DNA of 62,897 nt from an uncultured Clostridia bacterium. GTDB lineage: Bacteria > Bacillota > Clostridia > Oscillospirales > Acutalibacteraceae. The stretch's first letter is position 1; each line of letters starts with the position of its first letter. The stretch spans positions 1 through 62,897 of the forward strand of contig CANRIZ010000016.1 in NCBI GenBank assembly GCA_947630835.1, given 5' to 3'. Positions 1 to 62,897 of this stretch are shown here, one piece after another. The notes beneath the pieces were generated by a model, which saw nothing but the letters and a program-made list of their open reading frames with translations, searched no databases and had not been told where the DNA came from. Made by a program: the position numbers and the translations under genes.

Positions 1-100
1 GCAATCTTCCAATATGCTCATAAATCAACTTTTTGTCACTTGATATTTGTGGACATTTTAGCTTGCAATTTATATTTGGTTCTTTTTAACGCACTTTTAC

Positions 101-129
101 TTGACAATACTTTAAATCGGTAGTAAAAT
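101..129 (+). promoter_or_regulatory. Sigma-70 promoter of the aro operon
   Basis: The -35 box TTGACA (101-106) and the -10 box TAAAAT (124-129) are separated by exactly 17 bp. The predicted start is near 136, so the RNA carries the leader peptide and terminator that follow before pheA. Bases 1-100 are AT-rich and I see no gene in them. Confidence 0.85.
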
Positions 130-158
130 GTTAAAAAGTTTTGAAAGGAGTGCTTATA

Positions 159-206
159 ATGTTTAAAAAGCGTTATTACTTTATCTTTAGTAACGTGATG
201 GAATAA
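159..206 (+). CDS. Aromatic amino-acid leader peptide (attenuator peptide)
   Basis: A 15-codon reading frame starts at ATG 159 behind the ribosome site AAAGGAG (144-150) and ends at TAA 204-206. The peptide is MFKKRYYFIFSNVME. Five of its 15 residues are Phe or Tyr, with a Tyr-Tyr-Phe run at codons 6-8. It lies between the operon promoter and an intrinsic terminator ahead of pheA, as in the classical pheA, trp and his leader peptides. I infer that ribosome stalling at the Tyr/Phe codons senses charged tRNA and sets read-through into the aro genes. The peptide itself probably has no other function. Confidence 0.8.
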   Translation: MFKKRYYFIFSNVME

Positions 207-242
207 ACATTATTTGCATTTTTCGGCTTTTAATGATTACTC

Positions 243-278
243 CACCACTTATTCGTTATGTTTAAGTGGTGTTTTTTT
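243..278 (+). terminator. Attenuator terminator of the aro operon
   Basis: Stem CACCACTTA (243-251) pairs perfectly with TAAGTGGTG (263-271), with an 11-nt loop, and is followed by seven T (272-278). Its whole left arm can instead pair with 191-201 (TAA, bulged C, GTG, A mismatch, TGG against CCACCACTTA), an antiterminator that forms only if the ribosome stalls upstream in the leader peptide. A third pairing, CGTTA 171-175 with TAACG 191-195, would release the terminator. Confidence 0.85.
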
Positions 279-299
279 ATGAAGGTAAGGGTGTTGATT

Positions 300-1388
300 A
301 TGACAGAGCTTGAAAAGGCGAGGCAGATTATTGACGAAACCGACAGGGAAATCGCAAAGCTTTTTGAAAAAAGAATGGACGCCGTTAAGCTCGTTGCGGA
401 GTATAAGGCAAAAAACGGTCTGCCCATATTCGATGAGGAAAGAGAAAAAAAGATAATATCAAAAAATGTGGCGTCGCTTAAAAACGACAGCCTTAAAGGT
501 TATTACGATACTTTTTTGCGTTCGTTTATCGGCGTTTCAAAAAAATATCAGGAAAGCCTTTTAAAGGGCTTGAAAATAGCCTTTTGCGGAACGGAGGGCG
601 CATTTGCCGAAATCGCCTCGAAGAAAATTTTTCCCTACGGCAGGACGGTTGCTTTCGGCGATTTTTCGGGCGCATACAACGCCGTGCTTGAGGGCGACTG
701 CGACTGCTGCGTACTGCCTATAGAAAACAGCTACGCGGGGGAAGTGGGGCAGGTAATCGACCTTATGTTCGAGGGCGACCTTTCCGTAAACGGCGTTTAC
801 GATATGCAGGTAAAGCAGAACCTTATCGGCATAAGGGGAGCGGGCATAAAGGACGTTAAAACCGTAATCAGCCACCCGCAGGCGCTTTCACAGTGCAATG
901 TGTATATTAACGAGCACGGATTTTTTAAAGAGCAGGCGGCAAATACGGCTTTTGCGGCAAAAAAGGTTGCTTCGCTCAACGAAAAATCGGTTGCCGCAAT
1001 CGCAAGCAAGGAGACGGCGGAGCTTTACGGGCTTGAGGTAATCGATCACGATATAAACGAGAGCGCGGTCAACACGACAAGGTTCGCGGTGTTCTCTCGC
1101 TCGTCTGCGCAGAACTCGCCCGACAACGAAAGGTTTATTCTCCTGTTTACGGTAAACGACGAGGTCGGAGCGCTTGCAAAGGCGGTAAATATAATCTGCG
1201 CTCACGGCTTTAATATGAGAATTTTGAGAAGCCGCCCCGTAAAGAACGTTCCGTGGCAGTACTATTTCTATGTAGAGGCGGACGGCGACAGAAATTCCGA
1301 GGAGGGACAGCGGATGATGAAGGAGCTTTCCGTCTGCTGTGAGAAGCTCAAAATTGCCGGTCACTATTCGGCGAAAAAAACTATCTGA
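300..1388 (+). CDS. pheA: Bifunctional chorismate mutase / prephenate dehydratase (P-protein)
   Basis: This cytoplasmic enzyme converts chorismate to prephenate and then to phenylpyruvate, the branch to phenylalanine. Residues about 1-85 are an AroQ-type chorismate mutase helical domain. Residues about 90-270 are the dehydratase domain, with the TTRF motif near residue 258. Residues about 275-345 are an ACT domain carrying RSRP in place of the usual ESRP, likely the Phe feedback site. I chose ATG 300 because the upstream in-frame starts at 258 and 279 lie in or directly on the attenuator terminator, and AAGGTAAGG precedes 300. It is first in the operon; aroB follows after 11 bp. Confidence 0.93.
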   Translation: MTELEKARQIIDETDREIAKLFEKRMDAVKLVAEYKAKNGLPIFDEEREKKIISKNVASLKNDSLKGYYDTFLRSFIGVSKKYQESLLKGLKIAFCGTEGAFAEIASKKIFPYGRTVAFGDFSGAYNAVLEGDCDCCVLPIENSYAGEVGQVIDLMFEGDLSVNGVYDMQVKQNLIGIRGAGIKDVKTVISHPQALSQCNVYINEHGFFKEQAANTAFAAKKVASLNEKSVAAIASKETAELYGLEVIDHDINESAVNTTRFAVFSRSSAQNSPDNERFILLFTVNDEVGALAKAVNIICAHGFNMRILRSRPVKNVPWQYYFYVEADGDRNSEEGQRMMKELSVCCEKLKIAGHYSAKKTI

Positions 1389-1399
1389 CGGGTGAAAAT

Positions 1400-2413
1400 A
1401 TGAAAACTTGCGTTAATTTGGGCGCCGACAGCTACGATATTATTATAGAACGGGGCGCAATAAATAAATTCGGAGAGCTCAGCTGCATAAATTCAAAGCT
1501 TTTGATAGTTACCGACAGCGGAGTTCCGAGACAGTATGCGGAAAAAATCGCCTCGCAGTTCGAGGACGTTCTGATTTATACCGTAAAAGAGGGCGAAGCG
1601 AGTAAAAATCTTAACTGCTTCGGCGAAATACTCTCGTTTATGCTTAAAAACAATTTTACGAGAAAAGACTGCGTCGTCGCCTGCGGCGGCGGAGTGCCGG
1701 GGGATCTTGCGGGCTTTGTTTCGGCGTGCTATATGAGGGGAATTGATTTTTACAATTTCCCCACCACCGTTCTTTCGCAGGTCGATTCTTCCATTGGCGG
1801 AAAAACCGGCGTTGACCTTGACGGCATAAAGAATACGGTCGGCGCTTTTCATCAGCCGAAAAAGGTTATCATCGACCCCGACGTTTTAAAGACCTTGCCG
1901 AAAAGGCAGGTTTCAAACGGACTTGCCGAGGCGGTGAAAATGAGCCTGACCTTTGACAGTGAGCTTTTTGAGCTTTTTGAAAAAGAGGACGCGGTTGCAA
2001 ATATAGACGAAATTCTGTTTCGCGCAATAGAAATCAAGAGGAAAGTAGTGGAGCAGGACGAAAAGGAATCGGGGCTTCGTATGGTTCTCAATTTCGGCCA
2101 TACAATAGGCCACGCCGTCGAGAGCGAGGAGGAGCTTAACAAGCTTCTGCACGGGGAATGCGTTGCGCTGGGAATGATACCCATGTGCAGCCAAAGCGTA
2201 AGGGAAAGGCTTGTTCCCGTGCTTAAAAAGCTCAATTTGAAAACCGAGATTGATTTTGACATTGAAAGGGCTTTCCGCGCCCTGACGCACGACAAAAAGA
2301 TGAGAAAGGATTGCATCAACGCCGTGTTTGCGGAAGAAGTCGGAAGCTATGAAATCAAAAGGCTTCCGTTGGACGAAATAAAAAATCTTATGTCTGTTAT
2401 TGCCGAAAAATAA
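1400..2413 (+). CDS. aroB: 3-dehydroquinate synthase
   Basis: This NAD- and metal-dependent cytoplasmic enzyme closes DAHP to 3-dehydroquinate, the second shikimate step. The 337-aa length is normal. Family motifs are clear: a glycine-rich GGGVPGDLAGF nucleotide-binding stretch, FPTTVLSQVDSSIGGKTGV, and the metal-binding NFGHTIGHA motif in the C-terminal helical domain. It sits 11 bp after pheA and 12 bp before the aroE-aroK fusion, so it is cotranscribed and shares the leader-peptide attenuator. Confidence 0.95.
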   Translation: MKTCVNLGADSYDIIIERGAINKFGELSCINSKLLIVTDSGVPRQYAEKIASQFEDVLIYTVKEGEASKNLNCFGEILSFMLKNNFTRKDCVVACGGGVPGDLAGFVSACYMRGIDFYNFPTTVLSQVDSSIGGKTGVDLDGIKNTVGAFHQPKKVIIDPDVLKTLPKRQVSNGLAEAVKMSLTFDSELFELFEKEDAVANIDEILFRAIEIKRKVVEQDEKESGLRMVLNFGHTIGHAVESEEELNKLLHGECVALGMIPMCSQSVRERLVPVLKKLNLKTEIDFDIERAFRALTHDKKMRKDCINAVFAEEVGSYEIKRLPLDEIKNLMSVIAEK

Positions 2414-2425
2414 ACGGAGAAAATT

Positions 2426-3667
2426 ATGGAATACGGTTGCATAGGCAAAAAACTGCCTCACTCCTTTTCAAAAACAATACACGAAAAAATAGGCTCTTAT
2501 TCGTATGAGTTAAAGGAATTAAGCGAGCAGGAGCTTGTTCCTTTTATGGAAAAGCATGAGTTTAAGGCAATAAACGTTACAATCCCGTATAAACAGGCGG
2601 TTATACCGTTTTTGTATGAAATAAGTCCAACCGCAAAGGCGATAGGCGCGGTAAATACCGTGGTAAACCGCGCGGGCAGGCTTTACGGCTACAATACGGA
2701 TTTTTACGGCTTAACTTCTCTTTTAAACAAAAACAATATCGCTCTTAAAAACAAAAAGGTTGCCATACTCGGTTCGGGCGGAACGTCAAAAACCGCCGCC
2801 GCCGTTGCAAAAAGTTTGGGTGCGGCGGAAATTTTAAGGGTTTCGAGAAGCGCAAAGGAAAATTCGGTTACTTATTCGGAGCTTTACGAAAAGCATGGCG
2901 ATACCGACGTTATCATAAACACAACTCCTGTGGGAATGTACCCCGATATTTTTGCAAGCCCCGTCAAGCTTTCGCGCTTTAAAAAGCTTTCGGGCGTTGC
3001 GGACGCGGTTTACAATCCGCTTTCGACCGAGCTCGTTTTGGAGGCGGAGCGTATGGGTATTCCGTCCTGGGGCGGGCTTTATATGCTTACGGCGCAGGCG
3101 ATAAAGGCTTATGAAATTTTTATGGATACAAAGGCCCGTGACGGCTTGCTTGACGATATATTTGCGTCCGTTCTGAGCTCAAAGAAAAACATAGTTTTAA
3201 CCGGTATGCCCGGCAGCGGAAAAACCACCGTAGGCAAAGCCGCGGCGGAGAAAACCGGACGTGATTTTATAGATACCGACGAGGAAATCAAAAAAGAGAC
3301 GGGTATGGAAATATCCGATTATTTTGAGCGCTTCGGCGAAGCGGCTTTCAGGGATAAGGAAACGCAGGTAATTAAAAAAATCAGCGCGCTTTCGGGGGTG
3401 GTTATCGCAACCGGCGGCGGAGCGGTGTTAAGAGAAGAAAACATGCTTGCGCTTAAAATGAACGGAACAATTTATTATATGGACAGACCCTTGGAACAGT
3501 TAATTCCCACCTCCGACAGACCGCTTGCTTCAACAAAAGAGGCAATAGTGAAAAGGTACAACGAAAGAATAGGCATATATCTTGCTGCGGCGGATAAAAA
3601 AATCAAGGTAAACGGCATATGCTCGTACGCCGTCGAACAGATAGAAAAGGAGCATTTTTCAAAATGA
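2426..3667 (+). CDS. aroE/aroK: Shikimate dehydrogenase - shikimate kinase fusion
   Basis: One 413-aa chain carries two shikimate steps. Residues about 1-250 are shikimate 5-dehydrogenase: the N-terminal PHSFSKTIH substrate region, catalytic Lys in VTIPYK, NTDFYG with the catalytic Asp, GSGGTSKTA for NADP, and NTTPVGMYP. Residues about 252-413 are shikimate kinase: Walker A GMPGSGKTT, FIDTD, FRDKE, ATGGGA and the DRPL lid arginine. The two domains are normally separate proteins, and the fusion would channel shikimate to shikimate-3-phosphate. The stop overlaps the aroQ start (ATGA), which implies translational coupling. Confidence 0.93.
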   Translation: MEYGCIGKKLPHSFSKTIHEKIGSYSYELKELSEQELVPFMEKHEFKAINVTIPYKQAVIPFLYEISPTAKAIGAVNTVVNRAGRLYGYNTDFYGLTSLLNKNNIALKNKKVAILGSGGTSKTAAAVAKSLGAAEILRVSRSAKENSVTYSELYEKHGDTDVIINTTPVGMYPDIFASPVKLSRFKKLSGVADAVYNPLSTELVLEAERMGIPSWGGLYMLTAQAIKAYEIFMDTKARDGLLDDIFASVLSSKKNIVLTGMPGSGKTTVGKAAAEKTGRDFIDTDEEIKKETGMEISDYFERFGEAAFRDKETQVIKKISALSGVVIATGGGAVLREENMLALKMNGTIYYMDRPLEQLIPTSDRPLASTKEAIVKRYNERIGIYLAAADKKIKVNGICSYAVEQIEKEHFSK

Positions 3668-4092
3668 AAATCTTGGTTATTAACGGCCCTAATCTCAATA
3701 TGCTCGGCGTAAGGGAACCGCAGATTTACGGCAGTAAAACTTATGACGATTTATGCGGTATGATAAAGTCATACTGCGGGGAAAAGGGGATTTCGGTTGA
3801 TTTTTACCAGTCAAATCACGAAGGGGCTCTTGTTGACAGCATACAGGGCGCTTACGGAAAATTTGACGGGATAGTAATCAACCCCGGCGCATATACGCAC
3901 ACCTCGGTGGCGTTGCTCGACGCAGTAAAGGCGGTGGGTATTCCGACGGTTGAGGTGCATATTTCGGACCCCGACGAAAGGGAAGAATTCAGAAAAACAA
4001 GCTACATACGCCAAGGCTGTGCGGGCACTTTTAAAGGGCTGGGCTTTGACGGCTACTTACGGGCGATAGATTTACTTACGGAGAAAAAGTAA
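3664..4092 (+). CDS. aroQ: Type II 3-dehydroquinate dehydratase
   Basis: This enzyme removes water from 3-dehydroquinate to give 3-dehydroshikimate and normally forms a dodecamer of about 145-aa subunits; this chain is 142 aa. It shows the type II motifs NGPNLNMLG, the flexible-loop arginine and tyrosine (REPQIYG), QSNHEG, NPGAYTHTS with the catalytic histidine region, and EVHISDPDERE. I chose ATG 3664 because it begins the conserved MKILVINGPN start and overlaps the aroE-aroK stop by four bases. An upstream in-frame start at 3619 would only add residues inside aroK. Confidence 0.94.
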   Translation: MKILVINGPNLNMLGVREPQIYGSKTYDDLCGMIKSYCGEKGISVDFYQSNHEGALVDSIQGAYGKFDGIVINPGAYTHTSVALLDAVKAVGIPTVEVHISDPDEREEFRKTSYIRQGCAGTFKGLGFDGYLRAIDLLTEKK

Positions 4093-4093
4093 A

Positions 4094-5305
4094 ATGAAAC
4101 TGAAAATCGAAAAATCCCTGCCCGAGGGAAAAATATATGCGCCCGCTTCAAAAAGCGTTGCTCACAGGGCTCTTATCTGCGCCGGACTTTGCGAGGGTGA
4201 GAGCGTTATTGAAAATATTTCTCTTTCGCAGGATATCGAAGCTACGCTTAACTGTCTTAAAGCGATAGGATGCGAGGTTGAAATTCGGGGCGGCGCGGCA
4301 AAAATAAGGGGAATAAAAAATTTTGACTTTATAGGAAAAGAGGAGCTTTTTTGTAACGAAAGCGGCAGTACTCTCAGGTTTTTTATCCCCGTATGTCTGC
4401 TTGCAAACGGCCCTGCGACATTAAAGGGCAGCGAAAAGCTGATTTCAAGACCGCTCGGAGTTTACGAGGAAATTTGCCGAAGGCAGGGCGTTGAAATGAC
4501 CGTCGGCGGAGATACGGTTGAATTAAACGGCAAGCTCAGGGCGGATACTTTCGAGGTAAAGGGCAACATAAGCAGTCAGTTTATCAGCGGACTTATGTTT
4601 GCGCTCCCACAGCTTGAGGGCGACAGCGTAATTAAAATTATACCGCCGTTCGAGAGTAAGCCTTACGTCCGTATGACCGCCGATATGTTAAATAAATTCG
4701 GCGTCAAGACCGAAATAAACGAAAATGAAATAAAAATCGCGGGTTCGCAGAAATACAAGCCCCGCAATTTGGCTGTCGAGGGAGACTGGTCAAACGCCGC
4801 CTTCCTGTTTGCGTTAAAGGAATATTCCGACAATTTGGAGGTTGCGGGAGTTGACGAAAACAGCAGGCAGGGCGACAAAATCTGTACGGATTACTTTAAA
4901 AAGCTCAAAAAAGGCTATTGTACGCTTGACGTTACCGACTGCCCCGACCTTGCGCCCGTGCTTTTTGCTTTCGCCGCGGTAAACCACGGCGCGGAATTTA
5001 CCGGCACGGACAGATTGAGGTTCAAGGAAAGCGACAGAATAACCTGTATGAAGCGGGAGCTTGAAAAATTCGGCGCAGAGCTTTCGAAGGGCGAAAACAA
5101 GGTCGCCGTAAGCGCGGAGGGCTTCCATAAACCGACGCAGACGATATTCGGCCACAACGACCACAGGATAGTAATGGCGACCGCCTTTTTGCTTATGCTC
5201 ACGGGCGGTGAGCTTGACGGCGCGGAGGCTGTAAGAAAAAGCTACCCCGATTTTTTTGAACAGATGATAAAATCGGGCGTGAAAATAGATTATTTGAAGG
5301 ATTAA
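4094..5305 (+). CDS. aroA: 3-phosphoshikimate 1-carboxyvinyltransferase (EPSP synthase)
   Basis: This enzyme transfers enolpyruvate from PEP to shikimate-3-phosphate, the sixth shikimate step. The 403-aa chain has the two-domain signature motifs: SKSVAHRALI near the N-terminus, ESGSTLRFF, GNISSQF, LRFKESDRI and GHNDHRIVMA. It starts one base after the aroQ stop. Chorismate synthase (aroC), the next enzyme, is not in the window and must be encoded elsewhere. Confidence 0.95.
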   Translation: MKLKIEKSLPEGKIYAPASKSVAHRALICAGLCEGESVIENISLSQDIEATLNCLKAIGCEVEIRGGAAKIRGIKNFDFIGKEELFCNESGSTLRFFIPVCLLANGPATLKGSEKLISRPLGVYEEICRRQGVEMTVGGDTVELNGKLRADTFEVKGNISSQFISGLMFALPQLEGDSVIKIIPPFESKPYVRMTADMLNKFGVKTEINENEIKIAGSQKYKPRNLAVEGDWSNAAFLFALKEYSDNLEVAGVDENSRQGDKICTDYFKKLKKGYCTLDVTDCPDLAPVLFAFAAVNHGAEFTGTDRLRFKESDRITCMKRELEKFGAELSKGENKVAVSAEGFHKPTQTIFGHNDHRIVMATAFLLMLTGGELDGAEAVRKSYPDFFEQMIKSGVKIDYLKD

Positions 5306-5325
5306 AACGCTTGGAGGAAAATAAT

Positions 5326-6354
5326 ATGAATATGATTTTTGAAAGGAAGCTTGCCATTCCGCAGGAGGTAAAGCAGATGTACCCGCTTACCGCCGCTTCA
5401 AAGCAGGCGATAGACGGCAGAAGGGCGGAGCTTAAAAAGATTTTCAGCGGCGAGAGCGATAAGTTTTTGCTTATCATAGGTCCTTGCTCCGCCGACCGCG
5501 ACGACAGCGTGCTCGATTACATAAGCAGGTTAAGGGAGGTTCAGGAAAAAGTAAAGGACAAGCTTTTTATTGTCCCCAGAATTTATACCAACAAGCCCAG
5601 AACCACCGGCGACGGCTACAAGGGTATGCTTCACCAGCCCGATCCCAATCAAAAGCCGGATATGTTCAAGGGCATAGTCGCAATAAGAGAGCTTCATATG
5701 AAGGCGGTGGAGGAAACGGGCTTTGCCTGCGCCGACGAGATGCTTTATCCCGAAAATTACAGGTATCTTGACGACGTTTTGGGCTATGTTGCAATAGGCG
5801 CAAGAAGCGTTGAAAACCAACAGCACAGGCTTACCTCAAGCGGCATAGAAGTGCCGGTAGGTATGAAAAACCCCACAAGCGGCGACATTTCGGTTATGAT
5901 GAATTCCATAACGGCCGCCCAGCATAAGCACACCTTTATTTACAGGGGATGGGAGGTTCATTCCGAGGGCAACCCTTACGCTCACGCAATTTTAAGGGGC
6001 TACGTCAGCAAAAGCGGAAGAGCCATACCCAATTACCACTATGAGGATATACGCCGCCTTTACGAGGTCTATGAGGAAAGCGGACTTCAAAACCCGGCCG
6101 TCATAATAGACGCAAACCATTCAAATTCGGGCAAGGATCCGATTCAGCAGATAAGAATTTCAAAGGAAATAATCGTAAGCAAGCGTTACAGCGGCGATAT
6201 AGACAAGCTTGTTAAAGGAATTATGATAGAAAGCTATATCGAGGACGGCAGTCAAAAGATAGGCGGCGGCGTTTACGGAAAATCAATAACCGACGCCTGC
6301 CTCGGTTGGGAAAAGTCCGAAAAACTCATACTGGACTTAGCCGATATGCTTTAA
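5326..6354 (+). CDS. aroF: DAHP synthase, class I (AroFGH type)
   Basis: This enzyme condenses PEP and erythrose-4-phosphate, the entry step of the pathway. The 342-aa length matches the short microbial type I alpha enzymes. Motifs include IGPCSADRDD, PRIYTNKPRT, IGARSVENQ, GMKNPTSGD and IDANHSNSGK with metal ligands. I placed the start at ATG 5326 because GGAGG at 5313-5317 is at the correct distance; the in-frame TTG at 5311 overlaps that ribosome site. It is the last gene of the operon although it encodes the first step, so attenuation of the operon would control pathway entry. Confidence 0.94.
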   Translation: MNMIFERKLAIPQEVKQMYPLTAASKQAIDGRRAELKKIFSGESDKFLLIIGPCSADRDDSVLDYISRLREVQEKVKDKLFIVPRIYTNKPRTTGDGYKGMLHQPDPNQKPDMFKGIVAIRELHMKAVEETGFACADEMLYPENYRYLDDVLGYVAIGARSVENQQHRLTSSGIEVPVGMKNPTSGDISVMMNSITAAQHKHTFIYRGWEVHSEGNPYAHAILRGYVSKSGRAIPNYHYEDIRRLYEVYEESGLQNPAVIIDANHSNSGKDPIQQIRISKEIIVSKRYSGDIDKLVKGIMIESYIEDGSQKIGGGVYGKSITDACLGWEKSEKLILDLADML

Positions 6355-6421
6355 AATTTACCGTCGGGAAATATCTTAGCCCCATAATGCGGTTTGTTAC
6401 ACGGAGAAACGGCGCTTTGAA

Positions 6422-6450
6422 TTGACTTCTTCACGCTTTAACCGTATAAT
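6422..6450 (+). promoter_or_regulatory. Sigma-70 promoter of a small membrane-protein gene
   Basis: TTGACT (6422-6427) and a consensus TATAAT (6445-6450) are 17 bp apart. The promoter lies 68 bp past the aroF stop and separates the next small gene from the aro operon. Confidence 0.8.
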
Positions 6451-6507
6451 ATAAGTGCAGAGCAGGCGGCTGTTCGGCAAACCGAAATTTTAAAAGGGGA
6501 AGAGTTT

Positions 6508-6672
6508 ATGAAAAAGCTTATATTCGGCTGTACTCTTATGCTGCTCGGCGCAATATGCGCAACGGAATTTTTAACGGCAGGCAGCGTAGAGGAGTTTATT
6601 GCCATTGTGTTTTATGTTATCGCCTTTATCGGCGCGGTTATTGCAATTGTAGCCATAAAACAGGATAAGTAA
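6508..6672 (+). CDS. Small two-segment membrane protein, unknown function
   Basis: A 54-aa protein starts at ATG 6508 behind AAAAGGGGAAGAG. It is very hydrophobic. One segment covers about residues 4-20 (LIFGCTLMLLGAICATEF) and a second about residues 30-48 (EFIAIVFYVIAFIGAVIAIV), leaving a short Lys/Gln-rich C-terminus, which suggests a helical hairpin in the membrane. I do not recognise a family. It has its own strong promoter and is followed by a weak GC hairpin, so it is a free-standing transcription unit. Confidence 0.65.
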   Translation: MKKLIFGCTLMLLGAICATEFLTAGSVEEFIAIVFYVIAFIGAVIAIVAIKQDK

Positions 6673-6709
6673 ATTCCCGACCTGCAATAAAATAAACTTG
6701 TAAAAAAAT

Positions 6710-6745
6710 CGGCGCGCGGTCTTTAGGACAATGCGCCGCATTTTT
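6710..6745 (+). terminator. Probable terminator after the small membrane-protein gene
   Basis: CGGCGC (6710-6715) pairs with GCGCCG (6733-6738), followed by CATTTTTA. The stem is short but GC-rich. Confidence 0.5.
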
Positions 6746-6872
6746 ATGCCGTTTTCCGCCTTTGAACTTTAATTTGTGCAAAATAAATAAAATAAGCGCT
6801 TTTACAAACTAAAACATTATATTTTGCTTTATGAAAAAATTTCAAAAAGATATAGAAATATACTTTTCTTTC

Positions 6873-6930
6873 TGTTATAATACTAAAGGTTAATACTGTC
6901 CTTGGGCGTTTTGCGCCGTTTTGGGACAAC
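6873..6930 (+). promoter_or_regulatory. Extended -10 promoter and leader hairpin of ppdK
   Basis: TGTTATAAT (6873-6881) is an extended -10 element; no good -35 box is visible. Downstream, TGTCC near 6897 pairs with GGACA near 6925, with an inner GGCG/CGCC stem, giving a 5' leader hairpin about 40 nt before the ppdK start. It has no T-run, so it may stabilise the mRNA rather than terminate it. Confidence 0.5.
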
Positions 6931-6968
6931 CACTTAATTTAAGTTAATAATTTTTGGAGGTATGTAAA

Positions 6969-9608
6969 ATGGCAAACAAATGGGTCTATATGTTCAGCGA
7001 AGGCGACATGACCATGCGTAACTTGCTTGGCGGTAAGGGCGCTAACCTTGCCGAAATGACCGCTATCGGTCTTCCTGTTCCTCAGGGCTTTACAATCACT
7101 ACGGAAGCCTGCACACAGTATTATGAGGACGGCAGACAGATTAACGACGAAATTATGGCTCAGGCTATGGAAGGCGTTAAAAAGATGGAAGAGATTAACG
7201 GCAAAAAGTTCGGCGATCTCAAAAATCCGCTTCTTGTTTCCGTTCGTTCGGGCGCTCGCGCTTCAATGCCCGGTATGATGGATACTATCCTTAACCTCGG
7301 CCTTAACGATGAGGTTGTTGCTGCTATGATAGCAGGCAACCCCGATCCTAAATTTGAGAGATTTGTTTACGACTCTTACAGAAGATTTATTCAGATGTTC
7401 TCCGACGTTGTTATGGAAGTCGGCAAAAAGTATTTTGAACAGCTTATCGACGAGATGAAGGAGAAAAAGGGCGTTAAGTATGATATCGAGCTTACCGCCG
7501 CCGACCTTAAAGAACTTGCGGAGCAGTTTAAGGCAGAGTATAAGAAACAGCTCGGTCAGGACTTCCCCTCCGATCCCGTTGTTCAGTTAAAGCTTGCTAT
7601 CGAAGCTGTTTTCCGTTCATGGGACAATCCCCGCGCGAACGTATATCGCCGCGACAACGACATTCCCTATTCCTGGGGTACCGCGGTTAACGTAATGCCT
7701 ATGGTATTCGGTAACTTGAACGATGAATCCGGTACGGGCGTTGCCTTTACCCGCGATCCCGCTACGGGCGAAAACAAGCTTATGGGCGAGTTCCTTATCA
7801 ACGCGCAGGGCGAGGACGTTGTTGCCGGCGTTCGTACTCCCATGCCCATAGCTCAGATGGAAAAAGAATTCCCCGAAGCATATGCCGATTTCATTAAAGT
7901 ATGCGACATACTTGAAAACCACTATCACGATATGCAGGATATGGAGTTTACCGTTGAAAACAGAAAGCTCTATATGCTTCAGTGCCGTAACGGTAAGAGA
8001 ACGGCTCAGGCGGCTCTTAAAATTGCCTGCGACCTCGTTGACGAGGGTCACAAGACAGAGGCTGAGGCTGTTGCGATGATCGATCCCCGTAACCTTGACA
8101 CGCTTCTTCATCCGCAGTTTGACGCTAAGGCTCTTAAATCCGCCACACCTATCGGCAAGGGCCTCGGCGCTTCTCCCGGCGCTGCATGCGGTAAGGTAGT
8201 ATTTACTGCCGAGGATGCTGAAAATTGGAACGCTAATGGCGAAAAGGTTGTTCTTGTACGTCTTGAAACGTCACCCGAGGATATTACCGGTATGAAGGCT
8301 TCGCAGGGTATCCTTACGGTACGCGGCGGTATGACTTCTCACGCGGCTGTTGTTGCCCGCGGTATGGGTACTTGCTGTGTATCGGGTTGCGGCGACATCA
8401 TTATGGATGAGGAAAACAAGAAGTTCACACTTGCGGGTAAAGTATTTACCGAGGGTGATTATATTTCAATCGACGGTTCAACAGGTAATATCTACGAGGG
8501 CATTATCGATACCGTTGACGCTAAGATTGCGGGCGAATTCGGCAGAATTATGGCTTGGGCGGACAAATACAGGAAGCTCAAGGTTCGTACAAATGCGGAT
8601 ACTCCCGCAGACGCTAAGAAGGCAAGAGAGCTCGGCGCAGAGGGTATTGGACTTTGCCGTACAGAGCATATGTTCTTTGAGGCCGACAGAATTGCGGCTT
8701 TCCGTGAAATGATTTGCTCGGATACGGTTGAGGAGAGAGAGGCAGCTCTTGAGAAGATTCTTCCTTATCAGCAGTCAGACTTTGAGAAGCTCTACGAGGC
8801 TCTTGAAGGCTGTCCCGTTACAATCAGATTCCTTGATCCGCCCCTTCACGAGTTTGTTCCCACCGAGGAGGCAGACATCAAGAAGCTTGCCGACGCACAG
8901 GGCAAATCCGTTGAGGATATAAAGGCTATCATAGCTTCGCTTCACGAGTTTAACCCGATGATGGGTCACCGCGGACTCCGTCTTGCGGTAACTTATCCCG
9001 AAATCGCAAAGATGCAGACTAAGGCTGTTATCCGTGCGGCTATCAATGTTCAGAAAGCGCATCCGGATTGGAACGTATGCCCCGAAATTATGATTCCGCT
9101 TTCATGCGATACCAAGGAATTAAAGTATGTTAAGGATATAGTTGTCGCTACAGCAGACGCTGAAATCGCAGCGGCAGGTTCTTCAATGAAGTACGAAGTA
9201 GGTACCATGATTGAAATCCCGAGAGCTGCTCTTACAGCGGGCGACATTGCCACGCAGGCGGAGTTCTTCTGCTTCGGCACAAACGACCTTACCCAGATGA
9301 CGTACGGCTTCAGCCGTGACGACGCAGGTAAGTTCCTTAACGCTTACTATGACAACAAGATTTTTGAAAACGATCCGTTTGCAAAGCTTGACCAGACAGG
9401 CGTAGGTCAGCTTATGGAAATGGCGGTTAAGAACGGTAAGGCAACCCGTCCCACGCTTCACTGCGGAATCTGCGGCGAGCACGGCGGCGATCCCTCGTCC
9501 GTTGAGTTCTGCCATAAGATAGGCCTCGATTACGTTTCCTGCTCACCCTTCAGAGTTCCGATTGCACGTCTTGCGGCGGCTCAGGCAGCTATAGCGGAAA
9601 TGAAATAA
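6969..9608 (+). CDS. ppdK: Pyruvate, phosphate dikinase
   Basis: This cytoplasmic enzyme interconverts pyruvate + ATP + Pi and PEP + AMP + PPi. In anaerobic Clostridia it can serve as the glycolytic pyruvate-forming step or refill PEP, which the neighbouring aroF and aroA consume. The 879-aa chain has the ATP-grasp N-domain (GGKGANLAEM, SVRSGARASMPGM), the phosphohistidine swivel domain (GGMTSHAAVVARGMG, catalytic His) and the PEP/pyruvate barrel (LCRTEHMF, FGTNDLTQMT, HCGICGEHGG). I set the start at ATG 6969 because GGAGG is at 6956-6960; the in-frame TTG at 6954 overlaps it. Codons ending in T are more frequent than in neighbours, as expected for high expression. Confidence 0.96.
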   Translation: MANKWVYMFSEGDMTMRNLLGGKGANLAEMTAIGLPVPQGFTITTEACTQYYEDGRQINDEIMAQAMEGVKKMEEINGKKFGDLKNPLLVSVRSGARASMPGMMDTILNLGLNDEVVAAMIAGNPDPKFERFVYDSYRRFIQMFSDVVMEVGKKYFEQLIDEMKEKKGVKYDIELTAADLKELAEQFKAEYKKQLGQDFPSDPVVQLKLAIEAVFRSWDNPRANVYRRDNDIPYSWGTAVNVMPMVFGNLNDESGTGVAFTRDPATGENKLMGEFLINAQGEDVVAGVRTPMPIAQMEKEFPEAYADFIKVCDILENHYHDMQDMEFTVENRKLYMLQCRNGKRTAQAALKIACDLVDEGHKTEAEAVAMIDPRNLDTLLHPQFDAKALKSATPIGKGLGASPGAACGKVVFTAEDAENWNANGEKVVLVRLETSPEDITGMKASQGILTVRGGMTSHAAVVARGMGTCCVSGCGDIIMDEENKKFTLAGKVFTEGDYISIDGSTGNIYEGIIDTVDAKIAGEFGRIMAWADKYRKLKVRTNADTPADAKKARELGAEGIGLCRTEHMFFEADRIAAFREMICSDTVEEREAALEKILPYQQSDFEKLYEALEGCPVTIRFLDPPLHEFVPTEEADIKKLADAQGKSVEDIKAIIASLHEFNPMMGHRGLRLAVTYPEIAKMQTKAVIRAAINVQKAHPDWNVCPEIMIPLSCDTKELKYVKDIVVATADAEIAAAGSSMKYEVGTMIEIPRAALTAGDIATQAEFFCFGTNDLTQMTYGFSRDDAGKFLNAYYDNKIFENDPFAKLDQTGVGQLMEMAVKNGKATRPTLHCGICGEHGGDPSSVEFCHKIGLDYVSCSPFRVPIARLAAAQAAIAEMK

Positions 9609-9640
9609 TTGACCTTGTTTAAAGGTAAAACACGATATAA

Positions 9641-9680
9641 AAACAGACCTTGCAGATTAATTTCTGCGAGGTCTGTTTTT
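9641..9680 (+). terminator. ppdK terminator
   Basis: AACAGACCTTGCAGA pairs with TCTGCGAGGTCTGTT around a short loop and ends in five T. It is a strong intrinsic terminator about 33 bp after the ppdK stop. Confidence 0.9.
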
Positions 9681-10229
9681 CGGTTGGGTGAGCAGCATAT
9701 GCCGCTTTACGCAGACTTTTTAGGCTCTCTTTACCATAAGCCTTACAATACGGACATACGGGCAAGGGGACAACGAGCTTGCAAAAGGACGGGGCAAAAT
9801 CCTGCAAATGCCCGCTTATGCGACGGATTGCATTAAAGAGGAATTACCGAAACAGCAAAACGTATTGGCCCCGGCGTTTTAATAATTTTTGGTTGCTTGT
9901 TTTGAGATTAATTTATAAAAATGCAAAGAACCCCGTAAAAATACAGGGTTCTTCACATAAAAAAACAATGCGGGGTTTGCCTTTGAAATAGTAAAAGAAG
10001 ACAAACACCGGAGGAGCAATCAAAGAGCAAAAACAAAATAAAAGTTAATTATTTTGCTTTCGCTTAGCTAATAGGTTAGCAAAAAAAGTAAAATTTTTCA
10101 ATACGGATTACAAAACAGGTATGATTTCTTTCAAAAATAACCTGAACTTGCATAAAAATATACCGAAAATGTAAATTTTGAAAATCACAAAAGACTATAA
10201 TATTGCGAAAACTGCGGGCTTTTACCGAC
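9681..10229. other. Intergenic stretch, no convincing gene
   Basis: About 550 bp without a supportable coding region; short frames on both strands look random. The one structure I see is an inverted repeat, AAGAACCC (9926-9933) with GGGTTCTT (9946-9953). It has no T-run on the plus strand and only a loose T-rich tail on the minus strand. A ribosome-site-like GGAGGAG at 10012 has no start codon behind it. This may be decayed DNA. Confidence 0.5.
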
Positions 10230-10258
10230 TTGCCCTATTTAAATTTGTATGATAAAAT
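10230..10258 (+). promoter_or_regulatory. Promoter of the secreted glycosidase gene
   Basis: TTGCCC (10230-10235) and TAAAAT (10253-10258) with 17-bp spacing lie 45 bp upstream of the start codon. Confidence 0.6.
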
Positions 10259-10302
10259 TATTTAAAGCTATTTAACGTCAATAAATTTAAAGGGTGAAAA
10301 TT

Positions 10303-12834
10303 ATGCTTAAAATTTCAAGCTTTATTATGAGCGTTATAACGCTTTTGGGGCTTATGCTTCCGGGGGTTAAATACGGCTTTAAGCCTACCGTGGAGGTTGA
10401 TTGCTCCGCTGCGGCGGGCGAGATTAAGACCTACGCTTCGGGCTTCCTTTACGGCCTTGCCACGCAGGGAGTGCCGTCAAAGGAAATGGCGGAAAGCTTG
10501 GATATCTCGTCCGCTTCCCAAAAGACCGTAGGCGGCTTGCAGCATCCCGTCGGCGACGTTGACGATGTGTATAAAAATCTCGACTCCTGCGATTACATAG
10601 CCGTTTATCTTCAGGATTGCTTCGACAGTTGGTATTATTGCCATACCGAAATTGAAAATATGAGAAAATCCGGCTCTTATGACTGCGAAAAATTTGTTTC
10701 GGAAAATTATTTGCCTAAGGTGGAAAAGCAGGTAAAGGAGCTTTCAAAAAGGGAATATGCCGACAAGCTTGTTTACTGTATTTATAACGAATGCGACAAC
10801 GCCGTTTGGTTCGGCGAAGAAGATGAAAACGGCAACCCGCAGTTTAACGACGGGGGACGTCGTAATTTTTACTCCGCTTGGAAAAAGACTTACGAGCTTG
10901 TAAAGTCCGTTAATCCCGACGCCCGCATAGGCGGTCCGGGTTACTGCGATTATGACAGCGAAAAGCTCGCTTCGTTTTTGGACTTTTGCAATGAAAACGG
11001 CTGTATTCCCGACGTTATGATATACCACGAATTAAACGGCGCTTCTTCCGCTTTTTTCAGCGATCATGTTAAGGAATACAGGGAGCTCGAAAAGAAATAC
11101 AATATCGAACTGCCCGTTATGGTAACCGAATACGGCTGTATGGAGGAGTGCGGAAATCCCGGCAAAATGCTCCCGTACATCTGCGCTATGGAGGAAAGCA
11201 AGGTCTACGGCAACGTGGCTTTTTGGCGGCTTGCGAATAACCTGTGCGATACGGCGGCGGACGATAATTCGCCCAACGCCAACTGGTGGCTGTACAGATG
11301 GTATGCCGATTTGGAGGGCGAAAGGCTGTCGACGAGGGTAATCGACATTATGCACTCCGACGTTGCCAACGTGGTAAAATACAACCGCGACAGCTTCCAT
11401 TATGTGCCGCTGAACGCTGTTTCCGTTCTGAACGAGGACCGTGACGAAATTACGCTTATAGTGGGCGGCAGCGATTATAAGAGCGATATAGCGCTTAAAA
11501 ATCTCAAAGATACCGAGCTTGGCGGCGCCGAGGTTTCGGTAAAGGTCGAATGTGTTTACTACAGGGGATTAAGCGGCGTCGTTTCCTCCCCCGTAACCGT
11601 AAAGGAATACACCGAAAAGGTCGGAAACAAGCTGAAAATCAAGCTTGACTGCGACGACAGGTCGTCCGTTTACAGAATAAGCCTGACTAAGGCGGAGGCC
11701 TCCGAAAATGAAGATTTTATAAACGAAGAATTGCCCGTAAGATATGAATTTGAACAGGGAGAACGTCTGGGCGACGCTTATGTATATGACAGCGCATACG
11801 CCACAACCGGACTTACCGAAGGTATGGTTGGCGGAATGGAAAAGCCGGGCGACGGCGTGAGCGTCGAGATAGATGCGCCGAAGGACGGAACATATAATTT
11901 AGACGTTATCTACGGTAAAAACAACGACGGGCAGACCCCGTCCGACAGAACAGACGCAAAGGTTCTGTTTTCGGTAGACGGCGAAGAAAAAACAATTTCG
12001 CTTCCCAACACCGTTAAGAGCGAGTTCACAAGCTGCGTTACTCTTACGGCAGATTTGAAAAAGGGAAAGCATAAGATAAGCTTTAAGCACAGCGAGGAAA
12101 CCTATGTGCTTGACAGTATGCTGGTTTATCCCGCAAGGGAGCAAAGCGAAATTTCCGTTTTGAAGGACGCGGACAGGAGCGACGAAAACACGGCGGCGTT
12201 TTTGGCGGTTGCGCCTTACGACGGGTATTTTGAAATTAACATAACGCCGAAATCCGAATTCCTGCTCGACGGCATAAAGGCGAGTGTGAATGAAAACGGA
12301 ACGGCGGCCGTTTATCTTCGCAGGGGATTAAATTATATCGAGGTTAAGGATAAAAACTGTATTTCCTGCGTGATAAAAACGAAGGTTGAAAGCGCTCCGC
12401 AAACCGTTAGTGCGGAAGCGGCGGATTTTGAGCTTTCGGACAATGCGTCGCTCAAAAGCGCGGGGGATATACGGTACGCGGACGGCATATCCTCGGAGTC
12501 GGGAAAAGCGGAGTTTAAAATTAATGCCGAAAACGGCGGCGACTACAGAATGACGCTTAAATACTCCAACAACCGAGAGGGCTCGGTACACGATTACAAC
12601 GTTGATTTGATTGAGTGCTGTCTTACGGTTAGCGTAAACGGCGAAAGCTTTAACGTATGGTGCAGAAACACTATGAGCGATGAAAGCTTTAAAACGGTTA
12701 CGGCAAATATCAAGCTCAAAAAGGGCGAAAATACAATCGTTTTAAGCAATAACGGTGAGTTCTCTTTCAACGGCTCCGTCTCGTTTGCGCCGAACATAGC
12801 CCGGATAGATTTTTCCCCCGCCTGCGTAAAGTAA
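10303..12834 (+). CDS. Secreted multidomain glycoside hydrolase, clan GH-A-like
   Basis: An 843-aa protein with a signal-peptide-like N-terminus (residues 1-35). The first about 340 residues look like a clan GH-A (beta/alpha) barrel. YNECDN near residue 160 carries the Asn-Glu pair typical of the acid/base, and VTEYG near residue 274 carries a candidate nucleophile Glu. Two beta-rich modules follow, about 485-615 and 700-840, resembling CBM6/CBM35-type carbohydrate-binding domains (patterns such as KGKHKISF and KKGENTIVLSNNG). I do not recognise a characterised family, so the substrate is unknown. ATG 10303 is chosen over GTG 10294, which overlaps the ribosome site AAAGGGTG. It heads the glycan gene region. 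Confidence 0.7.
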   Translation: MLKISSFIMSVITLLGLMLPGVKYGFKPTVEVDCSAAAGEIKTYASGFLYGLATQGVPSKEMAESLDISSASQKTVGGLQHPVGDVDDVYKNLDSCDYIAVYLQDCFDSWYYCHTEIENMRKSGSYDCEKFVSENYLPKVEKQVKELSKREYADKLVYCIYNECDNAVWFGEEDENGNPQFNDGGRRNFYSAWKKTYELVKSVNPDARIGGPGYCDYDSEKLASFLDFCNENGCIPDVMIYHELNGASSAFFSDHVKEYRELEKKYNIELPVMVTEYGCMEECGNPGKMLPYICAMEESKVYGNVAFWRLANNLCDTAADDNSPNANWWLYRWYADLEGERLSTRVIDIMHSDVANVVKYNRDSFHYVPLNAVSVLNEDRDEITLIVGGSDYKSDIALKNLKDTELGGAEVSVKVECVYYRGLSGVVSSPVTVKEYTEKVGNKLKIKLDCDDRSSVYRISLTKAEASENEDFINEELPVRYEFEQGERLGDAYVYDSAYATTGLTEGMVGGMEKPGDGVSVEIDAPKDGTYNLDVIYGKNNDGQTPSDRTDAKVLFSVDGEEKTISLPNTVKSEFTSCVTLTADLKKGKHKISFKHSEETYVLDSMLVYPAREQSEISVLKDADRSDENTAAFLAVAPYDGYFEINITPKSEFLLDGIKASVNENGTAAVYLRRGLNYIEVKDKNCISCVIKTKVESAPQTVSAEAADFELSDNASLKSAGDIRYADGISSESGKAEFKINAENGGDYRMTLKYSNNREGSVHDYNVDLIECCLTVSVNGESFNVWCRNTMSDESFKTVTANIKLKKGENTIVLSNNGEFSFNGSVSFAPNIARIDFSPACVK

Positions 12835-12850
12835 ACAGGTAAATTACAAT

Positions 12851-12892
12851 AAAAGCCGAACGGATATTTAACGTATCTGTTCGGCTTTTTTG
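12851..12892 (+). terminator. Terminator after the GH-A-like gene
   Basis: AAAAGCCGAAC..GATA pairs with TATC.GTTCGGCTTTT, then a T-run. Stem of about 14 bp with one mismatch. Confidence 0.9.
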
Positions 12893-12924
12893 CCTTAAAC
12901 AAAATATATAAAAAAATATAAAAA

Positions 12925-12958
12925 AACACTTTATTTTTATTCAAAAGTGTTATATAAT
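12925..12958 (+). promoter_or_regulatory. Promoter with overlapping operator-like inverted repeat
   Basis: TATAAT (12953-12958) is preceded by a perfect 8-bp inverted repeat, AACACTTT (12925-12932) and AAAGTGTT (12944-12951), which covers the -35 position. No -35 consensus is visible. The arrangement suggests a dimeric regulator that blocks or aids the polymerase at the DUF2804 gene. Confidence 0.5.
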
Positions 12959-12987
12959 ATTATATGCATTATGGGGGATTGATTATA

Positions 12988-14019
12988 ATGTATGAAAGAA
13001 ATCATGAGGTAACGGAAAAACATAAGCTGCTTGATAAAAACGGCCGCGTTATTGAACCCGGCTGGGCAAAGAAGCTTGTCTGGGAATATGACAGGAAAGA
13101 CATTAAAATGCCCAAATTCAGAATCAAGGAGTGGGATTATTACCTCGTCCTTACCGAGGATTTTGCCGTTGCCTTTACAATATCGGACGACGGATATATA
13201 GGTCTTCAAAGCGCGTCGTTTATTGATTTTAAAACGCCGTTTGAGCATACGGAAACCATACTTGACCCGTTCCCTATGGGCAAGCTGAAGCTCCCGCGGG
13301 ATTCCTCCTGCGGTAATGTTGAGTATCATAAGAGAAACAGGCTCGATATGGTTTTCAGCGTTTCCGAGGGCAAGCGGCATATCAAATGCGATTTTATTGA
13401 TTTTGACGACGGTAAGGACCTTTACTGCGATATAAGCCTTGAACAGCCCGAAATGGACACTATGGTTATTGCGACGCCGTTTAAGGAAAATCCGAAATGC
13501 TTTTATTATAATCAAAAGATAAATTGTATGCGGGCAAGCGGAAAGGTGGTATACGGCGAAAAGGAATACGCCTTTAATCCGCAAACCGATTTCGGCACGC
13601 TTGACTGGGGCAGGGGAGTTTGGACTTACGACAACACCTGGAACTGGGGAAGCGGCAATACCGTAATAAACGGCAAACCGTTCGGCTTTAATATCGGTTA
13701 CGGCTTCAGTGACAGAAGCTCCGCGACGGAGAATATCCTCTTTTATGACGGGGTTGCGCATAAGATTGACGACGTTCATTTCCATATCCCTCCCGACAAC
13801 TATATGAAGCCGTGGATTTTTACTTCGTCCGACGGCAGGTTTGAAATGAACTTCAAGCCCATTATAGACCGCTGTGCAAAAATCGACGCAAAGCTAATAG
13901 TAACCGACCAGCATCAGGTATTCGGCAAAATGAGCGGAAAAGCGGTGCTTGACGACGGTACGGTGCTTGAAATAAAAGACCTTACCTGCTTTGCCGAAAG
14001 AGTACATAATAAATATTAA
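12988..14019 (+). CDS. DUF2804 family protein
   Basis: A 343-aa soluble protein without a signal peptide. It matches what I know of the DUF2804 family, with Trp/Gly-rich beta segments such as FGTLDWGRGVWTYDNTWNWG and GKPFGFNIGYGF. No catalytic function is established for this family and I assign none. ATG 12988 is chosen because GGGGGATT (12972-) is its ribosome site; the earlier in-frame ATG at 12964 lies before it. It is a single-gene unit between two terminators, with an operator-like repeat at its promoter, inside a carbohydrate-active region. Confidence 0.8.
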   Translation: MYERNHEVTEKHKLLDKNGRVIEPGWAKKLVWEYDRKDIKMPKFRIKEWDYYLVLTEDFAVAFTISDDGYIGLQSASFIDFKTPFEHTETILDPFPMGKLKLPRDSSCGNVEYHKRNRLDMVFSVSEGKRHIKCDFIDFDDGKDLYCDISLEQPEMDTMVIATPFKENPKCFYYNQKINCMRASGKVVYGEKEYAFNPQTDFGTLDWGRGVWTYDNTWNWGSGNTVINGKPFGFNIGYGFSDRSSATENILFYDGVAHKIDDVHFHIPPDNYMKPWIFTSSDGRFEMNFKPIIDRCAKIDAKLIVTDQHQVFGKMSGKAVLDDGTVLEIKDLTCFAERVHNKY

Positions 14020-14027
14020 AAGTAAAA

Positions 14028-14062
14028 AAATGCTCCTGCTGCTTTTTCGGCAGGGGCATTTG
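14028..14062 (+). terminator. Terminator after the DUF2804 gene
   Basis: AAATGCTCCTGC pairs with GCAGGGGCATTT (one wobble) around a T-rich loop. The tail is short (TGCTATC), so efficiency may be modest. Confidence 0.7.
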
Positions 14063-14195
14063 CTATCGTAAATATTTACAAAAACAGCCTACAAATTTGC
14101 TAAAATACTTGAAAAATGAACAAAATTATTATATTATATAATGGTATAAATATTAAAATGACGGATTACGTCCCGATTTTTAGGAGGAGAATTTT

Positions 14196-16643
14196 ATGGA
14201 ATTAAAGCATGCAGACCTCATAGCAAAAATGACGCTTGAAGAAAAGGCAAGTATGTGCGACGGACTTGACTTTTGGCACAGCCAGCCTATCGACCGCTTG
14301 GGCGTTAAATCGGTCGGCCTTAACGACGGCCCTCACGGTATTCGTAAAAAAGGCGACCCCGAAGCTGCCAAAAAAGGTGAAACGGACCTTCTCAAGGGCG
14401 TACCGGCTATTTGCTTCCCGACGGCGTCGGCTACTGCCTGTTCGTGGGATGTTGATCTTATCAGAGAAATGGGCGAGGCGCTCGGCGACGAATGCCGAAA
14501 GGAAAGGGTTTCCGTGCTTTTGGGACCCGGCACAAATATTAAGCGTTCACCCCTTTGCGGCAGAAATTTTGAGTATTTTTCGGAAGATCCCGAGCTTGCG
14601 GGCGAAATGTCCGCGGCGTTCATAAACGGCGTACAGTCAAAGGGTATAGGCACTTCGTTAAAGCACTATGCCGCCAATAACCAGGAAACCCGCAGAATGA
14701 CCGTTAATACCGTTGTTGACGAGAGAACGCTGCGTGAGATTTACCTGCGTCCTTTTGAAATAGCCGTAAAAAAGGCTCAACCCTGGACTATAATGTGCGC
14801 TTACGAAAGGCTTAACGGCGATTACTGCGCCGAAAACAAATGGCTTCTTACCGACGTTTTGCGCGACGATTTCGGCTACGAAAACCTTGTGGTAACGGAC
14901 TGGGGCGCAGAGAACGACAGAGTCCCCGGCCTTAAAGCGGGCAACGAGCTTGAAATGCCCACCTCCTCCGGCGAGGGTACAAGGCTTATCGTTGAGGCTG
15001 TGAACAGCGGCGAGCTTGAAGAGGCTGTTTTGGACCATGCGGTTGACCTTATACTCGATATGGTTGACAAGTCCGTTAAAACTCTCGGCGAATATACATA
15101 CGACCCCGACGCCCATCATGAGATTTCAAAGAAAATTGCAACGCAGTGTATGGTATTGATGAAGAATGACGGCAATATTCTTCCCCTTAAAAAGGAGCAG
15201 AAAATTGCGGTTATCGGTGAAATGGCGAAAAAGCCCCGCTATCAGGGTGCGGGTTCTTCGCTTATCAATCCCATTAAGCTTGACAACGCCTATGACACTC
15301 TTAAGGCTATGGGCGTAAATTTTGAATACGCACAGGGCTATTCAACCGAAAAGAAAAACAAAATTACGGACGAAAGCTTTATTGCCGAGGCCGTTGAAAA
15401 GGCTAAAAATGCCGAGGTTGCGTTGCTCTTTATCGGCCTTACCGATGAGTTTGAAACAGAGGGTAACGACAGAAAGCATCTCGGTATTCCTCCGCTTCAC
15501 AACAAGCTTGTTGAGGAGGTTTTAAAGGTCAACAGGAATGTAGTTGTCGTGCTTTCGGGCGGCGCTTCGGTTGAAATGCCGTGGGCGGACAGCGTACCGG
15601 CAATCCTTAACCAGTTCCTTACGGGTCAGGCGGCAGGCAGCGCCGTTTGCGATATACTTTACGGCGAGGTCAACCCCTCCGGCAAGCTTGCGGAAACTTA
15701 TCCTATGGCGCTCGAGGACAATTCAAGCGCAAATTATTTCCCCGGCACTTCCGTTTCCGTTGAGTACAGAGAGGGCGTTTATGTAGGCTACAGATATTAC
15801 GACTCGGCAAATATTCCGGTTCGTTTCCCGTTCGGCCACGGCCTTTCATATACCAGCTTTGAATACAGCGACTTAAAGCTTTCGGCTGACCGGATTAAGG
15901 ATACCGATACCCTTACCGTTACATTTAAGATAAAGAATACCGGTAGCTGCGACGGCGCAGAGATTGCACAGCTCTATGTTTCCGATGTTGAAAGCACTAT
16001 TTACAGACCCGTAAAGGAGCTTAAAGGCTTTAAAAAGGTATTTTTGAAGGTAGGCGAGGAAAAAGAGGTTTCCATAGAGCTTGGCAAGAGGGCGTTTGCG
16101 TTTTACAATGTTGACGCTCACGACTGGCAGGTTGAAAGCGGCGAATTTAAAATCCTTGTAGGCGCTTCGAGCAGGGATATAAAAATGGAAGCTTCGGTTA
16201 ATGTTGAGTCCACTTCAAATTATCCGATACCCGATTACAAAACCCTTGCCCCCTCGTACTATACTGCGAATATCAAAAATGTTTCCGACAGCGAATATAC
16301 GGCGGTATTGGGTCACGAAATCCCCACAAATACGAGGGATAAGAGTCAGCCCCTTACCATACTCAATACTCTTGAGGATTCGGCGGATACAAAATGGGGC
16401 GGCAGGCTTTGCAGACTTCTTACAAAATTCCTCGGTGCGGAAACGATGATGGGCGCCGTTGCCTTGCAAACTCCGATAAAGAATTTCATTTCAATGAGCT
16501 TTGGAATTTTCAGCCCCAAAATGGCGGAGGGCTTGCTGATTATGCTCAATGAGGGCAAATTCTGGAGAGGCCTTGGCAAAATGATAGGCGGCTTCCTCTT
16601 CGGCGGCGGAATTAAGAAGCTCGGCAGACTTAAACAGATATAA
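14196..16643 (+). CDS. Glycoside hydrolase family 3 (beta-glucosidase-like)
   Basis: An 815-aa cytoplasmic enzyme, no signal peptide, likely cleaving beta-linked oligosaccharides taken up by the cell. Residues about 1-300 form the GH3 N-domain with LKHYAANNQE and VVTDWG, whose Asp near residue 234 is the nucleophile. The C-terminal alpha/beta sandwich carries EGNDRKHLGIPP. A fibronectin III-like domain follows FPFGHGLSYTSF. About 100 extra residues at the C-terminus, hydrophobic and Gly-rich, are beyond the usual domain set and could contact the membrane. AGGAGGAG sits 7 bp before ATG 14196. Confidence 0.93.
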   Translation: MELKHADLIAKMTLEEKASMCDGLDFWHSQPIDRLGVKSVGLNDGPHGIRKKGDPEAAKKGETDLLKGVPAICFPTASATACSWDVDLIREMGEALGDECRKERVSVLLGPGTNIKRSPLCGRNFEYFSEDPELAGEMSAAFINGVQSKGIGTSLKHYAANNQETRRMTVNTVVDERTLREIYLRPFEIAVKKAQPWTIMCAYERLNGDYCAENKWLLTDVLRDDFGYENLVVTDWGAENDRVPGLKAGNELEMPTSSGEGTRLIVEAVNSGELEEAVLDHAVDLILDMVDKSVKTLGEYTYDPDAHHEISKKIATQCMVLMKNDGNILPLKKEQKIAVIGEMAKKPRYQGAGSSLINPIKLDNAYDTLKAMGVNFEYAQGYSTEKKNKITDESFIAEAVEKAKNAEVALLFIGLTDEFETEGNDRKHLGIPPLHNKLVEEVLKVNRNVVVVLSGGASVEMPWADSVPAILNQFLTGQAAGSAVCDILYGEVNPSGKLAETYPMALEDNSSANYFPGTSVSVEYREGVYVGYRYYDSANIPVRFPFGHGLSYTSFEYSDLKLSADRIKDTDTLTVTFKIKNTGSCDGAEIAQLYVSDVESTIYRPVKELKGFKKVFLKVGEEKEVSIELGKRAFAFYNVDAHDWQVESGEFKILVGASSRDIKMEASVNVESTSNYPIPDYKTLAPSYYTANIKNVSDSEYTAVLGHEIPTNTRDKSQPLTILNTLEDSADTKWGGRLCRLLTKFLGAETMMGAVALQTPIKNFISMSFGIFSPKMAEGLLIMLNEGKFWRGLGKMIGGFLFGGGIKKLGRLKQI

Positions 16644-16743
16644 TAAGCCGAAATTTTAAATCTTAATTTTAAATTATTGATTTTAATTATTGATTTAAAC
16701 ATTCAAAAATTTTAATAGCCAAAAAATCAACATATTAAAAACG

Positions 16744-16771
16744 AAACGGACAGGGTGACCTGTCCGTTTTT
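16744..16771. terminator. Bidirectional terminator between convergent genes
   Basis: AAACGGACAGG pairs perfectly with CCTGTCCGTTT around GTGA, with T-rich tails on both strands. It serves the GH3 gene (plus) and the Cys-rich gene (minus). Confidence 0.9.
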
Positions 16772-16799
16772 GCTATCACTGCTTATAGGGAGAAAATTT

Positions 16800-17633
16800 T
16801 TAATTTTTGCAGTCGCAGTTACAATTTCCGCTGTTTTCCCTTTTAGGCGGGAAAAACTCGTTGACGGGGAATTTAATTCTGCGGAATGTGTCGCAGGGGT
16901 CTTCCGTGTCGCACGAACATTCTTTTGAGGGTATGCAGAAATCATATGCAGGCACAAGCATTTGAACATCTCTCTCAAGCTGAACAATGGAGAAAAGACC
17001 TATCGTGACGGCTACCGCCTTTTCCTGGGGCAGGGCAAAAAATTCGTCGTCAAATTCCTCGTTAAAGCATTTTCTTATGCACTTGGGGAGAGTGAGGCTT
17101 GAGTTGCCGAAGTTGCAGCAGCAGTCGCACGGGCGGCAGACCTTTGCGCTCAGGGCGATGGGTTCTGCGACCTGTACTTTTGCCCTGGGGTTTGTGTTTG
17201 TGGAAATAAGCTGATCGTCGTTGGCGTCCGCCGTGTATTCGGAAGAGAACACTTTTACATTGCCGTCGCTTCCGTAAAGCACGCATTTTTTAGAGAATGT
17301 CGAAAGGCCGCAGAGCGTTGTCGGCGCAAGGCAGGCGTTGGTATATGTCTCAACCGTGACTTTAAAGAAAAACGTAATGTCAACCGAATAACAGCCCTGG
17401 TTAAAGGGGACTTTTTCAACGTCGATAATGCAGTTTATTACCTCTGCTCTGCGTAGTTTTACATTGATTGTATTGTCGATTATGTTTTGCGCCGACGGCG
17501 AGAAATATACTCTCAAATCCGCAAGGCAGTCCTTGTCGGCGCAGGAATCGTAAACACGGTTAGTATCAATGCAGACGGCTTCCCGTATTTTATTGGGTAT
17601 TCCTGAATTGGGACAAGCTTTGTTGTCGCTCAT
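16800..17633 (-). CDS. Cys-rich conserved clostridial protein, possibly spore-associated
   Basis: A 277-aa protein with 23 cysteines, including the clusters CRPCDCCC (middle), KECSCDTEDPC and a C-terminal NCNCDCKN tail. There is no signal peptide or membrane segment. I recognise this type from spore-forming Clostridia but cannot name a family. The cysteine clusters and a SigK-like promoter upstream fit a mother-cell coat or exosporium protein; that is inference. A strong AAGGAGG precedes the ATG (17633). It is a single gene, convergent with GH3 and divergent from the LRR gene. Confidence 0.7.
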   Translation of the reverse strand: MSDNKACPNSGIPNKIREAVCIDTNRVYDSCADKDCLADLRVYFSPSAQNIIDNTINVKLRRAEVINCIIDVEKVPFNQGCYSVDITFFFKVTVETYTNACLAPTTLCGLSTFSKKCVLYGSDGNVKVFSSEYTADANDDQLISTNTNPRAKVQVAEPIALSAKVCRPCDCCCNFGNSSLTLPKCIRKCFNEEFDDEFFALPQEKAVAVTIGLFSIVQLERDVQMLVPAYDFCIPSKECSCDTEDPCDTFRRIKFPVNEFFPPKRENSGNCNCDCKN

Positions 17634-17676
17634 AAATAATCCTCCTTATGTTATTTAAGTTTTAAAAACTTCACTA

Positions 17677-17703
17677 TATTTTATGTAAGTATGCGGTTTT
17701 GGT
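17677..17703 (-). promoter_or_regulatory. SigK-like (late mother-cell) promoter
   Basis: On the minus strand AC (17702-17703), 16 nt, then CATAAAATA (17677-17685) matches the SigK pattern AC-N16/17-CATAnnnTA. The predicted start lies about 37 nt before the Cys-rich gene's ATG. No sigma-A promoter is visible there. The match is short, so chance is possible. Confidence 0.5.
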
Positions 17704-17778
17704 TACAACCGAAGCAACGGTAAAGTAAAGCGCAAATTTGTTTTGCACCGATGTTGAAAAGAATTTGATAAATAAGCC

Positions 17779-17809
17779 TTGACAAAATGCGTAGGGGGGG
17801 GGGTAGAAT
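17779..17809 (+). promoter_or_regulatory. Promoter with a G10 tract in its spacer (phase-variation candidate)
   Basis: TTGACA (17779-17784) and TAGAAT (17804-17809) are 19 bp apart, and the spacer contains ten consecutive G (17794-17803). Loss of two G would give the optimal 17-bp spacing. It drives the surface LRR/dockerin gene. Confidence 0.65.
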
Positions 17810-17823
17810 ATGATTGATATTTT

Positions 17824-17871
17824 TGTAATTTCGAGGCAAAGCAAAAAGTTTAACGCTTACCTCAAATTACA
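17824..17871 (+). promoter_or_regulatory. 5' leader hairpin of the LRR gene
   Basis: TGTAATTT-c-GAGG (17824-17836) pairs with CCTCAAATTACA (17860-17871), one bulged C, with an inner AAGC/GCTT helix. It lies just after the predicted start and has no T-run, so mRNA stabilisation or translational control is more likely than termination. Confidence 0.55.
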
Positions 17872-17909
17872 GGATAATCAACAAATAAAAAACGGAAAGC
17901 GGGTAAGAA

Positions 17910-19238
17910 ATGTTTAAATTATTTAACACACAGCGAAAAATTTTGTCATGGCTTTTGTCATTGGCAATGATATTGACTGCCCTGCCCTTGGCGGGAGTTA
18001 CCGCGTTTGCAGCGACAAGCGGAGATTTTGAGTATACTATACTCGAAGACGGTACGGCGGAGATTACGGGTTATACAGGTAGTGCGATAACACTTGAAAT
18101 CCCCTCAAAGCTCGACACATATACTGTTACAAGTATAGGTGATAGTGCATTTGCCTATAACAACAGCTTAACAAGCGTAACGATACCGGACAGCGTTACA
18201 AGCATAGGTTGGGGTGCATTTTATTTTTGCTATAGCTTAACAGAAATAAAAGTTGACACAAACAATAAAAACTATTCTTCACAGGACGGAGTATTATTTA
18301 ATAATAATAAAACAGAACTTATACAATATCCTATAGGAAACGAAAGAACATCATATGATATTCCCAAAAGTGTTACAAGTATAGGTGATTGGGCATTTCA
18401 TTCTTGCGAAAACTTAACAAGCGTAACAATCCCCGAAAGCGTTACAAGTATAGGTGAGGATGCATTTTCATCTTGTGACAGCTTAGCAAGCGTAACAATC
18501 GGCAACGGCGTTACAAGCATAGGTGGGGGTGCATTTGAAGATTGCCCCAAGTTAACAAGCGTAACAATACCGAACAGCGTTACAAGAATAGGTAGAGGTG
18601 CATTTAGAGGTTGCAAAATCTTAACTGATATTTACATATTAAACAAGGATTGTGTTATTATTTCAGAAAAATATAATGAATATGATTTGACAATACCGGC
18701 TGAAATCACAATACACGGTTACGCAGGTTCAATTGCCGAGGAATATGCAAAAGAAAACGGCAACAAGTTTGTTGCTTTAGAGGAACACCCGAGTATGGAA
18801 AAAGTACCCGAAAAGGCGGCAACTTGCACCGAGGACGGCAATATTGAATATTTCCATTGCTCCGATTGTAACAAGAATTTCAAAGATGAATACGGTCTTG
18901 AAGAAATTGCGGACGTTGTTGTTAAGGCGACGGGACACAAATACGAGAACGGAGTTTGTACAGTTTGCGGTGAGAAAGAGCCTGTAAATCCGAGTGACCC
19001 GACAAATCCCAACGCTCCCGTGCCGAGCGGCGAAGTAAGCGGCGATAATAAGCTTTCGACCGTTGACGCAAAATGGATTTTGCAGAACATAGCAAAGTCA
19101 AGGGATTTCAGCGACGAGCAATTCAAGGCTGCCGACCTCAACGGCGACGGAAAATTGTCCGTAGTTGACGTTAAATGGGTACTTCAGATAGTTGCCGGTA
19201 TGCGTGACGCCGAAACTTTGGAGTTAATAACCAAATAA
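17910..19238 (+). CDS. Secreted BspA-like leucine-rich repeat protein with dockerin
   Basis: A 442-aa exported protein. Residues 1-34 are a signal peptide (lysine-bearing start, hydrophobic core, AFA cleavage region). Residues about 60-265 hold about six LRR_5 (BspA/TpLRR) repeats of the form TSIGxxAFxxCxxLTSVTIPxSV, one of them expanded with NNKNYSSQDGVLFNNN. A Cys-containing module (CSDCNKNF, CTVCGEKEP) spans about 295-355. Residues about 375-435 are a type I dockerin with paired Ca-binding segments (GDNKLSTVDAK and DLNGDGKLSVVDVK). Dockerins bind cohesins, so it may attach to a scaffoldin-like surface complex. The ribosome site is weak. Confidence 0.85.
   Translation: MFKLFNTQRKILSWLLSLAMILTALPLAGVTAFAATSGDFEYTILEDGTAEITGYTGSAITLEIPSKLDTYTVTSIGDSAFAYNNSLTSVTIPDSVTSIGWGAFYFCYSLTEIKVDTNNKNYSSQDGVLFNNNKTELIQYPIGNERTSYDIPKSVTSIGDWAFHSCENLTSVTIPESVTSIGEDAFSSCDSLASVTIGNGVTSIGGGAFEDCPKLTSVTIPNSVTRIGRGAFRGCKILTDIYILNKDCVIISEKYNEYDLTIPAEITIHGYAGSIAEEYAKENGNKFVALEEHPSMEKVPEKAATCTEDGNIEYFHCSDCNKNFKDEYGLEEIADVVVKATGHKYENGVCTVCGEKEPVNPSDPTNPNAPVPSGEVSGDNKLSTVDAKWILQNIAKSRDFSDEQFKAADLNGDGKLSVVDVKWVLQIVAGMRDAETLELITK
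18130..18620 (+). repeat. 69-bp tandem repeats encoding LRR_5 units
   Basis: Within the LRR gene the DNA repeats with a 69-bp period (23 codons). Recurrent words are GTTACAAGTATAGGTG and TTAACAAGCGTAACAAT. Near-identity at DNA level would permit recombination that changes repeat number. Confidence 0.75.
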
Positions 19239-19321
19239 TTAAAAGCATTTACAAAAAGTTTAAGTTCAAAAGTTTAAAGTTAAAGCAAAAAGTTACAATA
19301 GGTAACAATAAAAGCAAAATT

Positions 19322-19362
19322 AAGCGGTTATACCGAGGTAAACTTGGTATAACCGCTTTTGT
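19322..19362 (+). terminator. Terminator of the LRR/dockerin gene
   Basis: AAGCGGTTATACC (19322-19334) pairs perfectly with GGTATAACCGCTT (19346-19358), followed by TTGTAAT. The 13-bp stem is strong and the T-run short. Confidence 0.8.
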
Positions 19363-19382
19363 AATATAATTAAAAGGAATTT

Positions 19383-19537
19383 CGCAGTCTGCGGACTGCG
19401 ACGAGGGCTTTGCCCCTCGACCCCACCGACTTTTGTAAAAGTCGGGGAAAACATTGATTGTCACTCGCCGCAAATTTAAGCGAGGCTTTGACTGTTGCGC
19501 TCTGCAAATTTAAGCAAAGCTTGATCGTTGCCCGCCG
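19383..19537. repeat. Intergenic hairpin cluster and imperfect direct repeat
   Basis: Three adjacent hairpins: CGCAGTC/GACTGCG, CGAGGG/CCCTCG and CCGACTTT/AAAGTCGG (about 19389-19443). They are followed by two imperfect tandem copies of about 33 bp, each starting GCAAATTTAAGC (19470 and 19504). They lie between the LRR terminator and the 3' end of carB. They resemble REP/BIME-type extragenic palindromes; no coding content. Confidence 0.6.
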
Positions 19538-19574
19538 TATGCCGAAATTTCATATTTCTTCGCTGCGGTTTATC

Positions 19575-22500
19575 TTAATACTCGTCTATAGTCGAAATGC
19601 CCATGGTTATTTCTTCCAAAACGTCAAGCAGTACCTTTACCGTATCGAGCGAGGTGAAGGTCGTAATTCCGTTTTCGACCGAGCAATTTCTGATAGCGAC
19701 GCCGTCCTCGTAATGCACGCCCGAAAGTATCGCCCTTGTGTTTATAACATAGCTTACATATCCGGCACGGATTGCGTCAAGTATTTCCGTACTGCCCTCG
19801 CTTAATTTCCTGAGCAAATGCGTTCTTATTCCGTGCGCCTTTAAGAAATCGCAGGTGCCGACTGTCGCTTCGATATTAAAGCCCATATCGTAAAAGCGTT
19901 TTACAAGCGGCAGGGCTTCCTCCTTGTCCTCGTCGGCAAGCGTAACTATTACCGTGCCGTAATTTAAAAGCTGAAGTCCCGAAGCTATAAGCGATTTATA
20001 CATAGCCCTGTGAAGCGTTTTGTCGTAGCCTATAGCCTCGCCGGTCGATTTCATCTCCGGCGAAAGGTAAGCGTCCATACCGTGAAGCTTCGAGAACGAG
20101 AATGCCGGGGTCTTAACATACCAGCGCTCCTTTTCATCGGGATAAAGCCTGAATATGCCCTGCTCTTTAAGGCTCTTGCCGAGTATTACATAGGTTGCAA
20201 TGTCCGCAAGCGAATATCCCGTAGATTTAGACAGGAAAGGCACGGTTCTCGAAGAACGGGGATTTACCTCTATTATATATACGTTTTCGTTCTCGTCGAC
20301 TATAAACTGGATATTGTAAAGCCCTATAATGCCTATGCCTAAGCCGAGCTTTTTTGCATATTCGAGTATAGTACCCTTGACCTTATCCGACACGCTGAAT
20401 GTCGGGTAAACGCTCATAGAGTCGCCCGAGTGAACGCCCGTTCTTTCCACAAGCTCCATAATACCGGGAATGAAAACATCTTGGCCGTCGCATATGGCGT
20501 CAACCTCAAGCTCCTTGCCCTTTATGTACTTGTCAACAAGCACGGGCTTGTCCTCGTCAATCTCAACGGCGGTTTTAAGGTAATGCCTTAAATCCTCCTC
20601 CTTTGCGACTATCTGCATGGCCCTGCCGCCGAGTACAAACGACGGGCGGACAAGCACGGGATAGCCGATTTCCCCTGCGGCCTTAATTCCGTCCTCAATA
20701 TTTGTAACGGCGCAGCCCTTAGGCTGAGGTATTTCAAGCTCCGCAAGCAGTTTTTCAAAGCTGTCTCGGTTCTCCGCCTTTTCGATAGCGGCGCAGTCCG
20801 TTCCTATAAGCTTTACATTGTATTCGTTAAGCGGCTCGGCAAGGTTTACCGCCGTCTGCCCGCCCAGCGAAACAATAACTCCCTGCGGATCCTCCAAAGC
20901 GATTATGTTCATAACGTCCTCAACGCACAGCGGTTCAAAATAGAGCTTGTCGGAGGTGGTGTAGTCAGTGGAAACCGTTTCGGGGTTGTTGTTAATGATA
21001 ATAGCCTCGTAGCCCGCCTGCTTAATGGTTTTAACGGCGTGAACGGTCGAGTAGTCAAACTCAACGCCCTGACCTATTCGTATCGGTCCGGAGCCGAGAA
21101 CTATCACCTTTTTGCGTTTAGAAACGAGCGATTCGTTTTCCTCCTCATAGGTGGAGTAAAAATAGGGGACGTAGCTCTTAAATTCGGAAGCGCAGGTGTC
21201 TATCATTTTATAAGCCGGCATAATGCCTTTTTCTTTTCTAAGCTCAAAAATTTCCTTTGCGCCGACGCCCCAAAGCTCCGCAATTTCCCTGTCGGAGAAG
21301 CCGAATCTTTTTGCATGTTTTAAATATTCGATATCGTTTACATTTTCCCCAAGCTCTTTTTCGATATTAACTATCGATTTGATTTTTCTGAGGAAAAATG
21401 CGTCTATTTTGGTTAATTCGGAGATTTCCTCGGCGCTTACGCCCCTTCGCATAAGCTCCGCTATGGCAAAAATCCTGTCGTCCGTACCTATTTGTATGTA
21501 GGAGAGCAGTTTATCGTTCGGTTCTAAGTCAAATTTTTTCATTCTAAGATGATAAACGCCTATTTCAAGCGAACGCACGGCCTTTAAAAGGCTTTCCTCC
21601 ATAGTCCTGCCTACGCTCATTACTTCGCCCGTGGCCTTCATTTGGGTGCTTAACGAGTTGTTGGCGTCCGCAAATTTGTCGAACGGGAAACGGGGCATTT
21701 TTGTAACTACATAGTCAAGCGCAGGCTCAAAGGAGGCGAGGGTGTTGGCAAGCTTAATTTCGTCAAGCCGAAGTCCTACGCTGATTTTTGCCGAAACCCT
21801 GGCAATGGGATAGCCGCTCGCCTTTGAAGCAAGCGCGGACGAACGGGAAACCCTGGGATTTACCTCAATTAAATAGTATTGGAACGACTTGGGGTCAAGC
21901 GCAAACTGAACATTACAGCCGCCCTCGATTTTAAGCGCGCGGATAATTTTAAGCGCGCTGTCACGAAGCATATGGTATTCCTTATTTGTAAGCGTTTGCG
22001 ACGGGCAGACAACTATCGAATCGCCCGTATGTATGCCTACGGGGTCAAGGTTTTCCATATTGCAGACCGTAATAGCCGTGTCGGCGCAGTCCCGTATTAC
22101 CTCGTATTCTATTTCCTTATAGCCCTTAACGCTTTTTTCAATCAAAACCTGATGAACGGGGGAGAGCGTAATGGCGTTTTTGATAAGCTCCGCAAACTCC
22201 TCCCTGTTTTCGGCAAAGCCGCCGCCCGTGCCGCCAAGGGTGAACGCGGGACGCAGCACAACGGGATAGCCGATTTTTTCCGCCACTTCAAAGCCCTCCG
22301 CCTCGGAATTTGCTATTTCGGAGGGCAAAATCGGTTCGCCGAGTTCAACGCAAAGCTCTTTAAAAAGCTCTCTGTCCTCGGCTTTTTCAATGCTCTCTAT
22401 CCTTGTGCCGAGCAGTTCTACGTTACATTCCTTCAATATGCCCTTTCTTTCAAGCTGCATGGCAAGGTTAAGTCCCGTTTGACCGCCTATTCCGGGTAAA

Positions 22501-22757
22501 ATTGCGTCGGGGCGCTCCTTGCGTACAATTTTTGCTATATATTCAAGGGTAAGCGGTTCCATATATACTTTATCGGCAATGGAGGGGTCCGTCATAATGG
22601 TTGCCGGATTGGAGTTGCAGAGTATTACCTTATAGCCCTCCTCCTTTAGCGCAAGGCAAGCCTGAGTGCCGGCGTAGTCGAATTCGGCGGCCTGACCTAT
22701 TACTATAGGGCCGGAGCCTATAACAAGTATCTTTTTTATATCCGTTCTCTTAGGCAT
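19575..22757 (-). CDS. carB: Carbamoyl-phosphate synthase, large subunit
   Basis: With CarA this enzyme makes carbamoyl phosphate from glutamine, bicarbonate and two ATP, for pyrimidine and arginine synthesis. The 1060-aa chain has the duplicated ATP-grasp halves: [17 protein letters not shown] in the first, [16 protein letters not shown] in the second, each with an EVNPR motif. A C-terminal MGS-like regulatory domain follows. It overlaps carA by 8 bp and is the last gene of the asnB-to-carB run. argG and argH lie 30 kb away, so carbamoyl phosphate likely feeds both pathways. Confidence 0.96.
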
Positions 22758-23844
22758 TTCGGCTTTCCTCCATTAAAGATATAAATCTGTCAAAAAGATA
22801 TGTGCTGTCCTGCGGGCCGGGAGCGCTTTCCGGGTGATACTGAACCGCAAAAATTTTGTCCTCTTTGCTCTCTACGCCCTCAACGGTATTGTCAAGCAGA
22901 TTAATATGCGTAACGCTTAACCCCGTATTTTTAAGGCTTTCGGAGTCAACAGCATACGAGTGATTCTGCGAGGTTATCTCAACCCTGTCGGTCAAAAGGT
23001 TTTTAACGGGATGATTTCCGCCCCTGTGACCGAATTTGAGCTTGTATGTTTTTGCGCCGTAGGCGAGTGAAATAATCTGATTGCCAAGACATATGCCGAA
23101 AATCGGACAGCTTCCCTTTAATTTTTTAACCGTTTCTATTACGGGCTTAACGTCCGTCGGGTCGCCCGGACCGTTTGAAATAAATATGCCGTCGGGTTTT
23201 AACGATTTTATGGTTTTCGCGTCCGTATTCCACGGCACAACCGTCACGTTACAGCCCGCGCGGTTAAGCTCGCGAACTATATTCTGCTTAATTCCGCAGT
23301 CTATCGCCGCAACGTGGAATTTCGGGTTTTCGATTTTATATTCGCATATTTTTTTTCTGCTGACTCTGCTTACCGCGTCGTGAGGAAGCTCCGTCTTTTT
23401 CAAAATTTCCAAAGCGTCCTCAAGCGGAGTTTCGGAATCGGTGAGCAAAGCCTTACAGCTTCCGTACTCCCTGATTTCCCTTGTAAGCTTTCTTGTGTCG
23501 ATTTCGCTTATGCCCGCTATACCGTACCGCTTCATCACGTCTTCAAGCGTTTTTGTGCTTCTGAAATTTGACGGTTCGGGATTGTACTCCCTGACTATAA
23601 GGGCGCTTACGGTCGGGGTTTCGGTTTCATAGTCGTCGTCCGCCATACCGTAGTTTCCTATAAGCGGATATGTAAAAACAACCGCCTGGTCCGTATAAGA
23701 CGGGTCGGACATAATCTCCTGATAGCCCGCCATAGAGGTGTTGAAAACTATTTCTACCGTTTTTTCGCTCATATCGGCAAAGCCCGTTCCGAGATATTCC
23801 GAGCCGTTTTCCAAAACGATTTTTCTGTCCTTTTGGGGTATCAT
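22750..23844 (-). CDS. carA: Carbamoyl-phosphate synthase, small (glutaminase) subunit
   Basis: A 364-aa class I glutamine amidotransferase subunit that hydrolyses glutamine and passes ammonia to CarB. The N-domain begins [14 protein letters not shown]. The C-domain has the nucleophile Cys in FGICLGNQ and the catalytic His/Glu in QYHPES. Its ATG directly abuts the pyrG stop (TAA-ATG) and its ribosome site GGAAGGAGC lies inside pyrG, so translation of pyrG, carA and carB is probably coupled. Confidence 0.96.
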
Positions 23845-26987
<3,143 letters not shown>

Positions 26988-26998
<11 letters not shown>

Positions 26999-27704
26999 TT
27001 TCCTTCAGTCTTTTCATTACCTCGGCATAAGCCTCTTCAACGCCGCCCAAGTCGCGGCGGAAGCGATCCTTGTCAAGCTTTTCGCCCGTCTTGCTATCCC
27101 ACAAACGGCAGGTGTCGGGGCTTATTTCGTCGGCAAGGATAATGGTTGAGTCGGCCGTTTTGCCGAATTCGATTTTAAAATCTACAAGCGTAACGCCTCT
27201 GCTCTTCCAGAAATTTTTGAGTATGGCGTTAACCTTTAAAGCATAATCGGTTATAAGATTAAGCTCGTCCTTTGTGACAAGCTTTAAAGCTATTGCGTGT
27301 GACGGCGCCATAAGCGGGTCGCCGAGATCGTCGTTCTTGTATGAAAATTCAACGGTGGGTTCGTCAAAAACAATACCTTCCTCAACGCCGTAATTTTTGG
27401 CAAACGAGCCTGCCGCAATGTTCCTGACAATTACTTCAAGCGGAACTATGGTAACGCTTTTAACAAGAGTTTCCCTCTCGCTCAATTCTTCAACAAAATG
27501 CGTGGGAACGCCTTGCTTTTCAATAATCTGCATAAGGAAATTACTCATCTGATTATTGATAACGCCCTTGCCCGCTATAGTGCCCTTTTTAAGGCCGTTG
27601 AATGCGGTTGCGTCGTCCTTATAGTCAACGATAAGAAGATTGGGATCTTCCGTTTTAAATACCTTTTTTGCTTTTCCTTCGTAAACTAATTCCTTTTTGT
27701 CCAT
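26988..27704 (-). CDS. purC: SAICAR synthetase
   Basis: This enzyme joins CAIR and aspartate with ATP in purine synthesis. Its 238-aa length is typical. Motifs are YEGKAKKVF at the N-terminus, [28 protein letters not shown]-like ([14 protein letters not shown]) and LVDFKIEFG. The ribosome site AAGGAGA precedes the ATG. It lies 14 bp after asnB and overlaps purF, so asnB, purC and purF form one unit. Confidence 0.95.
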
Positions 27705-27718
27705 GGTTTGTCTCCTTT

Positions 27719-29302
27719 TTATTTTCCGCTTTCACCATAATTCGACAAAACACGGGCGGACGGGTCGTTTACGTTGCAGCCCTCCCATTCCTTGTTGGGC
27801 ATCCAGAAATCAACAACCATTTCGGCCTGACCGGGATAGTATTTTTCAAAAATTTCCCTGTAAAGCAGCGATTCTTTGGTAAACGGCTTTGCGAAGGTGT
27901 ATTTGTCGCACATGGCTTTAAACTTTTCCTCATCATTATAGCACTGTTCGGCATACAATTTCAAGTCATCTACCATAGAATGTCCGACTGCGTCCGAAAA
28001 AGCCGCTTTTTCGCGGTACAGAATCTCGTAGGGCAGGTAATCGCCCTCGAATGCGTGGCGCAGGAGGTATTTTCCCTTGTTGTATTTATTTAATTTCATC
28101 TCGGGGTCAACCGACATAACGTATTTGACAAAGTCCAAATCCCCGAAAGGTACTCTCGCCTCAAGAGAGTTTACGGAAATACAGCGGTCTGCCCGCAGTA
28201 CGTCGTACATATGCAGCTCACGGACTCTCTTTTGCGCTTCCTTTTGGAAGGCTTCCGCGCTTGGGGCAAAGTCGGTGTATTTATATCCGAAAAGCTCATC
28301 CGATATTTCTCCGGTAAGCAAAACCCGTATATCCGTATTTTCGTGAATGTATTTGCATACGAGATACATACCCATACTCGCCCTTATTGTCGTTATATCG
28401 TAAGTGCCGAGCAGGGCGATAACGGTTTCAAGGTTGTTTATAACATCGTCCCTTGTGATTATGACCTCGGTATGGTCGCTTCCTATGTAATCGGCAACCT
28501 GCTTTGCGTATTTAAGGTCGATAGCGTCCTCGCTCATACCTATCGCAAAGGTCTTTATCGGCTCTTTGCTGTTTCTTTGCGCTATGGCGCATACAAGCGA
28601 AGAATCAAGCCCTCCCGAAAGCAGATAGCCTATCTTTGCGTCGGATATCATTCGTTTTTCAATACCCGAAACAAGCTTGTCATGAATGTTTTTGCATACG
28701 GTTTCCAAGCTGTCGCCGCAAACGGCGTCAACGGCGGCTATGTCGCAGTAGCGCACAAATTCCCCGTCCTTATAATAGCAGCCCGGAGGGAAGGGCATAA
28801 CCTTTTTTACAAGCCCTACAAGGTTTTTTGCCTCGCTTGCAAAAACTGCGCTTCCCGCCTCGTCGTAACCGTAATAAAGCGGTCTTATGCCTATGGGATC
28901 TCTTGCGGCTATGTATTTTTGCTCTTTGCCGTCGTAGATAATCATGGCAAATTCGGCGTCAAGGATTTTAAACATATCCGTTCCCAATTCTTTGTAAAGG
29001 GGCAAAATAATTTCGCAGTCGCTGTCGCTTACGAAGCTGTATCCCTTTTCGATAAGCTCCCGCTTTAATTTGTGAAAGCCGTAAATTTCGCCGTTGCAGA
29101 CTACGTAGCTGCCTTCAAACTCAAAGGGCTGCATACCCTCGTCGGTAAGCCCCATAATCGCCAGCCTGTGGAAGCCCAACAGACCTTTTCCGGTATCTAT
29201 GATTCTGCTGTCGTCGGGGCCTCTGGAAACGGTTTTGTCAAAGCCTTTTTTAAACAAGTCAAAGGCGGCGCCGCTGCTGCAATAGCCCATGATTGAACAC
29301 AT
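27719..29302 (-). CDS. asnB: Glutamine-hydrolysing asparagine synthetase
   Basis: This enzyme converts aspartate to asparagine with glutamine and ATP. The 527-aa chain begins with the class II amidotransferase (Cys2 of [10 protein letters not shown]) and contains the synthetase ATP site [10 protein letters not shown]. The length fits the short AsnB type. I chose the start at 29302 because Cys must follow the initiator Met and AAGGAGG is directly upstream. The region before it is the T-box leader, so in-frame codons upstream are not translated. It is first in the run asnB-purC-purF-pyrG-carA-carB. Confidence 0.95.
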
Positions 29303-29557
29303 AATAATTTCCTCCTTGGATAAGTTTGTACCAGCATTCAATAGGGCAAGTGCTGTTCTCGCTGTGCCACCTATTTTTTTACTCAATCTAATTTTAGATT
29401 TTACCGTTTGACGCACGGCTTACGGCTTGCCTACTAAAATGAAGCTTCTTTCGGCTTGCAGCTCGAAAAGTGTTATTCGCGGGGAACTGCCGTACTTTCT
29501 CAGCGCCCGTACTCTCTGTGGGCAGTTTGCTCCCGGTACTTCTCTTTTCTCTAACGC
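29303..29557 (-). promoter_or_regulatory. T-box leader, asparagine-specific
   Basis: Minus-strand RNA between glnN and asnB shows T-box features. Stem I elements include CAGAGAGT and GGGCGCTGAGAAA. The specifier-loop context GAATAACAC offers the Asn codon AAC (29472-29474). The T-box core AGGTGGCACAGCGAG is at 29358-29372, followed by CCTATT, which pairs with AATAGG to form the antiterminator. T-boxes bind uncharged tRNA. A competing CAGCA/TGCTG hairpin follows, but no T-run, so the readout may not be simple termination. Confidence 0.85.
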
Positions 29558-29570
29558 TTTTAATATGTTT

Positions 29571-31667
29571 TTATTTTACGCTGAAAAGCAAATCCGCATA
29601 TGACGGATAGGGCCAATATTCCTTGGCGGTCATGGTTTCCGCCTGATCGCAGAGGGTACGCAGCTCGCTCATCTTTGTAAGAAGATTATCGCGGATTTCA
29701 TAGCCCTCCTGCTCGATATTGTCAACGTCCTGAAGCTTTATGAGAGCGTCCTCAAGCTCGGCGGTCTTTATAGCTATGCCGTCGTTGAGCATTGAAAGCT
29801 TTTTGATAACGCCCGTTTCATAGCCGTATGAGATGCCGCTGTCGGCGGCCTTTTTGCTGTTTACGGCGTCGGCAAGCTTCGAGGTGTATTTTGCTATTGC
29901 GGGGGAGATTTCGGTCTTCGCCATAATTACCATGGTGTTCGCCTCTATAACAACCGCCTTGCAGTAGTTTTCAAGGGTTATTTCGTGCCTTGAATGAAGC
30001 TCGGCCTCGGTAAATACCTTGTGAGAGGTGAGCATATCGACGTTCTTTTTGTCAAGAAGATGCGGAATTGCGTCCGGAGTTGTGCGGTAGTTGAGAAGTC
30101 CTCTCTTTTCCGTAGCCTCTTTAATCCAGGAGTCGTCGTATCCGTTGCCGTTGAAAATGATTCTCTTGTGATCCTTAATGGTTTTGCGTATCATCTCGTG
30201 GAGCTTTGCTTTAAAATCGTCGGCCTGTTCAAGCCTGTCGGCGTAGATTTTAAGGCTTTCGGCAACGGCGGAGTTAAGCATTATGTTGGTGCAGGCTATG
30301 CTGTTGGCAGAGCCGAGCATACGGAATTCAAATTTATTGCCCGTAAACGCAAACGGCGAGGTACGGTTGCGGTCCGTTGTGTCCCTGTTAAACTTGGGAA
30401 GAACGTCGACGCCGAGCTTTAACTGGGTTTTTTCGGAGTTTTTGTAGGGCGTGTCCGTTTCAATAGCTTCAAGCACCGCATTGAGCTCGTCGCCGAGGAA
30501 CATTGAAACAACGGCGGGAGGAGCCTCGTTGGCTCCGAGCCTGTGATCGTTTCCCGCGGTTGCCACGGCTATTCTCAAAAGGTCCTGATAATCGTCAACA
30601 GCCTTAATTACGGCGCACAGGAAAATAAGGAACTGCGCGTTCTCGTAAGGCGTTTCGCCGGGTGAAAGCAGGTTAATACCCGTGTCGGTTGAAATAGACC
30701 AGTTGTTGTGCTTGCCGCTTCCGTTTACGCCGGCAAAGGGTTTTTCGTGGAGCAGGCAAACAAGGCCGTGCCTTGCGGCAACCTTCTGCATAATCTCCAT
30801 GGTAAGCTGGTTGTGATCGGTGGCGATATTCGTGGTTGTGTATATGGGAGCCAATTCGTGCTGAGCGGGAGCAACCTCGTTATGCTCGGTTTTTGCAAGT
30901 ATTCCGAGCTTCCAAAGCTCCTCGTTAAGATCCTCCATATATTCCGCAACCTTCGGCTTTATAACGCCGAAGTAGTGATCGTCCATTTCCTGACCTTTGG
31001 GAGGCTTTGAGCCGAAAAGGGTTCTTCCCGTATAACGCAGGTCGGGGCGTTTGTCGTACATCTCCTTGGTTATGAGGAAATACTCCTGCTCCGGACCTAC
31101 CGAGGTACGGACGCATTTAACGTCGTCGTGGCCGAAAAGCTTGAGTATTCTGAGTGCCTGAACATTGAGAGCCTCCATAGAACGAAGCAGGGGAGTTTTT
31201 TTGTCAAGCGCTTCGCTGCCGTATGAGCAGAAAGCTGTAGGAATACAAAGGGTTTTACCCTTTATGAATGCGTATGAAGTCGGGTCCCAAGCGGTGTAGC
31301 CCCTTGCTTCAAAGGTCGCCCTCAAACCGCCCGAGGGGAAGGACGAAGCGTCCGGCTCGCCCTTGATAAGCTCTTTACCGGAAAACTCCATAATTACGCC
31401 GCCGTCGGGGGAGGGGGAAATAAAGCTGTCGTGTTTTTCGGCGGTAATACCCGTCAACGGCTGAAACCAGTGGGTGTAATGGGTTGCGCCCTTGCTGACA
31501 GCCCAGTCTTTCATTGCCGTAGCAACAGAATTTGCAACGCTTATATCAAGCTGCGCGCCCTCGTCGATAGTCTTTCTCAACGAGCTGTAAACCTCTGCCG
31601 AGAGAGTGGCTTTCATAATTCTGTCGTCAAATACCATGCTTCCAAAGCTTTCGGGTACGGTTTTCAT
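29571..31667 (-). CDS. glnN: Glutamine synthetase type III
   Basis: A 698-aa GSIII that makes glutamine from glutamate, ammonia and ATP; the length and N-terminal region ([10 protein letters not shown]) are typical of this dodecameric class found in Clostridia and Bacteroidetes. Visible motifs include [21 protein letters not shown]-type sequence, SVGPEQEYF (metal-binding Glu) and the GANEAPPA loop. It follows gdhA with a terminator between the two, and is followed by the asnB T-box. A second, unrelated-length GS (glnA) is on the other strand 1.8 kb away. Confidence 0.95.
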
Positions 31668-31687
31668 AATTAATCATCCTCTTTTAC

Positions 31688-31742
31688 AAAAAAAATTAAG
31701 GCAACGACGCCGATAATCGAAAATTAAAAGCGCCATTGCCTT
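31688..31742 (-). terminator. Terminator/attenuator between gdhA and glnN
   Basis: On minus-strand RNA AAGGCAATGGCGC pairs with GCGTCGTTGCCTT (13 bp, two G-U), followed by AA and eight T. It lies about 20 nt before the glnN ribosome site, so it can end gdhA mRNA or gate read-through into glnN. Confidence 0.85.
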
Positions 31743-31773
31743 TTTATTAAATTAACAAATTTAAATTGACGGA

Positions 31774-33190
<1,417 letters not shown>

Positions 33191-33208
33191 CATTGCCTTA
33201 TTGCAATG

Positions 33209-33237
33209 ATTATACAACCGCCGAAAAATTATGTCAA
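33209..33237 (-). promoter_or_regulatory. gdhA promoter
   Basis: On the minus strand TTGACA (33232-33237), 17 bp, TATAAT (33209-33214): a full consensus sigma-A promoter. The transcript begins with AATAAGGCAATGGAGTC, which leads directly into the leader terminator. Confidence 0.9.
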
Positions 33238-33296
33238 GCATAAATATTACAAAATTATACGCCGTTTTTTATGATTTTTTGTACCAAGTGTAATTA

Positions 33297-33326
33297 TTGA
33301 CAATAATATAGCTGTTATTGTATAAT
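33297..33326 (+). promoter_or_regulatory. glnA promoter with operator-like inverted repeat
   Basis: TTGACA (33297-33302), 18 bp, TATAAT (33321-33326). A perfect 7-bp inverted repeat, ACAATAA (33300-33306) and TTATTGT (33315-33321), overlaps both boxes and could be a repressor site. It does not match the Bacillus GlnR box. About 110 nt of leader follow before glnA. Confidence 0.8.
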
Positions 33327-33444
33327 CTTAAAAACATTCTTTTTATGTAAGCCGCTTTCCCGAGCGAAAAGGGCGTTTTACGGTTTGCATTTACGCTATA
33401 TATGAGAGTATAATATATAATTGTATATGAAAGGCGGGTAGGTT

Positions 33445-34653
33445 ATGAAATATACCAAGCAAGAGGTTTTACAGTTTGTAAACGAGGAGGATGTCAAGTT
33501 CATCCGCCTTGCGTTTTGCGATGTTTTCGGCAGGCAGAAGAATATTTCCATAATGCCCGATGAGCTTCAAAGGGTATTTGAATACGGCATAGGGATAGAC
33601 GCCTCTGCCATAGCCGGCTTCGGAGGGGAAATACATTCCGATTTATTCCTGCACCCCGAACCCGACACCTTGTCGATTTTACCGTGGAGACCCGAACACG
33701 GGCGGGTTGTGAGAATGTTCTGCACCGTGACCTATCCCGACGGAACGGTTTTTGAAAACGACGCGAGAAGCATACTTATAAAGGCGGTCGAGACTGCAAA
33801 AAAAGCCGGCTACACCTTTTACTTCGGCTCCGAAATGGAATTTTACCTGTTTAAGCTTGACGAGGACGGCGAGGCTACAAAGGTTCCTTACGACCGAGCC
33901 GGATATATGGATATAGCGCCCGACGACAAGGGCGAAAACGTAAGGCGGGAAATTTGCCTTACCCTTGAGCAGATGGGTATTCGCCCCGAGGGTTCTCATC
34001 ACGAGGAGGGACCCGGGCAAAACGAGATAGATTTCAGGTATTCCGACGCTCTTTCCGCCGCCGACAATGCGGTTGCGTTTGTAAACGTCGTAAAGGCTGT
34101 GGTTTCGGGCAACGGACTGTGCGCCGATTTTTCGCCAAAACCTCTTGACTCTGCGCCGGGTAACGGACTTCATATAAATATGTCCGTAAAGGGCAGGGAC
34201 GGAAGCTCGCCTATGGACAATATGATTGCCGGCATACTTGAAAAAATTCCGGAGATGACGGCATTCTTAAACCCCGAGGAAAGGTCTTACGACAGGCTCG
34301 GCAACCATAAAGCGCCGGGATATGTTTCGTGGTCAAGCGAAAACCGTTCTCAGCTTGTACGCATACCTGCGGCATACGGCGAATACAGGCGCGCAGAGCT
34401 TCGTTCGCCCGACCCGAGCGCAAACCCCTATCTTGCATACGCTTTGCTGATATACGCCGGGCTTTACGGAATAGAGAACAAGCTTGAGCTTCCCAAGGCG
34501 GCGGATATTAACCTCTATAAAGCGGACGAAGCCGTTTTATCGCAGTTTAAACGGCTGCCGACGAACAGGGAAGAGGCGAGGAAGCTTGCCAAAAACAGCG
34601 AATTTATTAAAGAGCATTTGCCCGAAATGATGATTAACGCCTATTGCGGATGA
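33445..34653 (+). CDS. glnA: Glutamine synthetase (GS-I-like, short)
   Basis: A 402-aa enzyme, shorter than the usual 440-470 aa of GS-I. It keeps the metal and substrate motifs: FGSEMEFYLF, GSHHEEGPGQNEIDF, GNGLHINMS, SENRSQLVRIPA and RRAELRSPDPSANPYLA. The adenylylation-loop region is not obvious. It is followed by an ANTAR regulator 40 bp downstream, a pairing I know from other Clostridia. With glnN this gives the cell two glutamine synthetases of different class in one locus, probably used under different nitrogen states. Confidence 0.93.
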   Translation: MKYTKQEVLQFVNEEDVKFIRLAFCDVFGRQKNISIMPDELQRVFEYGIGIDASAIAGFGGEIHSDLFLHPEPDTLSILPWRPEHGRVVRMFCTVTYPDGTVFENDARSILIKAVETAKKAGYTFYFGSEMEFYLFKLDEDGEATKVPYDRAGYMDIAPDDKGENVRREICLTLEQMGIRPEGSHHEEGPGQNEIDFRYSDALSAADNAVAFVNVVKAVVSGNGLCADFSPKPLDSAPGNGLHINMSVKGRDGSSPMDNMIAGILEKIPEMTAFLNPEERSYDRLGNHKAPGYVSWSSENRSQLVRIPAAYGEYRRAELRSPDPSANPYLAYALLIYAGLYGIENKLELPKAADINLYKADEAVLSQFKRLPTNREEARKLAKNSEFIKEHLPEMMINAYCG

Positions 34654-34692
34654 ATATAAATTAACCGTAATCGGAAAGGAGGATGAAATTTT

Positions 34693-35295
34693 ATGATTTT
34701 TGACGGCAATGAATATAAAACCCTTATAGTTTCATCCTCGGAGAAATTTGACTTTATAATGAAGCCTCTGCTTTCCGACAACCACTGCTCGCCCGTCACC
34801 TTTGTTAAAAACATTGCGGCGGCAAAAAGGGCGGTGCTTGAAAATTCCTTTGATTTTATAATAGTCAATTCGCCGCTTACCGACGAATTCGGCATAAAGT
34901 TTGTAATAGATTCCTCGCAAAGCCAAAGGGCGATTTGCCTTTTTATAGTTAAATCGGAGCTTCACGAGGAGGTACACGAAAAGGTTTTGCGCTACGGCAT
35001 ATTTACGCTTTCAAAGCCCACGTCGCCCTCCGTGCTGTCGCAGTCGCTTAAATGGATGGCGGTCACAAGGGAGCGCATAAGACTTCCCGAAAGCAAGGTT
35101 CTTTCCATTGAGGAAAAAATGGAGGAAATAAGAATAATAAACAGGGCGAAGTGGCTGCTTATCGACAGCCTTAAAATGTCCGAGCCCGACGCGCACAGAT
35201 ATATCGAGAAGCAGGCCATGGACAAATGCGTTACCAAACGTGAAATTGCCGAGGGAATTTTAAAAACCTATAACATTGATACAAATAAACAGTAG
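34693..35295 (+). CDS. ANTAR-domain RNA-binding antiterminator/regulator
   Basis: A 200-aa protein with a degenerate receiver-like N-domain (residues about 1-115) and an ANTAR domain at about 130-195. The ANTAR core shows the three-helix pattern with INRAKWLLIDSLKMSEPDA and the aromatic/alanine positions HRYIEKQAMDK. In the receiver the usual phospho-Asp position reads NSPLTDE and FIIVNS, so classical phosphorylation is doubtful. ANTAR proteins bind paired RNA hairpins and prevent termination. The gene follows glnA with AAGGAGG and faces two nitrogen genes with leader terminators, its likely targets by inference. Confidence 0.88.
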   Translation: MIFDGNEYKTLIVSSSEKFDFIMKPLLSDNHCSPVTFVKNIAAAKRAVLENSFDFIIVNSPLTDEFGIKFVIDSSQSQRAICLFIVKSELHEEVHEKVLRYGIFTLSKPTSPSVLSQSLKWMAVTRERIRLPESKVLSIEEKMEEIRIINRAKWLLIDSLKMSEPDAHRYIEKQAMDKCVTKREIAEGILKTYNIDTNKQ

Positions 35296-35313
35296 GAATT
35301 AAGTTAATGATAA

Positions 35314-35345
35314 ACAAAAGCCCTCCTTTTCGGAGAGCTTTTTGT
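35314..35345 (+). terminator. Terminator of glnA-ANTAR
   Basis: AAAAGC.CTCC pairs with GGAG.GCTTTTT around TTTTC, with a T-rich tail. Confidence 0.8.
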
Positions 35346-35357
35346 TATGCTTAAATT

Positions 35358-36887
35358 TTAAATTTCTTCGGCGTTCTTTTTGGCTTCTTGGGCAAGTCTT
35401 GCGGCTTCCTGTGCGGCTTCCTGCGCCTTTTTTGCCTCTTCCTCCGCCTTTTCGATGTCGCGCCTGATTTTTTCCTCTTTTTCGGCTTCCTTTTCTGCTC
35501 TTTCGGCTTCTTTCTTCAGCTTCTCGGCTTCCTTCTTAGCCCGTTCCTGAGCCTCTTTTTCGGCTTTTTCTGCCTCCTTCTTAGCTCTCTCGGCGTCCTT
35601 TTTTGCCTTTTCAGCCTCTTTCTTAGCCCGTTCCTGAGCTTCCCTTTCCGCTTTTTCGGCTTCTTTTTTCAGCTTTTCCGCTTCCTTTTTAGCCTTTTCC
35701 TCGGCGTCTTTCTTGGCTTTTTCGGCGTCCTTTTTTGCCTTTTCTTCGGCGTCTTTCTTAGCCTTTTCCGCCTCTTTTTTGGCTTTTTCCGCCTTTTGGA
35801 GCTTCTTTTGAGCTTCTCTTTCCGCCTTTTTGGCCTTTTCCTCGGCTTCCTTGCGGAGCTTTTCCCTCTCCTTGGACTGCTCAAATTTAGCTTCTCTTTC
35901 CTGACGCTCTACTTTAATTTCCTCCATATCGAGGTCGTCTGTGCCGCCGGTGCGCCAGGTGTGTATAATTTCCGGCTCTTCAAATATTTCGTCAAGCCTC
36001 TTGATAAACGGAACTATCTCGCCGAAGTCGAGCGCCCTGTGGTCGAACGCAATGCACAGCGGCATTACCTGACGGATAGCGATTTCCTTTTCGCCGTCCT
36101 CGTTTACGATAACGACGGGCTTATCCTGAACCGCGCCCAGCGCAATGGCGCAAACCTGCGGCGGAACTATCTCAAGCAGGCAGGTTTCGCCCCTCTGCTG
36201 ACGGTAAGTTGAGCCTATGTTCGATACGGTTATTGTACCCTGTTCAATATCGTGCTTTGTAAGTCTGTCCGATTCGGGTATCGCTTCATATGCCTTTTTC
36301 GCCTTGCCCGAAAGAGTTTTTACCTTGTGCTTGCCCGTCTTTGAACCGATAAGGCGGTAAATGGTCTGCTTAACCTTTCCCTGCTTTAACGCGGTAAGCG
36401 TATTGTCAAGCGAAACATCGAACATTACCTCGTTTAAATCCGTGTTCTTGACCCTGCGGTTTACATCGGCAATATAGTCCACCATCTGGTCGAGTGTTTT
36501 GCTCTCGAAGTTGTGGAGATTAATCGTCATCATCTCGCCGTTGGGCAAAACCATGGGCATGGAGATGTTAATATCTTCAAAGGTGTGTATTTCACCCCTT
36601 ACAAGCTTGCGGTCAAAATCAATATGGGCGTTCATTGCCGGGTCGGCTTTCAGTCCCTCTACGATGATTTTAAGCATAAGGGTGTTAAGGGTGATTTTAT
36701 CTTCGGGAGCGCAGTTTTCGTTAAGGCGTTTATATTCAATCATAAACTCCGTAACGTCCGGCTCGTAATTATATGTTACATGGGGTATGGTTTCCCAGCT
36801 CTCCGCCGTCATATTGGCGACGATTTTTCTTTGAATACCGAAATGAGTGGTTCCGGTTTTTTTAAGGCCGTTTTTGTTCTTTGCCAT
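35358..36887 (-). CDS. Orphan 2-oxoacid dehydrogenase E2-type acyltransferase with charged coiled coil
   Basis: Residues about 1-315 resemble the catalytic domain of lipoyl E2 acyltransferases (2-oxoacid_dh), including VSNIG and the active-site region FDHRALDFGE near residue 281. His and Asp of HxxxDG are kept but the Gly is Phe. There is no lipoyl or peripheral-subunit-binding domain, and no E1 or E3 gene nearby. Residues about 317-509 are almost entirely Lys, Glu, Ala and Arg (AEKAKKDAEEKAKK-type heptads), a long charged coiled coil or single alpha-helix. ATG 36887 follows AAAGGAG. Substrate unknown. Confidence 0.75.
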   Translation of the reverse strand: MAKNKNGLKKTGTTHFGIQRKIVANMTAESWETIPHVTYNYEPDVTEFMIEYKRLNENCAPEDKITLNTLMLKIIVEGLKADPAMNAHIDFDRKLVRGEIHTFEDINISMPMVLPNGEMMTINLHNFESKTLDQMVDYIADVNRRVKNTDLNEVMFDVSLDNTLTALKQGKVKQTIYRLIGSKTGKHKVKTLSGKAKKAYEAIPESDRLTKHDIEQGTITVSNIGSTYRQQRGETCLLEIVPPQVCAIALGAVQDKPVVIVNEDGEKEIAIRQVMPLCIAFDHRALDFGEIVPFIKRLDEIFEEPEIIHTWRTGGTDDLDMEEIKVERQEREAKFEQSKEREKLRKEAEEKAKKAEREAQKKLQKAEKAKKEAEKAKKDAEEKAKKDAEKAKKDAEEKAKKEAEKLKKEAEKAEREAQERAKKEAEKAKKDAERAKKEAEKAEKEAQERAKKEAEKLKKEAERAEKEAEKEEKIRRDIEKAEEEAKKAQEAAQEAARLAQEAKKNAEEI

Positions 36888-36977
36888 AAGCAAACTCTCC
36901 TTTAGTGCGTGCTGAAATATATATCATAAATATTATAAACAAAATAGCGCCGTATGGGAATACTATATTTTTAAAAT

Positions 36978-38621
36978 TTAAAAATCATTCACAATATTTT
37001 TTGCGTCGGTGAAGCGGACAAAGTTATCCGGCTGTCCCGTGTTTTTTATCCTGTTATCCCGAATTATAACGTTTTCGGCGCATTTTATAAAAATGCCCTT
37101 GTCGAAGCGGGAATCGAAGGTGTTGCCCGTGATTTTAATATTTTTGTGAACCGTGTTTTTGTGGTTTGCGTTTTCGGGCAGAACCTGTATAAAGTGAGCC
37201 TTACAGCTTCCGAAGTAGTTGTTCCTGATTTCAACGTCCCTGCACGGGCCGCTTTCATACCAGCTTTTTGCGTCGTCGGAAAGCAGAATACAACTGAGAG
37301 TCGAATTTAAAAATTTGTTGTTTTCTATAAGGACCTTATTCCTTGTGGTGACGAGTATGTTCCTTGTTATTATTCTGTTGAGCGTATTGCCGCCGTAATA
37401 AAATTCGGGGCACATTGTAATATCTTCAACCGCCATACCCGCCTGCGCCGCCGAAACGCTGTCAACCGTCATTTCTATTTTGTATTCGGAAATCAGCCTG
37501 CTTTCAAGTATCCTTGCCACGCCCTTGATTTCGAGAGTTTCCCTGTCAACGTATTCGATTTCGTCGCCCGCGTGAAAGGGATTGAAGCCGTGAGTCTGGG
37601 GGTGACGGAAGCTTAAAATCAATTTGTTATCCCGAATTTCGTCAATATACATATGTATGCCGTGAACGTTTACCGCGTCGTCGCAGGCTCCGCAGAAATT
37701 GCTGTTTGTAACGCTCACCTTACCCTTGCAGCAGCAAATTTGAATAAAATCCGCAAGCGAACAGATAAGTCTGCCCGAAGAAACCGAGGGGGAAAGATCG
37801 ACGTTGTCTATAGTTATGTTCTCCGTGTCCTGGCATACTATCGCGAGCGAGTAGTTAAAGCGTTGAGCGAAATTTTTTAGGCAGAAGTTTTTACAGCGGT
37901 TTACGAACACGCCCACGAACCGGCGGCGGGGGTTAAAGACGTAATATCTGTCGCCCTTTGTAAAACGCCTTGTCGAAAGGTAGCTCAGTTTAAATTTTCC
38001 CTTGCCCGTTTCCCTTATGCCGAGCGCTCCCGAAAAGGGATGGTCTGTCCTTTGAACGCAATTAATATCGTCGCTTTTAACAAGAGCCGTCCAGCTTGCA
38101 TGCATACGGTCGGCGAAAAAATCCTCCCTGTAATCCTTGCCGACAAAGTAAAAGCGCTTTCCCTCTTTTTCGTATTCGCTTATCCCGTCAAGCGAGAATA
38201 CGGCGGAAAAGGGCGTTACATTTTCAACCGTAAATTCGTGAAGATGCGGGTTCTTAACGTCTAAGGTAATGCCGTCTATCGTCAGGTTTTCGCAGTCCTC
38301 GGCAACAATGTTTGTAACTTTTCCGTCAATTACGAACTCGGCTGAGTTCCCGCGGACGGTTAAATTTTTTATTTTTTGAAAATTAAGCGCAATTTTTGCG
38401 TAGTGCGGAGTTTCGCCGTCCTTAAATTCGCCGTCGCCGACGGTATTTGTTATGTAAAGCATTTTACCTTTACAGTTATCGGAATCAATATAATAAACGC
38501 CTTTTTCAAAAACGAGCGTTTTTTCGCCGTCCGAAGCGGACATTTCCTCGAGCGCCGCGCACAGCTCTCCGCCGACTTCCTTTTCAGGTAAAATCCCGAA
38601 ATCCCGAGCATAAAAAACCAT
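36978..38621 (-). CDS. Right-handed beta-helix protein, GH110-like (alpha-galactosidase-type)
   Basis: A 547-aa protein with repeated beta-helix rungs (VTNSNF, IRNNYFGS, IKITGNTFDS, IIRDNRIKNTG). The central segment SSGRLICSLADFIQICCCKG followed by GACDDAVNVHG resembles the active-site region of GH110 alpha-1,3-galactosidases, with the paired Asp in DD. There is no signal peptide, so it would act on imported sugar. It is divergently transcribed from a GPH-type transporter, which supports a shared substrate. Specificity is inferred, not shown. Confidence 0.72.
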   Translation of the reverse strand: MVFYARDFGILPEKEVGGELCAALEEMSASDGEKTLVFEKGVYYIDSDNCKGKMLYITNTVGDGEFKDGETPHYAKIALNFQKIKNLTVRGNSAEFVIDGKVTNIVAEDCENLTIDGITLDVKNPHLHEFTVENVTPFSAVFSLDGISEYEKEGKRFYFVGKDYREDFFADRMHASWTALVKSDDINCVQRTDHPFSGALGIRETGKGKFKLSYLSTRRFTKGDRYYVFNPRRRFVGVFVNRCKNFCLKNFAQRFNYSLAIVCQDTENITIDNVDLSPSVSSGRLICSLADFIQICCCKGKVSVTNSNFCGACDDAVNVHGIHMYIDEIRDNKLILSFRHPQTHGFNPFHAGDEIEYVDRETLEIKGVARILESRLISEYKIEMTVDSVSAAQAGMAVEDITMCPEFYYGGNTLNRIITRNILVTTRNKVLIENNKFLNSTLSCILLSDDAKSWYESGPCRDVEIRNNYFGSCKAHFIQVLPENANHKNTVHKNIKITGNTFDSRFDKGIFIKCAENVIIRDNRIKNTGQPDNFVRFTDAKNIVNDF

Positions 38622-38646
38622 AATTTCACCTACCTAAACAATTTTA

Positions 38647-38675
38647 ATTATAAACCATATTTATGTGCAAAGCAA
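38647..38675 (-). promoter_or_regulatory. Promoter of the GH110-like gene
   Basis: Minus strand TTGCTT (38670-38675), 17 bp, TATAAT (38647-38652), about 25 bp before the gene's ATG. Confidence 0.7.
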
Positions 38676-38712
38676 ACATATTTTAAATAAAAATAATGTA
38701 GAATTTTAGTTA

Positions 38713-38741
38713 TTGTAAAATATAAAATAATATGATAGAAT
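38713..38741 (+). promoter_or_regulatory. Promoter of the GPH-type transporter
   Basis: TTGTAA (38713-38718), 17 bp, TAGAAT (38736-38741); other TATAAT-like words follow closely, so the exact -10 is uncertain. AAGGGGGAG precedes the start codon. Confidence 0.55.
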
Positions 38742-38776
38742 TATAATATTATATAATAAGGGGGAGTTTATAAAAA

Positions 38777-41200
38777 ATGAATTTGGTTTCAAAAGCTAAA
38801 GGTATAATCGGTAATGTAAAAACTTACTGGAAAGTACCGCAATTCGGTCGGTATATGACCTTTAAGGAAATAGCGGCATATGCCGGCGGCGGTATAGGCG
38901 CTTATTTCATCATTCAGTTGGGTTCCACCCTGTTGGTAGGCACGCAGAATATGATAGTAGGCGGCGCGATAGGCGTTGCGCCCACGGATATGTATATCCT
39001 CTACATAATCTCAACCCTTGCCAATATACCGTTGACCGCGGTGCGTGCGAATATTATCGACAACACAAGGGGCAGGGGAGGCAAATACAGACCTTATATC
39101 CTGTCTATGGGTATTCCGACCGCGCTTATAGCAATAGCTTACGTTTGGTTCCCGTATAAGGAAATGTATTCGCTTTTCCCGTATACGGTTTTCGGTAAGG
39201 ACGCCGGGTATGTAATAAAATGCGCGATGGTTCTTATCTTTAGTCTGTTGCTTCAGTTTTTCTTTAATTTCTTTAACGACGCATATACAAATCTTATTCA
39301 CGTCCTTTCGCCGAATACTCAGGAGAGAACGGACGTTTTGGCAATAAAATCGGTTGTTTATTCGCTTGCGCCCTCAATAGTAAATATTGTGCTTCCCCTT
39401 GTTGCGAAATGGTGTACGGATAACAATCTTTACGACATCAGGGTATATCGCTATACCTATCCCATATTTGCGATATTCGGTATGGCGCTTACGATAATCG
39501 TCTACGCTTATACGGAGGAAAAGATAGTTCAGGCGAAGACGCATACCATACAGATAAGCTTTATGGACTCTCTGAGAGAGGTTGCGAAAAACAAGTACTT
39601 TTGGATTATCGCCCTTGCAGGTTGGCTCGGCTTCCTTGAAAGCTCTTACGGCGCAATTCTTCAATGGTCTTACACCTACGGCCATACCTGCGACGGAGAT
39701 GTTTACGCCCTTATCAGCACCCTTACGGGCAACGCCAGCCTTTGGGGTATGCTGTTGGCGCCTATCTGCATCAGAAAATGGGGCAAGAAAAAGGTGCTTA
39801 TCGGCGTTAATATGCTAAACGTTCTGTTCATACTCGCAATGCTTGTTGATATGCGGAATATTTGGTGGCTGTTTATCTGCGTTTACCTGAATTGGCTTGT
39901 AGGCGCGTTCGAGCAGATTACAACGCCGGCAATCCAGGCGGATATTCGAGATTATCAGCAGTACAGGTCGGGCGAAAGAATCGACGGTATGTTTGCGGCG
40001 GTATCTACCATAGGCAGCGTGGTTACGCTTGTAACCTCCTCGGTAACGCCCATAGTTCAGAAGTTCTACGGCGTTTACGAGGGCAACGGTTACGAAAAGC
40101 CTTTTGACATACTTGACGTAAAGAACGGCGACGCAAACCTTTTATATAAGCTTATGGGCGCTATGATAATTATGGCGGCGGTCGGCGCATTCTTAAACGT
40201 TGTGCCGTATTTCTTCTATGACCTCGACGAAAGGCATCAAAAGGCGATAGTCCGTATACTTAAAATAAGGGCTTTGTTTGAGGATTACAACAACGGCGTT
40301 GTAAATGACGCTAACACCGTTGAGGCAATCGACATAATCAATTTTGCAAGGGAAACCGCATACGCGCAGCCCGTTCCCGTTGAAAAGACCTACAAGAGCA
40401 TCGAGGACAAGGCTTTGAGAAAGGCGGGCAAAAAGGAATACAAAAAGGCGATTGAATTTAACGAGGAAATTGAAATTTCAAAGCTCGTTTGCCAGGAGCT
40501 TGACAAGTTCAACACCTCCTTCTACAAAAAGCAGATTGAAGCGAACAACGCAGTTCTTTTAAACGGGCTTTCGGGCTTGCTTTCGCAGGATGCATACAGC
40601 AACGCTTTAGAGCTCAGGCAGGCAAAGGCCATGCCCAAGGGAACGGAGGGGGAAAAGGAAAACCGTAAGCTTGCCATTGAAATAGCCAAGAAAAAGATTT
40701 CTTCCTACAAGGCTATCAAGGAATATTATTCCGACGGTCAGGAGCTTAAAGAACCCGACTTTACAAGGCTTGACGAGTTGTTCAACGCCGAGGACGAGTG
40801 CGAGGAGAAGCTTCGTAAATTGAGCGCGGAGCTTTCCGAGGCCAAAAAGGATAAGGATAAGGAAGAGGTTAAGCGCGTTAAGGCGAAAATTAAGGAAATT
40901 GCCGCGGACAGAAAGGTTATTTTCAAACAGCAGAAAATCGAAATGGATATGCACGCGCGCTTCGGCAGAGCCGCAAAACCGTATCTTTACGCACAGAAGC
41001 TTATTAATCAGCAGAAGGCGTATGAGCATCTTGACGACATTCTCGGGCTTTATGACGAGGCTAAGGAAAGATATACGGCGAAGCTTGAGGCGGACAAGGC
41101 GGAAATTGAACGCATTAAGGCGGAGGAGGACGCCCTTACAGCTAAATTAAGGGCTGAGAAGGAAGCCAAAAAAGCGGCAAAAAAAGCAGGTAAAAAATAA
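38777..41200 (+). CDS. GPH/MFS sugar-cation symporter with long cytoplasmic C-terminal domain
   Basis: Residues about 1-485 are a 12-helix-type transporter of the glycoside-pentoside-hexuronide family, with VRANIIDNTRGRGGKYRPYI in the loop 2/3 region and many hydrophobic spans. Residues about 486-807 are an unusual soluble extension rich in Lys, Glu and Ala, ending in KAAKKAGKK and predicted helical/coiled coil. The usual GPH protein ends near 450-500 aa. The extension may bind a regulator or a complex. It is divergent from the GH110-like gene, which suggests uptake of that enzyme's substrate. Confidence 0.85.
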   Translation: MNLVSKAKGIIGNVKTYWKVPQFGRYMTFKEIAAYAGGGIGAYFIIQLGSTLLVGTQNMIVGGAIGVAPTDMYILYIISTLANIPLTAVRANIIDNTRGRGGKYRPYILSMGIPTALIAIAYVWFPYKEMYSLFPYTVFGKDAGYVIKCAMVLIFSLLLQFFFNFFNDAYTNLIHVLSPNTQERTDVLAIKSVVYSLAPSIVNIVLPLVAKWCTDNNLYDIRVYRYTYPIFAIFGMALTIIVYAYTEEKIVQAKTHTIQISFMDSLREVAKNKYFWIIALAGWLGFLESSYGAILQWSYTYGHTCDGDVYALISTLTGNASLWGMLLAPICIRKWGKKKVLIGVNMLNVLFILAMLVDMRNIWWLFICVYLNWLVGAFEQITTPAIQADIRDYQQYRSGERIDGMFAAVSTIGSVVTLVTSSVTPIVQKFYGVYEGNGYEKPFDILDVKNGDANLLYKLMGAMIIMAAVGAFLNVVPYFFYDLDERHQKAIVRILKIRALFEDYNNGVVNDANTVEAIDIINFARETAYAQPVPVEKTYKSIEDKALRKAGKKEYKKAIEFNEEIEISKLVCQELDKFNTSFYKKQIEANNAVLLNGLSGLLSQDAYSNALELRQAKAMPKGTEGEKENRKLAIEIAKKKISSYKAIKEYYSDGQELKEPDFTRLDELFNAEDECEEKLRKLSAELSEAKKDKDKEEVKRVKAKIKEIAADRKVIFKQQKIEMDMHARFGRAAKPYLYAQKLINQQKAYEHLDDILGLYDEAKERYTAKLEADKAEIERIKAEEDALTAKLRAEKEAKKAAKKAGKK

Positions 41201-41219
41201 ATAATTCTTCTAAAATAAA

Positions 41220-41266
41220 AACAGCACAGGGAGCAAATTTGAAATGCTTTCTGTGCTGTTCTTTTG
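41220..41266. terminator. Terminator between transporter and nadC
   Basis: AACAGCACAG (41220-41229) pairs with CTGTGCTGTT (41251-41260), with an inner AGCA/TGCT helix and CTTTTG tail. It serves the transporter; on the minus strand it may also serve nadC. Confidence 0.75.
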
Positions 41267-41278
41267 CAAAATTTAAAA

Positions 41279-42115
41279 TTAAGCCATTTTCATTGAAATA
41301 TCAAAAGCCTTAACCGAGTGGGTGAGAGCGCCAAGCGAAATTATGTCAACGCCCGTTTCGGCAACGGATTTGATGTTTTCCTCGGTAATTCCGCCCGAGG
41401 CCTCCGTCTTTGCCCTGCCGCCGATAATGCTCACAGCCTCGCGCATAGCTTCGATATCCATATTGTCAAGCATAATTATGTCCGCACCGGCGTTTACGGC
41501 TTCCCTGACCTCGTCAAGATTTCGGGTTTCGACCTCGATTTTAACAGTATGGCCGATTTTGCCTCTGAGTTTATTGACCGCGTTCGTTATTCCTCCGCCC
41601 GCGTCTATGTGGTTATCTTTGAGCATAGCGCAGTCGGAAAGGTTAAAACGGTGGTTTTTGCCTCCGCCGCAGGTAACGGCATATTTTTGCATAGCCCGAA
41701 GTCCCGGCAGAGTTTTGCGGGTGTCGGTAATCTGCGCGTTCGTGCCCTTGCAAAGCTCGGCAGCCCTGCTTGCGGCGCTTGCAATTCCCGAAAGGTGCTG
41801 AATAATATTGAGCGCGGTTCTTTCGCCCTTTAAAAGGAGTACGGTTTTGCCCTTGAACCTTGCAATTACATCGCCCTTCTTTATGCGGTCGCCGTCGGAA
41901 AAAAATACCGCGCTTTCAAAGCTTTCGTCAAGCAGTTCAAACACACGCATGGCAATTTTGACTCCGCAGAGCGTACCTTCCGCCTTTGCGATAAAATACG
42001 CCTCGTCTGTCTGATTTTCGTCTATGAGGTAATCGGAGGCGACGTCGATGTAATTAACGTCCTCCTTTAACGCATTTTTGATAACTTCATCAACATAGAA
42101 TGAGGGCAAATTCAT
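41279..42115 (-). CDS. nadC: Nicotinate-nucleotide pyrophosphorylase (quinolinate PRTase)
   Basis: This enzyme converts quinolinate and PRPP to nicotinate mononucleotide in NAD synthesis. The 278-aa chain has the N-terminal domain and the barrel motifs TRKTLPGLR, KYAVTCGGGKNHR, KDNHI and EASGGI. It overlaps nadB by 4 bp. nadA (quinolinate synthase), usually third in this operon, is not adjacent here. Confidence 0.95.
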   Translation of the reverse strand: MNLPSFYVDEVIKNALKEDVNYIDVASDYLIDENQTDEAYFIAKAEGTLCGVKIAMRVFELLDESFESAVFFSDGDRIKKGDVIARFKGKTVLLLKGERTALNIIQHLSGIASAASRAAELCKGTNAQITDTRKTLPGLRAMQKYAVTCGGGKNHRFNLSDCAMLKDNHIDAGGGITNAVNKLRGKIGHTVKIEVETRNLDEVREAVNAGADIIMLDNMDIEAMREAVSIIGGRAKTEASGGITEENIKSVAETGVDIISLGALTHSVKAFDISMKMA

Positions 42116-43569
42116 CTTTCGTCAACCTCCTTTAAGATTATATGCGCCACGGTGGCAAGGCTTAAAGCCTCGCAGTAATCCGGTGTAATGGCAAATTTGC
42201 CCGAGCGCAGTCTTTTTAAAATCCTGTCAACCTGTTTAAGGCTTGTCCTCGCAGAGTCTGCGTCGGGGATAACAAAATACGACCTCTGAAGCATTGAGCG
42301 TATTTCCGTGCGTATGCCTTTGGGGAGCGGAGCGCCCGAAATGTCAAGCTCTTTTTCGCTTACGGCAACGTGAGCAAAGCCGGCGTTTACGCATTTTGCA
42401 ATGTCCTCTGCCGCCCTCCTGCCGAAAACAAGCGCTTCAAGCAGAGAGTTGCTCGCAAGCCTGTTTTTGCCGTGTACCCCCGTGTGGGAACATTCGCCGA
42501 CTGCGTACAGACGGGAAACGGAGGTTCTTGACTCAAGCGAAACGTCGATACCGCCCATAAGATAGTGTTGGCAGGGGAAAATAGGTATTAAATCCTTGGT
42601 TATATCAATACCCTGTTCAAGACAGCCCGCGTAAATACCGGGAAATCTGTTTATTAAATATTCCCTGTCCCTGTGTGTAATATCGAGATAGAAATTATTG
42701 CTTCCCGTTTTTCTGCTTTCAAGAATTATCGCCCTAGAAACAACGTCGCGGGGAGCCAATTCAAGCCGCTCGTCGTAACGCTGCATAAATCGTTCGCGAT
42801 TGCAGTTTAAAAGGTATGCGCCCTCGCCGCGAACCGCCTCGCTTATCAAAAACTGTTCACGGTTAGGGCCGTTAAAGGCGGTCGGGTGAAATTGAACATA
42901 GCTCAAATTCTTAATCGAAGCGCCCATTTCATACGCAAGGCGTATTCCGTCGCCCGTTGCAACGGAGGGGTTGGTGGTATATTTGTACGCCCTGCCTATT
43001 CCGCCCGTTGCAAGCACGCAGTAGTCGGCAAAAACGCTTACGGGCGTTGCGCCGTCCAAAAGAATATCTGCGCGAAAGCCGCTTTTAACCTTTTCGAGGT
43101 TGTAGACAAGAGCGTTTGAACGCTGGGTTATGTTTTTCCTGCGGTGAAGCTCCTCGAGCAGTTTTTTTACGATTTCGGCGCCCGTTGTGTCCTTATGATG
43201 AACAATTCTTCTTCTGCTGTGGCCGCCCTCAAGCGTTTTCTGAACGGTACCGTCCGGGTTTTTGTCAAAGTCCACGCCGTATTCCATAATTTTGCGGACG
43301 TCGTCGGGCCCCTCATGCACAAGCACCGTTACTGCGTCGAGGTCGTTAGCCTGACCGCCGGCGATTAAAGTATCGTTAATATGCAAATCGTAGCTGTCGT
43401 TTTCAAAGCTCAAAACCGCGGCAACACCGCCCTGGGCGAGGTTGCTGTTTGAAAGCGTATCCGATTTTTTTGAAAGAACAAGCGCCGAAAGATTTTCCGG
43501 CAGGGAAAGCGCCGTATAAAGGCCGCCGACTCCGCTGCCGACTATCAGCACGTCATATCTTTTCTCCAT
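42112..43569 (-). CDS. nadB: L-aspartate oxidase / fumarate reductase-like flavoprotein
   Basis: This enzyme oxidises aspartate to iminoaspartate, the first step to quinolinate. In anaerobes it probably uses fumarate as electron acceptor. The 485-aa chain has the FAD motif GSGVGGLYTAL, SNSNLAQGGVAAV, GEGAYLLN, GGIDV and NRLASNSLLEALVFG. I prefer ATG 43569 because AAAGAGATG is its ribosome site; the in-frame ATG at 43578 lies within that site. It is cotranscribed with nadC. Confidence 0.94.
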   Translation of the reverse strand: MEKRYDVLIVGSGVGGLYTALSLPENLSALVLSKKSDTLSNSNLAQGGVAAVLSFENDSYDLHINDTLIAGGQANDLDAVTVLVHEGPDDVRKIMEYGVDFDKNPDGTVQKTLEGGHSRRRIVHHKDTTGAEIVKKLLEELHRRKNITQRSNALVYNLEKVKSGFRADILLDGATPVSVFADYCVLATGGIGRAYKYTTNPSVATGDGIRLAYEMGASIKNLSYVQFHPTAFNGPNREQFLISEAVRGEGAYLLNCNRERFMQRYDERLELAPRDVVSRAIILESRKTGSNNFYLDITHRDREYLINRFPGIYAGCLEQGIDITKDLIPIFPCQHYLMGGIDVSLESRTSVSRLYAVGECSHTGVHGKNRLASNSLLEALVFGRRAAEDIAKCVNAGFAHVAVSEKELDISGAPLPKGIRTEIRSMLQRSYFVIPDADSARTSLKQVDRILKRLRSGKFAITPDYCEALSLATVAHIILKEVDER

Positions 43570-43761
43570 AAAAAACATCTCTTTAAATCAAATCAAAATA
43601 CTACATTTTACATTCTACCATAAAAGCTTAAAAAAAGGAATTATAATTTTAATTTTTGTAGGAATGTTGAATATTTGCCTTCATTACGTTAAAATTTTAA
43701 AAAATTTATAAAAACAAAACCAAACGCAGCTTGACTTTTTAAATATAAGTGCAAATTGATA

Positions 43762-43790
43762 TTGACTTTTTGGTTTAAAAGTGCTAATAT
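43762..43790 (+). promoter_or_regulatory. tRNA-Arg promoter
   Basis: TTGACT (43762-43767), 17 bp, TAATAT (43785-43790); predicted start about 14 nt before the mature tRNA. Confidence 0.75.
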
Positions 43791-43810
43791 ATTTCAGCAC
43801 AAAAGAATAT

Positions 43811-43887
43811 GCGCTGCTAGCTCAGCTGGATAGAGTGTTTGGCTACGAACCAAAAGGTCAGGGGTTCGAATCCCTTGCAGCGCGCCA
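43811..43887 (+). tRNA. tRNA-Arg (anticodon ACG)
   Basis: A complete cloverleaf: acceptor GCGCTGC/GCAGCGC, D-arm GCTCAGCTGGATAGAG, anticodon stem TTTGG/CCAAA with loop CTACGAA (anticodon ACG), T-arm AGGGG/CCCTT with TTCGAAT, discriminator G and encoded CCA (43885-43887). ACG is normally edited to ICG to read CGU, CGC and CGA. Confidence 0.97.
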
Positions 43888-45110
43888 TACCGCCGCAGGA
43901 TATATGTTACTTGCGGCGGCTTTTTAAATTTTAGAGAAGCAGAACCCGTCAAGGGATTCGAACCGTCGTCCATCTTTTGCTCGTAAGAGCAAAAGGGACA
44001 TAAAATAGGATTTGTTTGCGAAGCAAACTTTGGCGGAGTGAAACGAAGCCGAATCCCTTGCAGCGCGCCAAAAATCGGTAAGACATCAGCCTTACCGATT
44101 TTTACTTTGTTACTATTTATTAAAGTGCAAGGGATTCGAACCATCGTCCATCTTTTGCTCGTAAGAGCAAAAGGGACATAAAAATAGGACTTGTTTGCGA
44201 AGCAAACTTTGGCGGAGTGAAACGAAGCCGAATCCCTTGCAGCGCGCCATACCGCCGCAGGATATATGTTACTTGCGGCGGCTTTTTAAATTTTAGAGAA
44301 GCAGAACCCGTCAAGGGATTCGAACCGTCGTCCATCTTTTGCTCGTAAGAGCAAAAGGGACATAAAATAGGACTTGTTTGCGAAGCAAACTTTGGCAGAG
44401 TGAAACGAAGCCGAATCCCTTGCAGCGCGCCATACCGCCGCAGGATATATGTTACTTGCGGCGGCTTTTTAAATTTTAGAGAAGCAGAACCCGTCAAGGG
44501 ATTCGAACCATCGTCCATCTTTTGCTCGTAAGAGCAAAAGGGACATAAAATAGGACTTGTTTGCGAAGCAAACTTTGGCGGAGTGAAACGAAGCCGAATC
44601 CCTTGCAGCGCGCCTCGTCGTCGCGGACTATGTATCGTTCACGACGGCTTTTCTTTTGAAAATCCGTCTTTCGCTCACGCCGTCGCTCCTCCTCTCCGAA
44701 ACAGGTCACGCACAAGTCGCCTGTTCGGTTGTAAACGCCCTCACGACGGCTTTGTTGTGCTACCAACCCGTTTCGGTGTTTACGCCTGCGGCGTAAGATT
44801 AAGAGCAAAAGGGACATAAAATAGGATTTGTTTGCGAAGCAAACTTTGGCAGAGTGAAACGAAGCCGAATCCCTTGCAGCGCGCCTCGTCGTCGCGGACT
44901 ATGTATCGTTCACGACGGCTTTTCTTTTGAAAATCCGTCTTTCGCTCACGCCGTCGCTCCTCCTCTCCGAAACAGGTCACGCACAAGTCGCCTGTTCGGT
45001 TGTAAACGCCCTCACGACGGCTTTGTTGTGCTACCAACCCGTTTCGGTGTTTACGCCTGCGGCGTAAGATTAAGAGCAAAAGGGACATAAAATAGGACTT
45101 GTTTGCGAAA
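43868..45110 (+). repeat. Tandem array of tRNA-Arg 3'-end units
   Basis: GAATCCCTTGCAGCGCGCC, the tRNA 3' end, occurs at 43868 (in the tRNA), 44051, 44230, 44413, 44596 and 44867, i.e. at steps of 183, 179, 183, 183 and 271 bp; the first four keep CCA. Units also share a block with the hairpins TTTTGCTC/GAGCAAAA and GTTTGC/GCAAAC. Three units contain the tRNA terminator; the unit at 44051 has a different one (AAAATCGGTAAG/CTTACCGATTTT). From 44615 two copies of a 271-bp variant follow; the last is broken at about 45110. Units also contain CAAGGGATTCGAACC, the reverse complement of the T-arm. Apparent minus-strand frames here are not genes. Confidence 0.9.
43890..43926 (+). terminator. tRNA-Arg terminator
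   Basis: CCGCCGCA (43890-43897) pairs perfectly with TGCGGCGG (43912-43919), followed by CTTTTT. Copies of the same terminator recur in the array downstream. Confidence 0.85.
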
Positions 45111-45236
45111 CACGGCTTTGCCGTTCCGATAGGCGAGCTGTTGGAGTATAAGCTAAATGCGAAGATAAACGTCTATGCGGACAGGGAGTATCTGAAGCGG
45201 CAGGGGATTTTTAATACGGGGAATAACAGAATATAG
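45111..45236 (+). pseudogene. 3' fragment of an unidentified gene
   Basis: Directly after the break in the repeat array an open frame of about 41 codons ends at TAG 45236. It contains the stretch GFAVPIGELLEYKLNAKI and ends FNTGNNRI. There is no start codon or ribosome site. It looks like the C-terminal remnant of a gene truncated by the array or by an excised element. I do not recognise the family. Confidence 0.45.
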
Positions 45237-45269
45237 CATTAATCTGCGGTAAAAATATTACAGCATAAG

Positions 45270-45315
45270 AATAAGCTATTGACAGCTTTCACACTGCCAA
45301 TAGCTTATTTTTTAG
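45270..45315 (+). terminator. Terminator, long AT-rich stem
   Basis: AATAAGCTATTG (45270-45281) pairs perfectly with CAATAGCTTATT (45298-45309), with inner CAG/CTG and a T-run. It probably belonged to the truncated gene upstream. Short TTTAGCCTAATT repeats follow. Confidence 0.8.
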
Positions 45316-45363
45316 CCTAATTGATTTTGCTTTTAGCCTAATTAATTTAGCCTTTGGTTTATT

Positions 45364-48135
45364 TTATTTTGCAAGTCTTACTACGGTTATGCTGTAGGGT
45401 TCGAGGGCGTAATTAAACTGCGGCGAGACGCCGTCAAGCTCGGTTTTGTTCAGGGTAACGACCTCTTTTTCGCCGAGGATATTGTCATTGTCGGGCGAAG
45501 TGCCGACAACCTTGTAAAGCTCCGCCTGCGGCTTTATTTTATCGGCGTTTTTAAGGTCAATCGCAACGGTTTTTACCTTGTCGCATACATTTACAAGCTT
45601 AATTATCGTATCGCCCGTTTCGTCGGTTGAAACCACGCTGTAAACGTCCGAAAGCGTGGTTTCGGGAACGTCGTAGTCAACGTACAGCTCGTCGTCAACG
45701 TAGCATTTTACGTTCCTGCCGCTTACAACGACTTTGAGCTTGTAGGTTTTTCCCTTTTCAATCTCGATTTCCTTTTCCGTTCCGGCAATCTCGGCGGATT
45801 TTGAAGCTCCGTCAACTCTTTGGAGCGCCGATTTTGTATTCCACCAGCCGCCGATGTTCCAGAAAATGTTGTTGTCCTTATCGTTTACGGCAAAGGGTAT
45901 AAGGAAGCCCTCCGAGCCGCCTGTCTTTTTGGCGTCCACGGTTAACGTGTAATTTGACCAGTCGGTATTTCCGAAATACATTACAGTACCCGTGTTGTTG
46001 TACTTTTCCGTATCCGTTTCCTTGGATTTTTGACTCAGCTTGCCGCCCAAAACCGACCACTTGCCGTCCGATACCTTTTCCCAATTATCGGTTAAGCTGT
46101 AACGGTTAAAGCTGTCCTTTGCCAAAACCTCGCCCGTTTCGTTGTCAGTGATAACGAGATTGTCGAATTTTGCGGACGTGTTCCAGGTTCCCAAGCCGAT
46201 TTTTCCTTTTAATTCGTCGGCGGTATCGCTTTGCACGCTGTTAAAGCTGTGCTTTAAAACGTCCGTGCCCTGATTTATCGAGAACACCTGCTGGGCGTAA
46301 TAGTCAACCGATTTTGTAACGCTTGTGTTGTTGAACCAAATTAGGTTGGGCGACCAGTGCGTTGCCGTGGTGTTGCCGAAAAGGGGAGCGTATGCCGCCA
46401 TTTTGACTATATCGCCGTTTCGTTCAAGACCCGTCATATATGCCGCTTCCGCAAGCCCTGCTCTCCAAGTGTTGGAGCGAGCGGCGTATTCGCCCAAAAA
46501 TACGGGTATTCCGCCGCCGTATTTTGTGCTGTCGAGGTCTTTTTCATCTCTTGAATAATTGCTTTCGTCGTAGTAATCCGTGTGCGATAAGAACCAGCCC
46601 GGGTCGTTATAGTAATGCTGATCGGTTGCGCCGGCAAAATCGCTTAATTTTTTGCCCGGATTAGCTTTCAGCCAGTCCTCGGCGTTTGTGTATGACGGCA
46701 GATAATCGGGATTATTGCTGTCGCCGTCGTCTACGCCGGAGGAATAAATCAATTCAAGGTCTTTATATAAAGCGGGTTTTTCCGCTTTCGCCTTGTTAAA
46801 CGCCTTTACAAACTCGGCATAATGGGTGTAGAAGGCTTTGCCCCATTGCTCGTTGCCTATGCCTATATATTTAAGCTCAAAGGGCTCGGTATGACCCATG
46901 GCAATACGAACCGATCCCCATTTTGTTGAGGCGTCGCCGCGGCAGAACTCAACAAGGTCGAGCATATTTTGAATATAGTAATTCATTTCGTCCGAACCGA
47001 TTTTCGCATATTGAGTCTGATCGCCCCTGCCCATACAGCAGATGCCGCAGTTTATAACGGGAACGCCAACCGCGCCGATTTTTTCAGCAAGGCAGAAGTA
47101 TTCGTAAAAGCCCAGGCCGTAGGTCATATAAGACGGATACGGGTCGTCGGTAAGGTCCTCGTTAATCCATATGTTCTGACCCATCTTCCTCGCCGCAACG
47201 TCGCCGTAAACGCCGTTGAATTTGTAAGGCTCTCCGTTTTCGTCCGCGCCGACGGAATCCTTCCAGTCGTATGCAAGCTCAAGCGTATGACCTTCTATAA
47301 CACAGCCGCCCGGGAAACGCAAAAACTTGGGCTTCAGCTCTTTAAGAGCGTTTACAAGCTCGGGTCTTAAATTGTCCTCGGCGCTTTCGGGGATAAGCGA
47401 TACCATATCGACGTCCACGCTTCCCTTGTCGATAAGCAGAGCAAGCTTTACGTCCTTGTTTGCGCTCAATTCGGAAGCGAGCGTAAGCGAAAACTTTTTC
47501 CATTCGTTCGTTATTCCGTCAAGCTCTGCGCTTGCCGCGGTTTTGTCGCCCGCTTTCAGTTGAACGGAGAGCTTGCCTTTGTAATCCGAGCTTTTCAAGT
47601 AAACGGAGAATTTGTAATTCTCGCCCTCCTTAATCGCCATACCGTCAAGGAAGCCCGAATTTTCAATACCCGCTTTTTCGGAGGAATCGTTTTTGAGAAC
47701 CATATAATTCGGGTTGTTCGGATTAAGACAGCCCGCTTTATCGTCCTTTTTTACATTTGCGGAGATTTCGCCTATATCGGACCATGCGTGCTTTTCGTTG
47801 CCCTTTGCGATTTCGTTAAATTCAAACGAGCGGTTTTGCACCATTTCGGCATAAAGACCGCCGTCCGCCGCAAAGTTAATATCCTCAAGGAATACGCCGT
47901 AAAGCAGTTCGCTTATATGCTTTGTTTTGTTTGAAGCGTCAATTTCAAGCGTGTAATCGGCGTTTTGAGCGTCGTATTTTGTAAGCGTTCCTGCGTTTGC
48001 GTTTGAATTTGCTTCGTTTTCCGTTTTTGCCGTTTCTATTTTGGGCGCGCCCGCAATAGGTATAAGCACAGCCAAAATTACGGCGGCGCAGACAACAAGC
48101 GCAACGACGGCAATTATAATTTTACTCTTTTTCAT
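45364..48135 (-). CDS. Secreted/anchored GH51 alpha-L-arabinofuranosidase with extra modules
   Basis: A 923-aa protein. Residues about 1-35 hold a Lys-rich start and one hydrophobic segment (signal peptide or membrane anchor). Residues about 130-235 resemble a CBM4/9-type jelly roll. The GH51 barrel follows with RFPGGCVIEG, the acid/base Glu in GIGNEQWG near residue 430 and a candidate nucleophile in FLGEYAARS near 547. A concanavalin-like module is inserted at about 690-830 before the C-terminal arabinofuranosidase beta domain. It would release arabinose from arabinan or arabinoxylan outside the cell. It lies 42 bp downstream of the AIM24-family gene. Confidence 0.9.
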   Translation of the reverse strand: MKKSKIIIAVVALVVCAAVILAVLIPIAGAPKIETAKTENEANSNANAGTLTKYDAQNADYTLEIDASNKTKHISELLYGVFLEDINFAADGGLYAEMVQNRSFEFNEIAKGNEKHAWSDIGEISANVKKDDKAGCLNPNNPNYMVLKNDSSEKAGIENSGFLDGMAIKEGENYKFSVYLKSSDYKGKLSVQLKAGDKTAASAELDGITNEWKKFSLTLASELSANKDVKLALLIDKGSVDVDMVSLIPESAEDNLRPELVNALKELKPKFLRFPGGCVIEGHTLELAYDWKDSVGADENGEPYKFNGVYGDVAARKMGQNIWINEDLTDDPYPSYMTYGLGFYEYFCLAEKIGAVGVPVINCGICCMGRGDQTQYAKIGSDEMNYYIQNMLDLVEFCRGDASTKWGSVRIAMGHTEPFELKYIGIGNEQWGKAFYTHYAEFVKAFNKAKAEKPALYKDLELIYSSGVDDGDSNNPDYLPSYTNAEDWLKANPGKKLSDFAGATDQHYYNDPGWFLSHTDYYDESNYSRDEKDLDSTKYGGGIPVFLGEYAARSNTWRAGLAEAAYMTGLERNGDIVKMAAYAPLFGNTTATHWSPNLIWFNNTSVTKSVDYYAQQVFSINQGTDVLKHSFNSVQSDTADELKGKIGLGTWNTSAKFDNLVITDNETGEVLAKDSFNRYSLTDNWEKVSDGKWSVLGGKLSQKSKETDTEKYNNTGTVMYFGNTDWSNYTLTVDAKKTGGSEGFLIPFAVNDKDNNIFWNIGGWWNTKSALQRVDGASKSAEIAGTEKEIEIEKGKTYKLKVVVSGRNVKCYVDDELYVDYDVPETTLSDVYSVVSTDETGDTIIKLVNVCDKVKTVAIDLKNADKIKPQAELYKVVGTSPDNDNILGEKEVVTLNKTELDGVSPQFNYALEPYSITVVRLAK

Positions 48136-48177
48136 ATTATCGTTTTCCCTTCGCAGAAAATGAAAAGAATCAAGGAC

Positions 48178-48852
48178 TTACTTGCTTACCGCAATATAGC
48201 GTCCTATGCTTCCCGCAAGCTTCATAATGGGCATGGTCTGAATTACGACCTCGCCGGGGCCTGTAACTACGGTGTTGAACAGTCCCTCGCCGCCGAAAAG
48301 CACGTTCTTTACTCCCTTAACCATCTGTACGTCCATTTTACAGGTGGAATCCATCATAACAAGATGACCGGTATCGACAATAAGCTGTTCTCCCGGCTGG
48401 AGATTATAACGAATAGCCGCGCCGTCAATTTCTATAAAGGCAATTCCGGTGCCGCTGATTCTTTGCATAATGAAGCCTTCGCCGCCGAAAAAGCCGGAAC
48501 CGAGCTTCTTTTGGAAAGCTATTGAAAGGTCAACGTCGGTTGTGGAGGCAAGGAAAGCCGATTTTTGGCATATGTACTGCCTGCCGTTGGAGAGTTCAAG
48601 CGGCATTATCTCGCCCGGGAGCGAGCTTGCAAAGGCTATCGAGCCGTTTTCAAGCGCCGTGTAGCGGTTTTGAAAAAGCGATTCGCCCGAGAACGCTCTG
48701 CCGAAAACCTTGCCTATTCCGCCGCCCACGGTTTCCATCTTTATGCAGGGGCTCATCCAACTCATACCGCCGCCCTCGGTTATCATAGCCTCGCCCTTTT
48801 CAAGCTGGCAAATAAGCGCGGGAAAGCTGTTTCCGAAAATTTCATACTTCAT
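48178..48852 (-). CDS. AIM24/TIGR00266 family protein
   Basis: A 224-aa soluble protein with the family's beta-rich Gly pattern: GEAMITEGGGMSWM at the start, GSGFFGGEGFIMQ, DTGHLVMMD and KNVLFGGEGLFNT. The family is common in bacteria and eukaryotes; its molecular role is not established. It has its own promoter and may be cotranscribed with the GH51 gene downstream, although no functional link is evident. Confidence 0.88.
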   Translation of the reverse strand: MKYEIFGNSFPALICQLEKGEAMITEGGGMSWMSPCIKMETVGGGIGKVFGRAFSGESLFQNRYTALENGSIAFASSLPGEIMPLELSNGRQYICQKSAFLASTTDVDLSIAFQKKLGSGFFGGEGFIMQRISGTGIAFIEIDGAAIRYNLQPGEQLIVDTGHLVMMDSTCKMDVQMVKGVKNVLFGGEGLFNTVVTGPGEVVIQTMPIMKLAGSIGRYIAVSK

Positions 48853-48895
48853 AATTTTACTCCTGTTTTAAAAATTTTTAATATAAGGTAATTTT

Positions 48896-48923
48896 ATTAT
48901 AGCATATTACGGCAATTTTTCAA
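48896..48923 (-). promoter_or_regulatory. Promoter of the AIM24-family gene
   Basis: Minus strand TTGAAA (48918-48923), 16 bp, TATAAT (48896-48901). Confidence 0.65.
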
Positions 48924-48938
48924 TATTTCCTTTTTATA

Positions 48939-48967
48939 TTGAAAACGTCCGCCCGATTTGATAAAAT
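48939..48967 (+). promoter_or_regulatory. Promoter of GNAT-GH31
   Basis: TTGAAA (48939-48944), 17 bp, TAAAAT (48962-48967). It fixes the start of the GNAT gene, since an in-frame TTG at 48939 is inside the -35 box. Confidence 0.75.
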
Positions 48968-48992
48968 AGAAAAAACAAAAAGGGGCGGTATT

Positions 48993-49478
48993 GTGATAAG
49001 AAAAAGCGTACCCGAGGATTTTGACGCAATTAATTCGATATATCAAAGAGCGAGAAAGTATATGGCGCGGTGCGGCATAGATCAATGGCAGGACGGCTAT
49101 CCGTTTAAAGAGGATATTTTGTCCGATATTAACGGCTCGGTTTCATACGTTTTGGTTTCCGGCGCGGAGATTTACGCAACCTTCGTTTTAATTCGGGGCG
49201 AGGACCCCGATTACAGGAATATCGAGGACGGGGAGTGGAAAAGCTCACAGCCCTATTTTGCCATTCACCGCGTTGCGAGCGACGGCAGTCACAGAGGGGT
49301 TTTTAACGAAATTTTCGAGTTTGCAAGGAGCAGGTCGGGGCATCTAAGGATTGACACTCACAGGCAGAACGTCAATATGCGCAGGGTTCTCGCGGCAAAC
49401 GGCTTTGAGTATTGCGGGGTTATTCATTTAAAGGACGGCAGCGCGAGAGACGCTTTTGAATATACGGAACATAAATAA
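48993..49478 (+). CDS. GNAT-family acetyltransferase
   Basis: A 161-aa protein that begins IRKSVPEDFDAINSIYQRAR, a typical GNAT N-terminus, and contains IHRVASDGSHRG in place of the acetyl-CoA-binding motif A region, then RIDTHRQNVNMRRVLAANGFEYCG. Substrate unknown. I chose GTG 48993 because AAAGGGG lies 8 bp upstream and the promoter excludes earlier starts. It is 21 bp before the GH31 gene and shares its promoter. Confidence 0.85.
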   Translation: MIRKSVPEDFDAINSIYQRARKYMARCGIDQWQDGYPFKEDILSDINGSVSYVLVSGAEIYATFVLIRGEDPDYRNIEDGEWKSSQPYFAIHRVASDGSHRGVFNEIFEFARSRSGHLRIDTHRQNVNMRRVLAANGFEYCGVIHLKDGSARDAFEYTEHK

Positions 49479-49499
49479 TTTTGTTATACGGGGTTTATT

Positions 49500-51449
49500 A
49501 TGAACAATGTCAAAATAAGCAAAAACAAAATATTATTCAGCAGGTCGGGTGAGCTTGTAAGGCTTACCCCGTGCGGGGAAAACGCCATTCGCTTCGAGGG
49601 CTTCCCGGGAGGCAGGGAATTTGACGAGGATTTCACACTTATGCCGCAAAATGCCGAAGCGGTTATTACGGACGGGGAATACTTTGTCACCATGACCGTA
49701 GGTTCAAACACGGTAAAGCTTGAAAAAAGCGGAAAAATCAGTTTTTACAAGGACGGCGAAATGATTATCGAAGAAAAGCCGGAGCTTACCTTTGAGGGCG
49801 GTTACCGCTTTTATGAGAACGTCGCCGGCGGACTTTGGAGTATGAGGGAGACGTTTAAAGCGCGGCAGGGCGAGCATATCTACGGCCTCGGCCATGAGGA
49901 CAGCGGTATGTTTGATTTAAAGGGCTGTTCTTTCGATTTGCGAAACGTCAACGCAAAATGCACCATACCCTACATATATTCGTCCTTAGGCTACGGCTTT
50001 ATTTGGAACAATCCCGCAATAGGAAACGCGGAGCTTTCAAACAACAGAACCAGATGGAGCGTAGCGGCGGCAAGAAAAATGGACTATGTCGTTATCACGG
50101 GTACTCCAAGGTCCGTTACGGCAACGCTTGCCGATTTAACGGGTCACGCGCCGGTAATGCCGCATTGGGCTACGGGCTTTTGGCAGAGCAGATTGAGATA
50201 CGAAACGCAGGAGGAGCTGCTCGAGGTTGCAGAAAGATACAAGAGGGAAAACATACCGCTTTCGGTAATTGTATGCGATTACTTTCATTGGACGGAGCAG
50301 GGCGATTATAAATTCGACCCCCTTTACTGGCCGGACCCGAAAGCTATGGCGCAGAAGCTCCACGATATGGGTACTAAGCTGATGGTTTCCACCTGGCCCA
50401 CCATAAACGGCGGCAGCGAAAATTTTAATTATATGCGTGACAACAATATGCTTATAAGGACTTCGAGGGGAGCGGACAGGGTTTTCAGCTTTTACGGCTG
50501 GCAGTCCGAAATCGACGTTACAAACCCCGAGACGAGGAAATTTGTTTTCGGCAAATTAAAACAGAATTATCTTGACAACGGCGTGGATTGCCTGTGGTTC
50601 GACGAGGCGGAGCCCGAAATACACCCCGAGCATTTCGACAACCTTATTATGTATCTCGGCAGGGGAGATGAGGTCGCTATGCTCTATCCGTATTATTATT
50701 CCGAAATGGCATACGACGGCTTTAAGGAAATGGGTATAGAAAACCCCGTAACGCTTACAAGATGCGCCTATCTCGGCAGTCAAAAATTCGGCTCGCTCGT
50801 TTGGAGCGGCGATATACCCTCCACCTTTGAGAGCCTGAAAAGTCAGGTTAAGGCGGGGCTTAATATGGCTATGTGCGGCATAGTTTGGTGGAACACCGAC
50901 ATAGGCGGATTTTACGGCGGCGATACCGAAAAAGAGGAGTACAGGGAGCTGTTTGTACGCTGGTTCCAGTACGGCGTATTTTCGCCTGTAATGAGGGCTC
51001 ACGGGCACAGGCAAAAGCACGGCGAAAGAAGCAAGCTTAAAGAAGCGTCCGGAGGCGGAAACGAAATTTGGAGCTACGGAGAGGAAAATTTTGAAACGCT
51101 TAAAAGCCTTATCCTTTTGCGTGAAAGGCTGAGGCCGTACATAGAAAAGCATATGAAAATCGCCTCCGAAAAGGGTATACCGATAATGAGGGCTATGTTC
51201 TTTGACTATCCCGACGATGAAATCTGCTATACCCTCGGCGAGCAGTATATGTTCGGCGACGATATAATTTTCGCTCCGATAGTGAATATGGGGCAAACGG
51301 TTAAGACGGTATATCTCCCAAAGGGCGAATGGATACTCACAAAGAACGGACGGGAGTATGAGGGCGGCTCAAGCTATGAAGTCGAGGCGCAGATAAACGA
51401 ATTTATAGCCTTTGTAAAAAAGGGCAGCGATGTGATAGACTGCTTTTAG
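49500..51449 (+). CDS. Glycoside hydrolase family 31 (alpha-xylosidase/alpha-glucosidase-like)
   Basis: A 649-aa cytoplasmic enzyme resembling YicI-type alpha-xylosidases. It has the N-terminal beta-sandwich, GFWQSRLRY at the barrel start, the nucleophile Asp in LWFDEAEPE near residue 366 and the acid/base Asp in WSGDIPSTF near 437. It probably trims alpha-linked xylose or glucose from imported oligosaccharides, consistent with the GH51 and GH3 enzymes nearby. The ribosome site is weak (ACGGGG), so it may depend on coupling with the GNAT gene. Confidence 0.92.
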   Translation: MNNVKISKNKILFSRSGELVRLTPCGENAIRFEGFPGGREFDEDFTLMPQNAEAVITDGEYFVTMTVGSNTVKLEKSGKISFYKDGEMIIEEKPELTFEGGYRFYENVAGGLWSMRETFKARQGEHIYGLGHEDSGMFDLKGCSFDLRNVNAKCTIPYIYSSLGYGFIWNNPAIGNAELSNNRTRWSVAAARKMDYVVITGTPRSVTATLADLTGHAPVMPHWATGFWQSRLRYETQEELLEVAERYKRENIPLSVIVCDYFHWTEQGDYKFDPLYWPDPKAMAQKLHDMGTKLMVSTWPTINGGSENFNYMRDNNMLIRTSRGADRVFSFYGWQSEIDVTNPETRKFVFGKLKQNYLDNGVDCLWFDEAEPEIHPEHFDNLIMYLGRGDEVAMLYPYYYSEMAYDGFKEMGIENPVTLTRCAYLGSQKFGSLVWSGDIPSTFESLKSQVKAGLNMAMCGIVWWNTDIGGFYGGDTEKEEYRELFVRWFQYGVFSPVMRAHGHRQKHGERSKLKEASGGGNEIWSYGEENFETLKSLILLRERLRPYIEKHMKIASEKGIPIMRAMFFDYPDDEICYTLGEQYMFGDDIIFAPIVNMGQTVKTVYLPKGEWILTKNGREYEGGSSYEVEAQINEFIAFVKKGSDVIDCF

Positions 51450-51456
51450 GCAAAAC

Positions 51457-51492
51457 AAAAAAATGCGCTCTCAATCCGAGAACGCATTTTTT
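51457..51492. terminator. Terminator between GH31 and argH
   Basis: AAAAAATGCG..CTC pairs with GAG..CGCATTTTTT, with T- and A-runs on both sides, so it can act on both strands. Confidence 0.85.
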
Positions 51493-51508
51493 ACTGCCGT
51501 TTTAAATT

Positions 51509-52888
51509 TTATATGCTCTCAAGTTCTTTTTTAACGCTTTCTATCTGCATTAAAACGCTCTGCGCGGTAGGCCCGCCGAAAGATGTTCTTCTGCCAAGGC
51601 AGCTTTCAAGGCTGATGGCCTCGTAAATGCCGCCGTCGATTACCTGCGAAAATTCCCTGAATTTTTCAACGGGCAGTTCCTCAAGCACAAGTCCGTTTTC
51701 TATACAATATGCCACGGCTTTGCCCGAAATTTTGTATGCGTCACGGAAGGGCAATCCCTTGCCGACAAGGTAATCCGCCATATCCGTAGCGTTTATAAAG
51801 CCCTTTTGAGCGGCTTTTTTCATATTGTCGGTAAGAGCCGTCAGGGTGCTTACCTCACCGTTAGTAATGTCAAGGCAGGCTTTAACCGTGTCAACGGCGT
51901 CAAATACAGCCTCCTTGTCCTCCTGCATATCCTTGTTGTATGCCAGGGGAAGCCCCTTAAGCGTTGTAAGGAAAGCCAGCAAATCGCCGTAAACCCTGCC
52001 CGTTTTGCCGCGCACAAGCTCCGCCATATCGGGATTTTTCTTCTGCGGCATAATGGACGAACCCGTTGTAAAATCGTCGGAAAGCTCTATAAATTTAAAC
52101 TCCCAGCTCGACCAGAGTATTATCTCCTCCGAAAGCCTTGAAAGATGCGCCATAATAAGCGATATTGCGCTTAAAAGCTCAACGCAGAAATCCCTGTCCG
52201 AAACGCCGTCAAGCGAATTTATACAAACGCTGTCAAACCCAAGGCGGTCCGCCTCAAATTTGCGGTCGGTGTCGTAGGTGGTGCCTGCCAAGGCGCAGGA
52301 GCCTATCGGAGAAACGGCCGTTCTTTTTTTTACGTCCTTAATTCTGTCAAGGTCACGGCAAAGCATAACGGCATAAGCCATAAGATGATGACCGAAGGTT
52401 ATGGGCTGAGCCCTTTGCAGATGCGTGTAGCCCGGCATAATCGCGTCCTTGTATTCCTCTGCACGGGCGCAGAGCGTAAGAGTAAGCTTTTTTAAAAGGG
52501 CGCTTATTTCGTCGCATTCTTCAAGCAGGTACATTCTTGAGTCGAGCGCCACCTGATCGTTACGGCTTCTTGCGGTGTGAAGCTTTTTGCCGACGTCGCC
52601 GAGCCTTTTTGTAAGCTCCGCTTCAACAAACATATGAATATCCTCGGCGGTTTCGTCTATGGGAAGCTTGCCGGAGTCTATGTCGGCAAGTATCTCCGAA
52701 AGTCCGTTTATTATAGCTTCGCTTTCGCCCTTTTCGATAATTCCCTGTTTTGCGAGCATAGCGGCGTGCGCCATACTTCCCGTTATATCCTGCTTATACA
52801 TTCTTTTGTCAAAGCGAATTGACGAGTTGAAATCATCTGCCGCCTTGTTTGTAGCACCGTCGGTTCTGCCTGCCCACATTTTAGCCAT
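51509..52888 (-). CDS. argH: Argininosuccinate lyase
   Basis: This enzyme splits argininosuccinate to arginine and fumarate, the last step of arginine synthesis. The 459-aa chain begins MAKMWAGRTDG and carries the superfamily signature GSSIMPQKKNPD and the THLQRAQP motif. ATG 52888 is chosen because it begins the conserved start; in-frame codons to 52912 add no conserved sequence. It follows argG after 64 bp with no terminator seen. Confidence 0.95.
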   Translation of the reverse strand: MAKMWAGRTDGATNKAADDFNSSIRFDKRMYKQDITGSMAHAAMLAKQGIIEKGESEAIINGLSEILADIDSGKLPIDETAEDIHMFVEAELTKRLGDVGKKLHTARSRNDQVALDSRMYLLEECDEISALLKKLTLTLCARAEEYKDAIMPGYTHLQRAQPITFGHHLMAYAVMLCRDLDRIKDVKKRTAVSPIGSCALAGTTYDTDRKFEADRLGFDSVCINSLDGVSDRDFCVELLSAISLIMAHLSRLSEEIILWSSWEFKFIELSDDFTTGSSIMPQKKNPDMAELVRGKTGRVYGDLLAFLTTLKGLPLAYNKDMQEDKEAVFDAVDTVKACLDITNGEVSTLTALTDNMKKAAQKGFINATDMADYLVGKGLPFRDAYKISGKAVAYCIENGLVLEELPVEKFREFSQVIDGGIYEAISLESCLGRRTSFGGPTAQSVLMQIESVKKELESI

Positions 52889-52952
52889 TTTTCTCACGCC
52901 TTTAAAAAACACGGGGGAAAGCTCCCCCGTTTATTGTGTTTATTATATTATA

Positions 52953-54179
52953 TTATTTCTTCATCTTTGAGTCAAGCTTGGCTTTTACCTTAATCGGCAG
53001 ACCGTAAAGATTGATAAAGCCTGCGGATTCCTTCTGGTCATAGACCTCGTCTTCGTCAAATGTTGCAATTTCGGGGTCGTAGAGCGAATAGGGCGAGGTT
53101 ACGCCCGCGTTAATCATATTGCCCTTGTAAAGCTTTAATTTAACGTCGCCGGTAACGTTTTCCTGCGTTGTCTTTACAAAAGATAGTATCGCCTTTGTAA
53201 GGGGAGTGTACCATTGGGCGTTATACACAAGCTCGCCGAGCTTCTGCGCTACGAGCGCCTTGTAGTGCATGGTTTCCTTATCAAGACAGATGGTTTCAAG
53301 CGTTTCGTGCGCCTTGTAAAGAATTGCGCCGCCGGGGGTTTCATAAACGCCCCTGCTCTTCATACCTACAAGTCTGTTTTCAACAATGTCAAGCAAGCCT
53401 ATGCCGTTTTCGCCGCCGAGCTTATTAAGCGTTTCAACAAGCTCAACCGCGCCCATTTCCTTGCCGTTTACCGCCGTGGGAACGCCCTTTTCAAAGTGAA
53501 CGGTAACATATGTGGGCTTGTCGGGGGCGGCTTCGGGAGAAACGCCCATTTCAAGGAAGCCCGGTTTGTTGTACTGCGGTTCGTTTGCCGGGTCTTCAAG
53601 GTCAAGCCCCTCGTGTGAGAGGTGCCAGATGTTTTTATCCTTTGAATAATTCGTTTCCCTGTTAATCCTAAGCGGAACGTTGTGCGCCTGTGCGTAGTCT
53701 ATTTCCTCGTCGCGGGATTTGATATTCCACTCGCGCCACGGAGCTATAATGGGCATATCGGGTGCGAACGCTTTAATTGCAAGCTCAAACCTTACCTGAT
53801 CGTTGCCCTTGCCGGTACAGCCGTGGCAAATTGCGTCCGCTCCCTCGGCGATAGCTATTTCGGCAAGCCTTTTTGCGATAAACGGACGCGCAAAAGCCGT
53901 ACCCAAAAGATAATCCTCATATTTTGCGCCTGCCTGAACGCAGGGGAAAACGCACTGCGTAAGCATTTCTTCCGTAAGGTTTTCAACATAGAGCTTTGAA
54001 GCGCCTGTTTTAATAGCCTTTTCCTCGAGCCCGTCAAGCTCGTCTGCCTGACCGACGTTTCCCGAAACCGCTATAACCTCGCAGTTGTTGTAATTTTCTT
54101 TAAGCCACGGTATGATAATCGAGGTATCAAGACCGCCCGAATATGCCAAAACAACCTTCTTAATATTTTCTTTATTCAT
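52953..54179 (-). CDS. argG: Argininosuccinate synthase
   Basis: This enzyme joins citrulline and aspartate with ATP. The 408-aa chain has the ATP pyrophosphatase P-loop [22 protein letters not shown] and SREEEIDYA-like contacts. It is the first gene of argG-argH, expressed from a promoter overlapped by three phased ArgR-like boxes. Carbamoyl phosphate from carAB and aspartate link it to the nitrogen block. Confidence 0.96.
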
Positions 54180-54212
54180 TACCGAATCCTCCGAATTTTG
54201 TATGTTGCTGAT

Positions 54213-54290
54213 ATTATATTACAGCTTTTGCATAAAATCAAGATATTTTTGCATATTTATTCAAATAAGTTGCATATTTAGCTATTTTAA
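54213..54290 (-). promoter_or_regulatory. argGH promoter with three phased ArgR-like boxes
   Basis: Minus strand TTGATT (54236-54241), 17 bp, TATAAT (54213-54218). On the plus strand TTGCATA begins at 54228, 54249 and 54270, an exact 21-bp step. The middle copy, TTGCATATTTATTCAA, is an almost perfect ARG-box palindrome. The first overlaps the -35 box, as expected for repression by a hexameric ArgR with arginine. Confidence 0.75.
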
Positions 54291-54371
54291 CAGTATGCTC
54301 GGTTAAAAACGCTTTTATTTATACATTTTTACACAAAGTAAAAATTCAAGTACGCTTTCCGCTTCGCCCGA

Positions 54372-54458
54372 TTATATCTCCCGTAAATACTTCTGCATAT
54401 ATAACAGGTTTCGGTAAGTGCCGTCCTTTAAGGTTATCGTCTTTTCTTCAAATATCAT
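54372..54458 (-). pseudogene. Possible remnant of a GNAT acetyltransferase N-terminus
   Basis: A 28-codon frame, beginning MIFEEKTITLKDGTYRNL, resembles the N-terminus of GNAT proteins (EKTITLKDG) but stops at once. It has no clear promoter. The surrounding 54291-54524 shows no other gene. Confidence 0.3.
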
Positions 54459-54524
54459 TTTGCTTCTTCTTTCACTCTTTTCACCGGCATACATTTTTAC
54501 AAAACAATAAACTTCGGTGCGGAA

Positions 54525-54557
54525 TAAAAAAACAGCACACACGAATGTATGCTGTTC
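54525..54557 (-). terminator. rpsF-ssb-rpsR terminator
   Basis: Minus-strand AACAGCA..ACA pairs with TGT..TGCTGTT and runs into seven T. Confidence 0.85.
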
Positions 54558-54573
54558 GTTTAAACGAGATTGA

Positions 54574-54822
54574 TCAGTCCGAAGTATAGGGGAGAAGAGC
54601 GATTGCGCGTGCCCTTTTGATTGCCGTTGTAAGCTCTCTTTGGTGATAAGCGCAAGTTCCGGTTACCCTTCTGGGAAGAATTTTAGCTCTTTCCGAAATG
54701 AAACGGCGAAGCTTTGCCGCGTCTTTATAATCAATCTTATCAATCTTTTCAACGCAGAACGCGCAAACTTTTTTACGCTTTCTGTTCATAGGACGTGAGC
54801 CCTGAGCTTTTTCGTTAGCCAT
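54574..54822 (-). CDS. rpsR: 30S ribosomal protein S18
   Basis: An 82-aa basic protein that binds S6 in the small-subunit platform. It has the conserved KVCAFC pair, [31 protein letters not shown] and LLPYT. The gene order rpsF-ssb-rpsR is the universal bacterial arrangement. AGGAGG precedes the start. Confidence 0.97.
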
Positions 54823-54859
54823 TTTATAATCCTCCTGTTAAATTCAAATTTACAAATAA

Positions 54860-55333
54860 TCAGAACGGAAGACCGTCGTCATCGTCCGCCGCAGAGCCGA
54901 AGCCGAAATCTTCCTCGGCGGAAACGGTGTTGAAGCTGCTTGTATCCTGACTTTGGTATGACGGAGTGTTGGCAACGGGGGCTTCGAAGCGAGTTCCCTG
55001 AGCCGAGTCCGAAGTTTTGGGACCGCAGAAGGATACGTTATCCGCAACAATTTCAACGGCGGTTCTCTTAGCGCCGGTTCTGTCCTCATAAGAACGGGTC
55101 TGTATCGAGCCCTGAACGGCTATCATAGAACCCTTGCGAAAGTATCTTGTAACGAAATCGGCGGTTTGACGCCATGCGACAACATTAATGAAGTCGGCCT
55201 GTCTTTCCTCGCCGGGCTTGACGTAATTCCTGTCAACCGCAACGCAGAAAGAAGTTACCGAAATTCCGCCGGTGGTAGTTCTTAACTCCGGGTCTGCAAC
55301 AAGCCTGCCCGTAATTACCGCACAGTTAATCAT
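54860..55333 (-). CDS. ssb: Single-stranded DNA-binding protein
   Basis: A 157-aa SSB. The OB fold spans residues about 1-108 (INCAVITGRLVADPELR, FINVVAWRQTADFV, GSMIAVQGSIQTRSYEDRTG in two parts). A flexible Ser/Thr/Gln linker leads to the acidic protein-binding tail DDDDGLPF. It sits between rpsF and rpsR, the usual place for the housekeeping SSB. Confidence 0.97.
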   Translation of the reverse strand: MINCAVITGRLVADPELRTTTGGISVTSFCVAVDRNYVKPGEERQADFINVVAWRQTADFVTRYFRKGSMIAVQGSIQTRSYEDRTGAKRTAVEIVADNVSFCGPKTSDSAQGTRFEAPVANTPSYQSQDTSSFNTVSAEEDFGFGSAADDDDGLPF

Positions 55334-55348
55334 TTACAGTACCTCCGA

Positions 55349-55630
55349 TTACTTTTTAACTACGATAGAGCGAAGAACGCCGTCGGTAATGCCCGCAATA
55401 CGTTCAAGCTCTGCCGGGAAAGTGGGTTCGCACTCGAAGTTGTAGAGAACGTAGTAGCCCTCCGCCTCGTCGTTAATAAGGTAAGCAAGCTTTTTCTTGC
55501 CCCACTCGTCAACGCTTTCAACAGTGCCGTGCTTCTCAATCAAAGCCTTGAATTTTTCTACAAGGGCGTTTACGTCTTCCTCGGATTTACCCTCTACCGA
55601 GAAAACAAAGATTGATTCATACTTTACCAT
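55349..55630 (-). CDS. rpsF: 30S ribosomal protein S6
   Basis: A 93-aa S6, start MVKYESIFVF, with EWGKKKLAYLI and EGYYVLYNFE conserved. I chose ATG 55630 because GGAGGTG lies 8 bp upstream; the longer in-frame start at 55663 would be inside the leader hairpin. First gene of the operon. Confidence 0.96.
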   Translation of the reverse strand: MVKYESIFVFSVEGKSEEDVNALVEKFKALIEKHGTVESVDEWGKKKLAYLINDEAEGYYVLYNFECEPTFPAELERIAGITDGVLRSIVVKK

Positions 55631-55659
55631 TTTTTTGCACCTCCTTATGGACTTTGCCC

Positions 55660-55713
55660 TCAAACCTTATTTGAGGGAAGGAGCTGAAAATAAAAAAACT
55701 TTTTCAGCGAGTT
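55660..55713 (-). promoter_or_regulatory. Two leader hairpins of the rpsF operon
   Basis: Minus-strand RNA folds into GCTGAAAA/TTTTCAGC and CCCTCAAA/TTTGAGGG between the promoter and rpsF. S6:S18 autoregulatory leaders are known in many bacteria; I cannot identify the conserved CCG-containing element here, so a binding role is open. Confidence 0.5.
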
Positions 55714-55716
55714 ATA

Positions 55717-55745
55717 ATTATATCAGCACATTTCAAATAAGTCAA
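55717..55745 (-). promoter_or_regulatory. rpsF operon promoter
   Basis: Minus strand TTGACT (55740-55745), 17 bp, TATAAT (55717-55722). Confidence 0.85.
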
Positions 55746-55785
55746 GCAAATTTTTCCCTAAGTCCCGAATAATAAAAAGTTTTAG

Positions 55786-55831
55786 AATAAGTGCGAAAGG
55801 TTTTTTAGAGCCTATCGCACTTATTTTTTAT
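55786..55831 (+). terminator. Orphan terminator at the edge of the mobile region
   Basis: AATAAGTGCGA.AGG pairs with CCT.TCGCACTTATT and ends in six T. No plus-strand gene precedes it here, so its gene was probably lost or lies displaced; it separates host and element DNA. Confidence 0.75.
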
Positions 55832-55908
55832 GGCTTTTGCCCTTAACGAGGATAGAGCAACGCAGAGGTGCGACTCGAGCGCGTTATGGGATTTTAGCAT
55901 AAGGGAAT

Positions 55909-55934
55909 GAGGAGCGGGGCGAGCCCCGCTCCTC
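55909..55934. repeat. Perfect GC-rich hairpin
   Basis: GAGGAGCGGGGC, GA, GCCCCGCTCCTC: a 12-bp perfect stem just upstream of the first element gene, without a T-run. Confidence 0.8.
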
Positions 55935-55969
55935 ACTTTCCATTATTACGGAAGAAAGGAGTTAAGCGT

Positions 55970-56224
55970 ATGACTTGCCGATACCTCACCTTTGAGGACA
56001 GAAAGAGCTTTGAGGCTCTCTATACGGCGGGAGCGGCTTTACCCGAAATCGCCGCAAAGCTCGGCGTGCACCTCGCAACGATCTACCGCGAATTAACGAG
56101 GGGCGGCACGGGCGAGCTTGACGGGAACGGGCGGAGCGGTTATAACGCCGCGCTCGCGCAAGAAAATTTCACAGCAAGCCTCAAACACAGAGGTAAAAGA
56201 AAACCCGCTACGGCGGAGCAATAA
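55970..56224 (+). CDS. Helix-turn-helix protein (HTH_38, IS30-type N-terminus)
   Basis: An 84-aa protein. Residues about 5-45 match the HTH found at the N-terminus of IS30-type transposases (TFEDRKSFEALYTAGAALPE, then IAAKLGVHLATIYRELTRG). The DDE catalytic part is absent and the frame ends normally, so this is likely a stand-alone DNA-binding regulator rather than a broken transposase. ATG 55970 follows AAAGGAG; the upstream in-frame ATG lies in the GC hairpin. Confidence 0.75.
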   Translation: MTCRYLTFEDRKSFEALYTAGAALPEIAAKLGVHLATIYRELTRGGTGELDGNGRSGYNAALAQENFTASLKHRGKRKPATAEQ

Positions 56225-56244
56225 TAAAACGGAGTGATTTTATT

Positions 56245-56442
56245 ATGAACAACATTTACGACGAATTGAAAAAAGAGATTGAGTACGCACTTAACAGCAA
56301 GAGCCTAACGCTTGCCTATCAAGCATACGGAGCCGCAAAAATGGCTCGCAAGTTATCAGCTATCACAAAGGAACAGTTTTACGAGCTCAACGAAATAGTG
56401 GTAGTAAACGGCATTAACAAGCCCTCGGCGGGGCTTAAATGA
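56245..56442 (+). CDS. Small phage-type protein, unknown function
   Basis: A 65-aa soluble, mostly helical protein (ALNSKSLTLAYQAYGAAKMA). I do not recognise a domain. Its stop overlaps an in-frame ATG of the next gene. It follows the HTH gene by 20 bp. Confidence 0.6.
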   Translation: MNNIYDELKKEIEYALNSKSLTLAYQAYGAAKMARKLSAITKEQFYELNEIVVVNGINKPSAGLK

Positions 56443-56453
56443 GGTGTGGGCGT

Positions 56454-56966
56454 ATGATATGGCAGAAATCAAACCGTTTCGATCAACGCGCCCGAGAAAT
56501 TGCGGATAGGCACTATAACAGGCAAAAACCAGGTACGCCACAATTTGTACCCCCTGGGCGTTGTTGTGTACTGTATGCAGAAACAGAAAGCGGGCGGGCG
56601 TTTTGGGTAACAAGTTTTCCGTTTGCTAAATATGTACGCCACGCTTGGGCGGGGGATTGGGTGTGCTCTGCTTTTAGAAATGAGGGAGCGGGCATTGCCT
56701 CCGAAATGATACGGGAGGCGGTAGCAGCAACGAGAGCTCATTTTGGAGAGCCGCCCGAACTCGGAATGATAACATTTATTGACACGAAAAAGGTTAAGCC
56801 GACAAAGGTACACGGGCGCAACACCTGGGGACTCACCTATATAAAAGCGGGTTTTAAGCCCGTGGGAAAGACAAAGGGAGGGTTACTTGCGTTTCAACTA
56901 TTGCCCGAGGATATGCCGCCAGCAGAGAGCGCAAAGGAGGAAACAAAATGCGAGAGAAAATATTAG
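56454..56966 (+). CDS. Mobile-element protein, possibly GNAT-like fold
   Basis: A 170-aa protein containing FWVTSFPFAKYVRHAWAGDW, then IASEMIREAVAATRAHFG, MITFIDTKKVKP and NTWGLTYIKAGFKPVGKTKG. The last segment resembles the end of acyltransferase-type folds, but I cannot assign an activity. I chose ATG 56454 because GAGGTG lies 8 bp upstream; an ATG at 56439 is also in frame. It overlaps the next gene by 19 bp. Confidence 0.65.
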   Translation: MIWQKSNRFDQRAREIADRHYNRQKPGTPQFVPPGRCCVLYAETESGRAFWVTSFPFAKYVRHAWAGDWVCSAFRNEGAGIASEMIREAVAATRAHFGEPPELGMITFIDTKKVKPTKVHGRNTWGLTYIKAGFKPVGKTKGGLLAFQLLPEDMPPAESAKEETKCERKY

Positions 56967-57274
56967 GAAAAATCGACTTTGCCGAATACGGAAAAATCAA
57001 AGACTACCCGTTTTTGATTGGCTTACAATTAGGCTTTTCGTTTAATGGTAGCGGCGTTATGGACGGCGGGAAATATACCGTAAATATCGCCGACGCTTGC
57101 AAATGGAGCAAAGAGGAACGCTCACAGGCTATTATAAACTCCGTAGAAAAAGTAAACGAAATTTTGAAAGCGGCTAAATGTTGCTATGTTTCGGAGCTTA
57201 TAAATAAACCCGTCGAGGTTGTGATTGAAAACGGCGCATTTGCCGATTTTAGAATTTTAACAGAAGTTTTATAA
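56948..57274 (+). CDS. Small element protein, unknown function
   Basis: A 108-aa protein (MREKILGKIDFAEYGKIKDY and a C-terminal VVIENGAFADFRILTEVL). A good AAAGGAGG ribosome site lies within the previous gene. No domain recognised. Confidence 0.6.
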   Translation: MREKILGKIDFAEYGKIKDYPFLIGLQLGFSFNGSGVMDGGKYTVNIADACKWSKEERSQAIINSVEKVNEILKAAKCCYVSELINKPVEVVIENGAFADFRILTEVL

Positions 57275-57289
57275 AAAGGAGGCTTACTT

Positions 57290-57973
57290 ATGAAAGACAG
57301 TATCTTAATGGCTATTGAGTCGCTTTGTGACGATATAGCAACCAACACCGACGCAGAGGAAAACCGCAAACGGGCGGCGAGTATTGCAGCTCTCGCTATA
57401 AGCGGGCTTTTACTCCCCGACGACGTGGAGGACGGAACAGAGGAAACCGAGGGCGAGCCAACCGCTCCCGAGGCAAAAAGCAATATGCCGAAATCGGGCG
57501 ACCGTTTCACCTATAACGGTATGTCGTTTATAATTCTCGGCGAGGAGCAAGGCGGCGTACTTGCCGTGCAGGAGCATACGCTCGGCGAGGAAATGCCTTT
57601 TGACGAGGGCGACTCGAACGACTGGAGAAAATCAACGCTCCGAAAATATCTAAACGAGGAGCATATCAAGAAATTTAATAAAGGCGACCTCCTCCCGTTC
57701 GTTTCCGATCTAACCGCCGACGACGGATTAAAAGACTACGGCACCTCCGAGGACTATATATTTCTCCTCTCGTGCGACCTTTACAGAAAGTACCGCCCGT
57801 ATATGCCAAAGTACAATAATTGGGTTTGGACTATTACGCCGTGGAGTTGTACCCCTGGGTACGCGTACTACGCGCGGATTGTGCACACCGACGGCAGCTT
57901 GAACGACAACTCTGCGACCAACGCTGGCGCCGTCGCCCCCGCTTGCCTTTTCAATCCGTCAATCTTTGAATAA
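57290..57973 (+). CDS. DUF6273-like protein, probable C-type-lectin fold (DGR-target-like)
   Basis: A 227-aa protein. Residues about 1-60 are helical and acidic, and residues about 65-227 (FTYNGMSFIILGEE onward) resemble DUF6273 modules. The end, with TPWSCTPGYAYYARIV, TDGSLNDNSATNAGAVAPAC and LFNPSIFE, has the layout of C-type-lectin-like variable domains diversified by retroelements. Local codons there are GC-rich and unlike the rest of the gene. A 7-bp hairpin lies 1 bp after the stop. No reverse transcriptase or template repeat is inside the window, so target status is inference. Confidence 0.65.
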   Translation: MKDSILMAIESLCDDIATNTDAEENRKRAASIAALAISGLLLPDDVEDGTEETEGEPTAPEAKSNMPKSGDRFTYNGMSFIILGEEQGGVLAVQEHTLGEEMPFDEGDSNDWRKSTLRKYLNEEHIKKFNKGDLLPFVSDLTADDGLKDYGTSEDYIFLLSCDLYRKYRPYMPKYNNWVWTITPWSCTPGYAYYARIVHTDGSLNDNSATNAGAVAPACLFNPSIFE

Positions 57974-57974
57974 T

Positions 57975-57992
57975 CCGCGCCGTTCGGCGCGG
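57975..57992 (+). promoter_or_regulatory. GC-rich hairpin directly after the DUF6273-like gene
   Basis: CCGCGCC (57975-57981), tetraloop GTTC, GGCGCGG (57986-57992). There is no T-run. Its place, just past the putative variable region, matches the cruciform that assists retrohoming in known diversity-generating retroelements. Confidence 0.7.
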
Positions 57993-58010
57993 TAGAAAGG
58001 ACAAGTTAAA

Positions 58011-58202
58011 ATGAAAAGAAACAGCGTAAAATACATAGTTTGCCCTATATGCGGCTCAAATTTAGACTTTGGGGAAAAGTGCGATTGCGAAAATAAAGTA
58101 ACAGAACCCAAAGCAGACGCGGCGCAAAAGGTAAAGGGAAAGGGGCGAGAAAATGGGCTACAAAAGACCGTCGGCAATAAAACAATGCTACTACATAATT
58201 AA
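58011..58202 (+). CDS. Small zinc-ribbon-like protein
   Basis: A 63-aa protein with CPICG and CDC pairs near the N-terminus (YIVCPICGSNLDFGEKCDC), suggesting a metal knuckle. It is followed by a basic tail. GAAAGGAC is the ribosome site. It overlaps the next gene by 50 bp in another frame, so one of the two may be the minor product. Confidence 0.5.
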   Translation: MKRNSVKYIVCPICGSNLDFGEKCDCENKVTEPKADAAQKVKGKGRENGLQKTVGNKTMLLHN

Positions 58203-58347
58203 ATATGTAATAAAAGACAAGCTCCGCTCTTTGCGGCTCCGCTTTAAGCTATGGAGAAAGCCGAAAAAAGATTGTTACCATTGTTGCCTATGGTGTAAGT
58301 ATTTCGATAGTTGCCGCTCGGAAATAGAAAACGAGGAGGCGGAGTAA
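58153..58347 (+). CDS. Small basic Cys-cluster protein
   Basis: A 64-aa protein, strongly basic, with a C-terminal CYHCCLWCKYFDSC cluster that probably binds metal. AAAGGGGCGAG precedes ATG 58153. I recall similar short proteins in clostridial prophages but cannot name a function. Confidence 0.55.
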   Translation: MGYKRPSAIKQCYYIIKYVIKDKLRSLRLRFKLWRKPKKDCYHCCLWCKYFDSCRSEIENEEAE

Positions 58348-58428
58348 ATGAGCGACGGAGTTATTATTACTATTATTATATGCGCTACATTAGTTGCGCT
58401 TGTTCTTATCAGCAATAAGAAAAAGTAA
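58348..58428 (+). CDS. Single-span membrane micropeptide
   Basis: 26 codons from ATG 58348: a hydrophobic span (VIITIIICATLVALVLI) and a positively charged end (SNKKK). AGGAGGCGGAG lies upstream and the start directly follows the previous stop (TAA-ATG). Too short to assign; possibly part of the lysis/host-envelope set next to the transglycosylase. Confidence 0.55.
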   Translation: MSDGVIITIIICATLVALVLISNKKK

Positions 58429-58443
58429 ACGGAGGCGGAAAAA

Positions 58444-59121
58444 ATGAACACACAGCAAGGCAAAAAGCAAAAAAGGCGGCTCATGAGGCTTTATATATTT
58501 TTAGCGTCAATCTTTATTATTGGCGGAGTGCTCGGCGGGGTGATCGTCGGCGCGGTAATGGCTCACGGCAGCGGGATAAACGAGGAAGAAAGGCAAGCCC
58601 TCTCCTCCTCCGCTCCATACGGAACAAGGGACGGAAAGGCGCTCACAGACGAGGGCGCGTTGATACTCGAAAGCTCCGATTTTGTACCGCTCGAGTGCGG
58701 GCTACCCGAGGAAATACAAGAATATACCTATTATTTATGCGAGGCATATTACATTGACTTTGATTTTGTAATGGCGCTTATGTACTCGGAGTCCTCTTTT
58801 CGGGCGGATATAGTCAGCGATACAAACGACTACGGCTTAATGCAGATTAACGCGGTAAATCATAAAGAGCTATCGGACAAGCTCGGAATTACGGACTTTA
58901 CAGACCCATACCAAAATATCCGAGCGGGCTTATATATCCTCCGTGGGCTCTTTGAGAAGTACGACGACGCGGCAAAGGTTTTAATGGCGTACAATATGGG
59001 CGACTATGGAGCCTCGGTATTGTGGGAAAAGGGCATTTGCTCGACTACATACACAAACAAGGTACTTGCGAAAGCGGACGAGTACGCAGCTATGAGGGGG
59101 AGCTCGACAAATGAGCAATAA
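58444..59121 (+). CDS. Membrane-anchored lytic transglycosylase (SLT type)
   Basis: A 225-aa protein. A basic N-terminus is followed by one membrane span (residues about 17-40). The extracytoplasmic domain at about 90-220 is SLT-like, with the catalytic Glu in YSESSFR near residue 115, then YGLMQIN, NIRAGLYIL and MAYNMG. It would cut the glycan strands of peptidoglycan. Similar proteins occur in conjugative elements as well as phages, so it does not by itself prove phage origin. Confidence 0.85.
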   Translation: MNTQQGKKQKRRLMRLYIFLASIFIIGGVLGGVIVGAVMAHGSGINEEERQALSSSAPYGTRDGKALTDEGALILESSDFVPLECGLPEEIQEYTYYLCEAYYIDFDFVMALMYSESSFRADIVSDTNDYGLMQINAVNHKELSDKLGITDFTDPYQNIRAGLYILRGLFEKYDDAAKVLMAYNMGDYGASVLWEKGICSTTYTNKVLAKADEYAAMRGSSTNEQ

Positions 59122-59524
59122 AATAATGCTTTCAATCCACCACAAGTACGCCGAGCTTATTTTCAGCGGAGAAAAAACTATTGAAATAAGAAAGACCGCA
59201 CCGAGCGGCGGCTCATTCCCTTACATTATATTTATGTACGAAACAAAGCGCGGCGGCGGAGCGGGCGCGGTTGTTGGCTTTTTCAAATGCGGAGCGATCA
59301 TTAAAACAAACGCATTTAGTAAGAAGTTTTCCAAAGAGGCGGAAACATACAAGAAAGAAACAGCGGAGCGGGCTTGCCTCTCCGTGGAGGAGCTCGAAAG
59401 CTACGCGGGCGGCGAAAGTATTCGAGGGCTTACAGTAGAAACGGCTATACGCTTTCCACAGCCCCGCCCTCTCTCGGATTTTGGATTGTCGAAAGCCCCG
59501 CAGAGTTGGCGCTATCTGAAATAA
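59111..59524 (+). CDS. ASCH-domain protein
   Basis: A 137-aa protein with the ASCH fold: LSIHHKYAELIFSGEKTIEIRK at the start (given in part), GGSFPYIIFMYETK, then a beta-rich core ending RPLSDFG. ASCH domains are proposed to bind RNA or modified nucleotides and are frequent in mobile elements. It overlaps the transglycosylase gene by 11 bp. Confidence 0.8.
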   Translation: MSNKIMLSIHHKYAELIFSGEKTIEIRKTAPSGGSFPYIIFMYETKRGGGAGAVVGFFKCGAIIKTNAFSKKFSKEAETYKKETAERACLSVEELESYAGGESIRGLTVETAIRFPQPRPLSDFGLSKAPQSWRYLK

Positions 59525-59529
59525 AAGAA

Positions 59530-59592
59530 AAAGGGCTTATCAAGCCGCAAACTTGATAAGCCCCGTAAAGCCTTTGTCGCTTTACCAACCTT
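59530..59592 (-). ncRNA. Candidate small RNA, about 60 nt
   Basis: A minus-strand promoter (59599-59627) is followed within 65 bp by two hairpins, GTAAAGC/GCTTTAC and GGGCTTATCAAG/CTTGATAAGCCC, the second ending in TTTTTCTTTT. No reading frame fits between them. The unit is convergent with the ASCH gene and upstream of rep. It could be a regulatory RNA of the element; expression is unproven. Confidence 0.6.
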
Positions 59593-59598
59593 ATATAT

Positions 59599-59627
59599 AG
59601 TATAGCACAAAGGCAGCGAAAAGTCAA
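59599..59627 (-). promoter_or_regulatory. Promoter of the candidate small RNA
   Basis: Minus strand TTGACT (59622-59627), 17 bp, TATACT (59599-59604). It is the best sigma-A promoter in the element region. Confidence 0.8.
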
Positions 59628-59666
59628 TAGGCAGCAGAGAGGCGGACTCTCTTTTTAGGGCTCGTA

Positions 59667-59843
59667 ATGGATAATAACATAACGACCAAAGCAAAACGGA
59701 GAGGGACGCTCGAAAGAATTTTACACAATATGCTTTAATGCTTTGAGTGTAAGCTCGACAATGCGGATTGTAAACAAAGCGGCGTTGACGAGTTGACGCG
59801 GCGTATTGACGAAATAGAAACGAGGTTTTGCAGTCGAGTATAG
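59667..59843 (+). pseudogene. Interrupted small gene
   Basis: The frame from ATG 59667 (MDNNITTKAKRRGTLERIL) meets TAA at 59736 and continues in the same frame to TAG 59843 with CFECKLDNADC and DELTRRIDEIETRF, a coherent-looking Cys-containing sequence. It looks like a small element gene split by a nonsense change. The 23-codon first part could still be translated. Confidence 0.4.
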
Positions 59844-59959
59844 GGAAACAAAGACCAGGCGCGGGAGCTCGCCGCCGTCCTCATTCCCTTATGGAAAACA
59901 AAAGCGTTAAACCTCGGGGGTTTGGGGGCAGAGCCCCCGAAAAGTAAGGAGGAAAATAT
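59844..59959. other. Leader of rep with structured repeats
   Basis: Holds TCCTCATTCCCTTATG (59878-59893), the exact inverted copy of 55898-55913, and a GGGGGC/GCCCCC hairpin near 59924-59940. A good AAGGAGG ribosome site follows. Confidence 0.55.
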
Positions 59960-60742
59960 ATGCGTTGCCTATATCGAGAAAGAAAGCACTTTTGCGGGGA
60001 ATATTTGGAGGTAGATATTTTCCCCGTGTTTGAATATCAGCGAGGACGGAGCAAAAAAAGAAAGCCGACAAGCGAAACGCAGAAAAAGCTAAACCAACGG
60101 AACGCCGAAAGAAAGCTCATACGGCTATTGAACACGAATTTTACAAAACAGGACATAAGGTTTGACCTTACATACGACAGCGAGCACTACCCAGCCACGC
60201 CCGAGGAGGCACAAAGGGAAATGCAAAATTTTCTCCGCCGCGTAAAGAGGTACCGCAAGAAAAACGGCTTGCCCGAGTTAAAATATGTCGCGGTAACGGA
60301 GATCGGAAAGAAAAACGCACGCTACCACCACCACCTCATAATGAACGGCGGAATATCAATAAACGACCTCGCGGAAATTTGGGGGCGCGGTTATACTACG
60401 GCAAAGCCCTTACAGTTCGACGAACAAGGCATAACAGGGATAGCAAAGTATCTCATAAAAGAGCCGATACTCGGCAAAAGGTGGAACGCAAGCCGAAATC
60501 TCGAAAAGCCGAAAATTTCAGAGCGTGACGGGCGGCTATCACAGAAAAAAATAAAAGAATGGCACAACAGCGGGGCGGACAACCGCGCCGAGATTGAAAA
60601 AGCATACGAGGGCTATTATCTCTCCGAGGTAAAGCCGTATTACAACGAAATCAACGGCGGCTATTATATCACCGTCTTGATGTATAAAAAGCCAACTCCA
60701 ACACGGAGCAGAAAGCGAGGCGTGAATTATGCACGAGAATAA
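59960..60742 (+). CDS. HUH-type replication initiator (Rep)
   Basis: A 260-aa protein with a Lys/Arg-rich N-terminus and the metal-binding histidine cluster RYHHHLIMNG near residue 120 (HUH motif 2). A Tyr in GIAKYLIKEP near residue 162 is a candidate for the catalytic position. This fits rolling-circle Rep or phage gene-A-like nucleases that nick the origin and join to its 5' end. The ATG follows AAGGAGG. In a terminase-bearing element it suggests P2-like or satellite-like replication; the exact class is uncertain. Confidence 0.75.
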   Translation: MRCLYRERKHFCGEYLEVDIFPVFEYQRGRSKKRKPTSETQKKLNQRNAERKLIRLLNTNFTKQDIRFDLTYDSEHYPATPEEAQREMQNFLRRVKRYRKKNGLPELKYVAVTEIGKKNARYHHHLIMNGGISINDLAEIWGRGYTTAKPLQFDEQGITGIAKYLIKEPILGKRWNASRNLEKPKISERDGRLSQKKIKEWHNSGADNRAEIEKAYEGYYLSEVKPYYNEINGGYYITVLMYKKPTPTRSRKRGVNYARE

Positions 60743-60905
60743 AACGCGGAAAAGAGGTAACAAAACAATGTCAATGATGATTTTTCCTTGCGTCCTTATC
60801 GCCCTTGATATTGGCGCGGCTATTATTTATCTAATCAACCGAGATTACAAAAAGGCGGTATATTGGATCGCGGCGGCGGTGCTCAATATTTGCGTGACTT
60901 TTTAG
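60729..60905 (+). CDS. Small two-span membrane protein
   Basis: 58 aa from ATG 60729, or 45 aa from ATG 60768 (ribosome site AGAGG). Two hydrophobic segments, FPCVLIALDIGAAIIYL and AVYWIAAAVLNICVTF, flank a charged turn (NRDYKK). The longer form overlaps rep by 14 bp and adds a basic head. Function unknown. Confidence 0.55.
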   Translation: MHENKTRKRGNKTMSMMIFPCVLIALDIGAAIIYLINRDYKKAVYWIAAAVLNICVTF

Positions 60906-60918
60906 GAGGAGGGACTGT

Positions 60919-61359
60919 ATGAATTATTTTAAGGCAGCGGAGCAAATTTTATCGTCGGTACCTACGCTTGAGCGGGCGACCGAAAATTTGAAACGTAGGC
61001 AGCAGCGGCTTATTGACAACGGAGCCCCGAAAGGAGCGGGCACAATTAACTACGACAAGCCGTTTACTGATACGCACTATGTAAATGACACGCTCTCCGA
61101 GCTTTTAGAAATTTCGGAGTGCTCAAAAAACATAGCCAAAAATCAAGAGGAGCTCGCGTACATATACGGGATTGTCGAGCAGTTGCAAGACGAGCATAAA
61201 AAGCTCGTCCGTTTGTGGTACTTTCAAAAGCTCCCCAAAGAGGCGGTTATGGAGAAAATGTATATCGAGTCTTTGAGCACGGTATATAACCTCCGAAACA
61301 AAGCCGTTGCAGAGTTTGCATTGCTCTATTACGGAGCCTCGGCTTTGCCCTCTGTTTGA
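60919..61359 (+). CDS. Sigma-like phage late-gene regulator (ArpU/RinA type)
   Basis: A 146-aa protein with an N-terminal helical part (RATENLKRRQQRLIDNGAPK) and a C-terminal sigma-region-4-like HTH (HKKLVRLWYFQKLPKEAVM and STVYNLRNKAVAEFALLYYG). Proteins of this kind just upstream of terminase genes control phage late transcription. AGGAGGAGG precedes the ATG. Confidence 0.75.
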   Translation: MNYFKAAEQILSSVPTLERATENLKRRQQRLIDNGAPKGAGTINYDKPFTDTHYVNDTLSELLEISECSKNIAKNQEELAYIYGIVEQLQDEHKKLVRLWYFQKLPKEAVMEKMYIESLSTVYNLRNKAVAEFALLYYGASALPSV

Positions 61360-61514
61360 AATCGAAAAAAAGACGAATAGAAACTTGCTTTTGCCCGTGG
61401 TAAACTGATACCGTAGAAGTAGACGAAAAAAGCGGGCGGCATATATGCGGCTCGCTTTTCGCCTATCGGGAGCACACATAACGCTTTACACGGCGGAGAG
61501 GGCGGGACGCTGTT
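61360..61514. other. Gap between late regulator and HNH
   Basis: 155 bp with one imperfect hairpin (AAGCG.GC/GC.CGCTT near 61428-61459) and no gene; the likely place for a late promoter, though no sigma-A consensus is clear. Confidence 0.4.
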
Positions 61515-61820
61515 ATGAAAGACTTTGCAAAAAGTTTTTATTTGAGCAAGGCGTGGCGAGATACAAGGGCTTATATAATGGCGCGTGATATGGGCTTATG
61601 CGTTAGGTGCGGTAAGCCTGGGGAGATCGTGCACCATAAAGAGCACCTCACGCCACAGAATATAAACAATCCCGCTATTACGCTATCGGAGGATAACCTC
61701 GAAACCCTATGCCGAGAGTGCCACGCTATTGAGCACGAGGGGCAGGCTCCTACGGCGGCGGGGCTTATGTTTGATAGCGAGGGAAACCTTGTAGAGAGGG
61801 AGGCGGAGTATGAAAGCTGA
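61515..61820 (+). CDS. HNH endonuclease
   Basis: A 101-aa nuclease with two Cys pairs (CVRCGKPG and CREC) that bind zinc, and the HNH motif in IVHHKEHLTP...NLETLCRECHAIEH. Small HNH proteins encoded directly before terminase genes are required for DNA packaging in cos-type phages such as HK97. It overlaps the next gene by 11 bp. Confidence 0.92.
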   Translation: MKDFAKSFYLSKAWRDTRAYIMARDMGLCVRCGKPGEIVHHKEHLTPQNINNPAITLSEDNLETLCRECHAIEHEGQAPTAAGLMFDSEGNLVEREAEYES

Positions 61821-62055
61821 TATATGCGAGGTAATTATATACACGCAGAGCGGGGCTTTGTCCTTTGAGGTTATCGCAACGGCAAAGGACTTTGAGGAGC
61901 GGCTCGCGGCGGCGCTTGAACAGGGCACCGTAATACTCGACACAACAGAGGGGAGCAGACTTGTATTGTGCGCTATAAATGTTGTGGCAATAGAGGTACG
62001 CGCGGCGGCGAACGGAGAAAACGGAAACAATACTCCCCCCGTCGAAAAAGTTTGA
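61810..62055 (+). CDS. Small phage protein between HNH and terminase
   Basis: An 81-aa protein with a beta-rich pattern (CEVIIYTQSGALSFEVIA; VILDTTEGSRLVLCAINVVAI) and a Pro-rich end. No domain recognised. AGGGAGGCGGAG lies within the HNH gene. Confidence 0.65.
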   Translation: MKADICEVIIYTQSGALSFEVIATAKDFEERLAAALEQGTVILDTTEGSRLVLCAINVVAIEVRAAANGENGNNTPPVEKV

Positions 62056-62149
62056 CATTGTTTTTAATGAACCGACCTTGAGCCCTTTTTATGACCGCCC
62101 CTTGTGCGTATAACCCCCCTCCCTAACGACAAAAGAAAGGAGTTTTTAA

Positions 62150-62518
62150 GTGGACGCTACATTAAATGCGCGAATAAAAAAAGAGCAGCGCAGAATTGCA
62201 AAACTCTACAAAAATTTGCCGAAAGATAGACTCGAAATCACAAAAAAGCTAATCGAGCGAGCCGCTTATATGCTCGTTTCTCTCGAGGATATGGAGGCGA
62301 AAATATCCCAGGACGGGCTCGTAGTGAAAATGCCGCAAGGCTCTTACACTATCGAGCGGGCGCACCCTCTTTTACAGCAATATAACGCTATGGTGAAAAA
62401 CTATAACGCGACGATCAAACAGCTTAACGAGTCTTTACCGCCCGTCGAGGCGGAGCAAGCGGGGCAAGCTCTTATGATGTTTGCCACTAAACCCACACAG
62501 GCGGCGAAAAAGGCTTGA
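62150..62518 (+). CDS. Terminase small subunit
   Basis: A 122-aa helical protein (IKKEQRRIAKLYKNLPKDRL; IERAHPLLQQYNAMVKNYNA) of the P27-like small terminase type, which recognises the packaging site and assembles with the large subunit. It starts at GTG 62150 behind AAAGGAG. Its stop overlaps the next start (TTGA). Confidence 0.85.
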   Translation: MDATLNARIKKEQRRIAKLYKNLPKDRLEITKKLIERAAYMLVSLEDMEAKISQDGLVVKMPQGSYTIERAHPLLQQYNAMVKNYNATIKQLNESLPPVEAEQAGQALMMFATKPTQAAKKA

Positions 62519-62897
62519 ATTATGTACGGGAATACTACGACCGCATAACAAGCGGGGACATAATCACAAGCCGCCGCGTGAAAACGGTATATGAAAGACT
62601 CGTAAAGGAAATGGGCGACGAAAACTTCCCGTATTATTTCGACGAGGAAACAGGGGAACGCCCTATACTGTTTATCGAAACATTTTGCAAACAGTCGCAA
62701 GGAACAATCGGAGCTCCGCTCCGCCTCGAGCTTTTCCAAAAGGCATATATACAACTCCTTTTCGGTTGGCTCGAGAAAGAAACGGGCTACCGCCGTTTCC
62801 GCGAAACTATGTTTTTATGCGGGCGGAAAAACGGCAAGTCTACTCTCCTATCGGGAATTGCGCTATATATGCTTATTGCCGACTATGAGGGCGCGGC
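62515..62897 (+). CDS. Terminase large subunit (N-terminal part, cut by window end)
   Basis: 127 codons of the packaging ATPase/nuclease are visible. Probable start TTG 62515, coupled to the small subunit by overlap. LFQKAYIQLLFGW and RRFRETMFLCGRKNGKST carry the family's Walker A region with the Lys-Ser-Thr site. The frame is open at the window end; the nuclease domain lies beyond. Confidence 0.88.
   Translation, partial: MNYVREYYDRITSGDIITSRRVKTVYERLVKEMGDENFPYYFDEETGERPILFIETFCKQSQGTIGAPLRLELFQKAYIQLLFGWLEKETGYRRFRETMFLCGRKNGKSTLLSGIALYMLIADYEGA

Follow-up and report, generated by a model that had tools for sequence, protein, structure and literature searches.

A putative leader-peptide attenuator with Tyr and Phe codons upstream of pheA and a shikimate operon in an uncultured Clostridia bacterium

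The shikimate operon and its leader region

The window, by which we mean the whole 62,897-nucleotide stretch analysed here, runs from base 1 of contig C16 in a genome of 2.10 Mb, 39 contigs and 99% completeness. Near its start, six aromatic-pathway genes follow a leader region on the forward strand with only small gaps between them: pheA, which encodes a chorismate mutase-prephenate dehydratase with CM_2 and PDT domains (300-1388), aroB (1400-2413; DHQ_synthase), an aroEK fusion (2426-3667; Shikimate_dh_N and SKI), aroQ, a type II dehydroquinase (3664-4092), aroA, an EPSP synthase (4094-5305; both assigned by domain search), and aroF, a DAHP synthase (5326-6354; DAHP_synth_1). An attenuator in the leader would govern what appears, from gene order, to be an operon holding most of the shikimate pathway. 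The PheA protein is 100% identical to that of locus L002, also from an uncultured Clostridia bacterium.

Most elements of the leader (101-278, forward strand) can be read directly from the sequence. The promoter comprises TTGACA (101-106), a 17-nt spacer and TAAAAT (124-129), matching 11 of 12 consensus positions; it was the best of three candidates in a consensus scan, although shuffled sequences yield 2.0 promoters on average, so the scan alone adds little. A Shine-Dalgarno sequence, AAAGGAG (144-150), precedes the leader open reading frame, and AAAGG or a similar motif is found before the leaders of relatives. The reading frame itself (159-206) encodes MFKKRYYFIFSNVME in 15 codons, from an ATG at 159-161 to a TAA stop at 204-206, and its codon positions are kept in 30 leaders; Tyr6, Tyr7, Phe8 and perhaps Phe10 are the candidate sensor codons. 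Downstream lies an intrinsic terminator (243-278) with a 9-bp stem formed by CACCACTTA (243-251) and TAAGTGGTG (263-271), a loop of 11 nt and a run of seven T (272-278); it also covaries in relatives. Our terminator scan of the window did not list this structure, probably because the scan accepts loops of 3-8 nt only. A first-pass annotation of the DNA had listed the promoter, the ribosome site, a 15-residue Phe/Tyr leader and the terminator, and the coordinates it gave are off by no more than one or two bases.

The left arm of the antiterminator, GUGAUGGA (195-202), is read in frame as Val-Met-Glu, while its right arm (241-251), identified by the alignment of relatives, is common to the left arm of the terminator. 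Pairing of GTGATGGA (195-202) with TCCACCAC (241-248) gives seven pairs and one internal A.C mismatch (198.245), and the helix is extended by three further pairs, TAA (191-193) with TTA (249-251), across a bulged C194. The nine pairs previously proposed between 191-201 and 242-251 are this same helix, less A202-U241. A protector hairpin (170-196), suggested by the predicted fold, would pair GCGUUAUUA (170-178) with UAGUAACGU (188-196); the fold lengthens the stem at 171-175/191-195 that the earlier reading had described, but that stem is not conserved across the 30 leaders. The region 101-300 folds with z = -4.26, and 0 of 200 shuffles reached as low an energy. An antiterminator match as good as that of the window occurred in 11 of 100 shuffles of its leader, which is near chance, so the case for the antiterminator rests on its relatives.

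Conservation and covariation among pheA relatives

Our set of relatives comprised 81 pheA loci, namely 80 homologue loci and the window. In 33 of the 81, a reading frame that follows a ribosome site and has five or more F/Y/W among eight residues lies no more than 300 nt upstream, and 27 remain when at least six are required; the corresponding means per 81 loci over 20 rounds of dinucleotide shuffles were 0.35 and 0. Leader, antiterminator and terminator stand together in one register, an arrangement that we term class I, at 30 of the 81 loci (the window and 29 others). Taken leader by leader, the antiterminator match was equalled by a mean of 6.8 of 100 shuffles, and 26 of the 30 leaders reach seven of eight Watson-Crick pairs.

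The left arm of the antiterminator is GCGATGGA in most of the 30 leaders and GTGATGGA in the window and L002, with GCGATTGA in L003-L008, GCGGCGGA in L019 and L024, and GCGATGGG in L036. The right-arm partners match these left arms, being TCCACCGC (or ACCACCGC, CCCACCGC, GCCACCGC), TCCACCAC or TCAACCGC. Over the 30 leaders, 85.8% of antiterminator cells are paired (81.1% in shuffles, none of 500 reaching the observed level; 26-55% in slid versions) and 82.9% of terminator cells (0 of 500 shuffles), percentages that are partly built in by a recognition pattern demanding both arms. The positions that change were left free independently by that pattern, and covariation is thus not built in. None of 500 shuffles reached the observed covariation score of the antiterminator, in which compensatory changes convert C-G to U-A in two rows and G-C to U-A in six; the alignment pairs concerned, 50:126 and 54:122, carry two-sided changes in those two and six rows and are unpaired in no row. 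The terminator changes at the same columns (126:159 and 122:163), so that its arm alters along with the antiterminator and three positions change together.

Stricter measures temper this picture. Pairs changed on both sides did not exceed shuffles in either the antiterminator (71 of 500) or the terminator (92 of 500), nor did the number of further pair types (352 and 53 of 500, respectively). Because rows of one clade share the compensatory changes by descent, these changes count as about two independent events. The first-pass annotation had proposed aligning such leaders; across the 30, antiterminator and terminator prove to be conserved and covarying, and the Tyr/Phe run is conserved in both position and composition.

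Codon placement, modelled folding and competing explanations

Codon positions in the 30 class I leaders were counted back from the first codon of the antiterminator arm. Phe, Tyr or Trp occupies positions -7, -6, -5 and -4 in 27, 29, 30 and 27 leaders, respectively (76 Tyr, 36 Phe and one Trp in total), and positions -2 and -1 in none. Both Tyr and Phe codons are present in every one of the 30 leaders, which fits the earlier suggestion of joint sensing of Phe and Tyr.

Folding was modelled on transcripts ending 8 nt past the right arm, in which a ribosome mask covered the bases from -16 to +12 about the A-site codon. For stalls from -8 to -4, the mean antiterminator probability was 0.89, 0.85, 0.80, 0.77 and 0.68, falling to 0.26 at -3, 0.04 at -2 and 0 beyond. 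In the window, the same probability was 0.99 at Tyr6 and at Tyr7, 0.80 at Phe8, 0.20 at Ile9 and 0 at Phe10, as compared with 0.18 without a ribosome and 0 with a ribosome at the stop; this stall-by-stall folding points to two Tyr codons and one Phe codon as the probable sensors in the window. The trend was unchanged when the footprint was set to 9 or 15 nt in place of 12, with the boundary displaced by about one codon. The sensor codons are therefore predicted to sit where stalling would free the antiterminator, a prediction that holds on truncated transcripts and not at full-length equilibrium. Codon -3 (186-188 in the window) is Phe in 29 of the 30 leaders, always written TTT and never TTC or replaced by Tyr, although a stall modelled there already blocks the arm.

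Equilibrium folding of whole leaders was discarded as a means of separating the two states, as the terminator is favoured nearly everywhere: with ribosome masks, the antiterminator ranked above the terminator in at most 3 of 30 leaders, and truncated transcripts were used instead. The model consequently needs co-transcriptional kinetics, whereby the antiterminator would have to form before the right arm of the terminator exists, as is commonly assumed for attenuators. With the ribosome placed at the stop, the antiterminator remains favoured in 14 of the 30 leaders, in all of which the stop lies 8-13 codons past the start of the arm; termination in these leaders would have to depend on the ribosome crossing the arm at the right time.

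Without a ribosome, the antiterminator arm is mostly sequestered upstream in 8 of the 30 leaders, with partners that differ among them. Mean upstream sequestration was 0.31, as opposed to 0.12 in codon shuffles, and the window, at 0.33, is not among the eight. A protector in one register was not found across the 30 class I leaders; functional analogues of the window's hairpin occur in some relatives, e.g. CAAUUGC with GCGAUUG in L003 and L006.

The antiterminator helix carries a conserved imperfection. An A stands opposite a C inside it in 28 of 30 leaders, a C opposite an A one position on in the other two, and a perfect helix in none, though the search pattern permitted one. Closing the mismatch in silico raised the mean antiterminator probability on truncated transcripts without a ribosome from 0.55 to 0.93, and that of the window from 0.18 to 1.00, while at full length the number of leaders preferring the terminator dropped from 27 to 20 of 30. 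It is plausible, on the basis of these folds, that the mismatch weakens the arm and thereby holds basal readthrough low.

We consider the element to be, very probably, a ribosome-mediated transcription attenuator that responds to how far tRNA-Tyr and tRNA-Phe are charged. Its parts, their conservation and covariation, and the placement of its codons are seen in the sequence and its comparison; from them we infer coupling, stalling, termination, kinetics and signals along the following lines. A ribosome would start on the leader just behind RNA polymerase. With Tyr-tRNA and Phe-tRNA plentiful, it would reach the stop at 204-206 and cover GUGAUGGA, leaving the left arm at 243-251 free to form the terminator, and transcription would end near 272-278. 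Should either tRNA run short, the ribosome would stall at Tyr6, Tyr7 or Phe8 and open the protector hairpin, whereby GUGAUGGA would stay free, capture UCCACCAC once it is made, and prevent the terminator from forming, so that the operon would be transcribed.

The leader could instead be an arrest peptide, as is TnaC, which senses Trp, such that the nascent chain itself would sense free Phe or Tyr and the conserved F-x-x-A-M-D end would be the arrest motif. This reading, which we judge very unlikely, would explain the strong conservation of the C-terminal part of the leader and the TTT at codon -3 in 29 of 30 leaders, but the residues concerned change while pairing is kept: Ala becomes Val (window and L002), Met becomes Ile (L003-L008) and Met becomes Ala, with pairing compensated or a single mismatch merely moved. 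That residues change while pairing stays indicates that it is the RNA, and not the C-terminus of the peptide, that is held, and the arrest-peptide reading was set aside on this ground. Moreover, the Ala codon in the leader arm is GCG in 28 of 28 cases, a constraint on nucleotides and not on the amino acid, and leader length varies from 15 to 30 residues.

Slightly less probable again is a switch in which a protein or small molecule picks the hairpin (TRAP-like, riboswitch-like or T-box) and the reading frame is incidental. Hairpin choice of the protein, riboswitch or T-box type is usual in Bacillota, and in a T-box the uncharged tRNA binds the RNA directly, with no reading frame and no ribosome. 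A covariance-model search of the window's genome returned 13 T-box (RF00230) matches, seven above the family cut-off and one of these seven before a tyrosyl-tRNA synthetase gene, but none at the leader locus; the earlier remark that a leader peptide stands here where T-boxes are usual is borne out. No Rfam family, Phe_leader included, attained its gathering score for the window or eight relatives, and three hits over 90-310 fell far below theirs. A reading frame with its start, ribosome site and Tyr/Phe codons is, furthermore, kept in 30 loci. In this genome, tRNA charging seems to be sensed by a T-box at the tyrosyl-tRNA synthetase gene and by leader peptides at the biosynthetic operons. Leaderless pheA loci gave two T-box matches in 20 loci and none in 16. 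A T-box as general replacement of the leader was rejected, the match at L012 being on the other strand and that at L021 far upstream, neither directly before pheA.

Least probable is a constitutive terminator or fixed damper preceded by a by-product reading frame, for although TTT and TAT are frequent by chance in AT-rich DNA and the antiterminator of the window alone is not significant (11 of 100 shuffles), such frames occur in 33 of 81 loci against 0.35 in shuffles, a promoter lies directly before the leader, and changes in the shared arm are matched in both of its partners.

Distribution, a second leader and related systems

A PheA match was found in 24 of the 26 genomes of the window's genus; the protein is of the window's type in seven and of a different type in 17. 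Class I leaders precede pheA in six of the seven window-type genomes (the window included; L150 is without one) and, within the loci retrieved, in none of the 17 other-type genomes. Likewise, no class I leader was found within 450 nt upstream of pheA at 40 more distant loci of the family and order (32 with the window's PheA type, 8 with the other), though most of those 32 keep the gene set of the window's operon. Outside the genus, many of the 30 class I leaders come from records labelled Lachnospiraceae or Oscillospiraceae.

A covariance model (R1) matched in at least 6 of 394 genomes of the order, a lower bound and not a distribution, as the search scored eight candidates per genome. Five of these matches are class I leaders before pheA: those of the window's own genome and of G265, G178, G308 and G156, of which the last three lie outside the genus. 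G178 and G308 correspond to L051 and L036 of the class I set, and G156 is an addition to it. The sixth, in G264, was rejected as a partial match that lacks the core and lies beside a gene that is not pheA. A strict DNA pattern gave hits in 2 of 394 order genomes, both resembling unrelated coding sequence and left out of the leader count, and in 3 of 391 genomes of the class, all outside the order: before pheA in G762, and before another gene in G650 and G565. On a PheA tree of 116 rows, in which some rows scored as lacking the leader may be misses, class I requires 13 changes, at least five of them forced by well-supported branches, as against a shuffled mean of 28.1. This suggests that class I became scattered over the PheA tree by loss, gain or transfer.

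The two leaders in G650 and G565, which belong to another family, precede a gene resembling phenylacetate-CoA ligase, whose downstream neighbour encodes a small protein with paired ACT domains (L141/L168 and L142/L169). The G650 gene scores 493.7 bits against TIGR02155, below the cut-off of 646.3, and its neighbour matches ACT_8; the G565 gene resembles that of G650 by eye. Provided that the leader responds to Phe and Tyr, the ligase-like gene is probably used there to make both from arylacetates.

The window's genome holds tyrA on contig C4, within aroF2-tyrA-aroA2-aroC (locus L173, reverse complement from 3013; Pfam DAHP_synth_1, PDH_N/PDH_C, EPSP_synthase and Chorismate_synt), and this operon is preceded by a leader, MSKRIITAGYYYYRFIVCSVR, and a terminator. 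An aroF2 gene is present in 18 of the 26 genus genomes (L173 and L174-L191), and a Tyr/Phe leader precedes it in all 18, being located further upstream in L190. When the 18 leaders are aligned (alignment A2), the cells paired amount to 86.1% for the protector, 97.2% for the antiterminator and 100% for the terminator, with 11, 4 and 11 cells changed on both sides. The pairing and covariation scores of each helix were reached by 0 of 500 shuffles; the counts of pairs changed on both sides were equalled in 417, 330 and 9 of 500, respectively, and thus mostly show no excess. One slid control of the protector was slightly higher in covariation score, but had 50% pairing. Over their aromatic run, the truncated folds of the two leaders with four consecutive Tyr codons gave average antiterminator probabilities of 0.50 and 0.24. 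When no ribosome was present the values were 0.46 and 0.32, and in that state the antiterminator was also favoured in many of the remaining 16 leaders. With so little dependence on stalling, the folding case for the aroF2-tyrA leaders is weaker than the covariation.

The codon content of these leaders follows the content of the operon. In 16 of the 18 loci, aroF2-tyrA-aroA2-aroC-pheA lie on one strand with a pheA of the other type, and all 16 leaders contain 5-10 Phe and 2-5 Tyr. The remaining two, from the window's genome and its sister G265, lack pheA in the operon and have one Phe and four Tyr in a row (2 of 2), a striking correlation and not a statistic, as it reflects one evolutionary event in two sister genomes. 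Their run reads YYYYRF in leaders of 21 residues, as against mostly YFYFYF in leaders of 22-34 residues. Both genomes carry pheA on another contig, in the window's operon, and no PheA match was found in the 10 kb around the aroF2 of the window's genome.

We propose, with about even confidence, a reading that joins these observations. Aromatic synthesis in gut Clostridia would be run by separately built leader-peptide attenuators, at least two of them covarying and perhaps four in all, and selection would adjust the proportions of Phe and Tyr codons in each to fit the enzymes of its operon; the ligase-like gene would serve the synthesis of Phe and Tyr from arylacetates, and the A.C/C.A mismatch would act as a set point. 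Under this proposal, pheA would have left the aroF-tyrA operon in the window's lineage, whereupon the alternating Tyr-Phe leader would have become Tyr-Tyr-Tyr-Tyr.

Enteric bacteria supply the textbook case of leader-peptide attenuation; for the aromatic pathway of Bacillota, discussion usually centres on T-boxes and TRAP. The E. coli pheL-pheA attenuator, represented in Rfam as Phe_leader, resembles the element described here in having codons for the product in a leader, a terminator and an overlapping antiterminator before a chorismate mutase-prephenate dehydratase gene. As generally described, pheL is rich in Phe and has no Tyr, whereas the present leader mixes the two. Its reading frame also contains the antiterminator arm, most of the shikimate pathway falls within the controlled unit, and Rfam gives no match. 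The uORFC-13-1 motif upstream of aroF is described for 24 sequences from Acholeplasma and unassigned environmental DNA only and with at least one Phe codon (PMC8632094). It likewise places a reading frame with one or more Phe codons beside an intrinsic terminator before a shikimate gene, but by its description it concerns another gene in another lineage (PMC8632094). Leader peptides have also been predicted in Bacillota for his operons and hisS/hisZ, Eubacteriales included, where they serve histidine and not aromatic amino acids (PMC9413887, PMC2965389), and a Leu-rich attenuator peptide with genetic support is described for the S. aureus ilv-leu operon, where the pathway is branched-chain and the architecture different (PMC5794164). 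In the Bacillus cereus group, tyrosine synthesis is under T-box control, which similarly couples aromatic synthesis to tRNA charging and termination (PMC2494555). The mainly openly accessible literature, covered mostly at the level of titles and abstracts, yielded no description of a leader peptide before pheA or tyrA in Clostridia. We accordingly rate the Phe/Tyr variant before pheA in Clostridia as new within a mechanism class known from the amino-acid attenuators of E. coli.

Here a genome with 13 T-box matches has leader peptides before both aromatic operons examined, and their codon content differs. Such leader families offer a natural test of tuning among codon identity, arm strength and operon content, and leader type could predict the amino acid that a gene serves, e.g. 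for arylacetate ligases in gut bacteria.

Some further features were noted along the way. The genus has two pheA arrangements, in which the gene either heads its own shikimate operon or stands last in aroF-tyrA-aroA-aroC-pheA, with about 1 kb between tyrA and aroA in the latter; two PheA types alternating among species of one genus point to replacement or transfer. The T-box before the tyrosyl-tRNA synthetase gene of the window's genome is at L084 (G000:C12). The only T-box match on the window's own contig (29339-29563, reverse strand; 72.4 bits, below the gathering score of 93) is directly upstream of an asparagine synthase gene (27719-29302, reverse strand). Two further matches about 2.4 kb apart (L088, G000:C8:77681-77932, and 80309-80553) lie close to a gene for an AMP-binding, acyl-CoA ligase-like protein and to what, by eye, is a regulator gene of the XRE type.

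Two other leader types were grouped by eye. Class II (L022, L043, L067 and L071, perhaps also L030, L032 and L052) has FVRFFAGYYYY-like peptides and a very similar terminator, CGGTTCTGTT..GGACAG.ACCG. Class III (L021, L060, L076, L080, L113, L116 and L117) precedes aroF or pheA, with FYYFYF..CPS in most; upstream regions of aroF-first loci were examined for L021, L060, L076 and L080, leaving out L100, L101, L110 and L111. A class III arm such as CTGCCCGT could, by eye, pair with ACGGACAG next to the terminator.
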